From Microscillaceae bacterium (GTDB taxonomy: Bacteria; Bacteroidota; Bacteroidia; Cytophagales; Microscillaceae), in assembly GCA_025054775.1 (NCBI GenBank), contig JANWZA010000027.1, positions 1-64,000 of the forward strand: a stretch of DNA of 64,000 bases, read 5' to 3'. The notes under the pieces were generated by a model. It made no database searches. It was not told the DNA's origin and saw only the letters and a program-made list of their open reading frames with translations. This document shows, piece by piece, positions 1 through 64,000 of this stretch; within the stretch, counting starts at the first letter, position 1, and the number at the start of each line of letters is the position of its first letter. The position numbers were made by a program, and so were the translations under genes.

Positions 1-85
1 TAACTGCATTATACTTTTCAGGTCTGTTTAAGGTAATAGTTAAGACGCTGCTTTGTTTTTCGTAGAGTATGGTAGTGTAAGACAT
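1..85 (-). CDS. Enoyl-CoA hydratase/isomerase family protein, N-terminus only
   Basis: Reading the minus strand from the ATG at 85 gives 28 codons that run off the window edge. They begin MSYTTILYEK and contain TLNRPEKYNA, the first conserved block of the crotonase fold (LNRPxxxNA). Crotonase enzymes hydrate or isomerise acyl-CoA thioesters in beta-oxidation and related pathways. Only the N-terminal strand is visible, so the catalytic Glu residues and the exact substrate class (hydratase, PaaG-like isomerase or dehydratase) cannot be judged. It is divergent from plsX, with about 200 bases of AT-rich DNA between. Confidence 0.75.
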   Translation of the reverse strand, partial: MSYTTILYEKQSSVLTITLNRPEKYNAV

Positions 86-242
86 AATGTTATAATAATA
101 TGATGCTTTCAAAAGTTATGCCTCGCAAAGATAACAAAAAATATAAAAATGCTTAATTTATATTCGGTAGATGGTATCTAATTGCTTGTCATATATTTTT
201 TCTTTTTTTAAGGGCAAAGTGCAAGATATAAGAAGTTTTTAG

Positions 243-250
243 TATGTTTG
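243..250 (+). promoter_or_regulatory. Bacteroidota -7 element before plsX
   Basis: TATGTTTG matches the Bacteroidota -7 consensus TAnnTTTG and lies 40 bases before the plsX ATG. No TTG is seen at the usual -33 spacing. Confidence 0.5.
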
Positions 251-289
251 CACAAACTTTATGTCTTGACTGCTATAACCAACTAAACA

Positions 290-1252
290 ATGATAAGAAT
301 AGCGTTAGATGCTATGGGTGGTGATTTTGCCCCCAAAGCCACCGTAGAGGGTGCTTATTTGGCTGCCAAATACCTTTCTCCAGAAACTCACCTTGTGCTA
401 ATTGGTCAAGAAGAGGTTATTAAAAGTATTATTCATACCTTAGGCGAACTTCCTACTAATGTTTCCATAGTGCACGCTCCTGAGGTTATTGGTATGGGAG
501 AACATCCAACCAAGGCACTATCCCAAAAACCACAATCTAGCATTAGTGTAGGTTTTCAACTACTAAAAGCCAAAGAAGTAGAAGCTTTTTGCAGTGCAGG
601 TAACACTGGCGCTATGCATGTGGGTGCCTTGTTTAGTGTAAAAGCGATAGAAGGAATTTCGCGACCTGCTTTGATAAGCCACGTACCTAAATTAGACGGC
701 TCCTTTGGAGTTATTCTAGATGTAGGAGCAAATGTAGATTGCAAACCTCAAGTATTGCAACAATTTGGACTTTTGGGAACAGTGTACGCTAAACACGTAT
801 TCAATATAGCCAAGCCCAAAGTGGTTTTACTCAATCTAGGAGAAGAAGAGCAAAAAGGAAATGCCCAAACTCAAGAAGCCTACCAACTCCTAAAAGCCGA
901 TACGCGCCTCAATTTCGTAGGTAATATGGAAAGTCGCGAAATGTTCAAACCTAATCATGCGGATGTAGTTGTATGTGATGGCTTCGTAGGCAACGTGTTA
1001 ATTAAAATGGCAGAGACTTATTACACAATCTTGAAAAAGAAAAAATATAGTGACCCTTTTTTTGATAACTTTAACTACGAAACCATAGGAGGAAGCCCTA
1101 TTTTGGGTATTAACGGTAACGTGGTTATTGGGCATGGAATTTCAAACGGGTTAGCTATCCAAAATATGATCTTACTTACTGAAAAAATTACAAAGGCTGC
1201 CTTAGCCGAAAAGATAAAAGAACAATTACAAACCAATGGTGCTTTTCAATAA
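290..1252 (+). CDS. plsX: Phosphate acyltransferase PlsX
   Basis: This 320-residue protein makes acyl-phosphate from acyl-ACP, the acyl donor for PlsY in phosphatidic acid synthesis. It acts at the cytoplasmic face of the membrane. It begins MIRIALDAMGGDFAP, the hallmark PlsX N-terminus, and has further family blocks at EHPTKALSQKP (about 67), CSAGNTGA (about 101), ILDVGANVDCKP (about 141) and CDGFVGNVLIKM (about 229). Length is normal for the family. fabH follows after 41 bases, the usual plsX-fabH pair, probably one transcript ending at the hairpin near 2340. The rpmF gene that often precedes this pair is absent here. Confidence 0.97.
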   Translation: MIRIALDAMGGDFAPKATVEGAYLAAKYLSPETHLVLIGQEEVIKSIIHTLGELPTNVSIVHAPEVIGMGEHPTKALSQKPQSSISVGFQLLKAKEVEAFCSAGNTGAMHVGALFSVKAIEGISRPALISHVPKLDGSFGVILDVGANVDCKPQVLQQFGLLGTVYAKHVFNIAKPKVVLLNLGEEEQKGNAQTQEAYQLLKADTRLNFVGNMESREMFKPNHADVVVCDGFVGNVLIKMAETYYTILKKKKYSDPFFDNFNYETIGGSPILGINGNVVIGHGISNGLAIQNMILLTEKITKAALAEKIKEQLQTNGAFQ

Positions 1253-1293
1253 AATTTTTTATTAACAAGCATACTCTTAATTAACCAAAAACC

Positions 1294-2298
1294 ATGAAAA
1301 TAAGAGCAAAGATTACAGGAGTGGCAGCATATGTACCAGATTACATACTTAGCAACGCTGAACTTGAAAAAATGGTAGATACCACCGACGAGTGGATAAC
1401 CACACGCACAGGTATAAAACAACGGCATATCCTTAAAGGAGAGGGATTGGGTACCTCGCACATGGCAGTAGAAGCGGTAAAAGAACTTTTGCAAAAAACT
1501 CGTACACAAGCAGAAGAGATTGATCTTATTATCTGCGCTACCACTACTCCTGATTTCGTATTCCCCGCTACCGCTAACCTCATAGCTCACGCCATAGGTG
1601 CTAAAAACTCTTTCAGTTATGATGTGCAAGCTGCCTGCTCGGGTTTTTTGTACGCTCTTAGTGCAGGAGCTCAGTACATAGAAACAGGCAGGTACAACAA
1701 AGTACTTATCATAGGAGCAGATAAGATGTCCTCTATTGTTGACTATAAAGACCGCACTACCTGTATTATTTTTGGTGATGGAGCAGGTTGTGTATTACTT
1801 GAACCTACCGAACAAGAAGAGGGAATCATAGACTTTATTTTACAAAGCGATGGCATAGGGCAACAACACCTCTATCAAAAAGCAGGAGGTAGCAGAAGAC
1901 CTCCTACTATTGAGACCGTTACTAACCGTGAGCATTTTGTTTATCAAGAAGGAGCAACAGTATTCAAATACGCCGTAACCTATATGGCAGATACCACTTA
2001 TACACTCATGAAAAAGCACCAACTTAAAGCTGAAGATATTGCTTGGCTTTGTACCCATCAAGCTAACAAACGCATCATTGAGGCCACAGCACAAAGAGCA
2101 GGGCTCCCCAATGAAAAAGTAATGATTACAATTGATAAATACGGCAATACCACAAATGCTACCATTCCACTTAATCTGCGCGACTACGAAAAACAACTCA
2201 AAAAAGGAGATAAGATTTTATTTGCTACTTTTGGAGGAGGTTTTACTTGGGGGGCTATGTATGCTATCTGGGCATATGATGGAAGTAAAGTAAGTTAG
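1294..2298 (+). CDS. fabH: 3-oxoacyl-ACP synthase III (KAS III)
   Basis: FabH condenses acetyl-CoA or a branched acyl-CoA with malonyl-ACP to start fatty-acid synthesis. The 334-residue protein has the full catalytic triad: Cys115 in QAACSGF, His255 in THQANKR and Asn285 in KYGNTTNA. The N-terminal TDEWITTRTGIKQRH block and the C-terminal FGGGFTWGA block are both typical. It sits 41 bases after plsX on the same strand, and the two probably form one operon. The gene is convergent with gldN, and a 15-bp perfect hairpin lies 25 bases past its stop. Confidence 0.97.
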   Translation: MKIRAKITGVAAYVPDYILSNAELEKMVDTTDEWITTRTGIKQRHILKGEGLGTSHMAVEAVKELLQKTRTQAEEIDLIICATTTPDFVFPATANLIAHAIGAKNSFSYDVQAACSGFLYALSAGAQYIETGRYNKVLIIGADKMSSIVDYKDRTTCIIFGDGAGCVLLEPTEQEEGIIDFILQSDGIGQQHLYQKAGGSRRPPTIETVTNREHFVYQEGATVFKYAVTYMADTTYTLMKKHQLKAEDIAWLCTHQANKRIIEATAQRAGLPNEKVMITIDKYGNTTNATIPLNLRDYEKQLKKGDKILFATFGGGFTWGAMYAIWAYDGSKVS

Positions 2299-2322
2299 TT
2301 ACTTGAAAAAAAACTTACAACA

Positions 2323-2359
2323 AAAGAGGTATTTTGAAAACAAATCAAAATACCTCTTT
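2323..2359. terminator. Bidirectional terminator hairpin between fabH and gldN
   Basis: A perfect 15-bp inverted repeat (arms 2323-2337 and 2345-2359) with a 7-base A-rich loop lies between the convergent ends of fabH and gldN. Each arm starts or ends with a run of A or T, so it can end transcripts from either side. Confidence 0.85.
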
Positions 2360-2389
2360 ATGCATTAAACAGCTTTATTCTCCTCACTA

Positions 2390-3241
2390 CTAATACTCCC
2401 ACAAATTGTGTTCATATTCCATAAGATCATATTCAATCTTTTGGGACATATATAATACCTTTTTAGGTACATCAGGATGCGTACCATATTCATCTGTTAC
2501 AATTTCTTGAATTGACTTATCATCAGGATTAGATACCTTGGTAATACGTGAAGAAAATAAGCGTAAATCAAAGGCATCAGCTAAAGACATGTGGCGACGT
2601 GGGTTTTCAGGATTATACCAAAAAGCCCTCACATCTTCAATAGTTCCTTTCTTTTCAGACTCACGATAGGTCTCTGTAAAATAAGCATGTAATTCCTTGA
2701 AGCTAAATGAAGCCAAACGCACAGCACCCATTTGCGTATCGTCATTTGTTCCCTGAGGCACTACTATTGTAATTACTTGGATGTCCCAATACATTCTTGA
2801 CCTACGTCTATCAAAAATAAGGTCTTCTTTCATTTCTAACAAAAACAATTGAGTAGGCTTCAATTCTACACTATCACCCACCTGCGAATCATAGTATTTC
2901 AATTTACTTACAAACTCCGCGTGTGGCATAGGATCCGTTAAGCCATTATTTGTAGGCGAAATAGTGTAACGATAAGGCTGAATTTTTTTGGCTTTCACCG
3001 CTTCAATGATTACTCTTGTTATTTCATTTTCAGCAGAAAAGAAAGGCTTATTTTGCTTCTCCAGTAGGTTAATTTGACGTGTAACCGTTGTACGGTACAT
3101 AATATCTGACTCTAAAATAGGTCTTACTGAGTTAGGATTGTATCCCATAGGACCGAATTGAGCCAGTACTTCTTGCCCAACAAACAAGTACAAAGCTATT
3201 AAAGGTAATAGCCCAACAATTTTTTTTACACTTCTTTTCAT
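2390..3241 (-). CDS. gldN: Gliding motility / type IX secretion protein GldN (PorN)
   Basis: GldN (PorN in Porphyromonas) forms the periplasmic ring of the T9SS together with the lipoprotein GldK. The 283-residue protein has a signal peptide ending near LAQ (about 28). A GldN-like body follows, with LESDIMYRTTVTRQINLLEKQNKPFF split over residues 43-68 and a MYWDIQVIT block near 155. It is the last gene of the porP-gldK-gldL-gldM-gldN cluster, 120 bases after gldM, and ends at the shared hairpin with fabH. The identification rests on sequence resemblance and on gene order, which agree. Confidence 0.9.
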   Translation of the reverse strand: MKRSVKKIVGLLPLIALYLFVGQEVLAQFGPMGYNPNSVRPILESDIMYRTTVTRQINLLEKQNKPFFSAENEITRVIIEAVKAKKIQPYRYTISPTNNGLTDPMPHAEFVSKLKYYDSQVGDSVELKPTQLFLLEMKEDLIFDRRRSRMYWDIQVITIVVPQGTNDDTQMGAVRLASFSFKELHAYFTETYRESEKKGTIEDVRAFWYNPENPRRHMSLADAFDLRLFSSRITKVSNPDDKSIQEIVTDEYGTHPDVPKKVLYMSQKIEYDLMEYEHNLWEY

Positions 3242-3278
3242 AACACTTTACTTAACTAATAAACAATTGCTTAAAAAA

Positions 3279-3310
3279 TATGCTACCGTCCCCTCAATTA
3301 CAGTAGCATA
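3279..3310 (-). promoter_or_regulatory. Hairpin in the gldM-gldN gap
   Basis: Arms tatgctac (3279-3286) and gtagcata (3303-3310) form a perfect 8-bp stem with a 16-base loop, between the gldM stop and the gldN start. No T-run follows on the minus strand, so it looks more like an mRNA-processing or stability element than a full terminator. Confidence 0.45.
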
Positions 3311-3361
3311 CTTACTTCAGTATACGTTTCTGCTTGTAAAAAGATACAATCTGTTAATAAA

Positions 3362-4981
3362 TTATTTTTGTGTACAACTTTGGTACGGATTTTTCACAGG
3401 AGCCTTTTCTATACTACCTCGTGAGTTAATTCTTTGTACTTCCTCTACCTTGAAGGTGAATCCATCTCCTTTACGAGCATTGAACTGTGCCATATTAATT
3501 TGTCCTCCATTGATTCTTTGCTCTTTAATACTTACCCCTCCTCGGAATTGCCTTACTGTTACAGCAGTTACCCTATAATTTGCCTCGTTAGGAAGAGCAA
3601 TTTTGAAGTTAGGGTCTGGTTCGGCCACAATAGTTAAGGTTGGAGGGATATTGATGGGAACATCCAAATTCTCAATTTGCTTACCTTGGCTATTACCTAG
3701 ATACACGTTAGGAGGAGGTACAGGTATAACATCGAATTCTTGTGAGCCTATCGGATTACCTGAGCTACTCACTTTAAGCGAATGCTTACCTAAGGCAGTA
3801 GGAATAATGGTTACCTCTCCCTTTTGCGGACCAGGAATGGCTTGACCTGCTGTAAAAGAAAAACTTGGATCATAAGCAGCACCTAAGGCAGGCACAGCAG
3901 TTTTCAGAGGATTAGCACAGTTCTGATACAAAGGATTAAGGTTTTTGGGTACAACTAAAAGTACAGGTTGAGCAATGTAATATTTTACTTCTTTTCTGAA
4001 AGTAGTATCGCGTCCCCCTTTTCCTTTGAAAGTAATAGTTCCTACCCAGCTTCTTTCTGCTTTACCATCCTTATAAGCATTAGGACCAGGATCAGGAACC
4101 TTGAACTCTACTTTCCCTTTACCTTGGCTCACACTTATTGGAGCACCGTCCTTTGTCATCACAGCTTGATTTCGTGAAGAGTAAGCTGCTAAAAACATCT
4201 CAGCTTTATATGTCTCACCAGGAGCTAAAACATTAGCCTCGGGAGTAACACCTACAGTAATCTCGTCAAACTTTAGGTCAGCACTTAAGTCACCAGAACC
4301 AAGAGCCTTAAGCACCTCCTGCTCATAGCGTAAAATTTCATTTTGTTTTTGCGTGAGCACTGCCAACGCCGCTACTACAGGAGTTTGGGCAAAATTAGCT
4401 TGTGCAAAATCTTTATTTCTTTGCACAGGATCTTCTGCATACAAAGGATTCTTAGCATTTCCTTCTGCTAATGGCTCAAACTTAGGTAACTTCAAGTCTT
4501 TGAATTCTTTATTAAGCCAATCTACAAAACCATTAAGATCTTTCTCTAATTTATAGCCTAATCCACTTTTTGTTCCTTCTTCACCCACCATTCGTACTTC
4601 TACCCTTGTTTCTTCTTTGGGATTTTTTACAGATTTGGTATGAGGATCTATTCCATCTCCCGCTTCTTTGATAAGAATAGCTTTTATCTTATCTATCTCG
4701 GAAATAATTTCAGAGGTTCTTTTTTTCAAGAGATCGGCACGTTTTAGAGCAGCCAATCCTTCGGGAGAGTTGCCCTCTTTTTCAATCTTTGCTTTAAGTG
4801 CTTTCAAGCCGTTTTCACTTGCGGATTTTGCACCTTGTAATGAGTGTTCCAAACTATTATTAAGAAAGATGAACTTATCTATAATTGTAGAACTTACCTG
4901 CAAAGCCAGCAGACAAGTAAGTACAAGATACATGAACCCGATCATCTGCTGCCTTGGCGTTTCTTTTTGTCCACCTGCCAT
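3362..4981 (-). CDS. gldM: Gliding motility / type IX secretion motor protein GldM (PorM)
   Basis: GldM pairs with GldL in the inner membrane to form the proton-driven motor that powers type IX secretion and gliding. The 539-residue protein starts MAGGQKETPRQQMIGFMYLV and has one N-terminal membrane helix (about 13-30) followed by a long periplasmic region. That matches the known GldM layout: one helix, then a rod of helical and Ig-like domains. The C-terminal part (about 340-539) is beta-rich with VLLVVPKNLNPLYQNCANPL. It lies 76 bases downstream of gldL. The length is typical of the family. Confidence 0.95.
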   Translation of the reverse strand: MAGGQKETPRQQMIGFMYLVLTCLLALQVSSTIIDKFIFLNNSLEHSLQGAKSASENGLKALKAKIEKEGNSPEGLAALKRADLLKKRTSEIISEIDKIKAILIKEAGDGIDPHTKSVKNPKEETRVEVRMVGEEGTKSGLGYKLEKDLNGFVDWLNKEFKDLKLPKFEPLAEGNAKNPLYAEDPVQRNKDFAQANFAQTPVVAALAVLTQKQNEILRYEQEVLKALGSGDLSADLKFDEITVGVTPEANVLAPGETYKAEMFLAAYSSRNQAVMTKDGAPISVSQGKGKVEFKVPDPGPNAYKDGKAERSWVGTITFKGKGGRDTTFRKEVKYYIAQPVLLVVPKNLNPLYQNCANPLKTAVPALGAAYDPSFSFTAGQAIPGPQKGEVTIIPTALGKHSLKVSSSGNPIGSQEFDVIPVPPPNVYLGNSQGKQIENLDVPINIPPTLTIVAEPDPNFKIALPNEANYRVTAVTVRQFRGGVSIKEQRINGGQINMAQFNARKGDGFTFKVEEVQRINSRGSIEKAPVKNPYQSCTQK

Positions 4982-5057
4982 ATTACTTAATATTTTTTAG
5001 TGAAAGTTTAATTTTTGATTATGTTAATTTCAATAAAAATTAGCTAACAATAAGATC

Positions 5058-5879
5058 CTAGCTTTTCATGGCTGCTAACATACCACCGTATACTTTATTA
5101 AGTGCAGTGAGGTTTGTTGTAAGTGCAGCAAGTTCAGCTTTGAATTGTTGTGTATCTTTGCTTGCCTCTGAAACGTTTTGTAGAGCAGAACTTAATCCCG
5201 TATAGAACTCGTTCATAGCCTTGGCATATTTACTCGAATTACGTAGTTCTACTTCATAAACAGCGTTAAGTTCGGTAAGATTTTTAGTTAAGTTCTGAAT
5301 CTGTGTATGATAAGCTTTCGTATCTTTTGAAGCACTTGCCATGTCTGACAAAGCGGCTATCGTTCCTTGCCAAGATTTATTCATTTCAACTAGCGAATTT
5401 GAAGCTAGCTTTATATTTTTAGTATATTCGTTAGTAGCTACTGTAGCATCAGCGATTTGACTCATTTTAGCTACATTATCGGCTAATTGTTTCATTCCAT
5501 TACCTAAATCATTCAATTTTTCAGGTGTAATAGCATTGGCAAGAGCTTTGTCTAAGGCTGCCATTTTAGCTACTAATTCTTTATCACGTGCTTCTTGTGG
5601 TTGTGCTCTGTGTGAGGGACCGGTGTAACCTTCTGCTAACTCGGGATAGACTTTTGACCAGTCAGGGCGGGGAGCATCAGGATGAATTGGAGCGGCAACG
5701 CCAAGAAGGAATATAAAAGCTTCTGTTAACAATCCTACTTGAAGCATTATAGCGGCACCCTCCCAGTGCATAATCTTAAATAATGCACCAACAATTACAA
5801 CTGATGCACCAACACTCGTAATTTTAGGGACTATGTAAGTATAAAAATACTCACGCCCAGTCATTTTTTTTGCACTCAT
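5058..5879 (-). CDS. gldL: Gliding motility / type IX secretion motor protein GldL (PorL)
   Basis: GldL is the stator-like partner of GldM in the T9SS motor. The 273-residue protein has two membrane helices near the N-terminus: IVPKITSVGASVVIVGALFK (about 12-31) and IMLQVGLLTEAFIFLLGVA (about 39-57). The second carries the conserved membrane Glu (TEAF, about 48) of the family, which is proposed to carry protons. A cytoplasmic helical tail of about 190 residues follows. The gene is separated from gldK by 213 bases containing a perfect 17-bp hairpin and a possible promoter, so its expression may be partly uncoupled from gldK. Confidence 0.95.
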   Translation of the reverse strand: MSAKKMTGREYFYTYIVPKITSVGASVVIVGALFKIMHWEGAAIMLQVGLLTEAFIFLLGVAAPIHPDAPRPDWSKVYPELAEGYTGPSHRAQPQEARDKELVAKMAALDKALANAITPEKLNDLGNGMKQLADNVAKMSQIADATVATNEYTKNIKLASNSLVEMNKSWQGTIAALSDMASASKDTKAYHTQIQNLTKNLTELNAVYEVELRNSSKYAKAMNEFYTGLSSALQNVSEASKDTQQFKAELAALTTNLTALNKVYGGMLAAMKS

Positions 5880-5997
5880 CTGTTTAGTAAAAGTTAAAGT
5901 TAATGTTAATGTTGTAATTAAACTGTATTCTTGTATTAGATATTTTAGGTTAAATTAGATTTTGAGAGGTTAAAGTTATGATTTTAATTTGAATTGT

Positions 5998-6005
5998 CAA
6001 AAATA
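5998..6005 (-). promoter_or_regulatory. Possible -7 element before gldL
   Basis: On the minus strand this reads TATTTTTG, which fits TAnnTTTG. It lies about 120 bases before the gldL ATG and downstream of the 17-bp hairpin, so it could restart transcription for gldL-gldM-gldN. No -33 TTG is seen. Confidence 0.35.
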
Positions 6006-6021
6006 TTTTTATTTTTTCATA

Positions 6022-6072
6022 AATAGGTTGTATTGATTCCACTGAAATAATATGAAATCAATACAACCTATT
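6022..6072 (-). promoter_or_regulatory. Perfect 17-bp inverted repeat between gldK and gldL
   Basis: Arms 6022-6038 and 6056-6072 are exact reverse complements, with a 17-base loop, starting 21 bases past the gldK stop. The minus-strand RNA would form a long stem. No clean U-run follows, so partial termination, RNA processing or mRNA protection is more likely than a hard stop inside the operon. Confidence 0.8.
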
Positions 6073-6092
6073 CTCCTGCCTAATTAAAAACA

Positions 6093-7295
6093 CTAGTCAA
6101 ATTCAGTACCAGAAGAACGACCAAGGTAGGTCATAGCACATCTGAAACCAACAGCACTTGAAGCAGAGTCCCAGTGTTGGAAGGTTCGGGTTCCTGTTTC
6201 GCAATAATAGGCTATGTCTTTCCATGAGCCTCCTCTAATAACTCTTCTATTGTCAGGGTTTCTATCGCCTGCTCCTTTCTGAGTGATAGGAGGGTTGTAA
6301 ACAGGGTTCATGTCCCAAACAATTGGCACTGAGGCTTCGTAATAAGCATCTTGCACCCACTCCGCTACATTTCCAGCCATATCATATAAGCCGTAATCGT
6401 TAGGGAAGTATTGTGCTACAGGTCCTGTATAGGCAAAGCCGTCGTCATAATAGTTACCACGTCCAGGCTTAAAGTTAGCCAACATACATCCTAGGGTATT
6501 ACGTAAATAAGGACTACCCCAAGGGTATTTTGCTAGGTCTCTACCTCCTCTTGCAGCATACTCCCATTCAGCCTCGGTAGGCAGTCTAAAGCGTGGTGCT
6601 GGGTAAGGTTCTTGTTGTTCTACTTGTTTATAATAATTTAAGTGATAAGTACGCCACTGACAGAATAGGCCTGCAGCAATCCAATCTACACCTACTACAG
6701 GGAAATCGTCAAAGGCAGGATGCATGTAGTAATATTCCATGAGAGGATCTCCCATATGGTGAGCATAGTCTAATCTCCAACGCAGTGTATCAGGATACAT
6801 TTCACGCATCACTCTTAAAGAGTCAGGCTTTTGAGGCTGCCCGTTGGTAGTAAACATAACATCTAATACTTTTGCCACATAATCATCAGGGAGTGGCTGC
6901 CCTTGCGACTGCTTTCCTTCGGAATATGCCAACATGATATCAGTAAATAATCGGTATTGATTATTTGTGATTTCTGTCTGATCCATGAAGAAGGCACTAA
7001 TAGTTATCTGCTTGTTGAAGTTAATTTGTGAAGCAGGTACATCTTCATCGGCTTGCCCCATATGAAATGTACCGTTAGGTATAACCACCATTCCCTGAGG
7101 TATATACTGCGAATAGTTGGGTCTTACTTCTGTAAAAGGCACAATTTCACCTCTTGAACCTTTGATACGACCTTCCAAATCTTCTCCTCCTCCTTTCTTT
7201 TTCTTGAAAAGGAAGCAACTCTGCAAGGAGATTGAGATAATAAGAAAGAGCAAGGCATAGTAAGTTATTTTTCTATGCGACTGAATTTTGTTCAT
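6093..7295 (-). CDS. gldK: Gliding motility / type IX secretion lipoprotein GldK (PorK)
   Basis: GldK is an outer-membrane lipoprotein with a formylglycine-generating-enzyme-like (FGE/SUMF1) fold. With GldN it forms the large periplasmic ring of the T9SS. From the ATG at 7295 the protein has 400 residues with a lipobox LQSC, Cys27 being the lipidated residue. FGE-fold blocks follow: IPNGTFHMGQ, FRLPTEAEWEYAARGG, YDMAGNVAEW and RVIRGGSWKD. An in-frame ATG at 7328 is less likely, because a -7 element at 7337-7330 would start the transcript downstream of it. Its neighbours on both sides are T9SS genes. Confidence 0.95.
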   Translation of the reverse strand: MNKIQSHRKITYYALLFLIISISLQSCFLFKKKKGGGEDLEGRIKGSRGEIVPFTEVRPNYSQYIPQGMVVIPNGTFHMGQADEDVPASQINFNKQITISAFFMDQTEITNNQYRLFTDIMLAYSEGKQSQGQPLPDDYVAKVLDVMFTTNGQPQKPDSLRVMREMYPDTLRWRLDYAHHMGDPLMEYYYMHPAFDDFPVVGVDWIAAGLFCQWRTYHLNYYKQVEQQEPYPAPRFRLPTEAEWEYAARGGRDLAKYPWGSPYLRNTLGCMLANFKPGRGNYYDDGFAYTGPVAQYFPNDYGLYDMAGNVAEWVQDAYYEASVPIVWDMNPVYNPPITQKGAGDRNPDNRRVIRGGSWKDIAYYCETGTRTFQHWDSASSAVGFRCAMTYLGRSSGTEFD

Positions 7296-7329
7296 AACAC
7301 CTAACATTTTATTATATATTATTGACAAA

Positions 7330-7337
7330 CAAACTTA
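7330..7337 (-). promoter_or_regulatory. -7 element before gldK
   Basis: The minus strand reads TAAGTTTG (TAnnTTTG), 35 bases before the chosen gldK ATG. Its presence suggests gldK has its own promoter although porP lies upstream on the same strand. No -33 TTG is evident. Confidence 0.5.
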
Positions 7338-7575
7338 CTGCAAGGTTTAAGGTAGATATTGTGCTATATTAAAAAGTTAAAAACTTAATTGAGCTATAGT
7401 GATTGTGTTTATTTCTGCTTACATATAAAAAACAAACATCATACTAAAATACTTATTCTCTCAAAAAAAGTTGCATTTTAGGTTAACTTTTGTTATTTTT
7501 TTTTTTAAGTTTTTGATTATCAGTATATTTTTCTGATAACTTTAAGTTTATCTAACAATGACAGAAAAGATCAGG

Positions 7576-8580
7576 TCAATACGTATGCCTAAATCTAGGT
7601 GTACGAATGATAGCTGGTGGTATTGGATCTTTCACCGGGATTAGATAAGTTACTGATAATTCGTGAGAAGTTCGCTGCTTAGCGGTTTTACCAAATACCA
7701 CATAATCAAAACTATATCCTATTCTAATCGTATGTTTGCCGTTAGGAATATCTGTTCCTATTATTAAAATTACAGCATCCTGATGTCTATAAGAAAGACC
7801 ACCCCAAAATTTTTGACTATATGTAGCTAATACGCTTGTTTCGAAGGAGAAGGTTGCCCAGTTATTTAAATTTGTTTTCAAAATAGTACTTGGCGTGATT
7901 TGCCAAGTAGGACTAAGAGCATAGTTATAGCCCGCAACCAAATAGGAAGCGAGGCTTAACGGTTGTAACACCACAGGAGTGCCCGTAGCATTAGTACCAA
8001 AATCAAATTCAGTAGGTAAGAGATGATTTGTCATAAACCCACCGAAAAGAGTCGGACTTTGGTAATAGATACCTACTGCCATGTCAGGTACCATTTGGGC
8101 TTCTTTGCCACCTAAGATGAGTGGATCATTTTCATCAACTGCTCGTAAGGCATTAAAATCAATTGTTTTGGAATATAAACCTGTACGTACGCCAATAGAA
8201 ATTTTAGCATCTGTTTTTACCTTAATGTGGTGAGACAGAGAAAGTTGAATTTCAAAATTACTTAAAGCCCCTAACTTGTCATTAACAATATGCAAGCCTA
8301 CTCCACTCTTTAACCTTTTTAATGCGGTATGAAGCGAAAATGTTTGTGTAACTGGATTACCTCCTGCAGGATCAAAAGTTGGGTTATAACCTAACCATTG
8401 ATTTCGGTAAAAAAAGGAAGTTTGCATATTCCCCTGAACTCCTGCAAAAGCAGGATTAAAAAAAAGTTGATTATAGATGTATTGACTAAATTGTGCATCT
8501 TGTTGGCTGTAAGCTGTAAGTGCTTTAAATTTGTATAGAACACAAATTAAGCACGAAAATATGATGTACTTTTTAGTCAT
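7576..8580 (-). CDS. PorP/SprF family type IX secretion membrane protein
   Basis: Members of this family are outer-membrane beta-barrels of the T9SS. In Porphyromonas, PorP heads the porP-K-L-M-N operon; in Flavobacterium, SprF supports SprB secretion. From the ATG at 8580 the protein has 334 residues. A signal peptide (TKKYIIFSCLICVLYKFKAL) is followed by the family opening QQDAQFSQYIYNQLFFNPAF. Later blocks include GVGLHIVNDKLGA and GLSYRHQDAVILI. An upstream extension to 8667 is disfavoured by a -7 element at 8599-8592. Position directly before gldK supports a PorP-type role in the motor cluster rather than an adhesin partner. Confidence 0.9.
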   Translation of the reverse strand: MTKKYIIFSCLICVLYKFKALTAYSQQDAQFSQYIYNQLFFNPAFAGVQGNMQTSFFYRNQWLGYNPTFDPAGGNPVTQTFSLHTALKRLKSGVGLHIVNDKLGALSNFEIQLSLSHHIKVKTDAKISIGVRTGLYSKTIDFNALRAVDENDPLILGGKEAQMVPDMAVGIYYQSPTLFGGFMTNHLLPTEFDFGTNATGTPVVLQPLSLASYLVAGYNYALSPTWQITPSTILKTNLNNWATFSFETSVLATYSQKFWGGLSYRHQDAVILIIGTDIPNGKHTIRIGYSFDYVVFGKTAKQRTSHELSVTYLIPVKDPIPPAIIRTPRFRHTY

Positions 8581-8591
8581 ACACTCTTTTA

Positions 8592-8599
8592 CAAAGGTA
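8592..8599 (-). promoter_or_regulatory. -7 element before porP
   Basis: The minus strand reads TACCTTTG, a full match to TAnnTTTG, 11 bases before the porP ATG at 8580. The leader would be very short. This site supports the downstream start codon. Confidence 0.55.
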
Positions 8600-8709
8600 T
8601 CAAAAAAACATTTTATTTCTCTTTTTAAGCTTCGCCACAAAAATACATCTTTTTTTATTTCTAACAAAATACAATAATATAACTTTAACTATTGTATCGT
8701 ACCAAAAAA

Positions 8710-9321
8710 TTACAAAATATATTTTTCACGGAAGTTGATAGGTTTTTTTACCCTGAAATATTTTCTATGATAGTTAGTAAGACCATATTTCTCTATGGCT
8801 AAGAGGTGCTTGGGGGTAGCATAACCTACATTATTTTGCCAATCGTAATGCGGATAATGCAAGGCTAAACTTTTCATCAAGTTATCTCTATAATCTTTAG
8901 CTAAAATAGAGGCGGCGGCTATACTCAGATATAAGCTATCACCTCTCACAATACAAGTATGCGGTATAGAAGGATAAGGTTTGAAGCGGTTACCGTCTAT
9001 TAGTAGATATTCTGGTTGAGGGGTTAGCTTTTGAATAGCCCTATGCATTGCTAAAAAAGTAGCATTCAGTATGTTATATTGGTTTATCTCCTCTACTTCA
9101 GCTTGGGCAATTGCGTAGCTGATAGCTATTTTTTTAATCTCTTGTGCTAATAAAACTCTTTCAACGGGCTTTAATTTTTTAGAGTCCTTTACATAGGAAT
9201 TTTGATAGTTTCGAGGTAAAATTACAGCAGCAGCCACTACAGGTCCAGCTAAACAACCTCGCCCTACCTCATCAATACCAGCCTCTACAACCAGTGAATT
9301 GTGAAAAGAAATAAACATCAT
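8710..9321 (-). CDS. rnhB: Ribonuclease HII
   Basis: RNase HII removes single ribonucleotides and RNA primers from DNA-RNA hybrids. The 203-residue protein carries the DEVGRGCLAGPVVAAAVIL motif near residue 17, which holds the first catalytic Asp and Glu. KDSKKL follows near 46, LLIDGNRF near 105, and SIAAASILAKDYRD near 133 contains further active-site residues. Length and motif order are normal for bacterial RnhB. It is unrelated in function to the T9SS genes downstream and probably sits in its own transcript. Confidence 0.96.
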   Translation of the reverse strand: MMFISFHNSLVVEAGIDEVGRGCLAGPVVAAAVILPRNYQNSYVKDSKKLKPVERVLLAQEIKKIAISYAIAQAEVEEINQYNILNATFLAMHRAIQKLTPQPEYLLIDGNRFKPYPSIPHTCIVRGDSLYLSIAAASILAKDYRDNLMKSLALHYPHYDWQNNVGYATPKHLLAIEKYGLTNYHRKYFRVKKPINFREKYIL

Positions 9322-9463
9322 TTCTCTAATAAAGAAAATTTCTAAAAAGTAGCAAGTATGAATACCTGTATTGCAAAATTTGCAAGATTTTGAAAGAGAT
9401 TATAGTTTAAGTACCTGATTTTCAAGCATTTGAATTTAATAAATACAAGATATTATTTTATTT

Positions 9464-9946
9464 TCATCTTTGTAAACTCTCCCATTCACAAAGTTTATTC
9501 AGAAAAATAAGTACATGGTCTAATATTTTCTCTTGTGTAATTTCTTGGGGTTCTAAAAGTTCAACAGTTATGCTCTCCTCATCTGATTTTTGAATAACTC
9601 CTTGAATATAAGGATAATACATTTTTACACATACCAATCCACTGGGCGTCTGCCTGTAGATAAGATGTGCTCCATGTTTAGTAATAGGATGAGTTTCTTC
9701 TTCATACTCCTCTATAAAGGTGGAGGGCTCGTTTTTAACAGAAAGATAAATAGTTTCCAAATTTATGAAGCGATAGGTCTTTTTGACTGTTGCTTCCAAC
9801 CCCCACTCTTTTGCTTGCGTCAGGGTTCTATACAACACATCTTCGGTAAAGTTTCTCCAGTATTCTTGGCGTTGTTTTACTCTTTCGGTAATTTGATTAA
9901 GTTGAGACACTGCTTTCTTGATTGCCTCTATTTTATTCTCACTCAT
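9464..9946 (-). CDS. Conserved hypothetical protein, 160 residues
   Basis: This protein is not recognised. It is cytoplasmic in appearance, with no signal peptide or membrane segment. The first 50 residues are strongly helical and charged (KAVSQLNQITERVKQRQEYW). A mixed alpha/beta part follows, with alternating hydrophobic strands such as THPITKHGAHLIYRQTPSG and IQGVIQKSDEESITVELLEP, then a C-terminal helix. A -7 element (TACTTTTG, 9978-9971) lies 25 bases before the ATG, so it is likely expressed on its own. No function is proposed. Confidence 0.7.
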   Translation of the reverse strand: MSENKIEAIKKAVSQLNQITERVKQRQEYWRNFTEDVLYRTLTQAKEWGLEATVKKTYRFINLETIYLSVKNEPSTFIEEYEEETHPITKHGAHLIYRQTPSGLVCVKMYYPYIQGVIQKSDEESITVELLEPQEITQEKILDHVLIFLNKLCEWESLQR

Positions 9947-9970
9947 GGAATAGATAGAAATTTTTTCTTA

Positions 9971-9978
9971 CAAAAGTA
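9971..9978 (-). promoter_or_regulatory. -7 element before the 160-residue protein
   Basis: The minus strand reads TACTTTTG (TAnnTTTG) 25 bases before the start codon at 9946. Confidence 0.45.
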
Positions 9979-10019
9979 AAAAATTTGACTAACCTAAGGT
10001 TATTTGTAAAGGAATAAAA

Positions 10020-10060
10020 AAGTCTTTGCGTACCTTTTTTATATTGATAAGCAAAGACTT
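10020..10060 (-). terminator. Rho-independent terminator after the small lipoprotein gene
   Basis: A 10-bp perfect stem (10020-10029 with 10051-10060) lies 28 bases past the stop of the lipoprotein gene. On the minus strand the stem runs straight into six T residues, a classic intrinsic terminator. Confidence 0.85.
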
Positions 10061-10087
10061 AAATAGTGGTTTCTTATTCTATTCACA

Positions 10088-10501
10088 CTATTCTCTCACT
10101 AGGTAAAAAACTCTATTAGCTACCCCCACCTTATCACTTGGTGCTTCCTGTTGGAAAAATAAGAAATCCTTTCCACTTTCTCTGCCCAAGCGAACATTCA
10201 AGAACATTTGCCCATTGCTCAGTTGTATCGTAAATGGAATACCACTTCCTATTCTTTCAAAGGTAAGGTCAAGCGTCGTACCATCAAAATTAGTAATTCG
10301 CATGTTTTTACCTTGAATATTGAGCCTAAATGCTGTCCAACCTATAGTAACATCTACGCCATTTTCAAGAACACCTGCTACTTCACGGGGTTTCCAGTTC
10401 CCATCTAGAGAGGGTTCGGCTTCTTTTTTCTTGCACCTTACTGCTACATTAAGTAGCATTACCACGCATAAGGATATGAATAATAAGTTTTTTGCCTTCA
10501 T
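10088..10501 (-). CDS. Small lipoprotein, lipocalin-like
   Basis: This 137-residue exported protein has a signal sequence ending in NVAVRC, and Cys23 is the probable lipidation site. KKKEAEPSLDGNWKP follows; an early GxW is typical of lipocalin-like small lipoproteins of Bacteroidota. The rest alternates short hydrophobic strands and turns (MRITNFDGTTLDLTFERIG), consistent with a small beta-barrel. The specific function is unknown. It has its own terminator and stands alone between unrelated genes. The lipobox has an unusual Arg just before the Cys, which lowers confidence in lipidation. Confidence 0.75.
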   Translation of the reverse strand: MKAKNLLFISLCVVMLLNVAVRCKKKEAEPSLDGNWKPREVAGVLENGVDVTIGWTAFRLNIQGKNMRITNFDGTTLDLTFERIGSGIPFTIQLSNGQMFLNVRLGRESGKDFLFFQQEAPSDKVGVANRVFYLVRE

Positions 10502-10580
10502 TTGTATTATCTGTTAAGATTTTTCTACAAAAGTTAAAATTTTATATACAAGTAATTAATTTTTTTTGTATAAGTAAATA

Positions 10581-10610
10581 TCAATGCAAAAGCCAAAGCC
10601 TTTGCATTGA
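10581..10610 (-). terminator. Hairpin after the giant adhesin gene
   Basis: A 10-bp perfect stem (10581-10590 with 10601-10610) with a 10-base loop starts 11 bases past the adhesin stop at 10622. No immediate T-run follows, so it is a probable but not classic terminator. Confidence 0.55.
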
Positions 10611-10621
10611 GTACTAACGAA

Positions 10622-13600
10622 TTAGTTTTTCACGAATTTACGTACCACAACTTGTTTACCATCATTGATTTGTAACATATATACGCCTGCAGCTAGGTTT
10701 CTTACATTTAGTTCGTAGTAAGATTGCTGAATATTTGCCTCAAAGCTATCAACTGTTTTACCATTTATGTCGGTAATAGTAAAACGAAGTTTACCTTTGA
10801 GAGTAGCTAAATCAATTATCAAGTCATTTTCGGTAGGATTTGGATAGATATTAACCTCTGTGCTTGTAGATACAAGTTCTTGGGCTGTAACCAAATCCAA
10901 GGCTACTACATTAGAATAAGCTCCTTCACCGCCTTGGTTCACGGCTCTTACGCGATAGAAATATACTCTACGCTCAGGGAAGCCTCCATCATTAAATGAA
11001 GTTACATTACCTGCTACAGTAGCAATTCTCACGAAGCCTGAATTTCTATCCGTAGAACGTTCTATTTCGTAACCTGTTATGACTCCTCCTGGGCTATTCC
11101 ACTCTAACAAAGCACGTAGTACAGGTTGAGGACGTACACGCAAATTGAGTGGTGCGCCAGGAGCATTAGGAGGCTCTACAGTGAAAGGTTTAGTATCACT
11201 TCCTGGATTGAAGTTAGCATCTCCTGCTTGGCTTGCGGTAATTTGTGTTGTACCTATTCCTACAATCGTGATAAGCCCTGTTGTCGCGTTGATAGTAGCT
11301 ACAGAAGGGTTTGAACTACTGTAGGTAATAGGATAGTTGGCTGCAGGTGTCAAGTTGGTGGTAGCTGTTACGGTAAAGTTAGGATCACCTAACTTACGAT
11401 TAGCAATAGCAGGCAAAGTTACGATTTGATTGCCTTTCTCTACTGTAAGCACAGCAGTAGCACTGCCATCCTCGTAATCTGCATTACCTAAGATAGTTGC
11501 AGTAATAGTAGAAGTACCTACGCCTACTGCGGTAATAGTAGTACCTGATATAGTGGCTACTGCTAAATTAGAACTTGTATAGCTAAACGAATTACCCGTA
11601 CCTGGTCCGTTTTGTGTTACCGAAGCACTCACTGTACGCGTAGGATTAGGTTGAGCCATAGCCACAGTAGCATTAGGTGAGATGGTAAGCGTTACGTTTT
11701 GTAAAGCTTTGTTTACCACTAATTGCCTTGTTACACTAGTAGCAGGAGCGAAAAGTGAGTTACCTGCTTGCGAAGCTGTAATATCGGTTGTGCCTATGTC
11801 TATGATAGTAACTTCCCCTGTGGTAGCATTTACGGTAGCTACTGAAGGGTTAGAACTTGTATAAGTTACAGGCAGACCTGAGCTTGCAGTTGCATTAAGT
11901 GTAAAGTTGGGATCAAATTTTCTACGTGGTGTAATTGGAGCGAAAGTAATAGTTTGTGTTGCCTGTACTGCTGTACCTGTTAAGTTTACAATATAAGGAT
12001 TTTCATCGGAGTCACTATTTACGATACTTAGTTGTGCGGTACGAGTTCCTATGGCAGTTGGAGTAAAGGTTATTTGTAAGTTAGTAGAGCCTCCAGGGGC
12101 CAAAGTTGCAGGCAAAGTAGTTGGATTGAGGCTATACTCTGCCGCATGGGTACCTGTAAGAGTCATCGTACCTAAGTTCAATACAGAGCAACCCGTATTA
12201 CGAATTGTGAGCGTAACATTGCTTGAACCACCTGCCACTTGAGCGTTAGGTAGGGTAACTGTACCTCCACTGGGTACAGCAACTGTACCATTAAATAGAT
12301 CAATTTCAGGCGTAGGTGGCAGAGATGCTACGCAAGAGATGGTTGCATCCCAACCAGACGCTACTACACTAAAATCACTTCGGAAGCGGAAGGTCAAAGC
12401 ACCATTACAAGCGGTAGAAGTTATGACAGCAGGAATAGAAGTACCAGTAAATGAACCAATTAGTGGTGCAGAGATTGAATTACCATTGTAAACATCTAAG
12501 AAATCATAGCCACTTTCTAAGTTAAATGAGTTGAAAGTAACTTGTATTCTATTACCTGATGTAGGTACGAAGGTTACTACACCATTTTCATTGTTTTGAT
12601 AGTTACCTGTTGCTCCTCCACTATCAAAGAAAAAGCCTGCACAAGTGGTAAAAGTTTGTGTGCCTGTGGTGGGCATATTTACAATAAATACACCTGTACC
12701 TGTCAAGTTCACGATGTAGGGGTTGTTAGCAGGAGGAACAGTTACGTTACTTGCAATACTTAACTGTGCTGTTTTAGGTCCGATGCTTGTGGGAGCTAAA
12801 CGTACAATGAAGTTCGCACTGCCCCCTGGAGCGATAGAAGCAGGTAGTAGCCCTTGATTGATTTCAAACTCAGAAGCGTTAGGTCCTGAAATTTGTATTG
12901 GTGGATTGTTTGTAAAGTTCAAAGGTACGTTCCCTGTGTTAGTAATAGTTATAGGGAAAGAGGTACCTGTTTGTCCTACGTTAGCTGTACCTACATTAAG
13001 TGTGCCACCACTTGGCAAAGGATTGGCATTTACACTCAAAGAAATGAGTGGGGCTACTACGTTGGCAGTCAAGGTAATTACAAAAGGATTTTCGCCATAC
13101 GCATCATTACTTATGATAGCAATAGTAGCCGTTTTTGTACCCAAAGAAGTAGGTGTAAGTGTTACCGTAAAATTGGCAGTTTGTAATAATGCTAATCCTG
13201 CAGGAGGAGTAGGCAAGCCCGTATCATCAACTGAGAACTCACTTGCGTTAGCACCACCTATCGTAATTTTATTAGGTGAACCATTAAATAACAAGGTAGC
13301 TATACCAAGATTTTGTGTTGTAAAAGTAGTACTTGAACTACTTCCAAGATTTACGGTGCCTAAATTGAATGTACCAAAGTTGGTCAATTGCGTAGTTCCT
13401 TGTTTTACATCTATCTTAGGATTTGTAAAACCTACTACAAACAAAGAATAGCTACGAGTAGTACCACAAGCAGGCGGCGTTCCTGAGAATTGTACCGTAA
13501 AGTTGAACGTAGCATTTCCTACGGTAGGCGTACCTGAAATTACCCCCGTGGTAGGGTTCAAGGTTAAGCCAGGAGGTAAGCTTCCCGAGCTAATTGACCA

Positions 13601-16600
13601 TGTTCCTGGAACAGCAGGCGTGAAACTTAAACTTACACTATAAGCCGTATTGAAGGTAGCGTTGGGAAGTGAGGAAGTAGCAGGAGTTATATCTACTACC
13701 GAGGTGAACTCGTAGGCTCCAATGTCAGGTGTGGTCGCACTACGCGTTGCCCCTGTAATGTCGGTAGTAACTCCCACAAAAGTACCTAGATTATCTACTG
13801 TGCAAGATGTAGGTAGTAAGTTTGTGGCAGATGTGAAATTAGGATTTGTACTAACAGAATTAGCATTTTGCCCAAAACTTGTTTGAATACTACCTAAATT
13901 AAGCCTATCTACTCCTCCAATGAGTCCTAGTACTCCTTGCGAGCCACTCACAAAGTAGTTATTAAAATTAATATTCGTGAAGGCAGTATTGGGTGCCTCA
14001 GAAGCAATAGCATAAGTTTTTGCACTAGTGGCATTTGTATTCACAAGATTAGTTGCAAAGACATTATTTCTTATATCCAAATTAGTTACGCTACTTCCTA
14101 TGTGCAGCACAGCAGACGTAGTTCCACTTCCATTTCCTGCAAAAGATCCACTTCCTAAGTTAATTGAGTTGTGATATAATCTTACTCCTCCAGTAGTACC
14201 CACAATGCGCATACCTAGTATAATATCTGAAGAGTTAATCCCTGTCCAGCCATCTCCTCGAATATCAGAAATTACGTTATTAGAAAAAGTAAGATTACTG
14301 TTAGGATTGCCTGTGTTTACTACAATACCCTTTCCTCCATACCCACTAGTACCTGTAAAATGAATAGATCGAATTTCATTAGCATTAAAGGTGGAGTTGA
14401 TAACATTAGCAGCTACATTAATCCCTATGGGATTTAAGGTAGTGGTAATAATATCAGAAATAGTGTTATTAGTTACTTGCAAGCCATTATTGTTGGAGAA
14501 GAACATACCTATAAAGCCTATTCTGTCGGCTGCTATGCTTGAGCCTACATTGTTTTGCGTTACTATGTTACCTGTATTCAATGCCGCATTTCCAGCGATA
14601 GCTATACCATACTGAGCCCTTACAGTGTTGTTGTTTTGGATAACTAGGTTATTATTAGGTGCTTCAGCCGCGCCGCCTGCCGTAACACCGCTTCCGCTAA
14701 ATATACAACCAAAGGTGGTATTAGGGGCATTTCCACGCACAACTAAATTTTTGAAGGTATTGTTATTCGCTCCATTAGTGGCACTGGCACTACCATTCCA
14801 AATTACAAAACTTGAAGTACTAGAACTATTGTTAACAATAGTCATATCACGCGTAGTACCATTTACGGTATTACTACCATCAATTGTTACGCGGTCTGCT
14901 CCTATTAGGCGAATGATAGCTGTGGCACTACTTCCTGAAATAGTTGGCGTAGTATTAGGTGCGGGCTTAATAGTAATTGTAAAATTAGAACCTGCAGGTT
15001 CTTCAGTGAATTGATTCAAAGCCACCGCTCCTGTTTCAGCCGTAAGATTTGAGGTAATCAACGCGGTAATGTCACCAGATACTACACCATTGTTGATTGC
15101 CTCAAACAAGCCTCCTGGATTAGTCAAAGATGTAAATGTTTGCGAGGTACCCACATTGATAGTGCCTGAGTAAGCTACAGAAACAAAATATTGGTTAATA
15201 GTACCTCCAATAGGGAAGTTAGCGGCTGTCAAGTTTACCGAAGTGGGTGCTGTGGCAAACGTACCCGAGTTGATACCTACATTAGGAGTTCCTGCTAAGT
15301 CTTGGGCTACTACAAAATACTGGATAATTGTACCTGTGTTAACTGGACCGAAAAGCAACGAGTAATCAAGTGTGAAATTAAAAGGAGAAGCAGCATTGCT
15401 TGCCTCTACAAATTTCCATCCATTAGTGGCATTAGTATTGTCCACAAAGGTATTAGCATCAGTAGAGCGTTTGTAATATACTCTTGGGCGAGTACCTGCG
15501 GTGGTATTTACGCCACTAGGATCTGTAATCACTACCCCATTAAAAGGTCGGTTAGCTAATGAAGAGGTATTGCCAAGTGGTGTATAAGTGATAGTAGGTG
15601 GGAATAGATCAATGAAGCCGAAATCACCTTCATAGGCTCCTGCATCGGGAGAAAAACCTCCACCATTAGTTTGCCCTGCTTGCGGATAACCTGTACGTAT
15701 CCCTAAGCCGTTGTAAGCATCTACCAAACCCGCAATTACATCTCCTCTACTCTCTACACGGGTAGCAGTGGCAGGAGGTTGAAGGAAAGTAGCATCTGCC
15801 CCATTGGTAGAAACAAAGGCTACGTTTTCTACATCAGAAAGTTGGTCGCGATTTACCATGAAGGTACGAAGCTGGGTTATTGTATTCATTCTATTCACAG
15901 TACCTGTACCTGTACCTTCTACATAGAGCAAATGATTATTTGTACCTGCCGAAGAGTTTACCCACAAAATATTTCTGTTAGAAGTAGTAGCATAGTTAGA
16001 AGGTACTACCCCTGATGTTCCTGCCGTGCTACGTCTGATGACAGCAGTTTGCCCATTATCTGCGTTATTAGCAGCGGCTTGGGCAGGCGTAGAAAGATTT
16101 ACAAGTACGTTGTTTCTGAGGCTCACTGAGGTAGGTGAACTGCTAAAACTTACACAAGAGGTTCCAAAAGTAGTGGTAGAGGTACTGGTTGCATTCAAAT
16201 AAACGGTGTTGTGGAATACGTTGCAAGTACCTGTACTTGTTATATCAATCCCTCTTATGGCATTAGTGCTTGTAGAAGCAGGTGCTGTTAAATTTCCAAT
16301 AACATTATTTTGGATATTCACTGTCGTTCCCCCTGTAACAGTGATACCATTTACAGTACCAAGTGTGTTTGAACTTGAAATATTATAAATTTTATTTCTA
16401 AGAATATTAGACGTTGGGGTTAAAGAAGATATGGCATTTACGGCTGCCCCAGTAGAGTTCAGGTTACTAATTGTATTTTGCACAATTGTTGAGATAGTCG
16501 CACTTGCTCCTACAGAAATTCCAACAACTGTTCCTTGCCCAGAGATATTATCGATAATATTACCACTAACAACATTTCCACTTCCCGAGCTTCCACCAAA

Positions 16601-18175
16601 ATTAATAGTCATAACAGTAATAGTACCTCCCCCCCCTATCCAATTAGTAAAAGTATTGTTGGATATTGTTTTATTTACTGTACCACCATCTGTGTTAGAC
16701 CAGCCTGTGAGTGTTGTAGCTCCTGTAACTGTAATATTTGAAAAGTTATTATTATTGTTGTTTACAACAGCACCTGCTACTGAAGTAGCATTAGTTGTAA
16801 AAATCAGCACTGTGCCGCCAGCTCCTGTTTTAGTAAAAGAGCCAACAATAGAGTTGTTATTAACATTTTGAGTACCTGTAGCCGACAGAGTTACATCGTT
16901 ACTAATAAAAGTTACATTTCCTGTGGTATTTACATTGATGTTTGTAAATGTGTTGTTGTTTATATTTTGCGAAAGCGTAGCCATTGCATTGCGGATGAAA
17001 GTAATAGCAGCCGTTCCCGCAACCGTATGTCCAAAATTATTGAAGTCATTATTACTAATAGACAAACTTGATGTTGCCGTACTAGTAGTAGCTTCTACTA
17101 TTATGCCTTCTATTGATCCTGCTGCAGCACCACTTCTTAATGAAATGTTATTATTGTTAATGGCATTCGTATGAGTACCCACAGGGGCAGCATTAAAAGC
17201 AGGAATGAAAACTCCACGAAGTGTGCCTGAGGTAACTCCTCCTACTGAGCTTGTAATCGTATTATGCGTAATGGAGTAATTTACTGTATTTCTCACTAAA
17301 ATACCATTTACCGTACCAGAAACATTAGCATAACTCGAAAACGTTCCAGTGGTACCAAAGTCAGTAATTGTATTAGCATTGGCTGCACTACCACCAATAG
17401 TTAGCGAATTATTATAGTCTGCAGCGGCAGTAGGTCCTACTATGCAAATCCCATTATTTACATTGGAAATATTGTTTCTAATAATCGTCAAGTTATTATT
17501 CCCTCCAGTAGCTCCTGTAGCACTGGCAACGGTACCAACTGCTGTAGGAGAATGAGTGGAGTTTGCATAAATCCCCCAAGTGTTTGGGTATGTTCTATTA
17601 AGTGTTATAGTACAACCATCAATAGTAATATTTTGACAGCCATTTGTGGTTGTAGCATATAGCAAAGCAATTCCCCACTCGGTCATATTATTTGTTGTCG
17701 CTGCTGTTATTGTATTTGCTGCATTTTCTAAAAGCGTAAGCTCTCTTATTGTAATAAAATCACCACCATGTATCTTAATGATACCATCATTTAAACTTCC
17801 AGATGGTTGAGGGTTTGGTGCCGTAAAAGTCGGATTTGCACCACTTCCCGATTTTTGAATAATAATCGGACCATTTGCTGTACCCGTGGCAGTTATCACA
17901 AACCCCCCCGCAGGGGCTGTTTCAGTGTAGCCAGCAGCAATGTTTAAGGTTACTCCTCCTGGACCTATACCATTCGTATTGATGTCGTTAACGAAAGCGT
18001 TAAAGCTGGCATAATCGCCAGGAAGGGTTTTTATCCCAGAGACCTGTGCTTTCACCTGCCCCCCAACAAACAATGCCAAAGTGAGCAGTGAAGACACAAA
18101 ACACTTTGATAAAAATGTAACTCGCTTTTCCCTCTTGAAGGGAAATGTCCACCTAACTTTGTAGTTTTTATTCAT
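10622..18175 (-). CDS. Giant modular surface adhesin with T9SS sorting domain
   Basis: This 2517-residue protein is probably secreted by the T9SS and held at the surface or released. A signal peptide ends near KAQ (about 44). Two long Asn/Thr-rich parallel beta-helix regions follow (about 50-860 and 975-1495), each ending in a DxGAYE motif. Next are a putative Ig domain (PPGLTLNPTTGVISGTP, about 1530) and three choice-of-anchor-D/HYDIN-like domains (about 1585, 1708 and 1955). A CUB-like domain lies between the second and third (about 1831-1952). Three Big-type repeats with YTSSNPSVAT-like motifs (about 2070-2340) and a fibronectin III domain (about 2340-2430) come after. The last 80 residues are a type A sorting domain (VNIYPNPTEND ... 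AAGVYMLQI ... VRKFVKN). It has no operon partner; T9SS genes lie 2 kb downstream. Confidence 0.93.
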   Translation of the reverse strand: MNKNYKVRWTFPFKREKRVTFLSKCFVSSLLTLALFVGGQVKAQVSGIKTLPGDYASFNAFVNDINTNGIGPGGVTLNIAAGYTETAPAGGFVITATGTANGPIIIQKSGSGANPTFTAPNPQPSGSLNDGIIKIHGGDFITIRELTLLENAANTITAATTNNMTEWGIALLYATTTNGCQNITIDGCTITLNRTYPNTWGIYANSTHSPTAVGTVASATGATGGNNNLTIIRNNISNVNNGICIVGPTAAADYNNSLTIGGSAANANTITDFGTTGTFSSYANVSGTVNGILVRNTVNYSITHNTITSSVGGVTSGTLRGVFIPAFNAAPVGTHTNAINNNNISLRSGAAAGSIEGIIVEATTSTATSSLSISNNDFNNFGHTVAGTAAITFIRNAMATLSQNINNNTFTNINVNTTGNVTFISNDVTLSATGTQNVNNNSIVGSFTKTGAGGTVLIFTTNATSVAGAVVNNNNNNFSNITVTGATTLTGWSNTDGGTVNKTISNNTFTNWIGGGGTITVMTINFGGSSGSGNVVSGNIIDNISGQGTVVGISVGASATISTIVQNTISNLNSTGAAVNAISSLTPTSNILRNKIYNISSSNTLGTVNGITVTGGTTVNIQNNVIGNLTAPASTSTNAIRGIDITSTGTCNVFHNTVYLNATSTSTTTFGTSCVSFSSSPTSVSLRNNVLVNLSTPAQAAANNADNGQTAVIRRSTAGTSGVVPSNYATTSNRNILWVNSSAGTNNHLLYVEGTGTGTVNRMNTITQLRTFMVNRDQLSDVENVAFVSTNGADATFLQPPATATRVESRGDVIAGLVDAYNGLGIRTGYPQAGQTNGGGFSPDAGAYEGDFGFIDLFPPTITYTPLGNTSSLANRPFNGVVITDPSGVNTTAGTRPRVYYKRSTDANTFVDNTNATNGWKFVEASNAASPFNFTLDYSLLFGPVNTGTIIQYFVVAQDLAGTPNVGINSGTFATAPTSVNLTAANFPIGGTINQYFVSVAYSGTINVGTSQTFTSLTNPGGLFEAINNGVVSGDITALITSNLTAETGAVALNQFTEEPAGSNFTITIKPAPNTTPTISGSSATAIIRLIGADRVTIDGSNTVNGTTRDMTIVNNSSSTSSFVIWNGSASATNGANNNTFKNLVVRGNAPNTTFGCIFSGSGVTAGGAAEAPNNNLVIQNNNTVRAQYGIAIAGNAALNTGNIVTQNNVGSSIAADRIGFIGMFFSNNNGLQVTNNTISDIITTTLNPIGINVAANVINSTFNANEIRSIHFTGTSGYGGKGIVVNTGNPNSNLTFSNNVISDIRGDGWTGINSSDIILGMRIVGTTGGVRLYHNSINLGSGSFAGNGSGTTSAVLHIGSSVTNLDIRNNVFATNLVNTNATSAKTYAIASEAPNTAFTNINFNNYFVSGSQGVLGLIGGVDRLNLGSIQTSFGQNANSVSTNPNFTSATNLLPTSCTVDNLGTFVGVTTDITGATRSATTPDIGAYEFTSVVDITPATSSLPNATFNTAYSVSLSFTPAVPGTWSISSGSLPPGLTLNPTTGVISGTPTVGNATFNFTVQFSGTPPACGTTRSYSLFVVGFTNPKIDVKQGTTQLTNFGTFNLGTVNLGSSSSTTFTTQNLGIATLLFNGSPNKITIGGANASEFSVDDTGLPTPPAGLALLQTANFTVTLTPTSLGTKTATIAIISNDAYGENPFVITLTANVVAPLISLSVNANPLPSGGTLNVGTANVGQTGTSFPITITNTGNVPLNFTNNPPIQISGPNASEFEINQGLLPASIAPGGSANFIVRLAPTSIGPKTAQLSIASNVTVPPANNPYIVNLTGTGVFIVNMPTTGTQTFTTCAGFFFDSGGATGNYQNNENGVVTFVPTSGNRIQVTFNSFNLESGYDFLDVYNGNSISAPLIGSFTGTSIPAVITSTACNGALTFRFRSDFSVVASGWDATISCVASLPPTPEIDLFNGTVAVPSGGTVTLPNAQVAGGSSNVTLTIRNTGCSVLNLGTMTLTGTHAAEYSLNPTTLPATLAPGGSTNLQITFTPTAIGTRTAQLSIVNSDSDENPYIVNLTGTAVQATQTITFAPITPRRKFDPNFTLNATASSGLPVTYTSSNPSVATVNATTGEVTIIDIGTTDITASQAGNSLFAPATSVTRQLVVNKALQNVTLTISPNATVAMAQPNPTRTVSASVTQNGPGTGNSFSYTSSNLAVATISGTTITAVGVGTSTITATILGNADYEDGSATAVLTVEKGNQIVTLPAIANRKLGDPNFTVTATTNLTPAANYPITYSSSNPSVATINATTGLITIVGIGTTQITASQAGDANFNPGSDTKPFTVEPPNAPGAPLNLRVRPQPVLRALLEWNSPGGVITGYEIERSTDRNSGFVRIATVAGNVTSFNDGGFPERRVYFYRVRAVNQGGEGAYSNVVALDLVTAQELVSTSTEVNIYPNPTENDLIIDLATLKGKLRFTITDINGKTVDSFEANIQQSYYELNVRNLAAGVYMLQINDGKQVVVRKFVKN

Positions 18176-18325
18176 AATTCTAAAAAGTGTTGAATTAAAA
18201 AATATTAAATTTTGGTTAAGATTAAATACAATTTCTTAAGTTATTTACTTATTTCAATTTAATTTGTTGAAAACTTAACGGCTTTGACTGCCTCTTACCA
18301 GGTTGCCTATAATTCACTTTTTGCC

Positions 18326-18361
18326 GAGCAAGTATTTTCAAGGTTGAAAATACATTGGCTC
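18326..18361 (-). promoter_or_regulatory. Imperfect hairpin in the adhesin leader / nuoM trailer
   Basis: The 323-base gap between nuoM and the adhesin contains a stem gtattttcaa (18332-18341) with ttgaaaatac (18344-18353). Outer pairing of gagc with gctc extends it to 18326-18361. It could end the nuoM transcript or act in the long adhesin 5' leader. Nothing else but AT-rich DNA and one -7 element was seen in this gap. Confidence 0.45.
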
Positions 18362-18402
18362 AAATTTAAATTTTCGTGAAATTACATATTTTTTTTAAAA
18401 TG

Positions 18403-18410
18403 CAAAGATA
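18403..18410 (-). promoter_or_regulatory. -7 element for the giant adhesin
   Basis: The minus strand reads TATCTTTG, matching TAnnTTTG. It would give a leader of about 220 bases before the adhesin ATG. Confidence 0.5.
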
Positions 18411-18498
18411 ATTTTTTTTTCTAAGCAAAAAAATTTTCAGATGGTTTTTCTAAGTATTTGAAAATCAATCAAAAAAACAACTAAATATTTTGTGAAAT

Positions 18499-20187
18499 TT
18501 ATTTTTGTAAAACTCCGAAAGTAGAAAGCCAAAGCTGCACATAATTTTGCGAAAGTCCTAATACGAGGTTAGGGTAAACACCTAAAAGTAAAGTAAGCAA
18601 CGACAGGCAAGCAAACATAAAACGTTCCCTTAGATCAATTTCTTGTAGGCTATACTTTCCTTGAATAGGATAAGTTGAGTACCAAAATTTCCCTAAAAAC
18701 ATTTTTTGGAAAGTCCACAGGAAATAACCTGCACTAATTAAAATACCTATTACAGATAAAGCGGCTATCCATGTAGGCAAAAGTTTGGATTTGAAAGCAC
18801 CTGTGAGAGTAAATAATTCACCAATAAAACCCGAAAAAGCAGGCAAACCTAAACTCGCAAAAAAAGCAATCATAACAAAAGTAGTGTAAACGGGCATCTT
18901 TTCATATAAGCCTCTATAATGGTCTATTATACGGTCATGAGTACGGTCATACACCACTCCCACAACAATAAAAAGCATAGCAGAGAGAATGCCATGACTT
19001 ACCATTTGAAAAATAGCCCCATTTACCCCCTCCTCCGTAAGTGAGGAAATGCCCAAAAGAACAAAACCCATGTGCGAAACAGAAGAGTAAGCAATCATTT
19101 TCTTGAAATCAGTTTGCCCGAGAGCTACCATACCTGCATACAAGATAGCTATCATAGCTAACAAGCCAATCCCATAGGCACTTTGTAAAGCTACTTCAGG
19201 AAAAATGCTATATGCAGTCCGTAAGATACCATACCCCCCTACCTTGAGCAAAACCCCTGCTAAAACTACTGAAATAGGAGTGGGAGCTTCTACATGAGCG
19301 TCAGGAAGCCAAGTGTGTAAAGGAACAATCGGTAACTTAATGGCAAAGCCAATAAAAATAAGCCAAAAAGCCCAAAACCGCCAAGAGTACCCTGCATATT
19401 TTTGTGAACTTTGATAATGTAGCAAGCTATCAGGTAGATAATTATAGCTACGCATCATAGCGGGTATACTAAATGTATGAATAATATTTTCTGAAGCAAC
19501 TTTTTTTTCTTTGATTTGGGTAATCAATTCTTGTAGTTTCTTGGGAGGCGCATTGTCAATATCCTCAATCAGTTTTTGCTTAAAAGCAGTTTTTTCCAAA
19601 TCAATCACAGAAAGGTATAAACCAATCATTACTACCAAAATAAGTAGAGAACCAATAAGTGTGTAAATGAAAAATTTGATAGAGGCATATTCTTTTCGCT
19701 CTCCACCCCAAATTCCTATCAAAAAATACATGGGCAAAAGCATAAACTCAAAAAAAAGGTAAAAAAGTAAGAAATCCATGGCTACAAAACAGCCCATGAT
19801 GCTACCCGTGAGCAACAAATATAAACTAACATATCCTTTCACGTTTTTTTCAATATTTTGCGAAGCTATAGCTCCTATCCACGTAACAAGAGCCGTAAGC
19901 AACACGAGAGCGACATTCAAGCCATCAATACCTACAAAATATTCTATTAATAAGTTACCTGCCTCACCCAAAGGCATATAAATCCAAAGTTGCCGTTCCA
20001 CTAATTGTAAGCCCTTAATTTGTGAGTCATAAAGAGTGAGTAAGTAAAAAGCTAAAATAAGTTCAGAAGTAAGTATTCCTAACAGAAACTTTTTGAGTAT
20101 TTTTACGTTTGAGGTAGGTAAAAAAAATACAAATATACTACCTAAAACAGGTAAAAAAATGAGAATAGAAAGTAAAAAATCTTCCAT
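18499..20187 (-). CDS. nuoM: NADH-quinone oxidoreductase subunit M
   Basis: NuoM is one of the three antiporter-like, proton-pumping subunits of respiratory complex I. The 562-residue protein has about 14 hydrophobic helices. Diagnostic blocks are FFEFMLLPMYFLIGIWGG (about 145), AIKLPIVPLHTWLPDAHVEA (about 281) and SSVSHMGFVLLGI (about 370). Between helices near residues 195 and 262 there is a hydrophilic Lys/Glu-rich insertion (DNAPPKKLQELITQIKEKK). It is absent from the Escherichia coli protein, and insertions here are known from other Bacteroidota. No other nuo gene adjoins it; nuoB lies 23 kb away. It is divergent from a histidine kinase. Confidence 0.95.
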   Translation of the reverse strand: MEDFLLSILIFLPVLGSIFVFFLPTSNVKILKKFLLGILTSELILAFYLLTLYDSQIKGLQLVERQLWIYMPLGEAGNLLIEYFVGIDGLNVALVLLTALVTWIGAIASQNIEKNVKGYVSLYLLLTGSIMGCFVAMDFLLFYLFFEFMLLPMYFLIGIWGGERKEYASIKFFIYTLIGSLLILVVMIGLYLSVIDLEKTAFKQKLIEDIDNAPPKKLQELITQIKEKKVASENIIHTFSIPAMMRSYNYLPDSLLHYQSSQKYAGYSWRFWAFWLIFIGFAIKLPIVPLHTWLPDAHVEAPTPISVVLAGVLLKVGGYGILRTAYSIFPEVALQSAYGIGLLAMIAILYAGMVALGQTDFKKMIAYSSVSHMGFVLLGISSLTEEGVNGAIFQMVSHGILSAMLFIVVGVVYDRTHDRIIDHYRGLYEKMPVYTTFVMIAFFASLGLPAFSGFIGELFTLTGAFKSKLLPTWIAALSVIGILISAGYFLWTFQKMFLGKFWYSTYPIQGKYSLQEIDLRERFMFACLSLLTLLLGVYPNLVLGLSQNYVQLWLSTFGVLQK

Positions 20188-20258
20188 TAGTGTAAATAGT
20201 ATTCAAGAATGTTTGTATCCTAATAATAGTACTTGGCAACTAACAATTATTTTGCTTG

Positions 20259-20266
20259 CAAAATTA
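20259..20266 (-). promoter_or_regulatory. -7 element before nuoM
   Basis: The minus strand reads TAATTTTG (TAnnTTTG) 72 bases before the nuoM start. Confidence 0.4.
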
Positions 20267-20326
20267 AAAAATTAGCTTTTTTGTTTTTTTTATTCATCTT
20301 GGTTTCCATTTTCACCTCTAACAATT

Positions 20327-20358
20327 TTGCCTAATTTACCCGAATATTGCTAACTTTG
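20327..20358 (+). promoter_or_regulatory. Promoter of the 425-residue histidine kinase
   Basis: TTG at 20327-20329 and TAACTTTG at 20351-20358 are separated by 21 bases, close to the Bacteroidota -33/-7 layout. The likely start of transcription is about 40 bases before the TTG start codon of the kinase. Confidence 0.6.
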
Positions 20359-20404
20359 TATATTACCTAATATTTCCCTTACAACTAAATCCTGATTTAT
20401 TACT

Positions 20405-21682
20405 TTGAAATTGCTACTTGCACTCCTGCATCGCCTACACGCCCCTATGATTATCACTTTAGTTTGTAGTCTATGCTTTCAACCCTGTATCTTGCTAGCC
20501 CAAGGCAGGCACCCTTGGATAAGTCTTGATGCTCTCCTATATATATCAGCTATCGGATTTTTTATTACTTTATTTATTTTAGGGCTTTTCCTGCAAAATA
20601 ACTATAAAAACAAGCGGCTCAATAAATTACTACTAGAAAAAAAACAAGAGATTGAAAGGCAATCAGCCATCTTAGAGGTAAAAAATCAAGAGCTTATGCT
20701 CAAAAATACAATCGTAGAAAACTTAAATAAAGAGATTCGCAAAAAGAATAAAAAACTAGAAATCCAAAATCAAAAAATCATACGCCAACGCAACATGCTT
20801 TTGAAACAAAATAAGCGTATTGCCCAAACTAAAATTCAATTAGAAAAAGCCGTAGAGGAGCTCAAACAAGTTAATTCCAATTTAGATAAAAAAATTCAAC
20901 AACGAACCTGGAAAATTAAACGTACCAATGAAAAACTTACTAAAGCTAATAAAGAACTTGACTTAATGGTGTATAGTACATGGCACGACTTCCGTTCTCC
21001 TATTACTAGCTTGTTAGGGCTAGTAGAATTAGCCCGCCTAGACGTACAACACGAACAAGCCCAAATGTACTTTACTCAAATGCTACATATTCTGAAAAAG
21101 GCTGACCGCACACTCGCTAAAATCCGAATGTTAAGCATCGTAAGTCGTAAATCTTCGGTTTATTTCTTTGAAAATATTATGATTGACGAGGTCATTGAAG
21201 AGCTAAAAGCTCGCCTCGACGAACTTGCAAAAACCAATCAAGTGCAACTATTTATAGAAAATACCGTAAAAAAGCCTTTCCCTTCTGACTTTGATACCTT
21301 GTCATTCCTATTAGAGAATTTAATTGAAAATGCCATTATCTTCAAAACAGATGATCCCCAAAAAGTACCTACTGTACAAGTAAACATTGATTATGAGGCA
21401 AACAAGTATATTATCATACGTGTACAAGATAATGGAATTGGAATAGCTGAGAGCATAAAAGATAAAGTTTGCGATTTGCTTTTTAGAGGCTCTGAGAAAT
21501 CAGAGGGTAGTGGTATGGGCTTATATATTGTGCAAATTGCAGTAGAAAAAATGCAAGGTGAGCTCAACATACAAAGCGAAGAGGGAATTGGTACGATTAT
21601 TACTTGTAGGTTACCTATCCGTAGCATTGACATTGCAGAAGAGGAAAACATAAACTCAATGCCCAATGTAGATATCACCTAA
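20405..21682 (+). CDS. Membrane sensor histidine kinase
   Basis: This protein autophosphorylates a His and passes the phosphate to a response regulator; the signal is unknown. N-terminal hydrophobic segments (signal peptide about 15-33, membrane helix about 45-63) precede a long coiled coil (about 68-185). The H-box follows with His194 in STWHDFRSPITSL. The ATPase part has the N-box NLIENAI, G1 DNGIGIAE and G2 GSGMGLYI. All catalytic motifs are intact. The start used is TTG at 20405, which supplies a Lys before the hydrophobic run. An ATG at 20447 is the alternative and would remove 14 residues. No response regulator is adjacent, so it is an orphan kinase. Confidence 0.9.
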   Translation: MKLLLALLHRLHAPMIITLVCSLCFQPCILLAQGRHPWISLDALLYISAIGFFITLFILGLFLQNNYKNKRLNKLLLEKKQEIERQSAILEVKNQELMLKNTIVENLNKEIRKKNKKLEIQNQKIIRQRNMLLKQNKRIAQTKIQLEKAVEELKQVNSNLDKKIQQRTWKIKRTNEKLTKANKELDLMVYSTWHDFRSPITSLLGLVELARLDVQHEQAQMYFTQMLHILKKADRTLAKIRMLSIVSRKSSVYFFENIMIDEVIEELKARLDELAKTNQVQLFIENTVKKPFPSDFDTLSFLLENLIENAIIFKTDDPQKVPTVQVNIDYEANKYIIIRVQDNGIGIAESIKDKVCDLLFRGSEKSEGSGMGLYIVQIAVEKMQGELNIQSEEGIGTIITCRLPIRSIDIAEEENINSMPNVDIT

Positions 21683-21703
21683 AAAGAAAAAAATAGTGAA
21701 AGC

Positions 21704-21735
21704 GTAAAAATTTACCTTCACACCACAATTTTTAC
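21704..21735 (+). terminator. Terminator after the orphan histidine kinase
   Basis: The stem gtaaaaatt (21704-21712) with aatttttac (21727-21735) is followed by six T residues on the plus strand. The stem is AT-rich but the T-run is clear. Confidence 0.6.
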
Positions 21736-21859
21736 TTTTTTATGAAAATTTCAAATCAATAAGAAAAAAAGCTAATTTTTAGAATTACCTCACCTACAAG
21801 GGTAAATTTACAAGAAGGCAAGTTTACCTTTTACTCTCTATTACATACATTGAATTAAA

Positions 21860-22915
21860 TTATTTCAGCCTAATACGTGGATCAATAACAGCATACAAAA
21901 TATCTACTAAAATATTCACTACAATAAAGATAATTGCTATAATAATAGTAGCTCCCATAACCACAGGCAAATCTAGGGCTTGAACAGCATCAATCGTAGT
22001 CTTGCCTATACCTTTCCAATTAAAAATATACTCTATAAAAAAAGCTCCTGCTAAAAGAGAAGCAAACCAACCTGATACAGCAGTAATTACAGGATTGAGA
22101 GCATTTTTAAGGGCATGTTTGTAAATCACCTGCCTAAACAATAGCCCCTTCGCTTTGGCGGTGCGAATGTAATCTTGGGATAAAACTTCTAACATAGAAC
22201 TACGCGTAAGTTGCACAATAATTGCCAAGGGGCGTACTGCCAAAGTAAAAGCAGGTAGAATTAAGTTTTTAAGTTGCAATTTGTACCCCGTAAAAGGATC
22301 GTCTACCCAAAGGCTACCTGTAAGGCTCAACCCTGTGTAAGGCTGAAGATAAAAACCAAAAATAACAGCTACTAGAATAGCTAATACAAAAGAAGGCATT
22401 GAAATTCCTAACACCGAAAGGGTTACCAAAGTATAATCTACCCAAGTATTTTGCCAAAGAGCCGCAATAATTCCTAAAACAATCCCTACCAACGTAGCGA
22501 AAAACATCGCTACAACGCTCAAAATAATAGTTCCATATAAATCCTCTAAAAGTATAGCTGATACTAACTTTTGAGATTGATAAGACCTACGAAGATAAGG
22601 TACTTTGAGCAGTAATACCTTATCTGAAAAACTTAATAATTTGATATACTGATAATTACGTAAATTTTGAGGTGTATTTTCGTGAATCCCCAAAGGAGAT
22701 AAATCATTCAAATAATAGGCAAGCTGCATATAGAGTGGCTTATCTAAGCCAAATTCCTTACGAATAGCCTCTTTAGTAGCTTTGTCAGCACTTGGTGGAG
22801 CTAATACCGAAATAGGATCTCCTGGAAGGGCAAAAAATAATACAAAAACTACAATAATTACACCTAATATTACTAAAATGCCATAGCCTAATCGCCTAAA
22901 AATAAAACGTAGCAT
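21860..22915 (-). CDS. ABC transporter permease, DppB/OppB (peptide/nickel) family
   Basis: This is one of the two membrane subunits of a peptide- or nickel-type ABC importer. The 351-residue protein opens MLRFIFRRLGYGILVILGVI and has GDP in ALPGDPISVLAPP (about 30), both standard for the DppB family. The C-terminal coupling loop (TRSSMLEVLSQDYIRTAKAKG, about 235-256) carries the EAA-type motif. Six membrane helices can be seen. An insertion of roughly 40 residues with LSPLGIHENTP separates the first helix from the core; similar linkers occur in Bacteroidota homologues. No DppC-type permease, ATPase or binding protein lies next to it. It may pair with a partner elsewhere. Confidence 0.92.
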   Translation of the reverse strand: MLRFIFRRLGYGILVILGVIIVVFVLFFALPGDPISVLAPPSADKATKEAIRKEFGLDKPLYMQLAYYLNDLSPLGIHENTPQNLRNYQYIKLLSFSDKVLLLKVPYLRRSYQSQKLVSAILLEDLYGTIILSVVAMFFATLVGIVLGIIAALWQNTWVDYTLVTLSVLGISMPSFVLAILVAVIFGFYLQPYTGLSLTGSLWVDDPFTGYKLQLKNLILPAFTLAVRPLAIIVQLTRSSMLEVLSQDYIRTAKAKGLLFRQVIYKHALKNALNPVITAVSGWFASLLAGAFFIEYIFNWKGIGKTTIDAVQALDLPVVMGATIIIAIIFIVVNILVDILYAVIDPRIRLK

Positions 22916-23064
22916 AGCTCTTGTTTAAGTATGTTGTCTTTTAATTACTTAATAGCTCTAGATTAAGTTACTTAGTAGTATATTTTTTTTACTTTATTAC
23001 AAATATGCTGCCTACTTGTTAGGGCAATGTAATACACCTTAAAATACCCCTTTATCAGTTTGCA

Positions 23065-23072
23065 CAAAAGTA
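23065..23072 (-). promoter_or_regulatory. -7 element before the DppB-type permease
   Basis: The minus strand reads TACTTTTG (TAnnTTTG), about 150 bases before the permease ATG. Confidence 0.4.
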
Positions 23073-23161
23073 CGAATAATTAAACTATTTACTTTCGTTT
23101 TACGTATAAGAAAGCAAAATAATTTTTTATCAATTTCCAACTTCTTTTAAGAGCTTAGGTT

Positions 23162-23599
23162 ATGAAAAAAATAGGAGCTTTTTTAGCCGCTTTTCTCTTA
23201 ACCTTAGGGCTAGTGGCTAATACTTTTATGGCTCTGGATAAGAAGAAAATGATTACTCAAAAATGGATTTTAACTGAACTTCGTATCAATAAACAAGTTT
23301 TTAGCCAAGAAGTATTAGAGCAGAAACAGAAATCAATAGGTATAACCATTCTGGAGTTTCTACCTAACGGGACAGTATATTTGCATAGCAAAACCCCTAA
23401 AAGTAGACCTCAAATACAAACTAATCAATGGAAAATAGAAGGTGAAAAAGAAAATAAACTGATTATTCAAACCAAAGTAGAAGGAGAGGTTACTTCCCAA
23501 GTATTTGAAATTGTAAAAATTTCCACTAAAAAGCTAATACTCTCACTCAAAGAAGGCAGAGACATTCAGATATTTACTTACCGACCTTACAAACCTTAA
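23162..23599 (+). CDS. Small exported lipocalin-like protein
   Basis: This 145-residue protein has a signal peptide (KKIGAFLAAFLLTLGLVA, about 2-19) with no lipobox Cys. The body is a run of short strands: KWILTELRINKQVF, ITILEFLPNGTVYL, NQWKIEGEKENKLIIQTK and KLILSLKEGR. The pattern xxxW...(x)FLxNGTV...W.I resembles lipocalin-like domains that are common in Bacteroidota, so a small periplasmic beta-barrel is inferred. No specific function can be given. It is convergent with rplT and shares a terminator with it. Confidence 0.7.
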   Translation: MKKIGAFLAAFLLTLGLVANTFMALDKKKMITQKWILTELRINKQVFSQEVLEQKQKSIGITILEFLPNGTVYLHSKTPKSRPQIQTNQWKIEGEKENKLIIQTKVEGEVTSQVFEIVKISTKKLILSLKEGRDIQIFTYRPYKP

Positions 23600-23622
23600 C
23601 TAACCCTAACTAAATTAAACTA

Positions 23623-23658
23623 AAAAGCTAAGGTGTTTTTTACAAACACTTAGCTTTT
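23623..23658. terminator. Bidirectional terminator between the lipocalin-like gene and rplT
   Basis: The stem aaaagctaa (23623-23631) with ttagctttt (23650-23658) continues inward as gtgttt with aaacac, with a single bulged G. The plus strand runs into a T-run and the minus strand into five T residues. Confidence 0.8.
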
Positions 23659-23706
23659 ATTTTTTAAGTTATCCCAAATTTGTATTTCCAAAGGCTATTA
23701 CTTATC

Positions 23707-24051
23707 TTACTTCACACTCTCTACCACTGCCTTAAAGGCTTCGGGGTGGTTCATAGCTAAATCCGCTAATACTTTGCGATTAAGTTGTATGTTGTTCTTA
23801 TGAATCTTATCCATAAACACAGAATAAGACATTCCGTGCAAACGTGCCGCTGCGTTAATACGTTGTATCCAAAGTTTGCGGAAGTTACGTTTTCTAGTTT
23901 TGCGATCGCGGTAGGCATATAACAGGGCTTTTTCCACGGCATTTTTGGCAACAGTCCAAACATTTTTGCGCCTACCAAAATAACCTTTAGCTAGCTTTAA
24001 GATTTTTTTGCGTCTAGCTCTTGAAGCAACAGAATTGACTGAGCGTGGCAT
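23707..24051 (-). CDS. rplT: 50S ribosomal protein L20
   Basis: L20 binds 23S rRNA early in large-subunit assembly and in many bacteria represses its own operon by binding the mRNA leader. The 114-residue protein is Arg/Lys-rich. It shows the standard sequence [34 protein letters not shown] and [15 protein letters not shown]. It lies downstream of rpmI with a 136-base gap containing several mutually exclusive hairpins. The gene order rpmI-rplT is conserved, but the usual infC is missing upstream. Confidence 0.98.
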
Positions 24052-24068
24052 ATTTTTACTTCTTTTTT

Positions 24069-24112
24069 AAGAGTTATGGCGGTTAGATCCTAACTCTTTT
24101 AGCACATAACTC
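24069..24112 (-). promoter_or_regulatory. Alternative hairpins in the rpmI-rplT gap
   Basis: Three pairings compete for the same bases. aagagtta (24069-24076) pairs with taactctt (24091-24098). gagttatg (24071-24078) pairs with cataactc (24105-24112). gttag (24082-24086) pairs with ctaac (24090-24094). On the minus strand the shared arm ends 17 bases before the rplT ATG. A switch-like control by L20 is an inference from the structure and from known L20 autoregulation. Confidence 0.5.
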
Positions 24113-24187
24113 GGTGAAACAATAGATTTAAGAATAAATTTAATTTATGTTTGTATTTTTTAGCTTTTGTATAATTATTTCAAAACC

Positions 24188-24382
24188 TTAAATTTTGAGC
24201 ATAAATTTAACATTTCTCATGTCCGCATCACTTACTAAGGTATATTGACCTAAGCGACGCTTGCGATCGGTTGCTTTTTTTGTAAGAATGTGCCTTTTAT
24301 TAGAGCGTTTTCGTTTTATTTTGCCCGAGGCAGTAATCTTAAAACGCTTAACAGCACTGGAATTAGGTTTCACTCGGCCCAT
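24188..24382 (-). CDS. rpmI: 50S ribosomal protein L35
   Basis: L35 is a small basic protein of the large ribosomal subunit. The 64-residue product begins MGRVKPNSSAVKRFKITASG and continues KIKRKRSNKRHILTKK, the standard L35 signature. It ends with a KFML block. A complete -33/-7 promoter lies 63 bases upstream, so rpmI-rplT is transcribed without infC, which is normally the first gene of this operon. The upstream neighbour is an unrelated phosphatase gene. Confidence 0.97.
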   Translation of the reverse strand: MGRVKPNSSAVKRFKITASGKIKRKRSNKRHILTKKATDRKRRLGQYTLVSDADMRNVKFMLKI

Positions 24383-24444
24383 GATGAGGTAAAAAAATTA
24401 TACAAGATTTCTGAACTTTTAGCTATTTTAATTTTTTAGGATTG

Positions 24445-24475
24445 CAAAGTTAGAACTTTTCTATTGGATAGCCAA
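24445..24475 (-). promoter_or_regulatory. Promoter of rpmI-rplT
   Basis: On the minus strand TTG (24475-24473) and TAACTTTG (24452-24445) are separated by 20 bases, a full match to the Bacteroidota -33/-7 promoter. The -7 element ends 62 bases before the rpmI ATG. Confidence 0.7.
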
Positions 24476-24513
24476 ATTATTAGTAAACTATTTTTAGTAT
24501 TTGTTGATTTTTT

Positions 24514-24547
24514 TTTTTGCATAGTATAAGTTTTTGCATAGTATAAG
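24514..24547. repeat. Perfect tandem duplication, 2 x 17 bp
   Basis: The unit tttttgcatagtataag occurs twice in direct succession (24514-24530 and 24531-24547), in the gap between rpmI and the SpoIIE-type phosphatase gene. Confidence 0.9.
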
Positions 24548-24628
24548 TATTTGACTGAATAGCATACCAACCCTATTTAGGAGACCTATATGACGAAGAT
24601 AATACTTTTGCTACAAATTGGTATAACC

Positions 24629-25390
24629 TTATAGTTGAATAAACAAAAAGGTAATATCATCTCTTTGGGGGCTTTCCTCGCAAATTTGTTGCTGAAGATC
24701 AGTTTCTAAAAGATTTTTTTGCTCTTCAAGGGGTGTAGCTATATGGTTTTGTAAAAAATCAATCAGGCGTTTAGTACCATATTTTTTGTGGTCTTTACTG
24801 GGTTGGTCAGTAAAGCCATCAGAAAAGAGGTAAATTCTATCGTTGGTTGTAAGGTGAACTACCTCGTTATGAAAAGGCTTTTCGTTATAGATGCTCCATC
24901 TTTGATACCCTCCTATGGAGCATCGGTTGCCTTTGAGTTGTTTCAATTCTTGGTTCTTTGTATAGTAAAGAGGTCTTTTAGCTCCTGCAAAGGTTACTTT
25001 CCTGCTGCATAGGTCCTCTTGTTCAATTACACACAGGGCTATGTCCATGCCATCGTTATTACGTCCTTTCTCTTGGTTTAATGCAGTTACAATTTCTAAA
25101 TGTAAAATTTCTAAAATATCAGCAGGCTCGTGAATTTTTTTTTCATTTACAATTTCATTCAAAAGGGTATGCCCAATCATGCTCATAAAAGCTCCTGAAA
25201 CTCCATGTCCTGTACAATCTACTACAGCAGTAATACACTTATTGTCTCCTCCCCAAAACCAGTAAAAATCTCCTGATACCTCGTGGAGAGGTTTGTAAAT
25301 AATTTGTACATCGGTAAAATAAAGTTTCATGAAGTTGAGATCGGGTAGAATAGCTGACTGCACTTTTTGAGCATACCGAAGTCCATCCAT
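24629..25390 (-). CDS. SpoIIE-type PP2C phosphatase domain (3' part of a frameshifted gene)
   Basis: This reading frame encodes a PPM/PP2C-like Ser/Thr phosphatase domain of the SpoIIE/RsbU type, which typically dephosphorylates STAS-domain proteins. It shows DGLRYAQKVQSAILP (linker), EVSGDFYWFW (metal Asp), VVDCTGHGVSGAFMSMIG (metal Asp and GHG) and DDITFLFIQL at the end, so the catalytic core is complete. The ATG at 25390 is internal: the same frame continues upstream as NEKIERKQRIL, the normal linker after a HAMP domain. The true 5' part is in the -1 frame at 25429-26538. One base missing in an A6 run at 25422-25427 explains the split. Confidence 0.85.
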   Translation of the reverse strand: MDGLRYAQKVQSAILPDLNFMKLYFTDVQIIYKPLHEVSGDFYWFWGGDNKCITAVVDCTGHGVSGAFMSMIGHTLLNEIVNEKKIHEPADILEILHLEIVTALNQEKGRNNDGMDIALCVIEQEDLCSRKVTFAGAKRPLYYTKNQELKQLKGNRCSIGGYQRWSIYNEKPFHNEVVHLTTNDRIYLFSDGFTDQPSKDHKKYGTKRLIDFLQNHIATPLEEQKNLLETDLQQQICEESPQRDDITFLFIQL

Positions 25391-26538
25391 AAGGATACGT
25401 TGTTTTCGCTCAATTTTTTCATTTTTTCTCTAATTTCCTGTAAGCTACTCTTTACTTTACTATACATAAAGAAAAAATCTTTGGAGAGTTTACCGATTTC
25501 ATCATTAGTGCGAATATTCTTGAACTCTACCTCGTCAGAAAAATTACTTTCAATTACTTGATGAATAGACTTTGAGAGTTCGCTGATAGGTTGGCTGAGA
25601 GCTTTGGTAATGTAAAAGGCTAAAAACGAAATAATTGTAATGTAAATAATCAGAATAACGAGGAGTGTAGTAAAGATTTGGCGGGGTAAGATTTTAATTT
25701 GACTCTCTATTTTCTCTCTTATGGCATTATTTTGTTTATCAATGAGTTGTGAAAGGTCAGAAAGTTCTTTTTTTAGCCCGTACTTATGACTTACTCCAAT
25801 TTTGATGTCTATTTCCGCAAACTTTTGGAAGGTATTAGCATATTCTATCAAAATCTTAGTCTGTTCTTCTTTGATTGGGGGAGGCAAATTTTGTTGCTCA
25901 ATTTCTTTAAGCAACTTGCTTACAACTTGTGCATGTTTTTGAAGATAACTTTTTTCTTTTCGGATAATGAAGTCTTTTTCGTGTCTGCGTAGCATTAGGA
26001 CTTGAGCTAAATTTATGACGGGTTTGTATTCCTCTAATTGGTGAATAGCTTTTCGCATAGTACCTTCTAATCCATAGCCCTTAAAGCCTTTTTTTCTTAC
26101 GTTTTGTACAATCTCCTCAAATTTTTTTTGATAGGCTTCGATAATCTGTCTTAGGATTATGAGTTCTTTTGCCACACCAAAATTTTCAATTTCCTTGCTT
26201 GAAAGCAAAAAGTTAAAATCTTCTTCAATTTTTTCTACTAGTTTTTTCCTTTGTGAAAGCGTTTGACTCAATCCTGTTTCAAAAAAGGTAGTGTTAATGG
26301 CATCTTCTACAAAAAAATCTGCCTCTAACTTCCGCATGAACTGAAGTTGCAAAGAGGTAGTGATAAAGCGATTAGCTACCTTTTCTACCATATCTTGCCT
26401 TGTTTCAAACCAAAACGTAATGACTACTATAAGGCAAGTAAGAAATAAGAAGATAAAAAAGGAGAAAAGGAGTTTAGCTTTGAGAGAGCGAAAGTTTTTG
26501 AGTATGTTATGCAGTAGTTTCACAATGTGAAAATACAT
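25327..26538 (-). CDS. Sensor part with HAMP domain (5' part of the frameshifted SpoIIE-type phosphatase gene)
   Basis: This frame encodes a membrane sensor. It has an N-terminal helix (LLFSFFIFLFLTCLIVVIT, about 23-41), a helical extracytoplasmic domain (about 45-285) and a second helix (TLLVILIIYITIISFLAFYI, about 290-309). A HAMP linker (about 312-365, SQPISELSKSIHQVIES ... TNDEIGKLSKDF) follows. After the codons for QEIREK the frame reads MKKLSENNVSLWMD, which is nonsense compared with the family, until a stop at 25327. A one-base shift restores NEKIERKQRIL and the phosphatase domain. An in-frame TTG at 26541 precedes the chosen ATG. It overlaps the downstream frame by 64 bases. Confidence 0.8.
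   Translation of the reverse strand: MYFHIVKLLHNILKNFRSLKAKLLFSFFIFLFLTCLIVVITFWFETRQDMVEKVANRFITTSLQLQFMRKLEADFFVEDAINTTFFETGLSQTLSQRKKLVEKIEEDFNFLLSSKEIENFGVAKELIILRQIIEAYQKKFEEIVQNVRKKGFKGYGLEGTMRKAIHQLEEYKPVINLAQVLMLRRHEKDFIIRKEKSYLQKHAQVVSKLLKEIEQQNLPPPIKEEQTKILIEYANTFQKFAEIDIKIGVSHKYGLKKELSDLSQLIDKQNNAIREKIESQIKILPRQIFTTLLVILIIYITIISFLAFYITKALSQPISELSKSIHQVIESNFSDEVEFKNIRTNDEIGKLSKDFFFMYSKVKSSLQEIREKMKKLSENNVSLWMDFGMLKKCSQLFYPISTS
25422..25427 (-). other. Frameshift point in a 6-A run
   Basis: On the minus strand the run GAAAAAATG leaves the HAMP frame and needs one more A (or a -1 slip) to continue into the phosphatase frame. A second A6 run lies at 25414-25419. Confidence 0.8.
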
Positions 26539-26612
26539 CAATTTTTAGGCTATAAGGGTAGTTTTTATGTTAATTTTGAGTTAAATTATACTTTATATTT
26601 TGTAAAAAAATG

Positions 26613-26620
26613 TATTTTTG
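26613..26620 (+). promoter_or_regulatory. -7 element before the Nudix gene
   Basis: TATTTTTG (TAnnTTTG) lies 24 bases before the ATG at 26644, in the 105-base gap shared with the divergent phosphatase gene. Confidence 0.45.
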
Positions 26621-26643
26621 CTCTAAATATATAACTAATCTTA

Positions 26644-27216
26644 ATGAAGATAGCTATGCTTAATCACAGCGAAGCCAACCCATGGAAAACGATTACCTCT
26701 AAGGTTGTATATGAAAACCCTTGGATACGCGTACAAGAGGATGAGGTGATAACTCCCGCAGGTAAACCTGGTATTTATGGTACAGTGCATTTCAAAAATA
26801 AAGCCCTTGGAATTGTGCCTCTGGATGCTGAAAATTACACCTATTTGGTTGGTCAGTATCGCTATCCGCTCAAAGAATACTCTTGGGAAATTCCTATGGG
26901 AGGTGGTAAACTGGATCAGGATATTCTACTCAATGCTCAACGCGAACTTAAAGAGGAGACGGGGTTAATTGCTCAGAAATGGACAAAAATAGCCCGTATT
27001 CACACCTCCAACTCCGTTACCGATGAAGAGAGCTTTGTCTTTTTGGCAGAAGAACTTACGCATAGCTATACTGAATTTGAGGAGACTGAAGTGCTAAAAA
27101 TTTGGCGCTTACCGCTTACCGAAGCTGTAGAAATGGTTATGAATAATCAAATTACTGACTCTATTTCAGTAGGAGGATTACTAAAGGTAGCTTTATTAAA
27201 GGGAATTAGGCTCTAA
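26644..27216 (+). CDS. Nudix hydrolase, ADP-ribose pyrophosphatase type
   Basis: Enzymes of this type cleave ADP-ribose or related nucleotide sugars. The 190-residue protein has the upstream block VGQYRYPLKEYSWEIPMGGG, normal for the ADP-ribose pyrophosphatase branch. The Nudix box follows (GGGKLDQDILLNAQ then RELKEETGL, about 78-101). The REUxEExGU core with its metal-binding Glu residues is intact, while the first Glu of the box appears as Gln. Substrate cannot be fixed from sequence alone. Its last 11 bases overlap, tail to tail, the end of the response-regulator gene on the other strand. Confidence 0.93.
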   Translation: MKIAMLNHSEANPWKTITSKVVYENPWIRVQEDEVITPAGKPGIYGTVHFKNKALGIVPLDAENYTYLVGQYRYPLKEYSWEIPMGGGKLDQDILLNAQRELKEETGLIAQKWTKIARIHTSNSVTDEESFVFLAEELTHSYTEFEETEVLKIWRLPLTEAVEMVMNNQITDSISVGGLLKVALLKGIRL

Positions 27217-28573
27217 TAAGTTGATATACTCTTTGCAGACCTCTGCGTTGAGTTATGATAGTGTTTATTTCGCGGGGTTCGTATCTTTCGGCGTTAGGCA
27301 AATGGGCTATAAAACTTTCAGAAGCAAGTATGTATGGCTCGTCAGTGAATTTATATGGCAGGGCCTGGGTAATATCTCCCCAAATATCGTAGGCAATTTG
27401 ACGCTTGGCAATACTTCCTGCTAAAATTTCACCGTGTTGAAGACTTAGACTAAAATGAAGTGTAGGTGCGCCGAGTAACTTTTTAGTAGTGGCAAAAGTA
27501 ATAATTTGATTTTTTATCTCTATGGCAAATTGTAACAAAAGTGTATTGTGGGCATTGTTCTCCTCCTTTTGTAGATGTGTACTGCAGATGTATTGGTGTG
27601 GTTGTGAACCAATACGTTCCAAATCATAACGGCGGCGAATATCGTCGAAAATTTCAAAGTAATTCCTAATTTCTTGGGCGGTTTTTTCAGCTCCTAAACG
27701 TGCTAGTATTGAACCTGTATCTTCAAATTGTACCACTAAAATTCCTACGCTTTCATAAAGTTTTACGTTCAAATCTTCTTTCTTTTGCAGGTTTTGGGTA
27801 ATACGTTTGGGCAAAATATATTCTATTAGGTTGATATAATCTTGTCCATCTACCACAATTTGTTGCACGATGGTAGGGGTAGAAGATTTTTCTGTAAGGG
27901 CTTGGTTCTCGGCTTTTAATGCTTGAATTTGGGCTAAAAGTTGGGCTTTTTCTCGCTCAAGTTCAAGTAATTTCTCGTTAAGAATTTCAGTGCCTACTTT
28001 TTGAGTGTTAGCAATTTTTTGAGCTAATTCCTCTCGCTCTTGTAACAAGATTTCTTTTTCGCGTTGTATTTTTTCTAAATTCAAGGCAAGCAGTTCTTTA
28101 TCTTTTCTAATTTCAAAGAGCTGATTTTCAAGTGCTTGCTTTTCTTTTTGAAGTTCTTTGTAAAGGTAAGTAATGCTTTGTTCTTGCTTATTTCGTGCGG
28201 CTCCTAAAATAGTCTCCAGACATTCGTAAAGTTCTTGTCTTTGAATAGGCTTTTGCAAGCAAGGAAAATCTTTAAGTTGGTTTTTGGTTTGGTAGTCAGG
28301 TACAAAAAGTACAATCGGAATAAAAGAAGTATCTCTTACTGATTTGAGATTTTTAATAATATCAAATTCAGCGGCTTGGGCTGTTTCCCAATCTAAGAGT
28401 ATTATTTCAGGTTGTTTTTTTCGGGCAATAAGGATAGCGGTCTCTGCATTAGAGGCGTTCATGACATTGAAGCTAGCATTAATTGTATTTTCCTCCAAAT
28501 ATTCGAAAATGGTATGCAGGTTGTAAATATCTTTATCTGCAATTAAGATGCTGTATTTTGTGCTACTGTTCAT
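27206..28573 (-). CDS. Response regulator fused to a degenerate class III cyclase domain
   Basis: The 455-residue protein starts with a receiver domain (about 6-125): an acidic pair in IADKD, a phosphoacceptor Asp in ILLDWE (about 59) and a Lys in CLQKPI are all present. A long coiled coil (about 135-235) leads to a C-terminal adenylate/guanylate cyclase-type domain (about 270-455) with AYDIWGDITQ and FSLSLQHGEILAGSI as landmarks. Both metal-binding Asp positions look lost: the first block reads ILVVQFEDTGS instead of LFADxxGFT, and the second ERIGSQPHQYI instead of the K-TIGDAYM type. It probably signals by protein contact rather than cyclic nucleotide synthesis. It follows the TPR kinase-like gene by 58 bases, likely one operon. 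Confidence 0.85.
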   Translation of the reverse strand: MNSSTKYSILIADKDIYNLHTIFEYLEENTINASFNVMNASNAETAILIARKKQPEIILLDWETAQAAEFDIIKNLKSVRDTSFIPIVLFVPDYQTKNQLKDFPCLQKPIQRQELYECLETILGAARNKQEQSITYLYKELQKEKQALENQLFEIRKDKELLALNLEKIQREKEILLQEREELAQKIANTQKVGTEILNEKLLELEREKAQLLAQIQALKAENQALTEKSSTPTIVQQIVVDGQDYINLIEYILPKRITQNLQKKEDLNVKLYESVGILVVQFEDTGSILARLGAEKTAQEIRNYFEIFDDIRRRYDLERIGSQPHQYICSTHLQKEENNAHNTLLLQFAIEIKNQIITFATTKKLLGAPTLHFSLSLQHGEILAGSIAKRQIAYDIWGDITQALPYKFTDEPYILASESFIAHLPNAERYEPREINTIITQRRGLQRVYQLIRA

Positions 28574-28631
28574 GTTTTATTTAAAGATTTGCAATAACAG
28601 TCTGCTGTTCTCATCTTTATTTTGATAGTGC

Positions 28632-31313
28632 CTAAATACGTGCCAATTTATTAAATTTTTTTTCGTCAAGGTAATAAATAGCTTGCTCTACGGCTCTTTT
28701 CCAAGCAATTATTACTTTATCATCGGACTGAACTTTGCTAATAAGAGCTTTAATGGCTGTAATCTCGTAATATTCCAAACTTGCTAATTCAAACAGAAAA
28801 GGTTTTAGATATTCTTTATGCTCAGGTTTGAAAGCCATTACGAGGTCATCAATGTTAGTTAAGTCTAGTTCACGTTTGGGCACTTGAGTTTCTTGGGTTG
28901 TTGATTGTTCCTCTTTTGCTGTGGTAGGTATTTCAGTGCTGATGGTGCGTTCTAAAAGCTCAAGTTTGTTTCTAAAATCTTCGGCTAATTCCTGCTCTGT
29001 ACGTTTTTTTCCTGCCTCTATTTCGCTAAATAGTATAGTTTTATAGTCCAAGTCTTCCATAGATTTGGCTTCTAGAAGGGTAAAGTAAAAAGTTGTCCCT
29101 AATTCTTTATGGGAACTCACGCTTACTTTGCCGCCATGTGCTTCAATCATAAGTTTATTGTAAACTAAACTTAACCCTAAGGGACGTGCCTCTTCGGGGG
29201 GAAATTTCTCAAAAACAAGTGGTATAAGATTCTCGGGGATTACTGCACCGTTATCTTCTATACTAATTTTAAGAAAATCCTGTTCATTTTCTTTCACGGG
29301 AATAGCGTCAAATTTAAGAATAGCACCTTTAGGGGGAGCGTACTTAATCGTATTACTAATAAAGTTAAGTATTACTTTTTCTAAGATTTGCCTATCATAT
29401 TGGGCGTAATAAAATGATTTTACGTTATTTTCTACATAGATTTGTTTTTCACGAAGGAGCGTATCATAGGTTTCAATTGCTTTTTTAATGGTTTTGTATA
29501 CTGAAAGGTTTTCTTTGAAGATATGTATTTTAGGCTGATGGTCTAGTTTGTTTACATCTAGAATATCTGTAACCCATTGAAGCAATTGCTTGCTGGTTTC
29601 GTGGACGAGTGGTCGGTTAAGAGGCTCGTTTTCAGATATTTCAACAAGATTAGAAAGAGGAGTTTGCAAGTCTTCGGCAATCATTTGTGTCATTGCCAAA
29701 TGTTGTTGCTTGGCTTCATCTAATTGTGAAATGGTTTGGGCTAGTTGCTTATCTTTTTGGTTAATAAGTTCTTTTTGTTCACGAATTTCGGTTTCTTGCC
29801 TGCTAATGCGTTGAGTAGAGAGCAAAAGTTTGTTCTTGTGGTAGTCTATAATTTTTTGGTTTCTTAGGTGTTTACGAAAGAACCAAAAAGCCAACAAGAT
29901 GAAGAGTGCAGCCAAGGCAGTAATCCAAATCCATTGGATATTTTGGCGTTGTTGTGCTTCTAGGATTTGTGCATTTTGAGCAGCTTTTAGCGAATTGATT
30001 TGGAGGATACGCTCTTTTTTTTCTTTCTGCAAATCGGCAATTAGTATATCTTTTTGAAGCAGGCGAATGGAGTCCTCTTGTTGTTGGAGTCGTGCTTTAG
30101 CTTGTAGCATTTCCAAATAGCTAATACGTTTATTTTTGGCAAGATTTTCAAGGGCGAGTTTTTGTTTTTCTAGATTGAGTAAGGCAATACGTTGGCTGTC
30201 AGACAGGTTAGCTTCTTGGTTTTTGTCTATGGCTTGGGCATTAGCAAGTTTTTTTATGTTTTTGGCTTGGTTGAGTTTTTGGGTGTAGGCTTCTGCTAAT
30301 TTTTGATATTCTTGTTGTTTGCTTTTGTCGTTGTTTTGTTGTGCAAGTTCTTTCAAGTTATTAAAACTTTTCACAATTTTTTCCAAAGGTTCAATAGCTT
30401 GTACGAGGTCATTTTCTATGGTGCGGTCTTTCAAAGCGATAAAAGCTTGAAAGTAATATTCCAACGCTTTGCTATTTTCGTTCTTTTTATCTTGATAGGT
30501 TTGTCCTATTGTCATAAGGCTTTTAGCCAAGTTGGCTCTATCTTCTAAGTTTTCATATTGTGGTAAAGTTTTTTGGTAATATGCGATGGCATTATCCCAG
30601 TCGCCTTTTTTTTCGTATGTTTCAGCTACTTGTTCGTACAGGTTAGCCAATCGTTGGCAATAATGTGTAGAGTTGCCTAAAAAGTCTTTGTAAGGATTTT
30701 TTTCATAGAAAGCAATAACTTTAAGGTATTTTTCTAAGGCTTCTTCATGCTTATTTTGTAGAGTTAGCCGTTTCGCTTCTACCCATTCGGTATCTATCAT
30801 TCCTTTGGGGTAGTTAGCGTCTTCATTCACAATGCGTGCCTGCCGAAGGTACTCGTCTGTTTTATTTGGGTTTTTATCTGCATGTATCCACGCCATTAGG
30901 TTGAGACAGTCAGCTACTTGCTCTTTTTGTACTAGCTGTTGATACAAGATGTAGGCTTCTTGAATGGTTGTAATGGCTTGTTCGTTATTTGCTTGGTAAA
31001 GGTTTAGGTAAGCAAGATGAGATAGCCCGAGTGCTAAATATTTTTCATTTTCTAAATCACGCGCAAGGGCTATGCTTTGCTGGGCATATTCTATAGCTTT
31101 GGGTCTAGCATTGCTAAAGTATAGCTGTGAAAGTTGGTACAATAAGATAATTTTGTTGGTATCTTTGGGAGCAGTCAATAACTGATTTTCCAAGCTAACA
31201 ATTCGGCTTGCTTTGGTTTGTGTTTGAGCAAAACCAGCCCATTGACTTGCACAAAGGCACCATATTATAGGAAAAAGCCTGACAGATAACTGCGGTTTGT
31301 AACCTTGTCGCAT
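28632..31313 (-). CDS. TPR sensor protein with histidine-kinase fold but no phosphoacceptor His
   Basis: The 893-residue protein has a signal peptide (about 10-29), a periplasmic tetratricopeptide array (about 35-335, repeats such as QVAETYEKKGDWDNAIAYYQKTL, shown in part), a coiled coil, and a membrane helix (WIWITALAALFILLAFWFF, about 464-482). A second coiled coil leads to a DHp-like region. There the H-box reads MIAEDLQTPLSNL, with Glu547 where family members have His (IAHDLRSPL type). The ATPase-like domain keeps an N-box (NFISNTIKYA) and a weak G1 (EDNGAVIP), with PLGLSLVYN for G2. A C-terminal extension of about 150 residues has no domain I recognise. Autophosphorylation in the usual way is impossible; a pseudokinase sensor is inferred. 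Confidence 0.88.
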   Translation of the reverse strand: MRQGYKPQLSVRLFPIIWCLCASQWAGFAQTQTKASRIVSLENQLLTAPKDTNKIILLYQLSQLYFSNARPKAIEYAQQSIALARDLENEKYLALGLSHLAYLNLYQANNEQAITTIQEAYILYQQLVQKEQVADCLNLMAWIHADKNPNKTDEYLRQARIVNEDANYPKGMIDTEWVEAKRLTLQNKHEEALEKYLKVIAFYEKNPYKDFLGNSTHYCQRLANLYEQVAETYEKKGDWDNAIAYYQKTLPQYENLEDRANLAKSLMTIGQTYQDKKNENSKALEYYFQAFIALKDRTIENDLVQAIEPLEKIVKSFNNLKELAQQNNDKSKQQEYQKLAEAYTQKLNQAKNIKKLANAQAIDKNQEANLSDSQRIALLNLEKQKLALENLAKNKRISYLEMLQAKARLQQQEDSIRLLQKDILIADLQKEKKERILQINSLKAAQNAQILEAQQRQNIQWIWITALAALFILLAFWFFRKHLRNQKIIDYHKNKLLLSTQRISRQETEIREQKELINQKDKQLAQTISQLDEAKQQHLAMTQMIAEDLQTPLSNLVEISENEPLNRPLVHETSKQLLQWVTDILDVNKLDHQPKIHIFKENLSVYKTIKKAIETYDTLLREKQIYVENNVKSFYYAQYDRQILEKVILNFISNTIKYAPPKGAILKFDAIPVKENEQDFLKISIEDNGAVIPENLIPLVFEKFPPEEARPLGLSLVYNKLMIEAHGGKVSVSSHKELGTTFYFTLLEAKSMEDLDYKTILFSEIEAGKKRTEQELAEDFRNKLELLERTISTEIPTTAKEEQSTTQETQVPKRELDLTNIDDLVMAFKPEHKEYLKPFLFELASLEYYEITAIKALISKVQSDDKVIIAWKRAVEQAIYYLDEKKFNKLARI

Positions 31314-31400
31314 ACTTTTATTTTCTTAAGCTCCCTTCAGTAGATTTTGACCCCAATTAAGAAAGATGGGTATTTTATATGTAAAGACAATTTTTGTGTT

Positions 31401-31408
31401 CAAAGATA
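31401..31408 (-). promoter_or_regulatory. -7 element before the TPR pseudokinase operon
   Basis: The minus strand reads TATCTTTG, matching TAnnTTTG, about 90 bases before the ATG at 31313. Confidence 0.5.
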
Positions 31409-31456
31409 ACATCAAGCTATTCAAAATTATTCAGCGTTTAATCTTGTATTTAATCT

Positions 31457-31464
31457 TAATTTTG
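31457..31464 (+). promoter_or_regulatory. -7 element before the 132-residue protein
   Basis: TAATTTTG (TAnnTTTG) lies 36 bases before the ATG at 31500, back to back with the promoter of the TPR pseudokinase. Confidence 0.45.
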
Positions 31465-31499
31465 ATTGCAATAATACGCAAAAAACTTTTATTTCAATT

Positions 31500-31898
31500 A
31501 TGTTGAAAAAAATAGTCATTTTATTTGTTGCTTTGGGTTTAGTTTCACCTTTTGTGCTTTTGAGCGATCTTTATCCTTTCTTTCGATTAGGTATGTTTGC
31601 CGAACCCGTGCAATACATTCCACAAACAGAATACTTTTTGATTGAATATCAAACCTCACACAATCAACTTTTTCAACCCTTTCAAACAGCTCAAATGGGC
31701 TTTGAAGATAGTCATTTTCAATATATCCTACGTTATTATGTTTATCAAAAGCAAGCATTAAAGCTACTGCAAATCCTAAACCAAAAACAGAAAAAAAATA
31801 ACCTGTCAATAAAGCAATGGCGAATAAAACGCATTGTGATACATAAGAAAAAACAAAAAAAAGATACCACTTTGATATTAAATTGGCAAACTCCTTGA
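31500..31898 (+). CDS. Membrane-anchored hypothetical protein, 132 residues
   Basis: The protein begins with one hydrophobic segment (KKIVILFVALGLVSPFVLL, about 3-21) directly followed by SDLYPFFRLGMFAEP. It then has a region of mixed strands and a very basic C-terminus (KQWRIKRIVIHKKKQKK). It is not assigned to a known function. It stands divergent to the TPR pseudokinase and just before a PAS histidine kinase, 86 bases away on the same strand. A 139-codon frame on the opposite strand overlaps nearly all of it; the plus-strand frame is preferred because of its promoter and its signal-anchor sequence. Confidence 0.6.
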   Translation: MLKKIVILFVALGLVSPFVLLSDLYPFFRLGMFAEPVQYIPQTEYFLIEYQTSHNQLFQPFQTAQMGFEDSHFQYILRYYVYQKQALKLLQILNQKQKKNNLSIKQWRIKRIVIHKKKQKKDTTLILNWQTP

Positions 31899-31983
31899 CT
31901 TGAGATTCAAAATAAGTAGTTCTAAATTTTTTCAAATCGTTGAAATATGCTAATTTTACAGCCGAACCCTATTGTCCAACACG

Positions 31984-33516
31984 ATGAGTAATAACTTTCT
32001 ATCTTTGGAATTGTCAAGTGAGATGCATTGTATTGTGGATAAGGCTCTGCACATTGTTTATGTTAATCCTGCATTTTGTAGCGTTATTCCTACCGAATTT
32101 AGCCAAAAAAAGATAGAAAGACACAATTTCTTGCAAATTGTGGTAAGCAAGGAGCGAGATAATGTAAAACAATTTTTTCAAAATTTACAAGCAGGCAAAG
32201 TGCATTACTTCAAATGTGAAATATGTAATACGCTCAATGATGTAGTTTTTTTTAATGCCAAAGTTTTTTTAGATAATGCTACACAATATTACCACATAGT
32301 AGGGCAAATTCAGCTAGAACGTGAAAACACACTAGCGCGCTTCAAACGCTTTTTTGATTTATCACTACTCAATATGATGGTAGTATTAGATGCACAAGGT
32401 AAGTTCGTGTTGGCTAACAAAGGGTTTCTTGATATAATGGGCTTTGAATGGCAGGACGTACAACAATCTTTTATATCAGACATTGTTCACCAAGAAGAGC
32501 AAGAGGAGCTTAAGAACTTTATTATAAGCCTGAAAGACATTGAAGGGCAGGTACGTACCATCATCTCACGATGTATAACGAAAACTAAGGGCTTCCGTTG
32601 GATTTCATGGCGATTCTTATTTATCAAAGAATATTTTTATGCTACTGCCAACGATATTACGGAAATTAAACTGCAGGAAATTGAAATTCAGTCCCTTCTT
32701 AAAAAAACTATCAGCCTTAACCAAACCTTAGAGTCTCAAAACGAGGAACTTACCCAAAAAGAAGAAGAACTGCGACGTATGGTATTTGACCTACAACGCA
32801 CCTTAGAAGAATTAGAACAGCGAAATTTTGAATTAGACCAATTTGTCTACAAAACCTCTCACGACCTTCGCGCTCCGCTTACCTCTATTTTGGGCCTAGT
32901 GAATATCGCTAAAATTGACAACCAAGATATAAACAGACTGATGGAGTACTTTAATATGATAGAAAAAAGTACCCAAAAGTTAGAGCAATTTATCAACTCT
33001 ATGCTTGAATACCTTAAAGCTGGAAGGAGCGAAGCCCAAAGTCAAAAAATAGATTTTTACGAACTGGTAAATAGTTGCTTGGAAGACCTAAAATATATCA
33101 AAAATGCTAACAGACTCCATACCACTATTACCTCCGAAGGTGTACCTAATTTTTACAGTGACTATCTTCGGCTCAAAATTATCTTTAACAATATCATTTC
33201 TAATGCCGTTAAATATCAGTTAGACAGAGGAGAACTGATTAAAAGTTATCTCCAAATTCATTTGGATTTTACTAATCCTGCACAAGCTACCATTACCTTT
33301 GAGGACAATGGCATTGGAATAGAGGAAGCTTATTTAAGCAAAGTATTTGACATGTTTTTTAGAGCCACTGAAAAGTCTGATGGCTCAGGGCTGGGTATGT
33401 ACATCGTGAAACAAACCGTGCATAAACTCAATGGGACTATTCAAATTAAAAGCCGATATGGCGAAGGTACAAAAATTACTCTTGTAATCCCTAATAGCCT
33501 GCCCCAAAATGAATAG
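31984..33516 (+). CDS. PAS-domain sensor histidine kinase
   Basis: This cytoplasmic kinase has no membrane segment. It has two PAS-like domains (about 5-105, HCIVDKALHIVYVNPAF; and about 117-230, MMVVLDAQGKFVLANKGFLD), then a coiled coil (about 232-285). The DHp domain has the H-box YKTSHDLRAPLTSILGL (His293), and the ATPase domain has ISNAVKYQ, EDNGIGIEE and GSGLGMYIV. All motifs are intact. An upstream TTG at 31972 is possible, but the ATG at 31984 is the better start. Its last 8 bases overlap the start of an alpha/beta hydrolase gene, so the two are translationally coupled. Confidence 0.92.
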   Translation: MSNNFLSLELSSEMHCIVDKALHIVYVNPAFCSVIPTEFSQKKIERHNFLQIVVSKERDNVKQFFQNLQAGKVHYFKCEICNTLNDVVFFNAKVFLDNATQYYHIVGQIQLERENTLARFKRFFDLSLLNMMVVLDAQGKFVLANKGFLDIMGFEWQDVQQSFISDIVHQEEQEELKNFIISLKDIEGQVRTIISRCITKTKGFRWISWRFLFIKEYFYATANDITEIKLQEIEIQSLLKKTISLNQTLESQNEELTQKEEELRRMVFDLQRTLEELEQRNFELDQFVYKTSHDLRAPLTSILGLVNIAKIDNQDINRLMEYFNMIEKSTQKLEQFINSMLEYLKAGRSEAQSQKIDFYELVNSCLEDLKYIKNANRLHTTITSEGVPNFYSDYLRLKIIFNNIISNAVKYQLDRGELIKSYLQIHLDFTNPAQATITFEDNGIGIEEAYLSKVFDMFFRATEKSDGSGLGMYIVKQTVHKLNGTIQIKSRYGEGTKITLVIPNSLPQNE

Positions 33517-34387
33517 TGTTGTTTTTCCCACTTATCATTTTTCTATGCGTGAAGGGGTAAGAATTGCTTACATTGATACCTCCTTGCCTGAAGACCCTAG
33601 CCAAAAACCTACAATTATTTGGGTACATGGTATTACGAGCCAAGCCCTTATATGGGAAAAAAATATCATAGTTCTACGAGAATTTTGCCGTTGTGTTGCC
33701 CTCGACCTGCCAGGACACGGAAGTTCAGAGAAAGGATTATATGAATATTCTCTGCAATTCTATGGGCAAAGTATCTTACAACTCTTGGAACACCTTAAAC
33801 TGTCTGAACCTGTTTATTTAGTAGCCCATTCTATGGGAGGGCAGATTGCCATAAAATTAGTAACGCAATATCCACAATTATTCCGAAAACTTATCCTTGT
33901 TGCCCCCGCAGGTTTTGAACCTTTTACAGAAAGCGAAAAGCTAATTTTAGCACAAATTACTGCCGACAGCGTGATAAGCCGCATACAATACTATAAGTTT
34001 ATACTTAATCTCAAAGATTACTTCTATGCCCTAAATGAAAAAGAATATCAAAAATTAGCCGAATTTAGCCGTACTTTTTATGATCTCGACCAAAATCCAT
34101 TCTTGCATCACCTTTTGGAGCGTTCTGTCAAAGCTATGCTTTATGAGCCAGTTTTGAAAGATTTACCCAAAATTAAAATCCCTACTTTAGTGTTTTTTGG
34201 CAAAAATGATAAACTTATCCCTAACCGACTATTCCACCCACATCTCACCACACAACAAATAGCTGAAAGTGCTTGCAAGCGTATTCGTAAATCTAAACTT
34301 ATACTTTATGACAAGTGTGGGCATTTCTTACAATATGAGCAACCTATTCCTTTTAATACTGACCTCTACCAATTTATTTTTGGGTAA
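33509..34387 (+). CDS. Alpha/beta hydrolase
   Basis: The 292-residue protein has the alpha/beta hydrolase fold. The oxyanion region is IIWVHGITSQALIWEKNI (about 33-50), the nucleophile elbow is AHSMGG (Ser near 111), an Asp lies in FFGKNDKLIP (about 232) and the catalytic His is in KCGHFLQYEQP (about 271). These fit the esterase/lipase group that includes BioH- and MhpC-like enzymes; the substrate is unknown. It overlaps the upstream PAS kinase gene by 8 bases, which suggests a functional link. Downstream, 37 bases after its stop, lies the remnant of an IS1-type element. Confidence 0.92.
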   Translation: MNSVVFPTYHFSMREGVRIAYIDTSLPEDPSQKPTIIWVHGITSQALIWEKNIIVLREFCRCVALDLPGHGSSEKGLYEYSLQFYGQSILQLLEHLKLSEPVYLVAHSMGGQIAIKLVTQYPQLFRKLILVAPAGFEPFTESEKLILAQITADSVISRIQYYKFILNLKDYFYALNEKEYQKLAEFSRTFYDLDQNPFLHHLLERSVKAMLYEPVLKDLPKIKIPTLVFFGKNDKLIPNRLFHPHLTTQQIAESACKRIRKSKLILYDKCGHFLQYEQPIPFNTDLYQFIFG

Positions 34388-34424
34388 TTCAAACTTCTGT
34401 CAGTAGGTATTAGAACAAAAGGCG

Positions 34425-34873
34425 TTGTTAAAATAGTATAGATAAATCATTATTCCACTTAAACATTAAAAGTTTAACTGAATAGACTAGCATATAAACA
34501 ACTTTAGAGTAACATCTAGTTTTCCTTCCTAATCGTGCTAAAAAATGACGAGAAAGACTATTATATCCTTCAACCGTAAACGTTCCGCTTTGGATTGTAT
34601 ATGTATACTCTGGCACAAATACTTCGTATGCTTTCCAATAAGCCGTACAAACCTCTCCCTTTATCTTCATTAATGCATCACGTTTTAGTTTTTCAGGTTT
34701 TCCTATATGTTCTACTGTAAAACGAAAACTGCAGTCTTTATTTAAATCGTTGTTTGCCTTTAGCTATACCATCTTTACAAAATTTTGTTGATTTGCATTT
34801 TGGACATCGTTCCATAGTTTCAGGGTTGTAGTAATTTTTTTGTAAAAATAATAAATCTATACAAAATTAACAA
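34425..34873. mobile_element. Deleted IS1-family insertion element (MITE-like remnant)
   Basis: The ends form imperfect inverted repeats. ttgttaa (34425-34431) and gtatagat (34436-34443) on the left match ttaacaa (34867-34873) and atctatac (34855-34862) on the right. Between them lies a shortened, frameshifted IS1-type transposase. About 449 bases remain, against roughly 700-800 in complete IS1 elements. No clear target-site duplication is seen. Confidence 0.75.
34428..34815 (-). pseudogene. IS1-family transposase remnant (InsA zinc finger plus InsB C-terminus)
   Basis: From the ATG at 34815 the frame reads MERCPKCKSTKFCKDGIAKG, the IS1 InsA-type zinc ribbon. It then hits a stop after KQRFK, where about two bases are missing (the expected Cys codon is lost). 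The next frame continues KDCSFRFTVEHIGKPEKL and passes directly to VCTAYWKAYEV and EGYNSLSRHFLARLGRKT, the C-terminal part of InsB. The middle of the transposase with the first catalytic Asp is deleted. The Asp expected in the TDYWKAY-type motif is Ala. The element cannot be active on its own. Confidence 0.85.
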
Positions 34874-34929
34874 TACCGACACTTTCTGCATAATTTAGAA
34901 TAAACAAGCAAGTTCTTGAAAAAACTTCG

Positions 34930-34937
34930 TACCTTTG
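34930..34937 (+). promoter_or_regulatory. -7 element before the acidic 132-residue protein
   Basis: TACCTTTG, a full TAnnTTTG match, lies 36 bases before the ATG at 34974. It overlaps an in-frame TTG at 34935, which is therefore not the start codon. It lies 56 bases outside the IS remnant. Confidence 0.6.
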
Positions 34938-34973
34938 TGGCAAATATTTTATTTACATTTTTTCTTAACATTT

Positions 34974-35372
34974 ATGCAAGAGAATAGCTCCCTAACCAAA
35001 CAAGAGCAAATAGATGCAAGTATCGCTATTGCCGAAGTAATGATGAGTCTTTGTCATCATATTGCAATGTTAGATGGTCAAATAGACGAAGAAGACGAAG
35101 ACATTGCAGGTATGCTCATTGATAGCTTTTTTGGGGATGAAGATAGCCTCTTTCCCGAAGGCTTTTTACCTGACGAAGATGAGGTAATGGAAATCTTGGT
35201 GGATGCCTTTGATAATCCCTTTACCTTACAAGAAATCGCTGAATTTGGCAAAGAGGATAAAGAAACTGCCGAAATACTTTACCAAACCGTAGAGAATATT
35301 ATTCAAGAATTTGAAGAAAGTCCTACCAATGATAAATTTTTGGCTGATTTCAAAAAAATGCTCAGTTTGTAG
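34974..35372 (+). CDS. Acidic helical hypothetical protein
   Basis: From the ATG at 34974 this is a 132-residue, strongly acidic protein without signal peptide. It is almost all helical: SIAIAEVMMSLCHHIAMLDG is followed by Asp/Glu-rich linkers (QIDEEDEDIAG, DEDEVMEILVDAF). The pattern of short helices starting with a MLDGxIDEEE-like loop resembles TerB/tellurite-resistance-like helical proteins, but the resemblance is weak and no function is assigned. It has its own promoter and a textbook terminator. Confidence 0.75.
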   Translation: MQENSSLTKQEQIDASIAIAEVMMSLCHHIAMLDGQIDEEDEDIAGMLIDSFFGDEDSLFPEGFLPDEDEVMEILVDAFDNPFTLQEIAEFGKEDKETAEILYQTVENIIQEFEESPTNDKFLADFKKMLSL

Positions 35373-35393
35373 TCAAAATCAAAAAACCATACT

Positions 35394-35428
35394 AAAAACT
35401 TTCGCTTACTTGTTAGGCGAAAGTTTTT
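35394..35428 (+). terminator. Rho-independent terminator after the acidic protein gene
   Basis: The stem aaaaactttcgc (35394-35405) with gcgaaagttttt (35417-35428), loop of 11 bases, leads into a T-rich run. Confidence 0.9.
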
Positions 35429-35472
35429 TTTATTTTTTGTCAAAAATATTTTTTAGGTTAGACTAAATTTTT

Positions 35473-35480
35473 TAATTTTG
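35473..35480 (+). promoter_or_regulatory. -7 element before the TonB receptor gene
   Basis: TAATTTTG (TAnnTTTG) lies 34 bases before the ATG at 35514. Confidence 0.5.
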
Positions 35481-35513
35481 CAACATTAAAAAATAATTCT
35501 TACAAAACTAAAA

Positions 35514-37895
35514 ATGAAATCAGTATTTGGCTATTTTAATCTCCTTTTTTGGCTTTGCTTATCTTCTGAAATTTTTGCCCAAAAATCCTATCTCAAAGGT
35601 ACGGTATATGCTGATAACCAACCACTTGCTCACGCTACCATACAGTTATTTCCTTTGCAAAAAATACAAATTACCAACACACAAGGGCAATATGAATTTA
35701 CTCACCTACCTTTGGGCACTTATACACTCAAAGTGAGTTTAGTGGGCTACCAACCCATCACTCGCGAAATTCACATAGCAACCGAAGACACACTTACTCA
35801 AAATTTTTACCTACAACCCGACAATTTGCAACTGCATCAAGTAGTAGTTACGGCAACGCGTGGCGAAGTGCCACAATATGATGCCCCTGTGCTTGTCAAT
35901 ACCATTTCTAAACGCACTTTTGAAACTACACAGTCACTCACATTAGTAGAGGGATTAACTTTTTCACCAGGATTACGCATAGAAAATAATTGCCAAAATT
36001 GTGGCTTTACACAAGTACGCATGAACGGATTAGCGGGTGCTTATTCACAAATATTGATAAACAATCGCCCTATTTTTTCGGCTTTGGCTTCGGTTTATGG
36101 CTTAGAAATGCTACCTACCGCTATGATTGATCGTATTGAAGTGGTGCGCGGAGCAGGTTCGGTACTGTACGGTGGAAACGCCATTGCAGGTACGCTCAAT
36201 ATTCTTACCAAAGAACCCATAGAAAATGGCTTTGAGGTAGCGGCTAACCACGCCTTTACTAATTTACAAACACCTGATTTTACCTTACAAGCCAATGCCT
36301 CGCTGGTAAGCCAAGATTTAGAAAAAGGCATTACTTTTTATACCTACCACCGCAACCGAACCCCATGGGACGCAAACCAAGATGGCTTTTCGGAACTAAC
36401 CAAACTACAAAATTATACCTTCGGTATGGAGGCTTTTTGGAACACAAGTAGCCGAAGTAAATGGAAAACAGGACTTTTCTACATCAATGAATTTCGCAGA
36501 GGTGGAAGCGATTTTGACCGCTTGCCACACCAAGCCCAAATTGCAGAACAATTAAAACATCATATTTATAGCACCAATATTTCCTATGAATGGTTAAGCA
36601 AAAACTTAAAACACAAAATTTCTCCTTACATTTCAGCCCAATGGATACACAGAGATAGCTACTACGGAAGTGGCGGTAGGATACTTTTGCCCAACGAACC
36701 TCTTACCCAAAGCGATAGCTTGGCTCTTAATGCCTATGGGCAATCAAAAGACCTCAGCGCTACCCTCGGAGGGCAATATAATTTTGCTATTAGCAACAAA
36801 ATTAACCTAACCGCAGGCACTGAATATTTACTCTCGCAAGTAAAAGACGAAATGCTCGGCTATCAGCGTCAAATTAGACAAAGTGTGAACACGTGGGGCA
36901 ATTATGCCCAAATAGAACTCAAACCTATTCCACAACTTACTTGGCTTTTAGGTAGCCGAGTAGATTGGCTCAACTTGAATGGTACATACCAACTTATTGA
37001 CCAGCAACATCAAGATAAATTATCTCTCTTGGTGTTCGTCCCTCGCCTTTCGGTGATGTATAGTTTACACAAAAATTGGAAATTGCGCGCTTCTTGGGCA
37101 AAGGGCTATCGCGCCCCGCAAGCCTTCAACGAAGACCTACACACAGAAACCGTAGGGGGTGCAGCCAAATTTATTCAACTTGCCCCTAACCTAAACCCCG
37201 AAACCTCACAAACGACTATGTTTTCTGTCAATCATAGTAGCTTTGAGGGGAATTTGCAATACAACTTTATCGCTGAGGGATTTTATACCTATTTACGCAA
37301 TCCGTTTATTTTAACCCAACCTTTTGAATTGCCTAACGGTGTTTCAGTAATTACCAAACGAAACGGAGAGGGGGCAGTAGTGAAAGGAATAAATTTGGAA
37401 TGGAACATGGCATACAACCGCACTTGGCTTTGGCAAATGGCGCTAACGGCACAAACAGCCCGCTACGTACAGCCTGAAATCATTTGGCAAAGCATTGATA
37501 ATCAAGATAATAGACAACCTACCATTACCCAAAATCTTTTACGAACTCCAAATTTATACGGATACGTGCAAACTACCTACAACCTCAATAAACAAATTTC
37601 GCTCTCTTATTCAGGGGTTTGGACAGGACAAATGCAAGTCCCGCACATGATAGAACCTGAAACAGAATACACTATCCTAAAAACCACGCCCACCTTTTTT
37701 GAACATAACCTCAAACTCAATACTACTTGGAAAGTGGGCAAACACCAACAATTACAAATCGCAACAGGCATACAAAATGCCCTAAACAGTTTTCAACGTG
37801 ATTTTGACGTAGGTATCCAACGTGATGCCAGCTATATCTATGGTCCCGTCAGACCGCGCACCTTTTTCGTAAGCGTAAAATATGGTATGCAGTAA
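35514..37895 (+). CDS. TonB-dependent outer-membrane receptor with carboxypeptidase-like N-terminal domain
   Basis: The 793-residue receptor imports a ligand across the outer membrane using TonB energy. After a signal peptide (ends near FAQ, about 23) come a carboxypeptidase-regulatory-like domain (about 25-105, GTVYADNQPLAHATIQLFPL), a plug domain (about 107-230) with VVVTATRGE and IDRIEVVRGAGSVLYGGNAI, and a 22-strand-type barrel. The barrel includes the box LRASWAKGYRAPQAFNEDLH and ends in an aromatic-rich strand (FFVSVKYGMQ). It resembles ferric-siderophore, haem or vitamin B12 receptors; the ligand is unknown. CNNCGF-like Cys pairs near residue 160 (NCQNCGF) are unusual. No SusD partner is present. 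Confidence 0.93.
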   Translation: MKSVFGYFNLLFWLCLSSEIFAQKSYLKGTVYADNQPLAHATIQLFPLQKIQITNTQGQYEFTHLPLGTYTLKVSLVGYQPITREIHIATEDTLTQNFYLQPDNLQLHQVVVTATRGEVPQYDAPVLVNTISKRTFETTQSLTLVEGLTFSPGLRIENNCQNCGFTQVRMNGLAGAYSQILINNRPIFSALASVYGLEMLPTAMIDRIEVVRGAGSVLYGGNAIAGTLNILTKEPIENGFEVAANHAFTNLQTPDFTLQANASLVSQDLEKGITFYTYHRNRTPWDANQDGFSELTKLQNYTFGMEAFWNTSSRSKWKTGLFYINEFRRGGSDFDRLPHQAQIAEQLKHHIYSTNISYEWLSKNLKHKISPYISAQWIHRDSYYGSGGRILLPNEPLTQSDSLALNAYGQSKDLSATLGGQYNFAISNKINLTAGTEYLLSQVKDEMLGYQRQIRQSVNTWGNYAQIELKPIPQLTWLLGSRVDWLNLNGTYQLIDQQHQDKLSLLVFVPRLSVMYSLHKNWKLRASWAKGYRAPQAFNEDLHTETVGGAAKFIQLAPNLNPETSQTTMFSVNHSSFEGNLQYNFIAEGFYTYLRNPFILTQPFELPNGVSVITKRNGEGAVVKGINLEWNMAYNRTWLWQMALTAQTARYVQPEIIWQSIDNQDNRQPTITQNLLRTPNLYGYVQTTYNLNKQISLSYSGVWTGQMQVPHMIEPETEYTILKTTPTFFEHNLKLNTTWKVGKHQQLQIATGIQNALNSFQRDFDVGIQRDASYIYGPVRPRTFFVSVKYGMQ

Positions 37896-38130
37896 AAGAG
37901 GAAATTTGGAGAATGTTTGGACGGTAATATAATTCATATTCAGAAACGCAATTAGCAATCCTATTTCTTCTAATAAAATTTCGTAACTATTTCATAGTAC
38001 ATACATTTAGACCACTACCAAAAATTTAAGGAAACCATAAGGGATAAACCTTTAGCAAAAGATTTCCGTTTAGCAAAGAGACGTAAAAACATTCAATTAT
38101 CAAAATTACCTTAAAAAGTCAAAAAAGTCC

Positions 38131-38703
38131 ATGAGAAAGCAATATTTTTGGGTTGTATGTTGGTTAGGGATTTTTGCACAAAGTTATGCTCAAAAGGCCC
38201 TGAACATAGAGGATTATTTTAAGCGTTTACAAGGAAGTGATTGGCAAAAGCTTGTGCAAGAGAAAGCAATTTTGGTGAAAGACCTCAAAAACGGATACAT
38301 GGAGTATAAGAATATTTTTGAAGAGCCTGTACTTACGATTGCTTTGCAACAGTACAGCACACGCCTTCGCCCTGATATGGTTTTAGTAGCACGTAGTGGT
38401 TGCAAAGGAGATGTTTGTGTACAAGTAGGTTTTACAGTCTATAACGTAAGCCACGCTAACCCTTATCAAGAAATTGCCGAAGAAGTGCTACCCATGCAAG
38501 CACTACGAAATTTTTATGAGCGATATAGCTATCCTTTCTTTGAACTACCCAAAAAACCACTTGAACCTATAAAAATTTACATTCATGACCTTACTCCTAT
38601 GTACCGCACTCAAAAGCCACAAAATACAAAACGGCTCGTAGGAGAACTCCGCTATAACCACAAAAAAGAAGTCTTTGAGTTGGTAGAAACTCCTCAAAAT
38701 TAG
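38131..38703 (+). CDS. Exported hypothetical protein, 190 residues
   Basis: A signal peptide (KQYFWVVCWLGIFAQSYAQ, about 3-21) marks export to the periplasm or outer membrane. The body contains a Cys pair in RSGCKGDVCVQVGF (about 90-103), possibly a disulfide, and a basic C-terminal half. No family is recognised. It follows the TonB receptor by 235 bases of AT-rich DNA in which no gene or clear promoter was seen, and it precedes a glycosyltransferase by 250 bases. Confidence 0.7.
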   Translation: MRKQYFWVVCWLGIFAQSYAQKALNIEDYFKRLQGSDWQKLVQEKAILVKDLKNGYMEYKNIFEEPVLTIALQQYSTRLRPDMVLVARSGCKGDVCVQVGFTVYNVSHANPYQEIAEEVLPMQALRNFYERYSYPFFELPKKPLEPIKIYIHDLTPMYRTQKPQNTKRLVGELRYNHKKEVFELVETPQN

Positions 38704-38857
38704 ATAGACAAACCTTCTTAATTTTTGAAAAATCGACACCTTATGCACTCAATTGTACTGCGTGTGCTAATTTTGCGTGAGAATAATTAGACAATTCTAA
38801 AAAAAACGAATATGACTTGAATAAGGCTGAAAAGCATGGATTTTTATCCCATTTGCA

Positions 38858-38865
38858 TAATTTTG
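38858..38865 (+). promoter_or_regulatory. -7 element before the GT2-esterase pair
   Basis: TAATTTTG (TAnnTTTG) lies 89 bases before the ATG at 38954. Confidence 0.45.
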
Positions 38866-38953
38866 CAATTAAAAAAGCCTAAAAATAAACATCGTTTAGA
38901 ATTTAAGAACTTTCATTAAGGCAGGCAAATTGTTTGTCTGCTAATCTTGTTTT

Positions 38954-39973
38954 ATGACAGAACCTGTACCAACTCCTTTTGTGGCTGTTGTCATTTTGAA
39001 TTACAACGGAAGAGCATTTTTAGAAAAATTTTTGCCGTCAGTTATCCAACATAGCCCACAAGCCCAAATCTTTGTAGCTGATAATGCTTCTACTGACAAC
39101 TCTGTGGCTTTTTTGCAAGAGCATTTTCCTAAGGTGAGATTAGTTGTATTAGACAAAAATTATGGTTTTTGTCAAGGATATAACCTTGCTTTGCAACAAA
39201 TTGAAGCAAAATATTATGTTTTGCTCAATTCTGATGTAGAAGTTACTAAAAATTGGCTCGTGCCTTTGGTAGAATTATTAGAAAAAAACGAAAAAATTGG
39301 GGCGTGCCAACCTAAAATTAAAAGTTTTGCTCAAAAACAATATTTTGAACATGCAGGTGCGGCAGGCGGCTGGATAGATGCCTGGGGCTATCCTTTCTGC
39401 CGAGGACGTGTATTTGATACCATTGAAATAGACAAAGGGCAATACAACGATGAAGTACCGATTTTTTGGGCTACGGGAGCATGCCTAGCGGTGCGAAGTA
39501 GGCTTTTTCACCAATTAGGAGGTCTAGAAACGCATTTTTTTGCCCATATGGAAGAAATTGACCTCTGCTGGCGATTGCAAAATGCAGGTTTTGAGGTTTG
39601 GTACTCGGGCAAAAGCGAAGTCTATCATGTAGGTGGTGGAACGTTGCCTAATAATTCGCCCAAAAAACTTTTTTTCAATTTCAGAAATAACTTACTACTT
39701 TTGTATAAAAATCTACCTAGAAAGCACTTTTTTTTAGTCTTCGGAGTACGTATTTTTTTAGATACTACGGCATTTTTTAGCTTTATAGTCAAAAAACAAT
39801 GGGCAAACGCATGGGCAATTATACGGGCTTACAAGGCTTTTTTTCAATTAAAAAACAAAGTGCAAAAAGTATCTAATCCTAAACCTATCCAAAAACTACA
39901 TGGTTTTTATCCTAAAAGTGTTGTTTGGCAGTATTTTTTTAGGCAAAGAAAAACCTTTAGTCGCTTAAAGTGA
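38954..39973 (+). CDS. Family 2 glycosyltransferase
   Basis: The 339-residue protein has a GT-A fold of the rhamnosyltransferase-like group. VVILNYNGRAFLEKFLPS (about 11-28) and DNASTDNSVAFL bind the nucleotide sugar. LLNSDVEVTKNWL carries the DxD-type metal site. HMEEIDLCWRLQNAGF is the conserved ExDLCWR block near the catalytic base. A hydrophobic and basic C-terminal tail (about 240-339) suggests membrane association. It overlaps the esterase gene by one base (TGATG), so the two are coupled, perhaps in building and editing a surface polysaccharide. Confidence 0.93.
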   Translation: MTEPVPTPFVAVVILNYNGRAFLEKFLPSVIQHSPQAQIFVADNASTDNSVAFLQEHFPKVRLVVLDKNYGFCQGYNLALQQIEAKYYVLLNSDVEVTKNWLVPLVELLEKNEKIGACQPKIKSFAQKQYFEHAGAAGGWIDAWGYPFCRGRVFDTIEIDKGQYNDEVPIFWATGACLAVRSRLFHQLGGLETHFFAHMEEIDLCWRLQNAGFEVWYSGKSEVYHVGGGTLPNNSPKKLFFNFRNNLLLLYKNLPRKHFFLVFGVRIFLDTTAFFSFIVKKQWANAWAIIRAYKAFFQLKNKVQKVSNPKPIQKLHGFYPKSVVWQYFFRQRKTFSRLK

Positions 39974-41319
39974 TGATTTTTTTTGTAAAAAAAAACATTT
40001 TTTTAGCAAAGATTTGTGCCGTTTTAGGAATACTTTTTACTAATCAAGCATTTCAAGCAATACTCTTTACTTCAAACATAGACCTTTCCTTTACCTTTGA
40101 ACAAGATAAAGGCATTATTGAAGGCAACGAACCCATTATTATTCACTTTAGGATAAATAATAAAAGTACACGTAAAATTCATTTGCAAACCTACTGCTCT
40201 TGGCTTCAAATGGATAAAAATAAATTACTCAGCATTGTTCCTAATCATTTTAGCATAGAACCAAATACAGAACGCTTACTTTCGGTAAGCTACCAGCCCC
40301 AAGAAAAAGGTTTTTACAAAGCTAATTTGTCTGTTAAGCAAGCAGGGGCTTGGGTAAAAAGTATTGAAGTTTTTTTTGGCTACAATCTCAGCACTTACAA
40401 ACCTTATCCGCCCAAACCTTTGCCTGCCGATTTTGAGGCTTTTTGGCAAAGTGTAAAGCAAAGTTTAGCCGCAGTAGCTCCGAACTTTCGTTTGGAACGT
40501 AAACAACAACTTTGCACCGAAAGCTATGAAGTTTTTTTATTAGAAATGCAAAGCCTTGATAACCAAACTATTAGAGGTTTTTATCGTATGCCCATAGGCA
40601 AGCGAAAAGTGCCTGCTATATTGCAATTACCCTCTTTGGGAGGGGCTTTTTACAATATTGGCACGTTAGAGCAAAAGCCCAAGCATGGTGTACCTTTGGA
40701 ATATGCCTTGCTTTCACTGAATGTGCGCGGGCATGGTAATAGCAAAGATACGTTTGATGCTGATAAGTTAGGGAATGACTTTTTCACTATCGGTATTGGC
40801 AACAAGCATACATACATTTACAAAGGAATTATTGCTGACTGCCTACGTGCCATTGATTTTTTACACACGCGCCCTGAAATTGACAAGCAAAAGATTATAG
40901 TAGAGGGTGGAAGTCAAGGTGGAGGGTTAAGTTTAATTGTAGCAGGGTTGGATAATCGCATAAGATACTGTTGCCCTGATGTGCCTTTTTTGTGCAATAT
41001 GCCTCAACTTAGCGAAGTGTTTTGGGTGAAAGAGGTTTTACAAAAAAAACAGTTTCTTTACTCTACAAAGCAAATGTTAGAAACTTTGAATTATTTTGAT
41101 GCTCAATTCTTTGCTCAAAAAATTCGTATACCTGTGTATATGTCTATTGGGTTGCAAGATTACACCTGCCCACCACACACTGCTTGGGAGGCATACTGGC
41201 AAATTCCTTCGGCAGAGAAGCAAATTAGTATTTACCCTTATGGAAGACACGCAGGTGGTGGTGAACAGCATCGCAAAGCCAAATTTGCATGGTTAGCAGC
41301 ACAGTTACAAAAGCTCTAA
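39973..41319 (+). CDS. Acetyl xylan esterase / cephalosporin-C deacetylase family esterase
   Basis: This 448-residue exported esterase has an N-terminal hydrophobic segment and a beta-sandwich-like region (about 30-130). An AXE1-family alpha/beta hydrolase domain follows: YKPYPPKPLPADFEAFW opens it, LNVRGHGNS is the oxyanion block and EGGSQGGGLS carries the nucleophile Ser (near 313). IGLQDYTCPPHTAWEAY carries the Asp (near 395) and YGRHAGGGEQH the His (near 426). The family removes acetyl groups from sugars. The start used is the ATG overlapping the glycosyltransferase stop; a GTG three bases earlier is also possible. Confidence 0.9.
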   Translation: MIFFVKKNIFLAKICAVLGILFTNQAFQAILFTSNIDLSFTFEQDKGIIEGNEPIIIHFRINNKSTRKIHLQTYCSWLQMDKNKLLSIVPNHFSIEPNTERLLSVSYQPQEKGFYKANLSVKQAGAWVKSIEVFFGYNLSTYKPYPPKPLPADFEAFWQSVKQSLAAVAPNFRLERKQQLCTESYEVFLLEMQSLDNQTIRGFYRMPIGKRKVPAILQLPSLGGAFYNIGTLEQKPKHGVPLEYALLSLNVRGHGNSKDTFDADKLGNDFFTIGIGNKHTYIYKGIIADCLRAIDFLHTRPEIDKQKIIVEGGSQGGGLSLIVAGLDNRIRYCCPDVPFLCNMPQLSEVFWVKEVLQKKQFLYSTKQMLETLNYFDAQFFAQKIRIPVYMSIGLQDYTCPPHTAWEAYWQIPSAEKQISIYPYGRHAGGGEQHRKAKFAWLAAQLQKL

Positions 41320-41469
41320 TCATTCCCTTTTTTAGGCACTTTTCTTAATTACAAACATTTTTCACTAAAAAAAATATAAAAACATGCAACATTTCTCAAA
41401 GTTTTCTTTACTTTGCAAGACTAATCAAATTGTATTTGTTACTAAACTGTTGAACCAACTTATTACACC

Positions 41470-42912
41470 ATGAGCAATATTTGGAGAAAAAAACCTATTA
41501 GTGCATTTGAAGCTGACATGAAAAAAAGTGAACTCAAAAGAGTTTTGGGTAAATGGAGTTTAACCTCCATCGGCATTGGGGCAATTATTGGCGGTGGAAT
41601 TTTTGTACTTACAGGTACTGCAGCCCATTACCATGCAGGTCCGGCTTTGGCACTTTCATTTATAGTAGCAGGAATTGCCTGTATTTTTGCCGCTCTTTGT
41701 TATGCTGAATTCTCCTCTATTCTTCCTGTGGAAGGGTCTGCTTATGCCTATGCGTATGGTACTGTGGGCGAAATATTTGCCTGGATTATTGGTTGGGGGC
41801 TAATTTTAGAATATGCTATGGGAGCTATGACAGTGGCTGTAAGTTGGTCAGGTTATTTTAATAAATTGCTCAAACTATTTGGTATTCAACTACCTTCTTA
41901 CCTCACTAACGATCCTTTTAGCGCGGGAGAGCTATCAATCAACTTACCTGCTTTCATTATTGTTTGGGTAATTACCTACATTTTAGTAAAAGGTATCAAA
42001 GAGGCGGCAAACACTAATAATATTATTGTGATTCTCAAAGTATCAGCAGTTTTATTTGTGATAATTGTGGGAGCCTTTTGTGTAGTACCAGAAAACTGGG
42101 TACCGTTTATTCCTGAGCCTGCTATGGTAAAAGGTGAGAGCGGAAAAATGCATGAAGCCTATGGTGTAATGGGAATTTTTGGCGGTGCGGCTGCTATTTT
42201 CTTTGCTTACATCGGTTTTGATGCTGTTTCTACGCAAGCAGGCGAAGCCACTAACCCTAAGAAAGACTTACCCTTTGCTATTATTGCCTCACTTTTGATT
42301 TGTACGGCTTTGTATGTAATGGTCTCTTTGGTACTTACAGGAATGATAAACTATAAAGATATTACAGGCGAGGCACTGAAGGCCCCTGTCGCTGCTGCTT
42401 TTGAGAAAGCGGGCAAGCCTTGGGCTGTGTTTATCATTACAACTGCTGCCACTGTAGGGCTAATTTCGGTAATGCTGGTAATGATGTTAGGGCAAACACG
42501 CATATTTTTAGGAATGTCTAAGGACGGGTTATTGCCTCAGTTTTTTCGTGAAATTCACCCTACATTCAAAACACCATACAAAAGTACCATTTTGGTAGGT
42601 ACAGTCGTTTCGTGTGTAGCAGCATTTACTCCTATTACCTTGCTTGGTGATATGACCAGCTTTGGAACTTTGTTTGCCTTCGCTATGGTGTGTGGAGGCG
42701 TTTGGCTTCTGCGTGTAAACGAACCAAATCTAGAGCGAGGCTTCAAAGTACCCGCTTTGCCTCTTATTGCTTTAGCAGGCATTGCTACTAATCTATTTTT
42801 AATAATCAACCTGAACCGATTAGCACAGATTTTAGCTACGGCTTGGCTTTTGTTAGGAATTCTAGTGTACTTTTTTTATAGTAAGAAACATAGTAATTTG
42901 GAGAGGGCATGA
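41470..42912 (+). CDS. Amino acid permease, APC superfamily (CAT-like)
   Basis: The 480-residue transporter has 12 or more hydrophobic helices. It shows the APC signature GIGAIIGGGIFVLTGTAA (about 36-53) in helix 1 and AFFAYIGFDAVSTQAGEA-type residues (FAYIGFDAVSTQAGEA, about 244-259) in helix 6. It fits the cationic amino acid transporter branch (LKRVLGKWSLTSIGIGA start). Substrate choice is not certain. It stands alone, and its stop lies 15 bases from the end of the convergent nuoB gene with no terminator between. Confidence 0.94.
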   Translation: MSNIWRKKPISAFEADMKKSELKRVLGKWSLTSIGIGAIIGGGIFVLTGTAAHYHAGPALALSFIVAGIACIFAALCYAEFSSILPVEGSAYAYAYGTVGEIFAWIIGWGLILEYAMGAMTVAVSWSGYFNKLLKLFGIQLPSYLTNDPFSAGELSINLPAFIIVWVITYILVKGIKEAANTNNIIVILKVSAVLFVIIVGAFCVVPENWVPFIPEPAMVKGESGKMHEAYGVMGIFGGAAAIFFAYIGFDAVSTQAGEATNPKKDLPFAIIASLLICTALYVMVSLVLTGMINYKDITGEALKAPVAAAFEKAGKPWAVFIITTAATVGLISVMLVMMLGQTRIFLGMSKDGLLPQFFREIHPTFKTPYKSTILVGTVVSCVAAFTPITLLGDMTSFGTLFAFAMVCGGVWLLRVNEPNLERGFKVPALPLIALAGIATNLFLIINLNRLAQILATAWLLLGILVYFFYSKKHSNLERA

Positions 42913-42927
42913 GCCGGGAGATAAACT

Positions 42928-43446
42928 TTACATTTGCTCTAATAATTGAACTAATGCCTTAGGCTTTACTTGAGTAGCTTGCCGAATTTTCTCCTGTAAT
43001 TTCATAAAGCCACCGATAAGGGCCTCAGGGCGAGGTGGGCAACCAGGAACATACACATCTACAGGGATAATTCTATCCACGCCTTTAACTACGTGGTAGC
43101 CATGTTGCCAATAAGGACCGCCACAATTGGCACACGAACCCATAGAGATTACGTAGCGGGGCTCAGCCATCTGCTCATATAGCCGACGGATGCGGTCTGC
43201 CATCTTAAAGGTAACCGTACCTGAGACAATCATGACATCAGCTTGACGCGGGGAGGGGCGAGGAAAAATTCCGAACCGTTCTAAGTCGTAACCTGAGGCA
43301 AAGGTAGCCATCATTTCTATAGCACAACATGCCAAACCGAAACCCAAAGGCCACATAGAAGAAAGTCTTGCCCAATTCAATAAAGTTTCAGCTTGAGTAA
43401 GGATTACAGTTTCTTTTTCAAACTCTTGGTCTAAAAATCCTTTCAT
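42928..43446 (-). CDS. nuoB: NADH-quinone oxidoreductase subunit B
   Basis: NuoB holds the terminal iron-sulfur cluster N2 of complex I, which passes electrons to quinone. From the ATG at 43446 the protein has 172 residues. All four cluster ligands are present: Cys40 and Cys41 in LACCAIEM, Cys105 in GSCANCGG and Cys136 in [15 protein letters not shown] at 43470 would add eight residues and is less likely. No nuoA, nuoC or nuoD adjoins it in this window, which is unusual, since nuoA-nuoB-nuoC-nuoD normally cluster. It is convergent with an amino acid permease. Confidence 0.95.
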
Positions 43447-43667
43447 AATTGAGTAGATTAAGTTCACCAAATAAGTAACTGCCTGAGATTGTTTTGTGTT
43501 GTGCCATCACGAAAAATACTTTTGTAATTTTCTCAAATTCAAATAGTTAATTAAAAGAGTTTTTGTAGCTTACACAGAAGTGAGAAATCTAAAAAGTTAA
43601 GTGCAGCCATTCGGAAACTTACATATCCAAAAGTTGAATAATTCCAATAGTAGTGTATGTTATGTTT

Positions 43668-44072
43668 TCAACTTAAAATCCATGCTCGGGCAGATGCTAA
43701 GTTATCAAAATAGCGGGTTTGGAGTTGTTGGGCCTGGGTTTCATCAAAAGTTTGCTCAATAGAAACTGCAGCTACAAAATTATGTTCAGGCACTACGAAG
43801 GCAATTTTTTGGATTTGTGCTTGCAAATAATGAGGTACGATTTCAGCATCGTGCCAAGCTTGTATTCCTACATTCATAACAAAATGCCCTGCTTTTGAGT
43901 CTACTAAAAAACGTTTAACTTGGTGTTGGTGTATTGCTTCTACGAATGATTGTAAGTGAGCCTTAAACTCTGTTTCACTTATGTTATTGGCAGTAGGTTT
44001 CCAAGTAATTTCAAGCAAAGAATGAGACTCATCTGAGTACACATCCCAAAAATTAGTAGATAGAACAAGCAT
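43668..44072 (-). CDS. SpoIIAA-like (STAS/SEC14 fold) protein
   Basis: The 134-residue protein resembles SpoIIAA-like domains of the STAS/SEC14 fold. It shows LLEITWKP, EFKAHLQSFVEAIHQHQVKR, FLVDSKAGHFVM, KIAFVVPEHNFVAAVSIEQTF and ends RYFDNLASARAWIL. The last two blocks (VPEDxF..SVEQ and RYFDSLEEAxxWL types) are the most diagnostic. Such proteins may bind lipids or act in partner-switching signalling; no Ser phosphorylation site can be assigned. SpoIIE-type phosphatases occur in this genome, but a link is only speculation. Confidence 0.7.
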   Translation of the reverse strand: MLVLSTNFWDVYSDESHSLLEITWKPTANNISETEFKAHLQSFVEAIHQHQVKRFLVDSKAGHFVMNVGIQAWHDAEIVPHYLQAQIQKIAFVVPEHNFVAAVSIEQTFDETQAQQLQTRYFDNLASARAWILS

Positions 44073-44135
44073 AGGAAAATGTAATAAAACTTGTTAATCA
44101 ATGATGGAGAGTTGAAAAATTGTAGATTGATCTTG

Positions 44136-44143
44136 CAAATATA
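44136..44143 (-). promoter_or_regulatory. -7 element before the SpoIIAA-like gene
   Basis: The minus strand reads TATATTTG (TAnnTTTG) 64 bases before the ATG at 44072. Confidence 0.45.
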
Positions 44144-44406
44144 CATTTTTCTTTTTCAAATTTTTTCAAAATATTGCTTTTGCTAGATATTAAGCATTTA
44201 GCCTATGCTTAACAGGATTTTAGAAAATTTGGAAAAAAATTAGTAAAAAAGCGGGTAGTAGTTCGGTAATTCAATAGGTATATATAGTTAAAAACATAAT
44301 TAGTAGTTTAATTTTTAATCAAATTTCGTAATTAGTTCACAACATTGTATTTTTTACGCCACTATTGGTATTTACAAAACTCCCGAGTAGTTTAAGATTT
44401 TTTTCA

Positions 44407-44414
44407 TAGCTTTG
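44407..44414 (+). promoter_or_regulatory. -7 element before glyS
   Basis: TAGCTTTG (TAnnTTTG) lies 39 bases before the glyS ATG. Confidence 0.5.
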
Positions 44415-44452
44415 CACATGCTTAAGCATTGTAATTCCTCTTTTCAATCTTT

Positions 44453-45946
44453 ATGGCAAAAGAAAAGAATAACCAAAATACTGAAAATCAGCTATTTGCG
44501 AAAATTATTGCCCATGCCAAAGAGTATGGCTTCGTATTCCCAAGTAGCGAGATTTATGACGGCTTACAAGGTGTATATGACTATGGACAAAACGGCGTAG
44601 AGCTGAAAAATAACCTTAAACAACTCTGGTGGAAAGCTATGACTCAATGCCACGAAAATATTGTAGGTATTGATGCGGCTATTTTTATGCACCCCACCAC
44701 CTGGAAAGCCTCTGGACACGTAGACAGTTTTAGCGACCCTATGATTGATAATAAGGACTCTAAAAAACGTTACCGTGCTGACAATCTAATTGAAGAGCGA
44801 ATAGAACAATATAAACAAAACCAACAACTTGACAAAGCCTATGCCCTTGAAGCTAAACTTAACCAATGCTTAAATAATAATGACTTAGACGGCTTAAAAC
44901 AAATTATCATAGAGGAGAACATCGTATGTGCTATTTCAGGAACGGCAAACTGGACGGATGTACGACAATTCAACCTCATGTTTAGCACCGAGGCAGGTGC
45001 TGTGGCTGAAGAAGCAAGTACAATTTACCTTCGCCCTGAAACGGCACAAGGTATTTTTGTCAATTTTTTGAACGTGCAGAAAACGAGTCGCCAAAGAATC
45101 CCCTTCGGTATTGCCCAAATTGGCAAAGCCTTCCGAAATGAAATCGTAGCCCGCCAGTTCATTTTTCGTATGCGCGAATTTGAGCAAATGGAAATGCAAT
45201 TTTTTGTACGACCTACTACTGAACTAGAATGGTATGAAAAATGGAAAACCTTGCGCCTTAAATTTCACCAAGCCATAGGATTAAAACCCGAAAAGCTACG
45301 ATACAAAGTTCACGAAAAATTAGCTCATTATGCAAATGCCGCCGTAGATATTGAATATGAATTCCCTTTTGGCTTCAAAGAAATTGAAGGCATACACTCA
45401 CGTACCAATTTTGATTTGAGCCGACACCAAGAGTTCGCCAAAAAGAAAATGGAGTATTATGACGAGGAGACCAAAGAACGATATATCCCCTATGTAGTAG
45501 AAACCTCAGTAGGAGCTGACAGGTTATTTTTGGCTATCCTTTGCAATGCTTATACCGAAGACACAGGCATAGATGCAGAAGGCAAAGAAAAAAACCGAGT
45601 GTATCTGGATTTGCATCCACTCCTTGCACCTATACAAGTAGCTGTTTTTCCCTTACTTCGTAAAGAAGGTTTGCCTGAAAAAGCCCGCCAAGTATTTGAA
45701 CTATTACGATATGATTTTAGAACCATCTACGAAGAGCGTGGTACAATAGGTAAAAATTATACTCGCCAAGATTTAATTGGTACACCTTTTTGCCTCTGCA
45801 TTGATCACCAAACCCTACAAGATGATACTCTTACTATCCGCTACCGAAATACCACTGAACAAATACGTGTACCTATTGCCGAATTGAAGGCTACCTTGTA
45901 CAAAGAAATCAATTTGGCTCAATTTTTACAGCAGTTAAATCAGTAA
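44453..45946 (+). CDS. glyS: Glycyl-tRNA synthetase, dimeric class II type
   Basis: This enzyme charges tRNA-Gly with glycine. The 497-residue protein is of the alpha2 type found in Bacteroidota, archaea and eukaryotes, not the two-subunit type. Signature blocks are GFVFPSSEIYDGLQGVYDYG (about 25-44), IFMHPTTWKASGHVDSFSDP (about 80-99), YLRPETAQGIFVNF (about 199), FGIAQIGKAFRNE and REFEQMEMQFFV (motif 2 region). ETSVGADRLFLAIL is motif 3. The C-terminal anticodon-binding domain follows (about 395-497). A GT2 gene follows after 4 bases and may be co-transcribed. Confidence 0.97.
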   Translation: MAKEKNNQNTENQLFAKIIAHAKEYGFVFPSSEIYDGLQGVYDYGQNGVELKNNLKQLWWKAMTQCHENIVGIDAAIFMHPTTWKASGHVDSFSDPMIDNKDSKKRYRADNLIEERIEQYKQNQQLDKAYALEAKLNQCLNNNDLDGLKQIIIEENIVCAISGTANWTDVRQFNLMFSTEAGAVAEEASTIYLRPETAQGIFVNFLNVQKTSRQRIPFGIAQIGKAFRNEIVARQFIFRMREFEQMEMQFFVRPTTELEWYEKWKTLRLKFHQAIGLKPEKLRYKVHEKLAHYANAAVDIEYEFPFGFKEIEGIHSRTNFDLSRHQEFAKKKMEYYDEETKERYIPYVVETSVGADRLFLAILCNAYTEDTGIDAEGKEKNRVYLDLHPLLAPIQVAVFPLLRKEGLPEKARQVFELLRYDFRTIYEERGTIGKNYTRQDLIGTPFCLCIDHQTLQDDTLTIRYRNTTEQIRVPIAELKATLYKEINLAQFLQQLNQ

Positions 45947-45950
45947 TCGT

Positions 45951-46859
45951 ATGCCTAATCCAAAAGTTGATGTCTCAATTATTATCATCAATTATAATAC
46001 TTACGAACTCACTTCTAAATGTATTGCCTCAGTATTAGCTCATACAAAAGATGTCAACTACGAAATTATTTTGATTGATAATGCCTCTCAGGAGTGTGAT
46101 GCGCAACTCTTTCTTACGCAGTTTCCAAGTATTAGGCTTATCAAAAGTCCACAAAATGTAGGATTTTCAAAAGGTAATAATTTGGGCATAGCCGTTGCCC
46201 AAGGTGAATACATCTTGTTGCTTAATAGTGATACCGAACTTATAGAAAACAGCATTAAAATCTGCATAGAACGTATGCAAGCCGAAGAGAAAATTGGAGT
46301 ACTTTCGTGCTCTCTTATTTATCCAAATGGTGAGTACCAAAGTATTGCTAATCGTTTTCCTTCTATTCAATTAGAACTTATAGAGCTGCTCCGAATAAAT
46401 AAACTGCTTTCTGCTTCTCAAAGAAGCCACCAACTTATGGGTAGATATATCCAACACCATCGTGAAAGTTATGTGGACTGGGTATGGGGAGCCTTCTTTC
46501 TTACAAAACGCCGAATAATTGAGCAATTTCCTGAAAACAAACTCCCTGACGATTTTTTTATGTACTTCGAAGATGTAGAATGGTGCTATCTTATTCGAAA
46601 AATGGGCTATAAGGTATTATATTACCCCAAAACCAAAATAATCCATCACCTTTCAGCAAGTACAGCCTCTTTACCTGACAGCTATTTTGCTAAATTAGAG
46701 AAAATAGCCACTAACGAGGCTACATTCTTCAAAAGGCAAAAAGGTACTTGGTACGTGAAGCTATTATACTGGCTCCGTAGTCTTAAATATTGGTCTTTGA
46801 GAGGAGACAATTTTAAGAAGGTTAGTAAATTTTATTACAATTTTCTAAAAAAAATTTAA
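45951..46859 (+). CDS. Family 2 glycosyltransferase
   Basis: The 302-residue protein is a GT-A-fold glycosyltransferase of the rhamnosyltransferase-like group. VSIIIINYNTYELTSKCIAS (about 7-26), IDNASQE, LLLNSDTELIENS (metal site) and FMYFEDVEWCYLIRKMGYKV (catalytic block) are all present. The substrate is unknown. It follows glyS by 4 bases and precedes a second GT2 gene by 36 bases, so the three probably share a transcript. Functional coupling of a tRNA synthetase with glycosyltransferases is not expected; it may be simple read-through. Confidence 0.92.
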   Translation: MPNPKVDVSIIIINYNTYELTSKCIASVLAHTKDVNYEIILIDNASQECDAQLFLTQFPSIRLIKSPQNVGFSKGNNLGIAVAQGEYILLLNSDTELIENSIKICIERMQAEEKIGVLSCSLIYPNGEYQSIANRFPSIQLELIELLRINKLLSASQRSHQLMGRYIQHHRESYVDWVWGAFFLTKRRIIEQFPENKLPDDFFMYFEDVEWCYLIRKMGYKVLYYPKTKIIHHLSASTASLPDSYFAKLEKIATNEATFFKRQKGTWYVKLLYWLRSLKYWSLRGDNFKKVSKFYYNFLKKI

Positions 46860-46895
46860 ATGATTTTGTAATAGTTCTTAAAACTTACCAAGTAA

Positions 46896-47897
46896 GTGAC
46901 TACTCATTATCCTAAAATAAGTATCATTACCCCCTCATATAACCAAGGGCAGTACATAGAGCAAACTATCTTGTCAGTTATTGAACAAGGCTATCCTAAT
47001 TTAGAATACATTATTATTGATGGGCAAAGTACAGATAATTCTATTGCAATCATTCAAAAATATGAAAAGTATTTAAGCTACTGGACCTCAGAAAAAAGCC
47101 TTGGGCAAAGCGATGCTATTAACAAAGGACTGCAAAGAGCTACAGGAGAGATTATTAACTGGCTTAATTCAGATGATTACTACGAACCACAAACCCTATT
47201 CAAAGTTGCTCAAACTTTTATGAATACACAAGCCAAAGTCGTATGTGGAAGAAGCCGTATCTTCAAGGATAATCAAACGCTTTATTTCTCCCAAGGAACA
47301 GATGTCTATCCCAACAATTTAGCTAAAACTATTGGTTGGGCAAGGATAGACCAACCCGAAACCTTTTTTCACCATTCTGCTATTGAAAAAATGGGCTTGT
47401 TAGATAATCGCTTACATTACCTTATGGACAGAGACTGGTGGATAAAATATCTCTTACACTTTGGGCTAAATCATATTCAAAAAATTCCTGACCTACTAGT
47501 TAATTTTCGCCTACATGAAAATTCTAAAACCGTTTCCAAAGCCAAACTCTTTGACAAAGAGCACCATGATATTTTTTATGCTATTGCTAAGCAAGCTAAG
47601 CTAAAAAAATATCAGTATTTTATCCAAAATTTTTTCAATATCAATCCTTATTTTGAATTACATAACTTCCCCCCCATAGAGCCAGAATTAGCAGAGCGTA
47701 TTCTCAACTATTATGTTTTGCTCAAAGCCAACGAATTTTATGTAGAAAATGATAAAGCTACCACGCAAGCTTTTCTAAATTTTGTCAATATAGATCTACT
47801 AGAAAAAGAGGACCGCGAACTTTACAAAATTCTCAACTTCAGGAATCGTTACATTCCTATTTTCTTGCTTGAATTAGGTAGAAGACTATTCAGATAA
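46896..47897 (+). CDS. Family 2 glycosyltransferase
   Basis: The 333-residue protein is a second GT-A glycosyltransferase, not closely similar to its upstream neighbour. ISIITPSYNQGQYIEQTILS (about 8-27), EYIIIDGQSTDNSIAII, INWLNSDDYYEP (DxD-type site) and HYLMDRDWWIKYLLHFG are standard for the WcaA-like branch. The start is GTG at 46896, since no ATG fits before the first strand. It lies between another GT2 gene and carB, which has its own promoter. A role in surface polysaccharide or glycoprotein synthesis is inferred. Confidence 0.9.
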   Translation: MTTHYPKISIITPSYNQGQYIEQTILSVIEQGYPNLEYIIIDGQSTDNSIAIIQKYEKYLSYWTSEKSLGQSDAINKGLQRATGEIINWLNSDDYYEPQTLFKVAQTFMNTQAKVVCGRSRIFKDNQTLYFSQGTDVYPNNLAKTIGWARIDQPETFFHHSAIEKMGLLDNRLHYLMDRDWWIKYLLHFGLNHIQKIPDLLVNFRLHENSKTVSKAKLFDKEHHDIFYAIAKQAKLKKYQYFIQNFFNINPYFELHNFPPIEPELAERILNYYVLLKANEFYVENDKATTQAFLNFVNIDLLEKEDRELYKILNFRNRYIPIFLLELGRRLFR

Positions 47898-48036
47898 CCT
47901 TTCATAACTATTTTGACAAGCTTAACTTGGGATTTGTCAAATACTCCAAAAGAACACTTGATAAAGCTTGCTAAACAGTGGGTAAATAGTTACTTGGTAA
48001 ATCAAATACCCCATATGGATGCTAAAACAAAATTAC

Positions 48037-48044
48037 TATCTTTG
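48037..48044 (+). promoter_or_regulatory. -7 element before carB
   Basis: TATCTTTG (TAnnTTTG) lies 46 bases before the ATG at 48091. It rules out an upstream in-frame ATG at 48019 as start, because the transcript would begin after it. Confidence 0.55.
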
Positions 48045-48090
48045 CACCGCTCAATTATGCATTACCTACATTACCATTTACCATTACCTT

Positions 48091-50931
48091 ATGCCTCGCC
48101 ACGCACATATTCAATCTGTTCTGATTATCGGCTCTGGACCTATCATCATCGGACAAGCCTGCGAGTTTGACTATTCAGGTTCGCAAGCGGCACGTTCTCT
48201 CCGTGAGGAGGGAATTGAAGTTACTCTTATCAATTCCAACCCTGCTACCATCATGACCGATAACATCACTGCTGATAATATTTACCTCAAACCTCTAACA
48301 AAAAAATCTATTATAGAAATTTTAGAAAAGCATAAGATAGACGCTGTACTCCCCACCATGGGTGGGCAAACGGCTCTTAACCTTTGTATTGATTGCGACA
48401 AGGCTGGTATCTGGAAAAAGTACGGGGTGAAAGTGATTGGTGTGGATATTCAAGCAATAGAAACTACCGAAAACCGCGAAAAATTTAGGCTCAAAATGAA
48501 AGAGTTAGGGTGTAATGTTTGCGAAGGACGTACAGCTACTTCCTTTTTAGAAGGAAATAAAATTGCCCAACAAATTGGCTTTCCTCTTGTTATTCGCCCT
48601 TCTTTTACCTTGGGAGGCACAGGAGGTAGCTTTGTGAATAAGCCTGAAGACTTCTCTGCCGCTCTAACTCACGGGCTAAAAGCCTCTCCTATTCATGAAG
48701 TACTGATTGAAAAAAGCGTACTCGGTTGGAAAGAATTTGAACTTGAACTTCTAAGAGATAATCAAGGAAATGTAATTATTGTCTGCACCATAGAAAATTT
48801 TGACCCCATGGGCATACATACAGGCGACTCTATCACCGTTGCACCCGCCATGACACTCTCCGACAAGCTATATCAAGAAATGCGAAACCTAGCTATCAAA
48901 GCCATGAACGGCATAGGGCAATTTGCAGGAGGGTGTAATATTCAGTTTGCAGTCAATCCTGATACTGACGAGATTATTGTCATTGAAATCAACCCACGCG
49001 TTTCGCGATCTTCAGCTTTGGCTTCTAAAGCCACAGGCTACCCTATTGCTAAAATAGCCGCCAAGTTAGCCATTGGTTACAATTTAGATGAGCTTCCTAA
49101 CCAAATTACCAAAACCACTTCTGCTTATTTTGAACCTGCCCTTGACTATGTAGTCGTAAAAATCCCTCGTTGGAATTTTGATAAATTTAGAGGCTCTAAT
49201 ACCAAATTAGGCTTACAAATGAAATCCGTAGGTGAGGTTATGGGTATAGGTAGGAGTTTCCAAGAAGCCTTACAAAAGGCTTGTCAATCTTTAGAAACCC
49301 GCCGAAATGGTTTAGGTGCTGACGGCAAAGAACTTACCAACCAAGCCCAAATATTAGAAAGTTTGGAGTTCCCTAGTGCTGACCGCGTTTTTCATATCAA
49401 AGATGCTTTTATGATGGGTATTCCACTTAAAACTATTCAAAAATTAACCAAAATTGACAAGTGGTTTTTGCAACAAATAGAAGATTTAGCTAAATTAGAC
49501 AAAACTATACAACAATATACCTTAGACACTCTGCCCAAAGAACTACTTATCGAAGCCAAACAAAAAGGCTATGCCGACAGGCAAATCGCCCACTTGCTAC
49601 GCTGCTGGGAAAGTGAAGTCTATAAAAAACGACAAGCCCTCAACATTAAGCGAGTTTACAAATTAGTAGATACTTGTGCTGCAGAATTTGAGGCAAAAAC
49701 ACCTTATTATTATTCTACTTTCCAAACTGCCCAAGCCGAATACTTTGACGAGCAGAACAATGAGTCAATACCTTCAGATAGAAAGAAAATCATTATTCTT
49801 GGCTCAGGCCCTAACCGCATAGGGCAAGGTATTGAATTTGACTACTCTTGCGTACATGGTGTTCTAGCTGTCAAAGAAGCAGGCTTTGAGGCAATTATGA
49901 TAAACTGCAACCCCGAGACCGTCTCTACCGATTTTGACATTGCTGACAAACTCTATTTCGAACCTATTTTTTGGGAACATATCTACGACATCATTCAGCA
50001 CGAACAGCCCGAAGGAGTTATCGTACAATTAGGCGGACAAACCGCTCTCAAATTAGCCGAAAAACTTGATAAATACGGCATCAACATTATTGGCACTCCC
50101 TTCAAATCCCTTGATATGGCGGAAGACCGAGGATCTTTTTCAGCTCTTTTGAGAGACTTGAACATTCCCTACCCTAAATTTGGTGTAGTACAAAACGCCG
50201 AACAAGCTCTTGAATTAGCTAAAGAATTAGATTTTCCACTTTTAGTGCGCCCTTCGTATGTATTAGGTGGGCAAAGTATGAAAATCGTTATCAATGAGCA
50301 AGAATTAGAGGAGCATGTAGTAAATGTTCTTAATGATATTCCTGAAAACAAAATTTTACTTGACCACTTTCTTGACCGTGCCATTGAAGCCGAAGCCGAT
50401 GCCATTTCTGATGGTGAAAACGTGTATGTTATCGGTGTCATGGAGCATATTGAACCTGCAGGCATCCATTCAGGGGACTCTAACGCCGTCTTACCTCCTT
50501 TTTCGCTTAGTCCCCTCATTGTAGAGCAAATTGTAGTTTATACCAAAAAAATTGCCCTTGCCCTTCAAACTAAAGGGCTTATTAACGTTCAATTTGCTAT
50601 CAAAGATGATAAGGTGTATGTTATTGAAGCTAATCCGCGTGCTTCACGTACCGTGCCCTTTATTTGCAAAGCCTATCAAGAGCCGTACATCAACTATGCT
50701 ACCAAAATTATGCTTGGCACACATACACTCAAAGATTTTCATTTTCAGCCTATTAAGAAAGGTTACGCTATTAAAATCCCTGTCTTTTCTTTTGACAAGT
50801 TTCCTAATGTAAACAAAGAACTCGGTCCCGAAATGAAATCTACTGGCGAAGCTATTTATTTTATTGATGACCTACAAGACGAATTTTTTTGGCAAGTTTA
50901 TTCAGAGCGAAACTTATATCTTACACGTTAA
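48091..50931 (+). CDS. carB: Carbamoyl-phosphate synthase large subunit, lacking the C-terminal allosteric domain
   Basis: CarB makes carbamoyl phosphate from bicarbonate, ammonia and two ATP, for arginine and pyrimidine synthesis. From MPRHAHIQSV at 48091 it has 946 residues. The two homologous ATP-grasp halves are both complete: the first opens VLIIGSGPIIIGQACEFDYS, the second IIILGSGPNRIGQGIEFDYS (about 566). ATP-grasp blocks such as RPSFTLGGTGG and RPSYVLGGQSM are present. The protein stops after LGPEMKSTGEAI plus about 25 residues, where the Escherichia coli enzyme has a further MGS-like domain of about 130 residues that binds ornithine, IMP and UMP. No carA is adjacent. Confidence 0.96.
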   Translation: MPRHAHIQSVLIIGSGPIIIGQACEFDYSGSQAARSLREEGIEVTLINSNPATIMTDNITADNIYLKPLTKKSIIEILEKHKIDAVLPTMGGQTALNLCIDCDKAGIWKKYGVKVIGVDIQAIETTENREKFRLKMKELGCNVCEGRTATSFLEGNKIAQQIGFPLVIRPSFTLGGTGGSFVNKPEDFSAALTHGLKASPIHEVLIEKSVLGWKEFELELLRDNQGNVIIVCTIENFDPMGIHTGDSITVAPAMTLSDKLYQEMRNLAIKAMNGIGQFAGGCNIQFAVNPDTDEIIVIEINPRVSRSSALASKATGYPIAKIAAKLAIGYNLDELPNQITKTTSAYFEPALDYVVVKIPRWNFDKFRGSNTKLGLQMKSVGEVMGIGRSFQEALQKACQSLETRRNGLGADGKELTNQAQILESLEFPSADRVFHIKDAFMMGIPLKTIQKLTKIDKWFLQQIEDLAKLDKTIQQYTLDTLPKELLIEAKQKGYADRQIAHLLRCWESEVYKKRQALNIKRVYKLVDTCAAEFEAKTPYYYSTFQTAQAEYFDEQNNESIPSDRKKIIILGSGPNRIGQGIEFDYSCVHGVLAVKEAGFEAIMINCNPETVSTDFDIADKLYFEPIFWEHIYDIIQHEQPEGVIVQLGGQTALKLAEKLDKYGINIIGTPFKSLDMAEDRGSFSALLRDLNIPYPKFGVVQNAEQALELAKELDFPLLVRPSYVLGGQSMKIVINEQELEEHVVNVLNDIPENKILLDHFLDRAIEAEADAISDGENVYVIGVMEHIEPAGIHSGDSNAVLPPFSLSPLIVEQIVVYTKKIALALQTKGLINVQFAIKDDKVYVIEANPRASRTVPFICKAYQEPYINYATKIMLGTHTLKDFHFQPIKKGYAIKIPVFSFDKFPNVNKELGPEMKSTGEAIYFIDDLQDEFFWQVYSERNLYLTR

Positions 50932-51117
50932 GATATTTAGGTGTTAATCAGAGCGAAAGTGACTTTTTTAATTTCATATTACGTTTAACAAGTAATAATT
51001 TAGATAATACTGTAATAATATGAATTATTGCATAATATTTGAGGATAATTTTAGGCTATGAGCCTGCAAATTTTGCTTTATATCCGTTTTTTTTATCCAT
51101 CTTTTACTCCTTTTTTT

Positions 51118-51840
51118 ATGAAAAAAATAGTATTATTTTTTATGTTCTCTTGCTTTGCTTTTAGTTTTAGTTATGATCGTGTTTTTGCACAAGGGAAAGG
51201 GAAAAAAGAAAAAAAGGAAACTCGGTCAAAGAAAGAGGACAAGGTCTTAAAAGAACAAATGAAGGAATACTACTATGATATAGAGAAATTTGAAGAGTTG
51301 AAAAATAGTCGGGAAGAGGCAAAAAGAAAGATAGACTCCTTGAATGTGGAAATAGCAAAACTGAAAACGCAAGAGGAGCAGAGTAGCCAAAAAGCAAATG
51401 AATTGAGAAATGAACGAAACGCCATACAAGATAAAATACGCAAACTTGACGAAGAGGCTTCCAAACCACCAGAGAAAAAAGTTATTCCTTCAGGGGGGGT
51501 ATTTTTTTCTGTGCAAATCGGCGCATATAATAAGCGAGATATAAGTAAACTTATTAATGAATATGATGCTGACTTGAACATGGAAACTACACCTGTAGGC
51601 ATGCGCAAATATCTTCTAGGATTATATAACACCTACGAAGATGCTAAAAAAGGCAAAGCTTACATTCGCAGCCTTGGTGTAAAAGATGCCTGGATTGTGG
51701 CTTACAAAGATGGAAAGCGAGTACACATAAAAGAGGCACTTTTGCCACCTTCATCTTCAAAAACAAACACAAAGAAAGAAAAAGAAAATACGCCTAAAAA
51801 AGAAACCAAAGAAGAGGCTCCCGCAGAAGGTAATAAGTAA
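51118..51840 (+). CDS. Exported coiled-coil protein with SPOR-like domain
   Basis: From the ATG at 51118 this is a 240-residue exported protein. A signal peptide (KKIVLFFMFSCFAFSFS, about 2-18) ends near FAQ. A highly charged coiled coil comes next (about 30-118). A domain near 130-200 then reads FFSVQIGAYNKRDISKLINE ... YLLGLYNTYEDAKKGKAYIR and KDAWIVAYKDGKRV. This is the pattern of a SPOR domain (FSVQxGAY ... F.DYxxA ... GxKDAFVVAYKxGKRI), which binds denuded peptidoglycan. The tail is Lys/Glu-rich. An upstream in-frame ATG at 51058 would add a poor N-terminus. A cell-envelope role is inferred. Confidence 0.8.
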   Translation: MKKIVLFFMFSCFAFSFSYDRVFAQGKGKKEKKETRSKKEDKVLKEQMKEYYYDIEKFEELKNSREEAKRKIDSLNVEIAKLKTQEEQSSQKANELRNERNAIQDKIRKLDEEASKPPEKKVIPSGGVFFSVQIGAYNKRDISKLINEYDADLNMETTPVGMRKYLLGLYNTYEDAKKGKAYIRSLGVKDAWIVAYKDGKRVHIKEALLPPSSSKTNTKKEKENTPKKETKEEAPAEGNK

Positions 51841-51972
51841 CAACCAAGTAAAAGTGTAACCTATTTCTTTTGGGAGCAGAAGAGATTTTGCAACTTTATC
51901 AAAATCAAGAGTTAGATTTATCTGTTTATAGAGTACAAAATACAAAAAATTGCCTGAAAAGAGGTGGTTTTT

Positions 51973-52746
51973 TTATCTTTCCACAAGTAGGCTACTCAAG
52001 AGAGTAAGACTGTTGTTTTGATAAGCATACTGAAAAAAGCCACTTTTACCAATCAAAAGCAAAGAGTTGGGTAAGGGAATAACATCAAAAGCATCTATAT
52101 CTCTGAATTGTTGTACTTGGGTAATATTCACTGGGTCGCTACGGTCAAATACTTTTAATCCTTCTTTGCCATCACAGACAAAGAGTAAATTACCCTGTAT
52201 GCCAAGCCCTGCAGGATTATGCATGGGAAATACTTTTAATTGCTTAGGGTTAGTGTAATCACTAATGTCAATAACTTCTAATTGATTAGTAATACCTTGG
52301 CACATGGTATTGCCACTTCGCAAGGTTACATAAGCATAATTGCCTTCTACTACTACAGGGTCGCAAGCGCGAATATGCCTATAAACGGATAAAAGCTGAG
52401 GATGAACAGGATTTTGTAAGCTATAAATGTACATTCCATCCGCAGAGCCGATAAAAAGTGTGTTGTTGTAAGGGAAAATGGTTTCTATCTCCCATCCTAT
52501 TTGTGTTTTATTTATATCCTTAGGATTTGCAAGATTGCTAATATCAAAGGTATTCAAAGCGTATCTATCTACGGCATATAAGTAATTGCCTAAAATAGCA
52601 AATCGTGCCATAGATCCACCTTTACCTACATTGTGATTATGAGGGCTAACACTATCCGAGTTTCTACAACGCACTAAAAGAGCAATACCTGCAATAAGAA
52701 TAAATATTTGTAATAGAACATGAAGCCAAGTGTGAATTCTTTGCAT
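51973..52746 (-). CDS. LVIVD-repeat lipoprotein (C-terminal half of a split beta-propeller protein)
   Basis: From the ATG at 52746 this is a 257-residue protein with a lipobox-like LLVRC (Cys27). It then carries GKGGSMARFAILGNYLYAVD and several LVIVD-type repeats: GSADGMYIYSLQNPVHPQ, TNQLEVIDISDYTNPKQ and DGKEGLKVFDRSDPVNITQ. LVIVD repeats build beta-propeller-like surface proteins of unknown function in Bacteroidota. The upstream gene (52830-53348) carries the repeats that normally precede the GKGGSMARF block in one longer protein. A longer frame to 52845 exists but lacks a sensible signal sequence. Confidence 0.8.
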   Translation of the reverse strand: MQRIHTWLHVLLQIFILIAGIALLVRCRNSDSVSPHNHNVGKGGSMARFAILGNYLYAVDRYALNTFDISNLANPKDINKTQIGWEIETIFPYNNTLFIGSADGMYIYSLQNPVHPQLLSVYRHIRACDPVVVEGNYAYVTLRSGNTMCQGITNQLEVIDISDYTNPKQLKVFPMHNPAGLGIQGNLLFVCDGKEGLKVFDRSDPVNITQVQQFRDIDAFDVIPLPNSLLLIGKSGFFQYAYQNNSLTLLSSLLVER

Positions 52747-52829
52747 GATTGTAAAGGGTTGTAAGTGTTGGTAAAAATTGTAAAAAATATGAATAATATG
52801 CACGAAATATAATTCGGCTGTAAAGAAGT

Positions 52830-53348
52830 TTATCTTTTTCTCCAACCTATGAAAATACCTTTACTATAATCTATCATAACAGGTATACCGTCAGGGGCAG
52901 TTAAGAAATCTACAGAGCTATAATAACTATTAAACACATTTTCAATTCTTTGAACAAATGTATAATTGTTTAGGTTATACACAATCAAATCTTGCTGGTT
53001 ATCCAAATACATCATATTATTTTTGATAGCAATATCTTTATTGCCTTTAATTTCAATAAAACCAATTTGGATAGGTTGGCTAGGGTTGCGGTTATCAATG
53101 ACGTGAATACCCTCGTTCTCCTCACCAATAAAAATAAAGTGATTATAGGTGTAAATTTTACCTGTTTTTCTTAAAGGGCGTGCAGGCTTCAAACCATTAA
53201 TGTTTTGATCGATTTCCTGCCTTGAAGCATAAATTGGTTCATACTTACTATCTTTGAAAAATGGGAATTGCGGGTAAAACAAAGCCAAATTGAGTAGCAT
53301 AACCACTAAAAGCAATGCTAAACTCCAAGTCTTGGTAGTAGATTGCAT
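52830..53348 (-). CDS. LVIVD-repeat membrane-anchored protein (N-terminal half of a split beta-propeller protein)
   Basis: From the ATG at 53348 this 172-residue protein has an N-terminal membrane anchor (LALLLVVMLLNLALFYPQF, about 10-28). After it come YASRQEIDQNINGLKPARPL and LVIVD-type repeats: KIYTYNHFIFIGEENEGIHV, IDNRNPSQPIQIGFIEIKGN and MMYLDNQQDLIVYNL. It ends IPVMIDYSKGIFIGWRKR, the point at which one-piece homologues run on into a second half. The companion gene follows 83 bases downstream. Function is unknown; both products face the periplasm or cell surface. Confidence 0.78.
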   Translation of the reverse strand: MQSTTKTWSLALLLVVMLLNLALFYPQFPFFKDSKYEPIYASRQEIDQNINGLKPARPLRKTGKIYTYNHFIFIGEENEGIHVIDNRNPSQPIQIGFIEIKGNKDIAIKNNMMYLDNQQDLIVYNLNNYTFVQRIENVFNSYYSSVDFLTAPDGIPVMIDYSKGIFIGWRKR

Positions 53349-53738
53349 AAATTCTAAATGAATCAATAAAAATTTAGCATCAAAAAATTGAACCACACAT
53401 AGCAATCAAATAACGCAAAAAACCGAAAGTGCGTTGCTTTTTGGAGATATAAATATGCTATCGCGTATAAATTCAAAAAATGATAAAAGAAACAAGCCTA
53501 ATTTTTATGTTACAACCCAATTCAATAATAGAGCAATATTATTAAGGCAAAAGAAAAATCTGAAAATCAATGCAGTAGCAGGGAGTAATAAAGTGATTAT
53601 GCGGGTGAGTTTCCAAATACTAAACACTAAAAGTGAAAATAACCTAATATAACAAGATAAAATAATAAATTTCGCAATAATTATTCTGTGCTTTTAAAGT
53701 ACATTCCTGACAAAGAAGCCAAAAATCCTTTTTTTGCC

Positions 53739-53746
53739 TAAATTTG
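53739..53746 (+). promoter_or_regulatory. -7 element before the GlmU-like gene
   Basis: TAAATTTG (TAnnTTTG) lies 41 bases before the ATG at 53787. Confidence 0.45.
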
Positions 53747-53786
53747 CAGAAAAAATGAAAAACTATGAAAAGAATGGCATAAAAGC

Positions 53787-54980
53787 ATGAATTACATACT
53801 CTTTGATGAACCCTATTTAAGAGAAAAACTTAAACCACTTACTTTCCTGCGACCTATTGCCGATTTGCGAATTGGCATACTTACATTAAAAGAGAAATGG
53901 GAAAAATATCTTAATAAGCAATGCTCTTATTCTACCGCTCCCTATTTAGAACGATACTTTACTCATCGTATTGAAAAGGATAATTTGCTTATCAATGCTA
54001 GTATCTGCCCTAACAAGGAAGTGGTAGAGGCAATTAACCGATTAGCCCCTAACGAAGCCCTTATACAAGAAAATTTAATTTTAGCCTTACATGTACAAGT
54101 AAAGCACCCTGGGGAGGTATCTCACTTGGAAATTTCTACGCAAAATTTCTCACTTGTTTATTATAACGAACCCCTCGTTATTATCAAGCAACTTACCGAT
54201 ATTTTTAGCTACAATGGGGCAGAGATAGAGGCTGATTTTGAACTAATTACGCGTAATCGTACCTCTCAACCAATACTTGATAACCATGTAATCACCTATA
54301 AACCTGAAAATATTTTTGTAGAAGAGGGTGCGAAAATTAAAGCCTGTATTTTAAACGCTGAAAGAGGTAAAATCTATATAGGTAAAAATGCTGATATTCA
54401 AGAGGGTAGCATTATACAAGGGAGTTTTGCTTTGTGCGAGGGAGCAACAATAAATATTGGAGCAAAAATTCGCCCTGATACTACGATAGGTCCTTACTGC
54501 AAAGTAGGCGGCGAGGTAAGTAATAGTGTCTTTTTAGGGTATAGCAATAAAGCTCACGATGGTTTTTTAGGCAATTCGGTAATTGGAGAATGGTGTAATT
54601 TAGGAGCCGATACCAACAGTTCTAATCTGAAAAACAATTACGCTTCAGTTCGGCTTTGGTCTTATCCTGACAACGAGTTCGTAGATACAGGCAAGCAGTT
54701 TTGTGGGCTAATTATGGGCGATCATTCTAAATGTGGAATTAATACCATGTTCAATACGGGTACTGTAGTGGGAATTGCTTGCAATATTTTTGGTAGTGGC
54801 TTTCCTTCAAAATTTATTCCTTCTTTTTCTTGGGGAGGTGCAGAAGGCTTTACTTTGCACCAAATAGATAAAGTACTAGAAACAGCACAGCGCGTGGTAG
54901 AGCGTCGTGGTAAAACGCTTAGTGAAAAAGATAAAAATTTACTCACCTATCTATTTGAAGAGCGAACACGAAGGTATTGA
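53787..54980 (+). CDS. GlmU-like protein with left-handed beta-helix
   Basis: The 397-residue protein belongs to a Bacteroidota group related to the bifunctional sugar-phosphate nucleotidyltransferase/acyltransferase GlmU. The N-terminal part (about 1-170; MNYILFDEPYLREKLKPLTF, RPIADLRIGILTLKEKW) lacks the usual nucleotidyltransferase loop GxGTRM, so activity there is doubtful. The C-terminal part (about 185-360) has hexapeptide repeats of a left-handed beta-helix: GRGKIYIGKNADIQEGSIIQ-type turns, TIGPYCKVGGEVSNSVFLGY, GEWCNLGADTNSSNLKNNYA and MFNTGTVVGIACNIFGSGFP. An acyl- or nucleotidyl-transferase step in envelope sugar metabolism is likely, but the substrate is unknown. Confidence 0.85.
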   Translation: MNYILFDEPYLREKLKPLTFLRPIADLRIGILTLKEKWEKYLNKQCSYSTAPYLERYFTHRIEKDNLLINASICPNKEVVEAINRLAPNEALIQENLILALHVQVKHPGEVSHLEISTQNFSLVYYNEPLVIIKQLTDIFSYNGAEIEADFELITRNRTSQPILDNHVITYKPENIFVEEGAKIKACILNAERGKIYIGKNADIQEGSIIQGSFALCEGATINIGAKIRPDTTIGPYCKVGGEVSNSVFLGYSNKAHDGFLGNSVIGEWCNLGADTNSSNLKNNYASVRLWSYPDNEFVDTGKQFCGLIMGDHSKCGINTMFNTGTVVGIACNIFGSGFPSKFIPSFSWGGAEGFTLHQIDKVLETAQRVVERRGKTLSEKDKNLLTYLFEERTRRY

Positions 54981-55006
54981 GAGAGCAATATCAATGTGCT
55001 TTCTCA
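54978..55006 (+). terminator. Hairpin overlapping the stop codon of the GlmU-like gene
   Basis: tgagagagca (54978-54987, including the stop codon) pairs with tgctttctca (54997-55006) with one G-U pair and a 9-base loop. No T-run follows directly, so it is a weak terminator candidate. Confidence 0.4.
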
Positions 55007-55130
55007 AAGTCTTAATTGTTTCTAAACTTAATCCTGAAAACTTTTGAATAGCTTTTTTACTAAATATTCTTTTCACCTCTCGGCTCTCTCCACTACCTTC
55101 TCAAAACCATTTTGCTCTCTCTCAGTGTTC
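54985..55130 (-). pseudogene. Possible gene remnant, basic helical C-terminus
   Basis: On the minus strand an ATG near 55130 opens MNTEREQNGFEKVVERAER and stops. The next frame then continues KRIFSKKAIQKFSGLSLETI and KTLRKHIDIALS. The second part resembles the short helical tails of Rpn-type PD-(D/E)XK nuclease proteins that are often degraded in Bacteroidota, but the match is from memory and short. It may be a decayed mobile gene. It lies inside the 422-base gap between the GlmU-like gene and sprA. Confidence 0.25.
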
Positions 55131-55402
55131 ATACTTTGCATGCATGTGAAATTTTGTAGTATTATTTAGGCGAGTAGTGCTAAAGATAAAGTTAGGCCAA
55201 AAAGAAAAGTATTTACCTTTTATTTGGTTGTGCTAAGGGGATTAATTAGGCTGTTATGAAAGAAACTTAATGGTTTTGAGGTCTATTGAGAAGGATAGGA
55301 CAAGAAGCCTTATGACTGATCTCAAAAAAGCAAGGTTTTACCGCAGAATCTGACATGCCTAAAAGTAAAGAAGACAGGGAATTCTTGTTTTTTTTTATTT
55401 TA
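55131..55402. other. Rest of the gap before the sprA stop
   Basis: Apart from the possible remnant at its left edge, this stretch holds only short frames without start codons, start-to-stop runs of under 35 codons, and no clear promoter, terminator or RNA gene. Confidence 0.4.
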
Positions 55403-58400
55403 TTACATAATAGTATATCGCAGTTGAATACCGCCGCTAGTAGCCCTTCGTGGGAAGGCATTAGAAACGCGTGGTGTATTAATATTTTGCTCAAAGTAGA
55501 ATTGCAACGTAAGTTGTTGGTTTACTACATAGCTAATATCAGGGCGAAGTTGTACGTTTAGGTTTCCTTGCGTAATGGTCTGAATATCATCTAATTGGCG
55601 TTGAATGGTTTTGGTATCGTTTACGGTCATGCGGAGGTTGAAGTTTACATCATTTTTCAAAACAATAAATTTTCCTTCCGATTTGATAGGAAGTTTAAGG
55701 TTCTTTTTCATGTAGCCAATTCGCATGGTAAAGTTGTCGCGCAGGGCTTCAGCCATTTGAGCGTTGGCAATATTGAGGCTCATAGTTCGCTCTCGGTCAT
55801 AGTTTATACTAAATGTTAGGTTGCTCTTGGTCTTAAAATCTATGCCTAAGAGGTTAATTTTTTCGTTTACATTTACCTGCCCCAGCACAAAAATAGGAAC
55901 ATACTCTCCTTGTGCATTAATAATGAAGGGAGGCAGGTAGTTGAGTTCGTTTACACTTAAATTTACAAATTCAAAGCCGTACTCCAACGAGGAGGTAAAA
56001 TTATTGATAGCATAAGTAGCCGAATAGCTGTGCGTTAGGTTGAAACTTGCAAAAATATTTTTGAAAAATGGTAATTTATTTAGCCCATTATAGGTAATTT
56101 TCCAATTTGGTAGCGGAATGGCAGGAAAAGGCGAAAGGATTTGCTTGTTAGGTTTTTTGCCTGTATAAGCCGAGAGAAAAGCAGGTACTAACACGTCTTG
56201 CGAGTTGAGGCTGTAATCTCCTGTTCCTGCTGTATTTACACTTCGTAGTCGTTCTCTAATAATGCTTCGGTATGCCTCAAAATTTCGGAAGGCTGCGTTT
56301 TTATTCTCTCCGTCATTGCGTTGCAAGAGAGTACGGATAAAGATGTAAGTGCCTGTAAATGTGCCGTTTCGTACAGGGCTTTGACTTTCAAATTGCAAGG
56401 TACTAGGGTTGCGTCTGAAAAATTCTTGGTAGGTAGTGCCGCGTGAGCGTCTTACGTCAAGGTCAATTACCATGTCAGGGAAAGGCTCGGCACGTCCTGA
56501 AATGGTAATGTTTTCTTGACGTGTTTGCCTAAAAGGGACATTCAAAAAACTGCTTGGGGCTAACCACCCATTTTTTGCTGCTTTGAAACGAATATCCGAG
56601 TTTTGCCCACCGAATACAAAATCCCACCCGGGGGCTTGCCAAAGCGTATCCATACCCAAGAAGCGTGGGCGCGGCATAAAACCCGGTAGCTGGGTTTGCT
56701 CTTGCAAGCTATACTTAAAGTTAATCGTTTTGAGCGAAAACAAAGGACGTAATAAAAATTTGAGTAACCGATATTCAGGTAGTTTTTTCTCTTTTTTGTT
56801 CTTGGCAGAATCTGCTTTGGGAATATTGCCTGCAGGTTTGAATGCTCCCGCTTGTGGTTTGCCTGTGGCTTCAAGCCAAGTGTAAAATTTGAGTTTTTTG
56901 TAAAGTTTCACCATGTCCAAACGAGTGTCTATGCCGCGTTCTGCATTATTTTGAATATTATTACCTAAGGTATCGGCAATACGCAAAGCCCCCGCAGTCC
57001 AAGTATAGCCTGTGTTTAGGGTAGCATTTGCCGTTATCCAATCTAAGGTAGGAAATTTGTTTATGGGCAAACGATAGGTGAAATTGGTACGTTGGTTAAA
57101 ATTACGTATCCTACCCAAGTTGAGCAAATTATTCCAAACCGAATCGCGTTTTTCTTGGGTATCTAAATTGCCAAAAGGCTCGTCTATGATAGCATTTACC
57201 GTAGCATTATAGTTGATATTCAGGCTTTTGCTAATATCCCACCGCACATCATACACACGATTGAAGAGAAAAGCTTTTTCAAAAAAGGGTTGCACGCCGC
57301 GTGTGGTGAGGTCAGCACCGCGCAGTTGGGTACGTGCAAAACGCCTGTCCAAATCGCCACGTATGCTAATATTGTTAGGAAAAAGCGAAAAGTTGAAATC
57401 TTTTACCCAAGCGAAATATTTGCTGTTGAGCCAATTGAATTTCTTAAAAGGTTCAATGTGTTTGGCGGGTTTATCAAAAACGTAAGCAATAGCATAGCGT
57501 TCGTTGCGTAAAAAATATTCGGCAGTACTCATATTACTTCTGCGTTCTTCGCTCAAAGCCCACGTAAAAGTAAAGTTTTCAATATCAAAAAAATCTACTT
57601 TTGCTCCTGCTTTGCGCACTTTGCGAATATTCGTGAGGTTAATGCTATTACGTGTATTGCGTTCCTCTACCACAGCCCTATACGATTCGGGACTAACATT
57701 AGTAGGCAATCCTGTAAGCGAAAGTGAAAATGGTACGTCTGGGTCTAAGGGATTGAAGCGTGGTGTAACGGTTTTGCTCTCTTGGCTAATAAACAAAGGA
57801 ATACGCCAATTCCACTTGTCAGGCAGAAACTTATCTATGGCAATGGTAGAAGCAACATCGTACTCTAAGGTATTAGCACGTGCCCTTTCAGGAATTTTTT
57901 GGTTAATACTTCCGAAGCCGAAAGTAGTGTACTTCAATGCCCCTGTAACTTGGGCAAAATCAGCTAATTTAATTTCGGCACGTGTGGTAGCCGCCCAGCC
58001 TGCGGTTTGGTCATAATCTGTAACGCGCAATTCATTTACCCAAAGGCAAATTTGCTTGGCATTACCATCGTCAGCAGCGCCAAGGTCAGGGTTGCGTACT
58101 CCTATCATAACCACCTGTATTGCACTATAATCGGGGTTTCCTACCACTGTTACATTATACTTACCTATTTTCTGGGTAAAAGGCACAAGCAAATTACGGT
58201 TGGGTTGGCGATTTCGCTCTACTTTCACGTTAATTAAATCTTTCAGGGCAATATCAATTTCATTGTCGGGATTCCAAATCGTAGTTACAGCATTGCGGCT
58301 AATGCCAAAAGGTGTAATTTTGAGTGGTACTTCTACCTCGTAATAGTTATCTGTAAAGTCAGTTCCTAAACGCACAAAAGCGGTCATTTCGTCATCGCGG

Positions 58401-61400
58401 GCATTTTGGCTTTGTGCGTGAACAAACATTTTGAGGCGTTTGTAATTGATAAAATCAAGATTTACGTTTTTGAAAGCAGCACGTGCATCACCATTTCGCA
58501 AATTGCCGATACAAAGTTGTAAAGATTGCTCGTTGCGGAGCATATTATTGATGGTGGTAATATCTGTATCACGAATTACGCCAGGGGCTAATACATAAGG
58601 TACTTTGCCTTGCCCGGAGGAGCCATTCTCTTCTATGTTTACAGTAGAGATAACAAATTGAGCATCATACGGCTCGGAGGGCTGAAAAAGGTCGCGGCTA
58701 CGCAAGTCATTTAAGTAGCGGCGCCATTGGTTAGCTACTAATTGGAATTGAGCAAAGCGAAGTACTACGGGTTGCTCAAAATTCGTAAGGAAAAGCCGCA
58801 TAAAGCGAATAGTCTTAAAACCTTGGATATTACCAATTCTTGCATCGGGTTCACGAATAGGTATGCGAAAGAGGTACCAAGAGATGCGGTCTCCGTTGAT
58901 AGTAGTATCACGTCTATCTACGATATACTTGCTTCCCACACGCAAATTTTGAGGGGTGAGGCTAATTTTGTATTGGTAATACTCTTCGGTTGTATTGAGC
59001 GTATTGTCGATGTTTAGGTCTTCGTTGTCAGGTAAATTACTTCCTGCTGGAGAAATAGAAGCGGCAGAATTATTAACAGGTGTGTTGTTCTCTAATCCAT
59101 TGTAGCTTTTATATCGCTCTAAAATTTTAGCATTTTTACGATCTTTATCTGCTCCGAGGTAAAAAGAGAAGTCGTCGGCGGAGGGGTCGCTTAGAATTTC
59201 GATGCGCGCTTCGTCAGTAAGTGGAGGGAGTTGAGAAATAAAATCGGCAAAAAATTCTCTTTCTTGTTCGTTATTTAGTCCATCTAGTCCTACATCTTGG
59301 TTAGGGCGTGAGTTGGGGTTATTGTCAAAGGCATTATTTAGGTATTGTTGGCGTGTTACTCTGCCCCAAGGGGTTCTATCAGTATTGGCGTCAGTAGCTC
59401 CAGTGGGTGGCAATCCGTTTTCAAAGGCATGTCTACCATCTTTTAGTACGTCTTCCGAAATATTACCTAAATTGATATACAAATCCCCCCCTGTGGTATT
59501 ATTTGTGTTAAATCTGCCATCGATTACTCTGCCGTTAGGTCCAGGTATAAATGGGTCTAACAGCCAGAATTCAATGAATTCTTGATTAGCGTTGTCAAAA
59601 TCAATATCTGCATTGACAAAGGCTCGCGTAATTGCCCCGAAATTTTGTTTTGGATTCTTCAGTGTACCATCTTCATTCAAATCGGGGTTGTAGTTGTATG
59701 GTCCTCGCTCATGGGGAAAGAAAGCTACGTCAAAAATAATTTCATTTACATTTACCACTTGTGCAGCACGCGCGGGAAAAATTTCTTGGGGTGCTACGGC
59801 TCGTATGTAATGGTTTTGTAAGTCGACACTGCTAATATTTGCAGGTTTTAGCCCTCCATCGCGGTAGAATTGGTTGTCTATATTATACCAAGCCATTTTT
59901 GCTCTACGATAATTGTATTCTAATGGGTTAGAAGGTGAACCTTGCGGAAACATTTGTGGGGTAGATCCATATTTCCAAGTGATATTGGCATTGCGTACCA
60001 GATTAGTTAAGAGGCGTGAACCTTCAAAGTCATCAATCAAAGAGCGAGCTCCACTCAAAGGCGAATAGCCTGGTCGTAGTTGCGCAACTTCACCATAAAA
60101 ATTGATAGTAGATTTTTCTTTGGTTTGAACGAGAGGCAGTTTATCTACTAAGCGTGTCAAGAATCGAGACTCAGTGCGAATAGTAGCATCAAGCCCCCAA
60201 ATAGTGTTGTTGATAGGTTCATCACCTACGTTTACACGCGTAATTACAGGGCGTTCGCGCAAGTTCATAGCCGTAGCCCCAAAAATCATATCTTTGCTTA
60301 ATGTATAATCGAAACGTGTTCCCCACACACGGCGGTTAATAGCTTGAAACAAGTCAGCTTTTTCATAGCTAATTCTTACATCTTTGTTTGATTCGCGGTA
60401 GGCTTCGTTAATGATATTGACCTGCCCTGTGGCATAATCTACGGTGTAGTCCTTTCCCTCTACCAATGGTACATTGCCTGCCATTACACGTACCGAACCG
60501 GGCGAAATGTTTAGACCGGGCAGATTTACATTATTAGAAGCAGTGCCTTCAAAGCTTCCTACCAAAAAGAATTTGTTTTTGTCAGCTGTTTGCAAAGCAT
60601 CGGCTTTGGTTGTGCGGTAAAGTTTAGTAAAAACATATTTGTTGATAAGCCCTGCTTCGTTAAGTGGGTCAAATTGCTTTTCAAGGTGAGAGCCAAAGGG
60701 TTCTAAAACAGGAAAAATAATACGCCCATTTTTAGAGTCAATGGTTACATTTTCTACAAAGTCGAAATTGCCATCACGAATAGGGTCATTTTGGGGATTA
60801 AGTTGGTCAAGTTTAAGTAGTTGGAGCAGGGGCACGTCTTTGGTTTTTATACCTTCTTGTAGAGTAGGATTATCTAAACCTGTTAAGTCATCTTTATAGA
60901 CTACGCGCAACTGAAAATTTTGCCGATTGATTTGCGTAGCATTCAGGAGATAAATATTTTTCATCATTAGGTCCCACGTGGGCAAATCCAAACGGATAGC
61001 ACTAGGGCGAAGCATTTTCAAAAATATCACCTCATCTTGTGGACGGGACTGATAGTCTTCGCTCATTTCTCCCACTTTGTAGGTTTGTCCATTGTAAGTA
61101 TATTCAAACGAGACGGCTAATACCTCATCATTTCGTAAAGGCGTAAGCAAACTGATATAGCCCAATTCACGGTTAAAAGTATATTCGCGTTCGCTCATGC
61201 GTCTGGCACTTCGCAAAAGTTCATAGTCTTCGCCACGGGCTAGCCCTAAATTTGCCATTTCATTAGTAACATTATCAGCTTTGCGGACATTCGGGTTAGC
61301 CAGCAAATTAGGCAAAAGCTGGTTAGAGGCTTTATTGTCAGCAGGGGCAGATGGATTAATAGGAGCTATGATTGGCAAATTCGGTTTATGTGCCTTGACG

Positions 61401-62617
61401 GATTCACCTAAATCTAATAAAGCTACAATACTTCTTAAAGTTTCGGTATTGTTATTTCGGTTCGTAGTGTAAACTTCTATCCGTGTAATTTGAATACCTG
61501 AATTGATAACAGGTAAAGTAGAAAGCGAGGATTCATATCTGTCTCTAAAAAATTGTCCTAAAAAGAAGTGCCTATTTTCATCATAATTATCGCATCTTAT
61601 TTCAAAATTACGTCTTTGCGAGCCACCGCGTAGGCTAATTTGGTCAGCACGTCCACGTTGGTTGCCGAATACTGATTTGATAGTCAAGCGTCCAAATTTG
61701 AGCTCTGAAGAAATACCAAACACATTTTGCACTCCTTGGATTAGCTGTGTACTCAAAGGAAAAGATACATTACCAAAATCAATTTTTTGCAAAATGTCCT
61801 CCTCCATGGCTTTGTAATCTACCTTGTAATTATTCTCAAATTGAAAACTGGCTTTGGTATCGTAATTACCTCGGATTTGAAGTTTAGAACCTACTTTACC
61901 TACGATACTCACGTTAGCGTGAGGGTCAAAATTAAAGTTGGTAATGCGTTGTTGCCGAATGGGAAGGGTTGGGTTGGCAATCCGTTGCGATTGAATGGCA
62001 AAATCCAAATTTACAAATCCCGTAGGCTTAAATTCTACACCTCCAGGGCCAAAGATTTCACCGAAGGTTTTATTTGTAACAGGAATTTTAGGAATAAGCC
62101 CTTTGGCAGTAACCGACTCGTTTTGTCCTAATCCTGTTGCATTATTTCGCCAAAAATTACGCCTTTCACGACGGTCTAAAATTTCATTCAGTTCAGTTTC
62201 TGAAAAAATAGCTGAAGGCTTGAAGGTTAATCTTGAGGACTTCTCCTCAATGATATATTTTCTACCTGTACTATCTGCCTGAAAAATCACTTGTGGCTTG
62301 AAAAGCGTAGGATTATTTTGCAAAAAACGCGACTGATTATTACCCAAAACAGACAGAGCGTCGCCTCGCCTATCTTTAATGTAGTAAGTAGGAAAGCGGG
62401 AAGCTTTATATTTTTTACCCGTGTCGGCGAGCAGTATTTTTTTATTAAGCAATGTTTTTTGCAAAAAAAGCACACTATCAGGCTGTTTTTGCAATAGCGA
62501 GTCTTGAAAAGGTTGCCTTGTCCACCATAAGAAGGTATGACTCTGTTGCTCTAATAAATAGCTTACAACGCTTAGGCATACCAAGCCTAATGGTAGTAGG
62601 TAGCGTACTGACAGCAA
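55403..62617 (-). CDS. sprA: Type IX secretion outer-membrane translocon SprA (Sov)
   Basis: SprA is the giant beta-barrel through which T9SS cargo crosses the outer membrane (Sov in Porphyromonas). The 2404-residue protein has a hydrophobic N-terminus (LLPLGLVCLSVVSYLL, about 7-22). Family blocks include FGEIFGPGGVEFKPTGFVNL (about 180), QQRITNFNFDPHANVSIVGK, SSELKFGRLTIKSVFGNQRG, GATAMNLRERPVITRVNVGD and SPLSGARSLIDDFEGSRLL. The C-terminus ends in a barrel strand (GGIQLRYTIM). Length is normal for the family. The only usable start is TTG at 62617: the frame is closed 13 codons upstream and no ATG occurs before the conserved part. It stands alone, 47 kb from the gldKLMN cluster. Confidence 0.95.
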   Translation of the reverse strand: MLSVRYLLPLGLVCLSVVSYLLEQQSHTFLWWTRQPFQDSLLQKQPDSVLFLQKTLLNKKILLADTGKKYKASRFPTYYIKDRRGDALSVLGNNQSRFLQNNPTLFKPQVIFQADSTGRKYIIEEKSSRLTFKPSAIFSETELNEILDRRERRNFWRNNATGLGQNESVTAKGLIPKIPVTNKTFGEIFGPGGVEFKPTGFVNLDFAIQSQRIANPTLPIRQQRITNFNFDPHANVSIVGKVGSKLQIRGNYDTKASFQFENNYKVDYKAMEEDILQKIDFGNVSFPLSTQLIQGVQNVFGISSELKFGRLTIKSVFGNQRGRADQISLRGGSQRRNFEIRCDNYDENRHFFLGQFFRDRYESSLSTLPVINSGIQITRIEVYTTNRNNNTETLRSIVALLDLGESVKAHKPNLPIIAPINPSAPADNKASNQLLPNLLANPNVRKADNVTNEMANLGLARGEDYELLRSARRMSEREYTFNRELGYISLLTPLRNDEVLAVSFEYTYNGQTYKVGEMSEDYQSRPQDEVIFLKMLRPSAIRLDLPTWDLMMKNIYLLNATQINRQNFQLRVVYKDDLTGLDNPTLQEGIKTKDVPLLQLLKLDQLNPQNDPIRDGNFDFVENVTIDSKNGRIIFPVLEPFGSHLEKQFDPLNEAGLINKYVFTKLYRTTKADALQTADKNKFFLVGSFEGTASNNVNLPGLNISPGSVRVMAGNVPLVEGKDYTVDYATGQVNIINEAYRESNKDVRISYEKADLFQAINRRVWGTRFDYTLSKDMIFGATAMNLRERPVITRVNVGDEPINNTIWGLDATIRTESRFLTRLVDKLPLVQTKEKSTINFYGEVAQLRPGYSPLSGARSLIDDFEGSRLLTNLVRNANITWKYGSTPQMFPQGSPSNPLEYNYRRAKMAWYNIDNQFYRDGGLKPANISSVDLQNHYIRAVAPQEIFPARAAQVVNVNEIIFDVAFFPHERGPYNYNPDLNEDGTLKNPKQNFGAITRAFVNADIDFDNANQEFIEFWLLDPFIPGPNGRVIDGRFNTNNTTGGDLYINLGNISEDVLKDGRHAFENGLPPTGATDANTDRTPWGRVTRQQYLNNAFDNNPNSRPNQDVGLDGLNNEQEREFFADFISQLPPLTDEARIEILSDPSADDFSFYLGADKDRKNAKILERYKSYNGLENNTPVNNSAASISPAGSNLPDNEDLNIDNTLNTTEEYYQYKISLTPQNLRVGSKYIVDRRDTTINGDRISWYLFRIPIREPDARIGNIQGFKTIRFMRLFLTNFEQPVVLRFAQFQLVANQWRRYLNDLRSRDLFQPSEPYDAQFVISTVNIEENGSSGQGKVPYVLAPGVIRDTDITTINNMLRNEQSLQLCIGNLRNGDARAAFKNVNLDFINYKRLKMFVHAQSQNARDDEMTAFVRLGTDFTDNYYEVEVPLKITPFGISRNAVTTIWNPDNEIDIALKDLINVKVERNRQPNRNLLVPFTQKIGKYNVTVVGNPDYSAIQVVMIGVRNPDLGAADDGNAKQICLWVNELRVTDYDQTAGWAATTRAEIKLADFAQVTGALKYTTFGFGSINQKIPERARANTLEYDVASTIAIDKFLPDKWNWRIPLFISQESKTVTPRFNPLDPDVPFSLSLTGLPTNVSPESYRAVVEERNTRNSINLTNIRKVRKAGAKVDFFDIENFTFTWALSEERRSNMSTAEYFLRNERYAIAYVFDKPAKHIEPFKKFNWLNSKYFAWVKDFNFSLFPNNISIRGDLDRRFARTQLRGADLTTRGVQPFFEKAFLFNRVYDVRWDISKSLNINYNATVNAIIDEPFGNLDTQEKRDSVWNNLLNLGRIRNFNQRTNFTYRLPINKFPTLDWITANATLNTGYTWTAGALRIADTLGNNIQNNAERGIDTRLDMVKLYKKLKFYTWLEATGKPQAGAFKPAGNIPKADSAKNKKEKKLPEYRLLKFLLRPLFSLKTINFKYSLQEQTQLPGFMPRPRFLGMDTLWQAPGWDFVFGGQNSDIRFKAAKNGWLAPSSFLNVPFRQTRQENITISGRAEPFPDMVIDLDVRRSRGTTYQEFFRRNPSTLQFESQSPVRNGTFTGTYIFIRTLLQRNDGENKNAAFRNFEAYRSIIRERLRSVNTAGTGDYSLNSQDVLVPAFLSAYTGKKPNKQILSPFPAIPLPNWKITYNGLNKLPFFKNIFASFNLTHSYSATYAINNFTSSLEYGFEFVNLSVNELNYLPPFIINAQGEYVPIFVLGQVNVNEKINLLGIDFKTKSNLTFSINYDRERTMSLNIANAQMAEALRDNFTMRIGYMKKNLKLPIKSEGKFIVLKNDVNFNLRMTVNDTKTIQRQLDDIQTITQGNLNVQLRPDISYVVNQQLTLQFYFEQNINTPRVSNAFPRRATSGGIQLRYTIM

Positions 62618-62759
62618 GGCCTTTGATTTAGATAAAGGTGAAAAGTTAAACTTTCAGCAGTAAAGAAAATACACAAAGAAAACGTACAAAAAAGGTTTTG
62701 CGTGTATGCTTTGGGTAAAAATTTTCAATAAGCCTCAAAGGTTTGGTCCAACAAGCCTG

Positions 62760-62767
62760 CAAAAATA
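62760..62767 (-). promoter_or_regulatory. -7 element before sprA
   Basis: The minus strand reads TATTTTTG (TAnnTTTG), which would give a leader of about 140 bases before the TTG start of sprA. Confidence 0.4.
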
Positions 62768-63089
62768 CAACTTTTTGCAAAAAGTGAAAAAAATCTTCTC
62801 AAAACCTTTAAGTAACACGAAGAGTACAAGTTTACAAATTTAAGGCTTCCCTTTTATTTTTAAGCCAAAGCGAAAAAGGCAAAAGAGTAAAGTTTGTAGG
62901 GCTTACCCATGCTTTAAGTGCTTTGCATCAAGCTCTTAAGGACTTACCTTTTCAGGGTTTAACATGCGAAAAACAACTTATTGAAAATTAGTAACTTAGA
63001 ATAAAGTTAATAAAAAAAAACTTGACAATACTTTGTCAATAATCTGTTGGTAACTACTACTAAAACGTATAATTTTTACATTCCTATTT

Positions 63090-63119
63090 TTGCATTTTGT
63101 CTAAAAAAAACTATCTTTG
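63090..63119 (+). promoter_or_regulatory. Promoter of the 167-residue protein
   Basis: TTG (63090-63092) and TATCTTTG (63112-63119) are 19 bases apart, a full match to the Bacteroidota -33/-7 promoter. The -7 element ends 37 bases before the ATG at 63157. Confidence 0.7.
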
Positions 63120-63156
63120 AAGCAAAACACTACATTACGTCCCTCTTTCTTACATT

Positions 63157-63660
63157 ATGCAAACACACAAAGGTTTTACCGTACAAGACCTGGCAACACT
63201 CAAACACCTTTCGGAAACGATGGGTAAGATGGATGCGCTGTTAGATAACGTAAAAGAATATGTAAAATTGGTATTTAGAGTGTTTGATGATGTACGCGCT
63301 ACTAAAATTCGTTATTACTGGTACGGTACCGAACATCTTATAAGTGTAAACCTTACTATGGCATTAGGTATTGCTTGGCATACTGAAAATCCTTATCTCT
63401 ACCTACGAGCAGGCGTGCCCAAAGAGTACCCTGATGCCGAAAAACTCTTCAAAATCTTGGCAGAAGTGCTTACCGAGAAAGGTTGGGCAGAAAAGGATAC
63501 AACAGAGGAGTTTCAACTCATTAAACAAAAACCTATTTCCCTTTTTATGTTAGAAGAAGAGCAACAAAACATAGAGCAATTCGGAGCTATGCAAAAATTT
63601 TTCAAAATAGCCATTGATGAGCTAGAAGAGGTACGTGATGATAACTTTGACTTGTTTTGA
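63157..63660 (+). CDS. Conserved hypothetical protein, 167 residues
   Basis: This protein is not recognised. It has no signal peptide or membrane helix. The layout is helix (LATLKHLSETMGKMDALLDN), strands (ATKIRYYWYGTEHLISVNLT, ALGIAWHTENPYLYLRAGVP) and then acidic helices (PDAEKLFKILAEVLTEKG, FKIAIDELEEVRDDNFDLF). The central part looks like a sheet flanked by helices, as in small nucleic-acid- or protein-binding modules, but this is only a visual impression. It has a strong promoter of its own and no operon partner. Confidence 0.75.
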   Translation: MQTHKGFTVQDLATLKHLSETMGKMDALLDNVKEYVKLVFRVFDDVRATKIRYYWYGTEHLISVNLTMALGIAWHTENPYLYLRAGVPKEYPDAEKLFKILAEVLTEKGWAEKDTTEEFQLIKQKPISLFMLEEEQQNIEQFGAMQKFFKIAIDELEEVRDDNFDLF

Positions 63661-63960
63661 ACCTTCTTTGAATTTACTTGTTTCAGAATTAGAGTTTTCT
63701 TAGGCAAAAATTAAAACTTGTAAACAAAAAAAACTCTTTACAAATTAGCCGAAAGCTAAGTCAAGTTACAAAATAAAGTTCTTTGCACTTGTATACACAA
63801 ATTCCATATTTTCAATCAAACAAATTTTTTCATCTTTATTAAAAAAAGTAGTCCAAAATTTATATTTCTCACAAATAAAGTTTTACTTTGCAAAATAAAT
63901 CTATTAAATCTATTAAAAAGATAGACTAAATGTAGTACTAATTCAAAAAAACTTTAAGCT
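63661..63960. other. 300-base gap before metY
   Basis: The region is very AT-rich. I see a small direct repeat (aaatctatt twice, 63897-63914) and a short stem ttagc-cgaaa-gctaa near 63745. No conserved riboswitch core that I recognise is present, although metY genes are often regulated by S-adenosylmethionine. Confidence 0.4.
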
Positions 63961-64000
63961 ATGAGCAATTACCGATTTGAAACCCTGCAAATCCATGCAG
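63961..64000 (+). CDS. metY: O-acetylhomoserine sulfhydrylase, N-terminus only
   Basis: The last 40 bases open a frame MSNYRFETLQIHA that runs off the window. The RFETLQxHAG opening is typical of O-acetylhomoserine aminocarboxypropyltransferase (MetY), a pyridoxal-phosphate enzyme that makes homocysteine from O-acetylhomoserine and sulfide. With only 13 codons, other Cys/Met-metabolism PLP enzymes cannot be excluded. Confidence 0.65.
   Translation, partial: MSNYRFETLQIHA

Follow-up and report, generated by a model that had tools for sequence, protein, structure and literature searches.

The two overlapping reading frames that meet near position 25421 of the window (the whole stretch of 64,000 nucleotides from a Microscillaceae bacterium analysed here) are confirmed as parts of one SiaA-like gene, a sensor frame and a phosphatase frame broken apart by a one-base shift. 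A previous reading made from the letters alone, hereafter the sequence-only reading, had described a single SpoIIE-type phosphatase gene whose linker carries a one-base shift that splits it, and this description is borne out both by a coding HMM that puts the joint at 25421 and by relatives in which the two parts are fused. We consider it probable that the break is a recent, true loss of one base in the linker, and that the loss is tolerated. A true recent mutation is favoured, with an isolated error as the next choice, and we lean this way because the sample's other split genes belong mainly to dispensable classes.

Both frames are encoded on the minus strand of the window, as an ORF of 404 codons (25327–26541) and an ORF of 253 codons (24629–25390) that lie in different frames and share an overlapping region. 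The open frame of the N-terminal part (25428–26541) encodes a membrane sensor module whose end is HAMP-like, and two transmembrane stretches can be recognized in it by eye. This frame reads as far as KSSLQEIREK, and what follows REK is an out-of-frame nonsense tail (25327–25427) whose stop codon ends at 25327. The phosphatase frame is open back to a TAG codon, just past which it starts with thirteen linker codons (25391–25429), RKNEKIERKQRIL, before reaching its first ATG and continuing as MDGLRYAQ. From this ATG the C-terminal part (24629–25390) encodes 253 amino acids with a full-length SpoIIE/PP2C phosphatase domain, which is matched by PF07228 over profile positions 2–190 of 192 (E = 2e-22, 80.5 bits against a gathering score of 25) and by PDB entry 6k4e over residues 2–250, almost the whole domain (E = 1.7e-31). 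The entry gives its molecule name as “putative serine phosphatase”, and in view of the NCBIfam match we take it to be SiaA. Phosphatases of the SpoIIE/PP2C type carry the acidic metal-binding motifs GDFYW, D..GHG, SDGF, and DDIT, and these are present in the C-terminal half, where they align with 6k4e and with the relatives. The upstream frame had been called HAMP-containing in the sequence-only reading. HAMP-bearing NCBIfam models (kinases and SiaA) agree with this at residues about 287–378 of the N-terminal part, but the Pfam HAMP model (PF00672) gives no match in the window's own protein at E up to 1; among ten aligned members of the family nine are matched by the Pfam model, the sole miss being the window's protein. 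The phosphatase half is located 246 bases upstream of rpmI, which is followed by rplT (23707–25390 for the whole arrangement, minus strand), the two genes (L35 and L20) being presumed from their sequences. A match to the Bacteroidota-type promoter pattern, TTTG-N15-20-TANNTTTG, lies ahead of rpmI at 24445–24476.

The frame change was called by a seven-state coding HMM that was trained on long ORFs of the same genome, was given a costly frame-change transition, and was run unguided. At the strict setting only one frame change was reported across all 64 kb, at 25421, and thus the shift goes beyond a chance reading. A second call in the window, at 52844, appears at lower cost (−13 and −16) and looks like an ordinary gene junction. 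There are two A6 runs on the minus strand, two bases apart from each other, at 25422–25427 and 25414–25419. The sequence-only reading had placed the shift in the first of them, and this placement is favoured by the HMM joint and by the linkers of relatives, although the upstream frame extends 94 nt beyond the joint and the reading frame alone would allow a shift anywhere within 25330–25432, the second A6 run included. Of the two, the first run seems the better fit: with the shift placed there, the residues that follow would match the E or D found in several relatives.

Relatives of the sensor part were found in 36 of the 57 genomes searched (own genome counted), and in the other genomes the top 20 matches all lie in open frames of at least 619 codons. 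In the named collection at least 463 stretches encode a relative, and the best 80 of these were used for comparison; the closest among them are Microscillaceae MAGs, while the best locus of Raineya orbicola (L144) has 32% identity to the sensor part. Beyond the sensor match, the frame stays open for 184 or more further codons in 78 of these 80, and in the other two (L156 and L171) it ends after 38 and 71. Sensor and PP2C share a frame in 21 of the 80 by a strict motif count, which demands a helix of the Y-A-x-x-I-Q-x-A-I-L type and a GDF motif and requires one frame by definition. Judging from their linkers, many other named relatives probably have a different C-terminal part, for example a histidine kinase. 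By our own count the linker has the same length as in the window in eleven of the 21 (L109–L115, L117, L119, L121, and L138), as illustrated by L109, SLNEIKDKSEKVERKHRILMEG, and L121, SISEIREKSDKIALNHQILMDG, each in one open frame. Sensor-HAMP-SpoIIE proteins of Microscillaceae and other Cytophagales (L109, L111, L112, L121, and others) therefore have the same sensor module, linker, and phosphatase domain as the window gene, and they differ from it in their uninterrupted frame, whose length in those eleven is about 620–670 codons. The sequence-only reading had stated that its interpretation would be refuted by close relatives in which the two parts form separate genes, and when relatives were compared on this point, those examined carried both parts fused; none was found among them with the sensor part and the PP2C part as separate genes. 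A two-gene organization is rejected on these grounds. The case rests on the named set and not on a loose search for the linker motif, which returned no motif in relatives L017, L023–L026, and L028, nor in paralogue L034, and hit a wrong place in L010.

Conservation was assessed by comparing the window's protein with ten PP2C-fused relatives, the N-terminal and C-terminal halves being treated separately. The window's protein keeps 34 of 34 invariant columns in the N-terminal half and 34 of 35 in the C-terminal half, and these counts are no worse than those of each other member left out in turn. Its identity to the others is 29–39% in the N-terminal half, against 24–55% among the others, and 41–51% in the C-terminal half, against 36–70%. 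Neither half has decayed and the one-base shift is the only lesion, in agreement with the original description of both halves as otherwise intact and conserved.

If the break is a recent true loss, one base would have disappeared between the HAMP-like segment and the phosphatase, probably in the A6 run at 25422–25427, through ordinary replication slippage, and so recently that neither half has had time to decay. The full-length protein would then no longer be produced at normal levels; the N-terminal part would be produced with its nonsense tail, and production of the phosphatase would depend on a translation start at the internal ATG (25390). Several points count against a recent loss, namely that the lack of a second lesion and of any drop in conservation is also expected from a plain consensus error, that the shift site is a homopolymer and thus a common place for errors, and that a slightly raised error rate is possible in this genome, with 5 HMM calls at −18 in 464 kb (own sample with the window) vs. 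2 and 3 in 400 kb each of two relatives. The gene may accordingly be whole in the organism and broken only by an isolated sequencing or assembly error, which we regard as rather unlikely. The full conservation of both halves and the homopolymer at the break fit such an error, and similar breaks are seen in the low-coverage MAG of a relative (G010, coverage ~3), in which several paralogues are split, some of them in the sensor part, so that likely-error breaks do occur in this gene family. The expectation given in a study of 1106 genomes is that a singleton frameshift validated by homology reflects a sequencing error and not a true indel (PMC3711429). The frameshifted singletons of that study, by Antonov et al. 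(2013), resemble the window gene in their one-off frame transition, in having homology on both sides, and in that no relatives sharing the transition were found, and they show no evident difference from it.

Against an error stands the general behavior of homopolymers in this assembly (3,014,431 bp in 65 contigs). On the coding strand of sampled genes there are 606 A6, 244 A7, 66 A8, and 12 A9 runs, and HMM-coding frames (395,078 coding bases) contain 322 A-runs and 129 T-runs of 7–9 nucleotides; hundreds of runs longer than the one at the break are therefore read through within coding frames. Six paralogues in the same genome (L035, L038, L040, L042, L045, and L047, the last beginning at a contig end) have an A7 or A8 run in the linker and still an open frame. 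A generally error-prone assembly is unsupported, and a homopolymer-blind one is unlikely in view of the long runs and of these six paralogues. At −24 the HMM made 1 call in the own 400 kb sample and 0 and 1 in those of the two relatives (G049 and G005), plus 1 in the window, and at −13 it made 12 in the own sample with the window and 9 and 14 in the two relatives. One-base deletions spiked into the own sample were recovered in 20 of 60 cases at −24, 33 of 60 at −18, and 55 of 60 at −13.

The remaining point against random error is the kind of gene that is split. A survey of 884 kb of the genome, the window included, was run at −16, a setting that lies between those covered by the sensitivity figures, and yielded 15 calls, which by our own reading comprise 7 split-gene calls in 6 genes (the window's included) and 8 ordinary junctions. 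A seventh split gene, an Uma2 gene at an A9 run, was called only at −13. Besides the window's gene, the split genes are thus Uma2, Cas9, a Por_Secre_tail protein, two DNA methylases, and a short methylase-like remnant, with no evident housekeeping gene among the six; these assignments were made partly by our own reading, and L208 as the second DNA methylase and L218 as the methylase-like remnant are presumed from features of their sequences. Random errors would strike housekeeping genes too, whereas the split genes of the sample belong mainly to dispensable classes; since they are mostly restriction, CRISPR, and surface genes, they resemble real decay more than random error. As for the individual loci, the Cas9-type gene (L222:4795–8132, G000:C6, plus strand) is split in two frames near an A10 run, with Cas9_a in the first part and HNH_4 and RuvC_III in the second. 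The gene for the Por_Secre_tail surface protein (L062:1–4838, G000:C34, plus strand) is split at 3076, and 1.6 kb past this split, also in L062, lies the Uma2-like gene with its split at the A9 run and a possible further shift near its start. The DNA methylase genes with frame changes are found at L215:6027–7598 (G000:C23), with two shifts, and at L208:12325–13717 (G000:C65).

The sequence-only reading had listed error, recent loss, and slippage as options. The first two stand, and slippage finds no support in a run of only six A's with neither a heptamer nor a downstream structure. Under slippage, whether programmed or adventitious, a transcriptional event on the A6 run or a ribosomal −1 event would yield a useful amount of full-length protein, and we judge this extremely unlikely. 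The frame relation is indeed correct for a −1 shift or for one extra transcribed A, and both halves are conserved. However, the standard slippery heptamer has the form X-XXY-YYZ, to which the A-GAA-AAA suggested for a ribosomal −1 shift does not conform, and inspection of the site revealed no such heptamer. Downstream RNA folding, assessed for structures without pseudoknots, is no better than that of shuffled sequences (z = 0.70, with 144 of 200 shuffles folding at least as well), and the relatives give no sign of sharing the break, 78 of the 80 best named ones passing this point in frame. Neither the shared break in orthologues nor the stimulatory structure of a programmed frameshift is seen. 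The runs at the site are only A6, of which the sampled genes hold 606 in addition to the 322 longer A-runs. According to a study of 108 genomes, selection against slippage is visible at about nine A/T in a large proportion of them, and shorter runs may slip in some bacteria (PMC1088944). The two A6 runs of the window fall short of the length of about nine A/T that applies in many genomes. Programmed slippage is rejected as unlikely in the light of run length, A-run counts, downstream folding, and relatives.

Alternatively, translation from the internal ATG (25390) could give a free-standing, soluble phosphatase that has been uncoupled from its membrane sensor, a change that would be seen twice in this genome; we find this improbable. 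What speaks for it is a second SpoIIE gene (L197:2159–3597, G000:C18, minus strand), in which a one-base shift near L197:3069 seems to separate the phosphatase from a membrane part; the direction of the shift and its place in the domain order are those of the window's gene, and an ATG stands at the equivalent residue (MDSIAYA). The phosphatase domains of both genes look whole. The L197 split was called by the HMM at −18 and is absent at −24; two weak relatives of its membrane part, at 22 and 27% identity, continue in one frame into a helical linker and, it seems, a histidine kinase. We therefore hold the L197 split to be plausible, less sure than that of the window. Two split SpoIIE genes compare with about 0.5 expected at the sample's rough rate in roughly 64 kb of SpoIIE genes (29 genes at about 2.2 kb each, a guess), an excess that is only mildly high and suggestive only. 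Several observations argue against an uncoupled phosphatase. There is no exact match to the TTTG-N15-20-TANNTTTG pattern ahead of the ATG at 25390, and an independent promoter for the C-terminal half is rejected accordingly; this single pattern is a weak one, with 9 hits vs. 4.75 expected by chance. The upstream ORF ends 64 nt beyond this ATG, which is a poor arrangement for coupling, and the linker codons preceding the ATG have been kept, which points to recency and not to fission. Among the matches listed, the SpoIIE frames shorter than 350 codons other than the window's either lie at contig ends (G000:C58, G010:C60, G002:C65, and G001:C216) or, as in G010:C70 of the low-coverage MAG, are broken inside the domain. 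Recurrent uncoupling of SpoIIE phosphatases from their sensors is hence possible but weak, and in its strongest form, in which one-base losses in the linker have severed at least two SpoIIE PP2C domains from their sensors, leaving them to work as free phosphatases that start from an ATG at the same residue, we hold it to be decidedly improbable. If it were true, it would be an example of evolution by deleting the sensor input rather than the enzyme, and if both breaks were real and selected, they would offer a modest but testable instance of a signalling enzyme released from sensor control.

Returning to a recent and tolerated loss as the favoured explanation, the background in which it would have occurred is a large PP2C partner-switch repertoire, as the 3.0 Mb genome contains 29 SpoIIE, 11 SiaC, and 9 DUF6272 domains, the last of which we take to be of the SiaB type. 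The SiaC and DUF6272 domains were counted genome-wide, irrespective of any pairing with the window gene. The window gene resembles SiaA (NF038263, 6k4e) in having a HAMP-like segment followed by a PP2C/SpoIIE phosphatase domain, and its halves match successive stretches of the SiaA model, 308–392 for the N-terminal half and 413–654 for the C-terminal half (E = 3.8e-49). It differs from SiaA in that the sensor part has no match to the model and the gene is split, and the halves score 27.2 and 167.8 bits against a cut-off of 700, placing it outside the SiaA equivalog. A literature search on split SpoIIE/HAMP genes and on SiaABC in Bacteroidetes, at the level of titles and the beginnings of abstracts, returned nothing relevant. 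In the SiaABCD pathway, to which SiaA belongs, the phosphatase acts on a SiaC-type protein and is opposed by a SiaB-type kinase (PMC7647112). By analogy the target of the window's phosphatase may be a SiaC-type protein, and in the whole gene the sensor would govern the phosphatase acting on it, with a SiaB-type kinase in opposition. The loss is probably tolerated because the genome has 29 SpoIIE domains. The finding is mostly a point of annotation: an entry as one frameshifted sensor-phosphatase suits the locus better than one as two genes or as a candidate for recoding, and the window gene is an ordinary frameshifted member of a large paralogous family.
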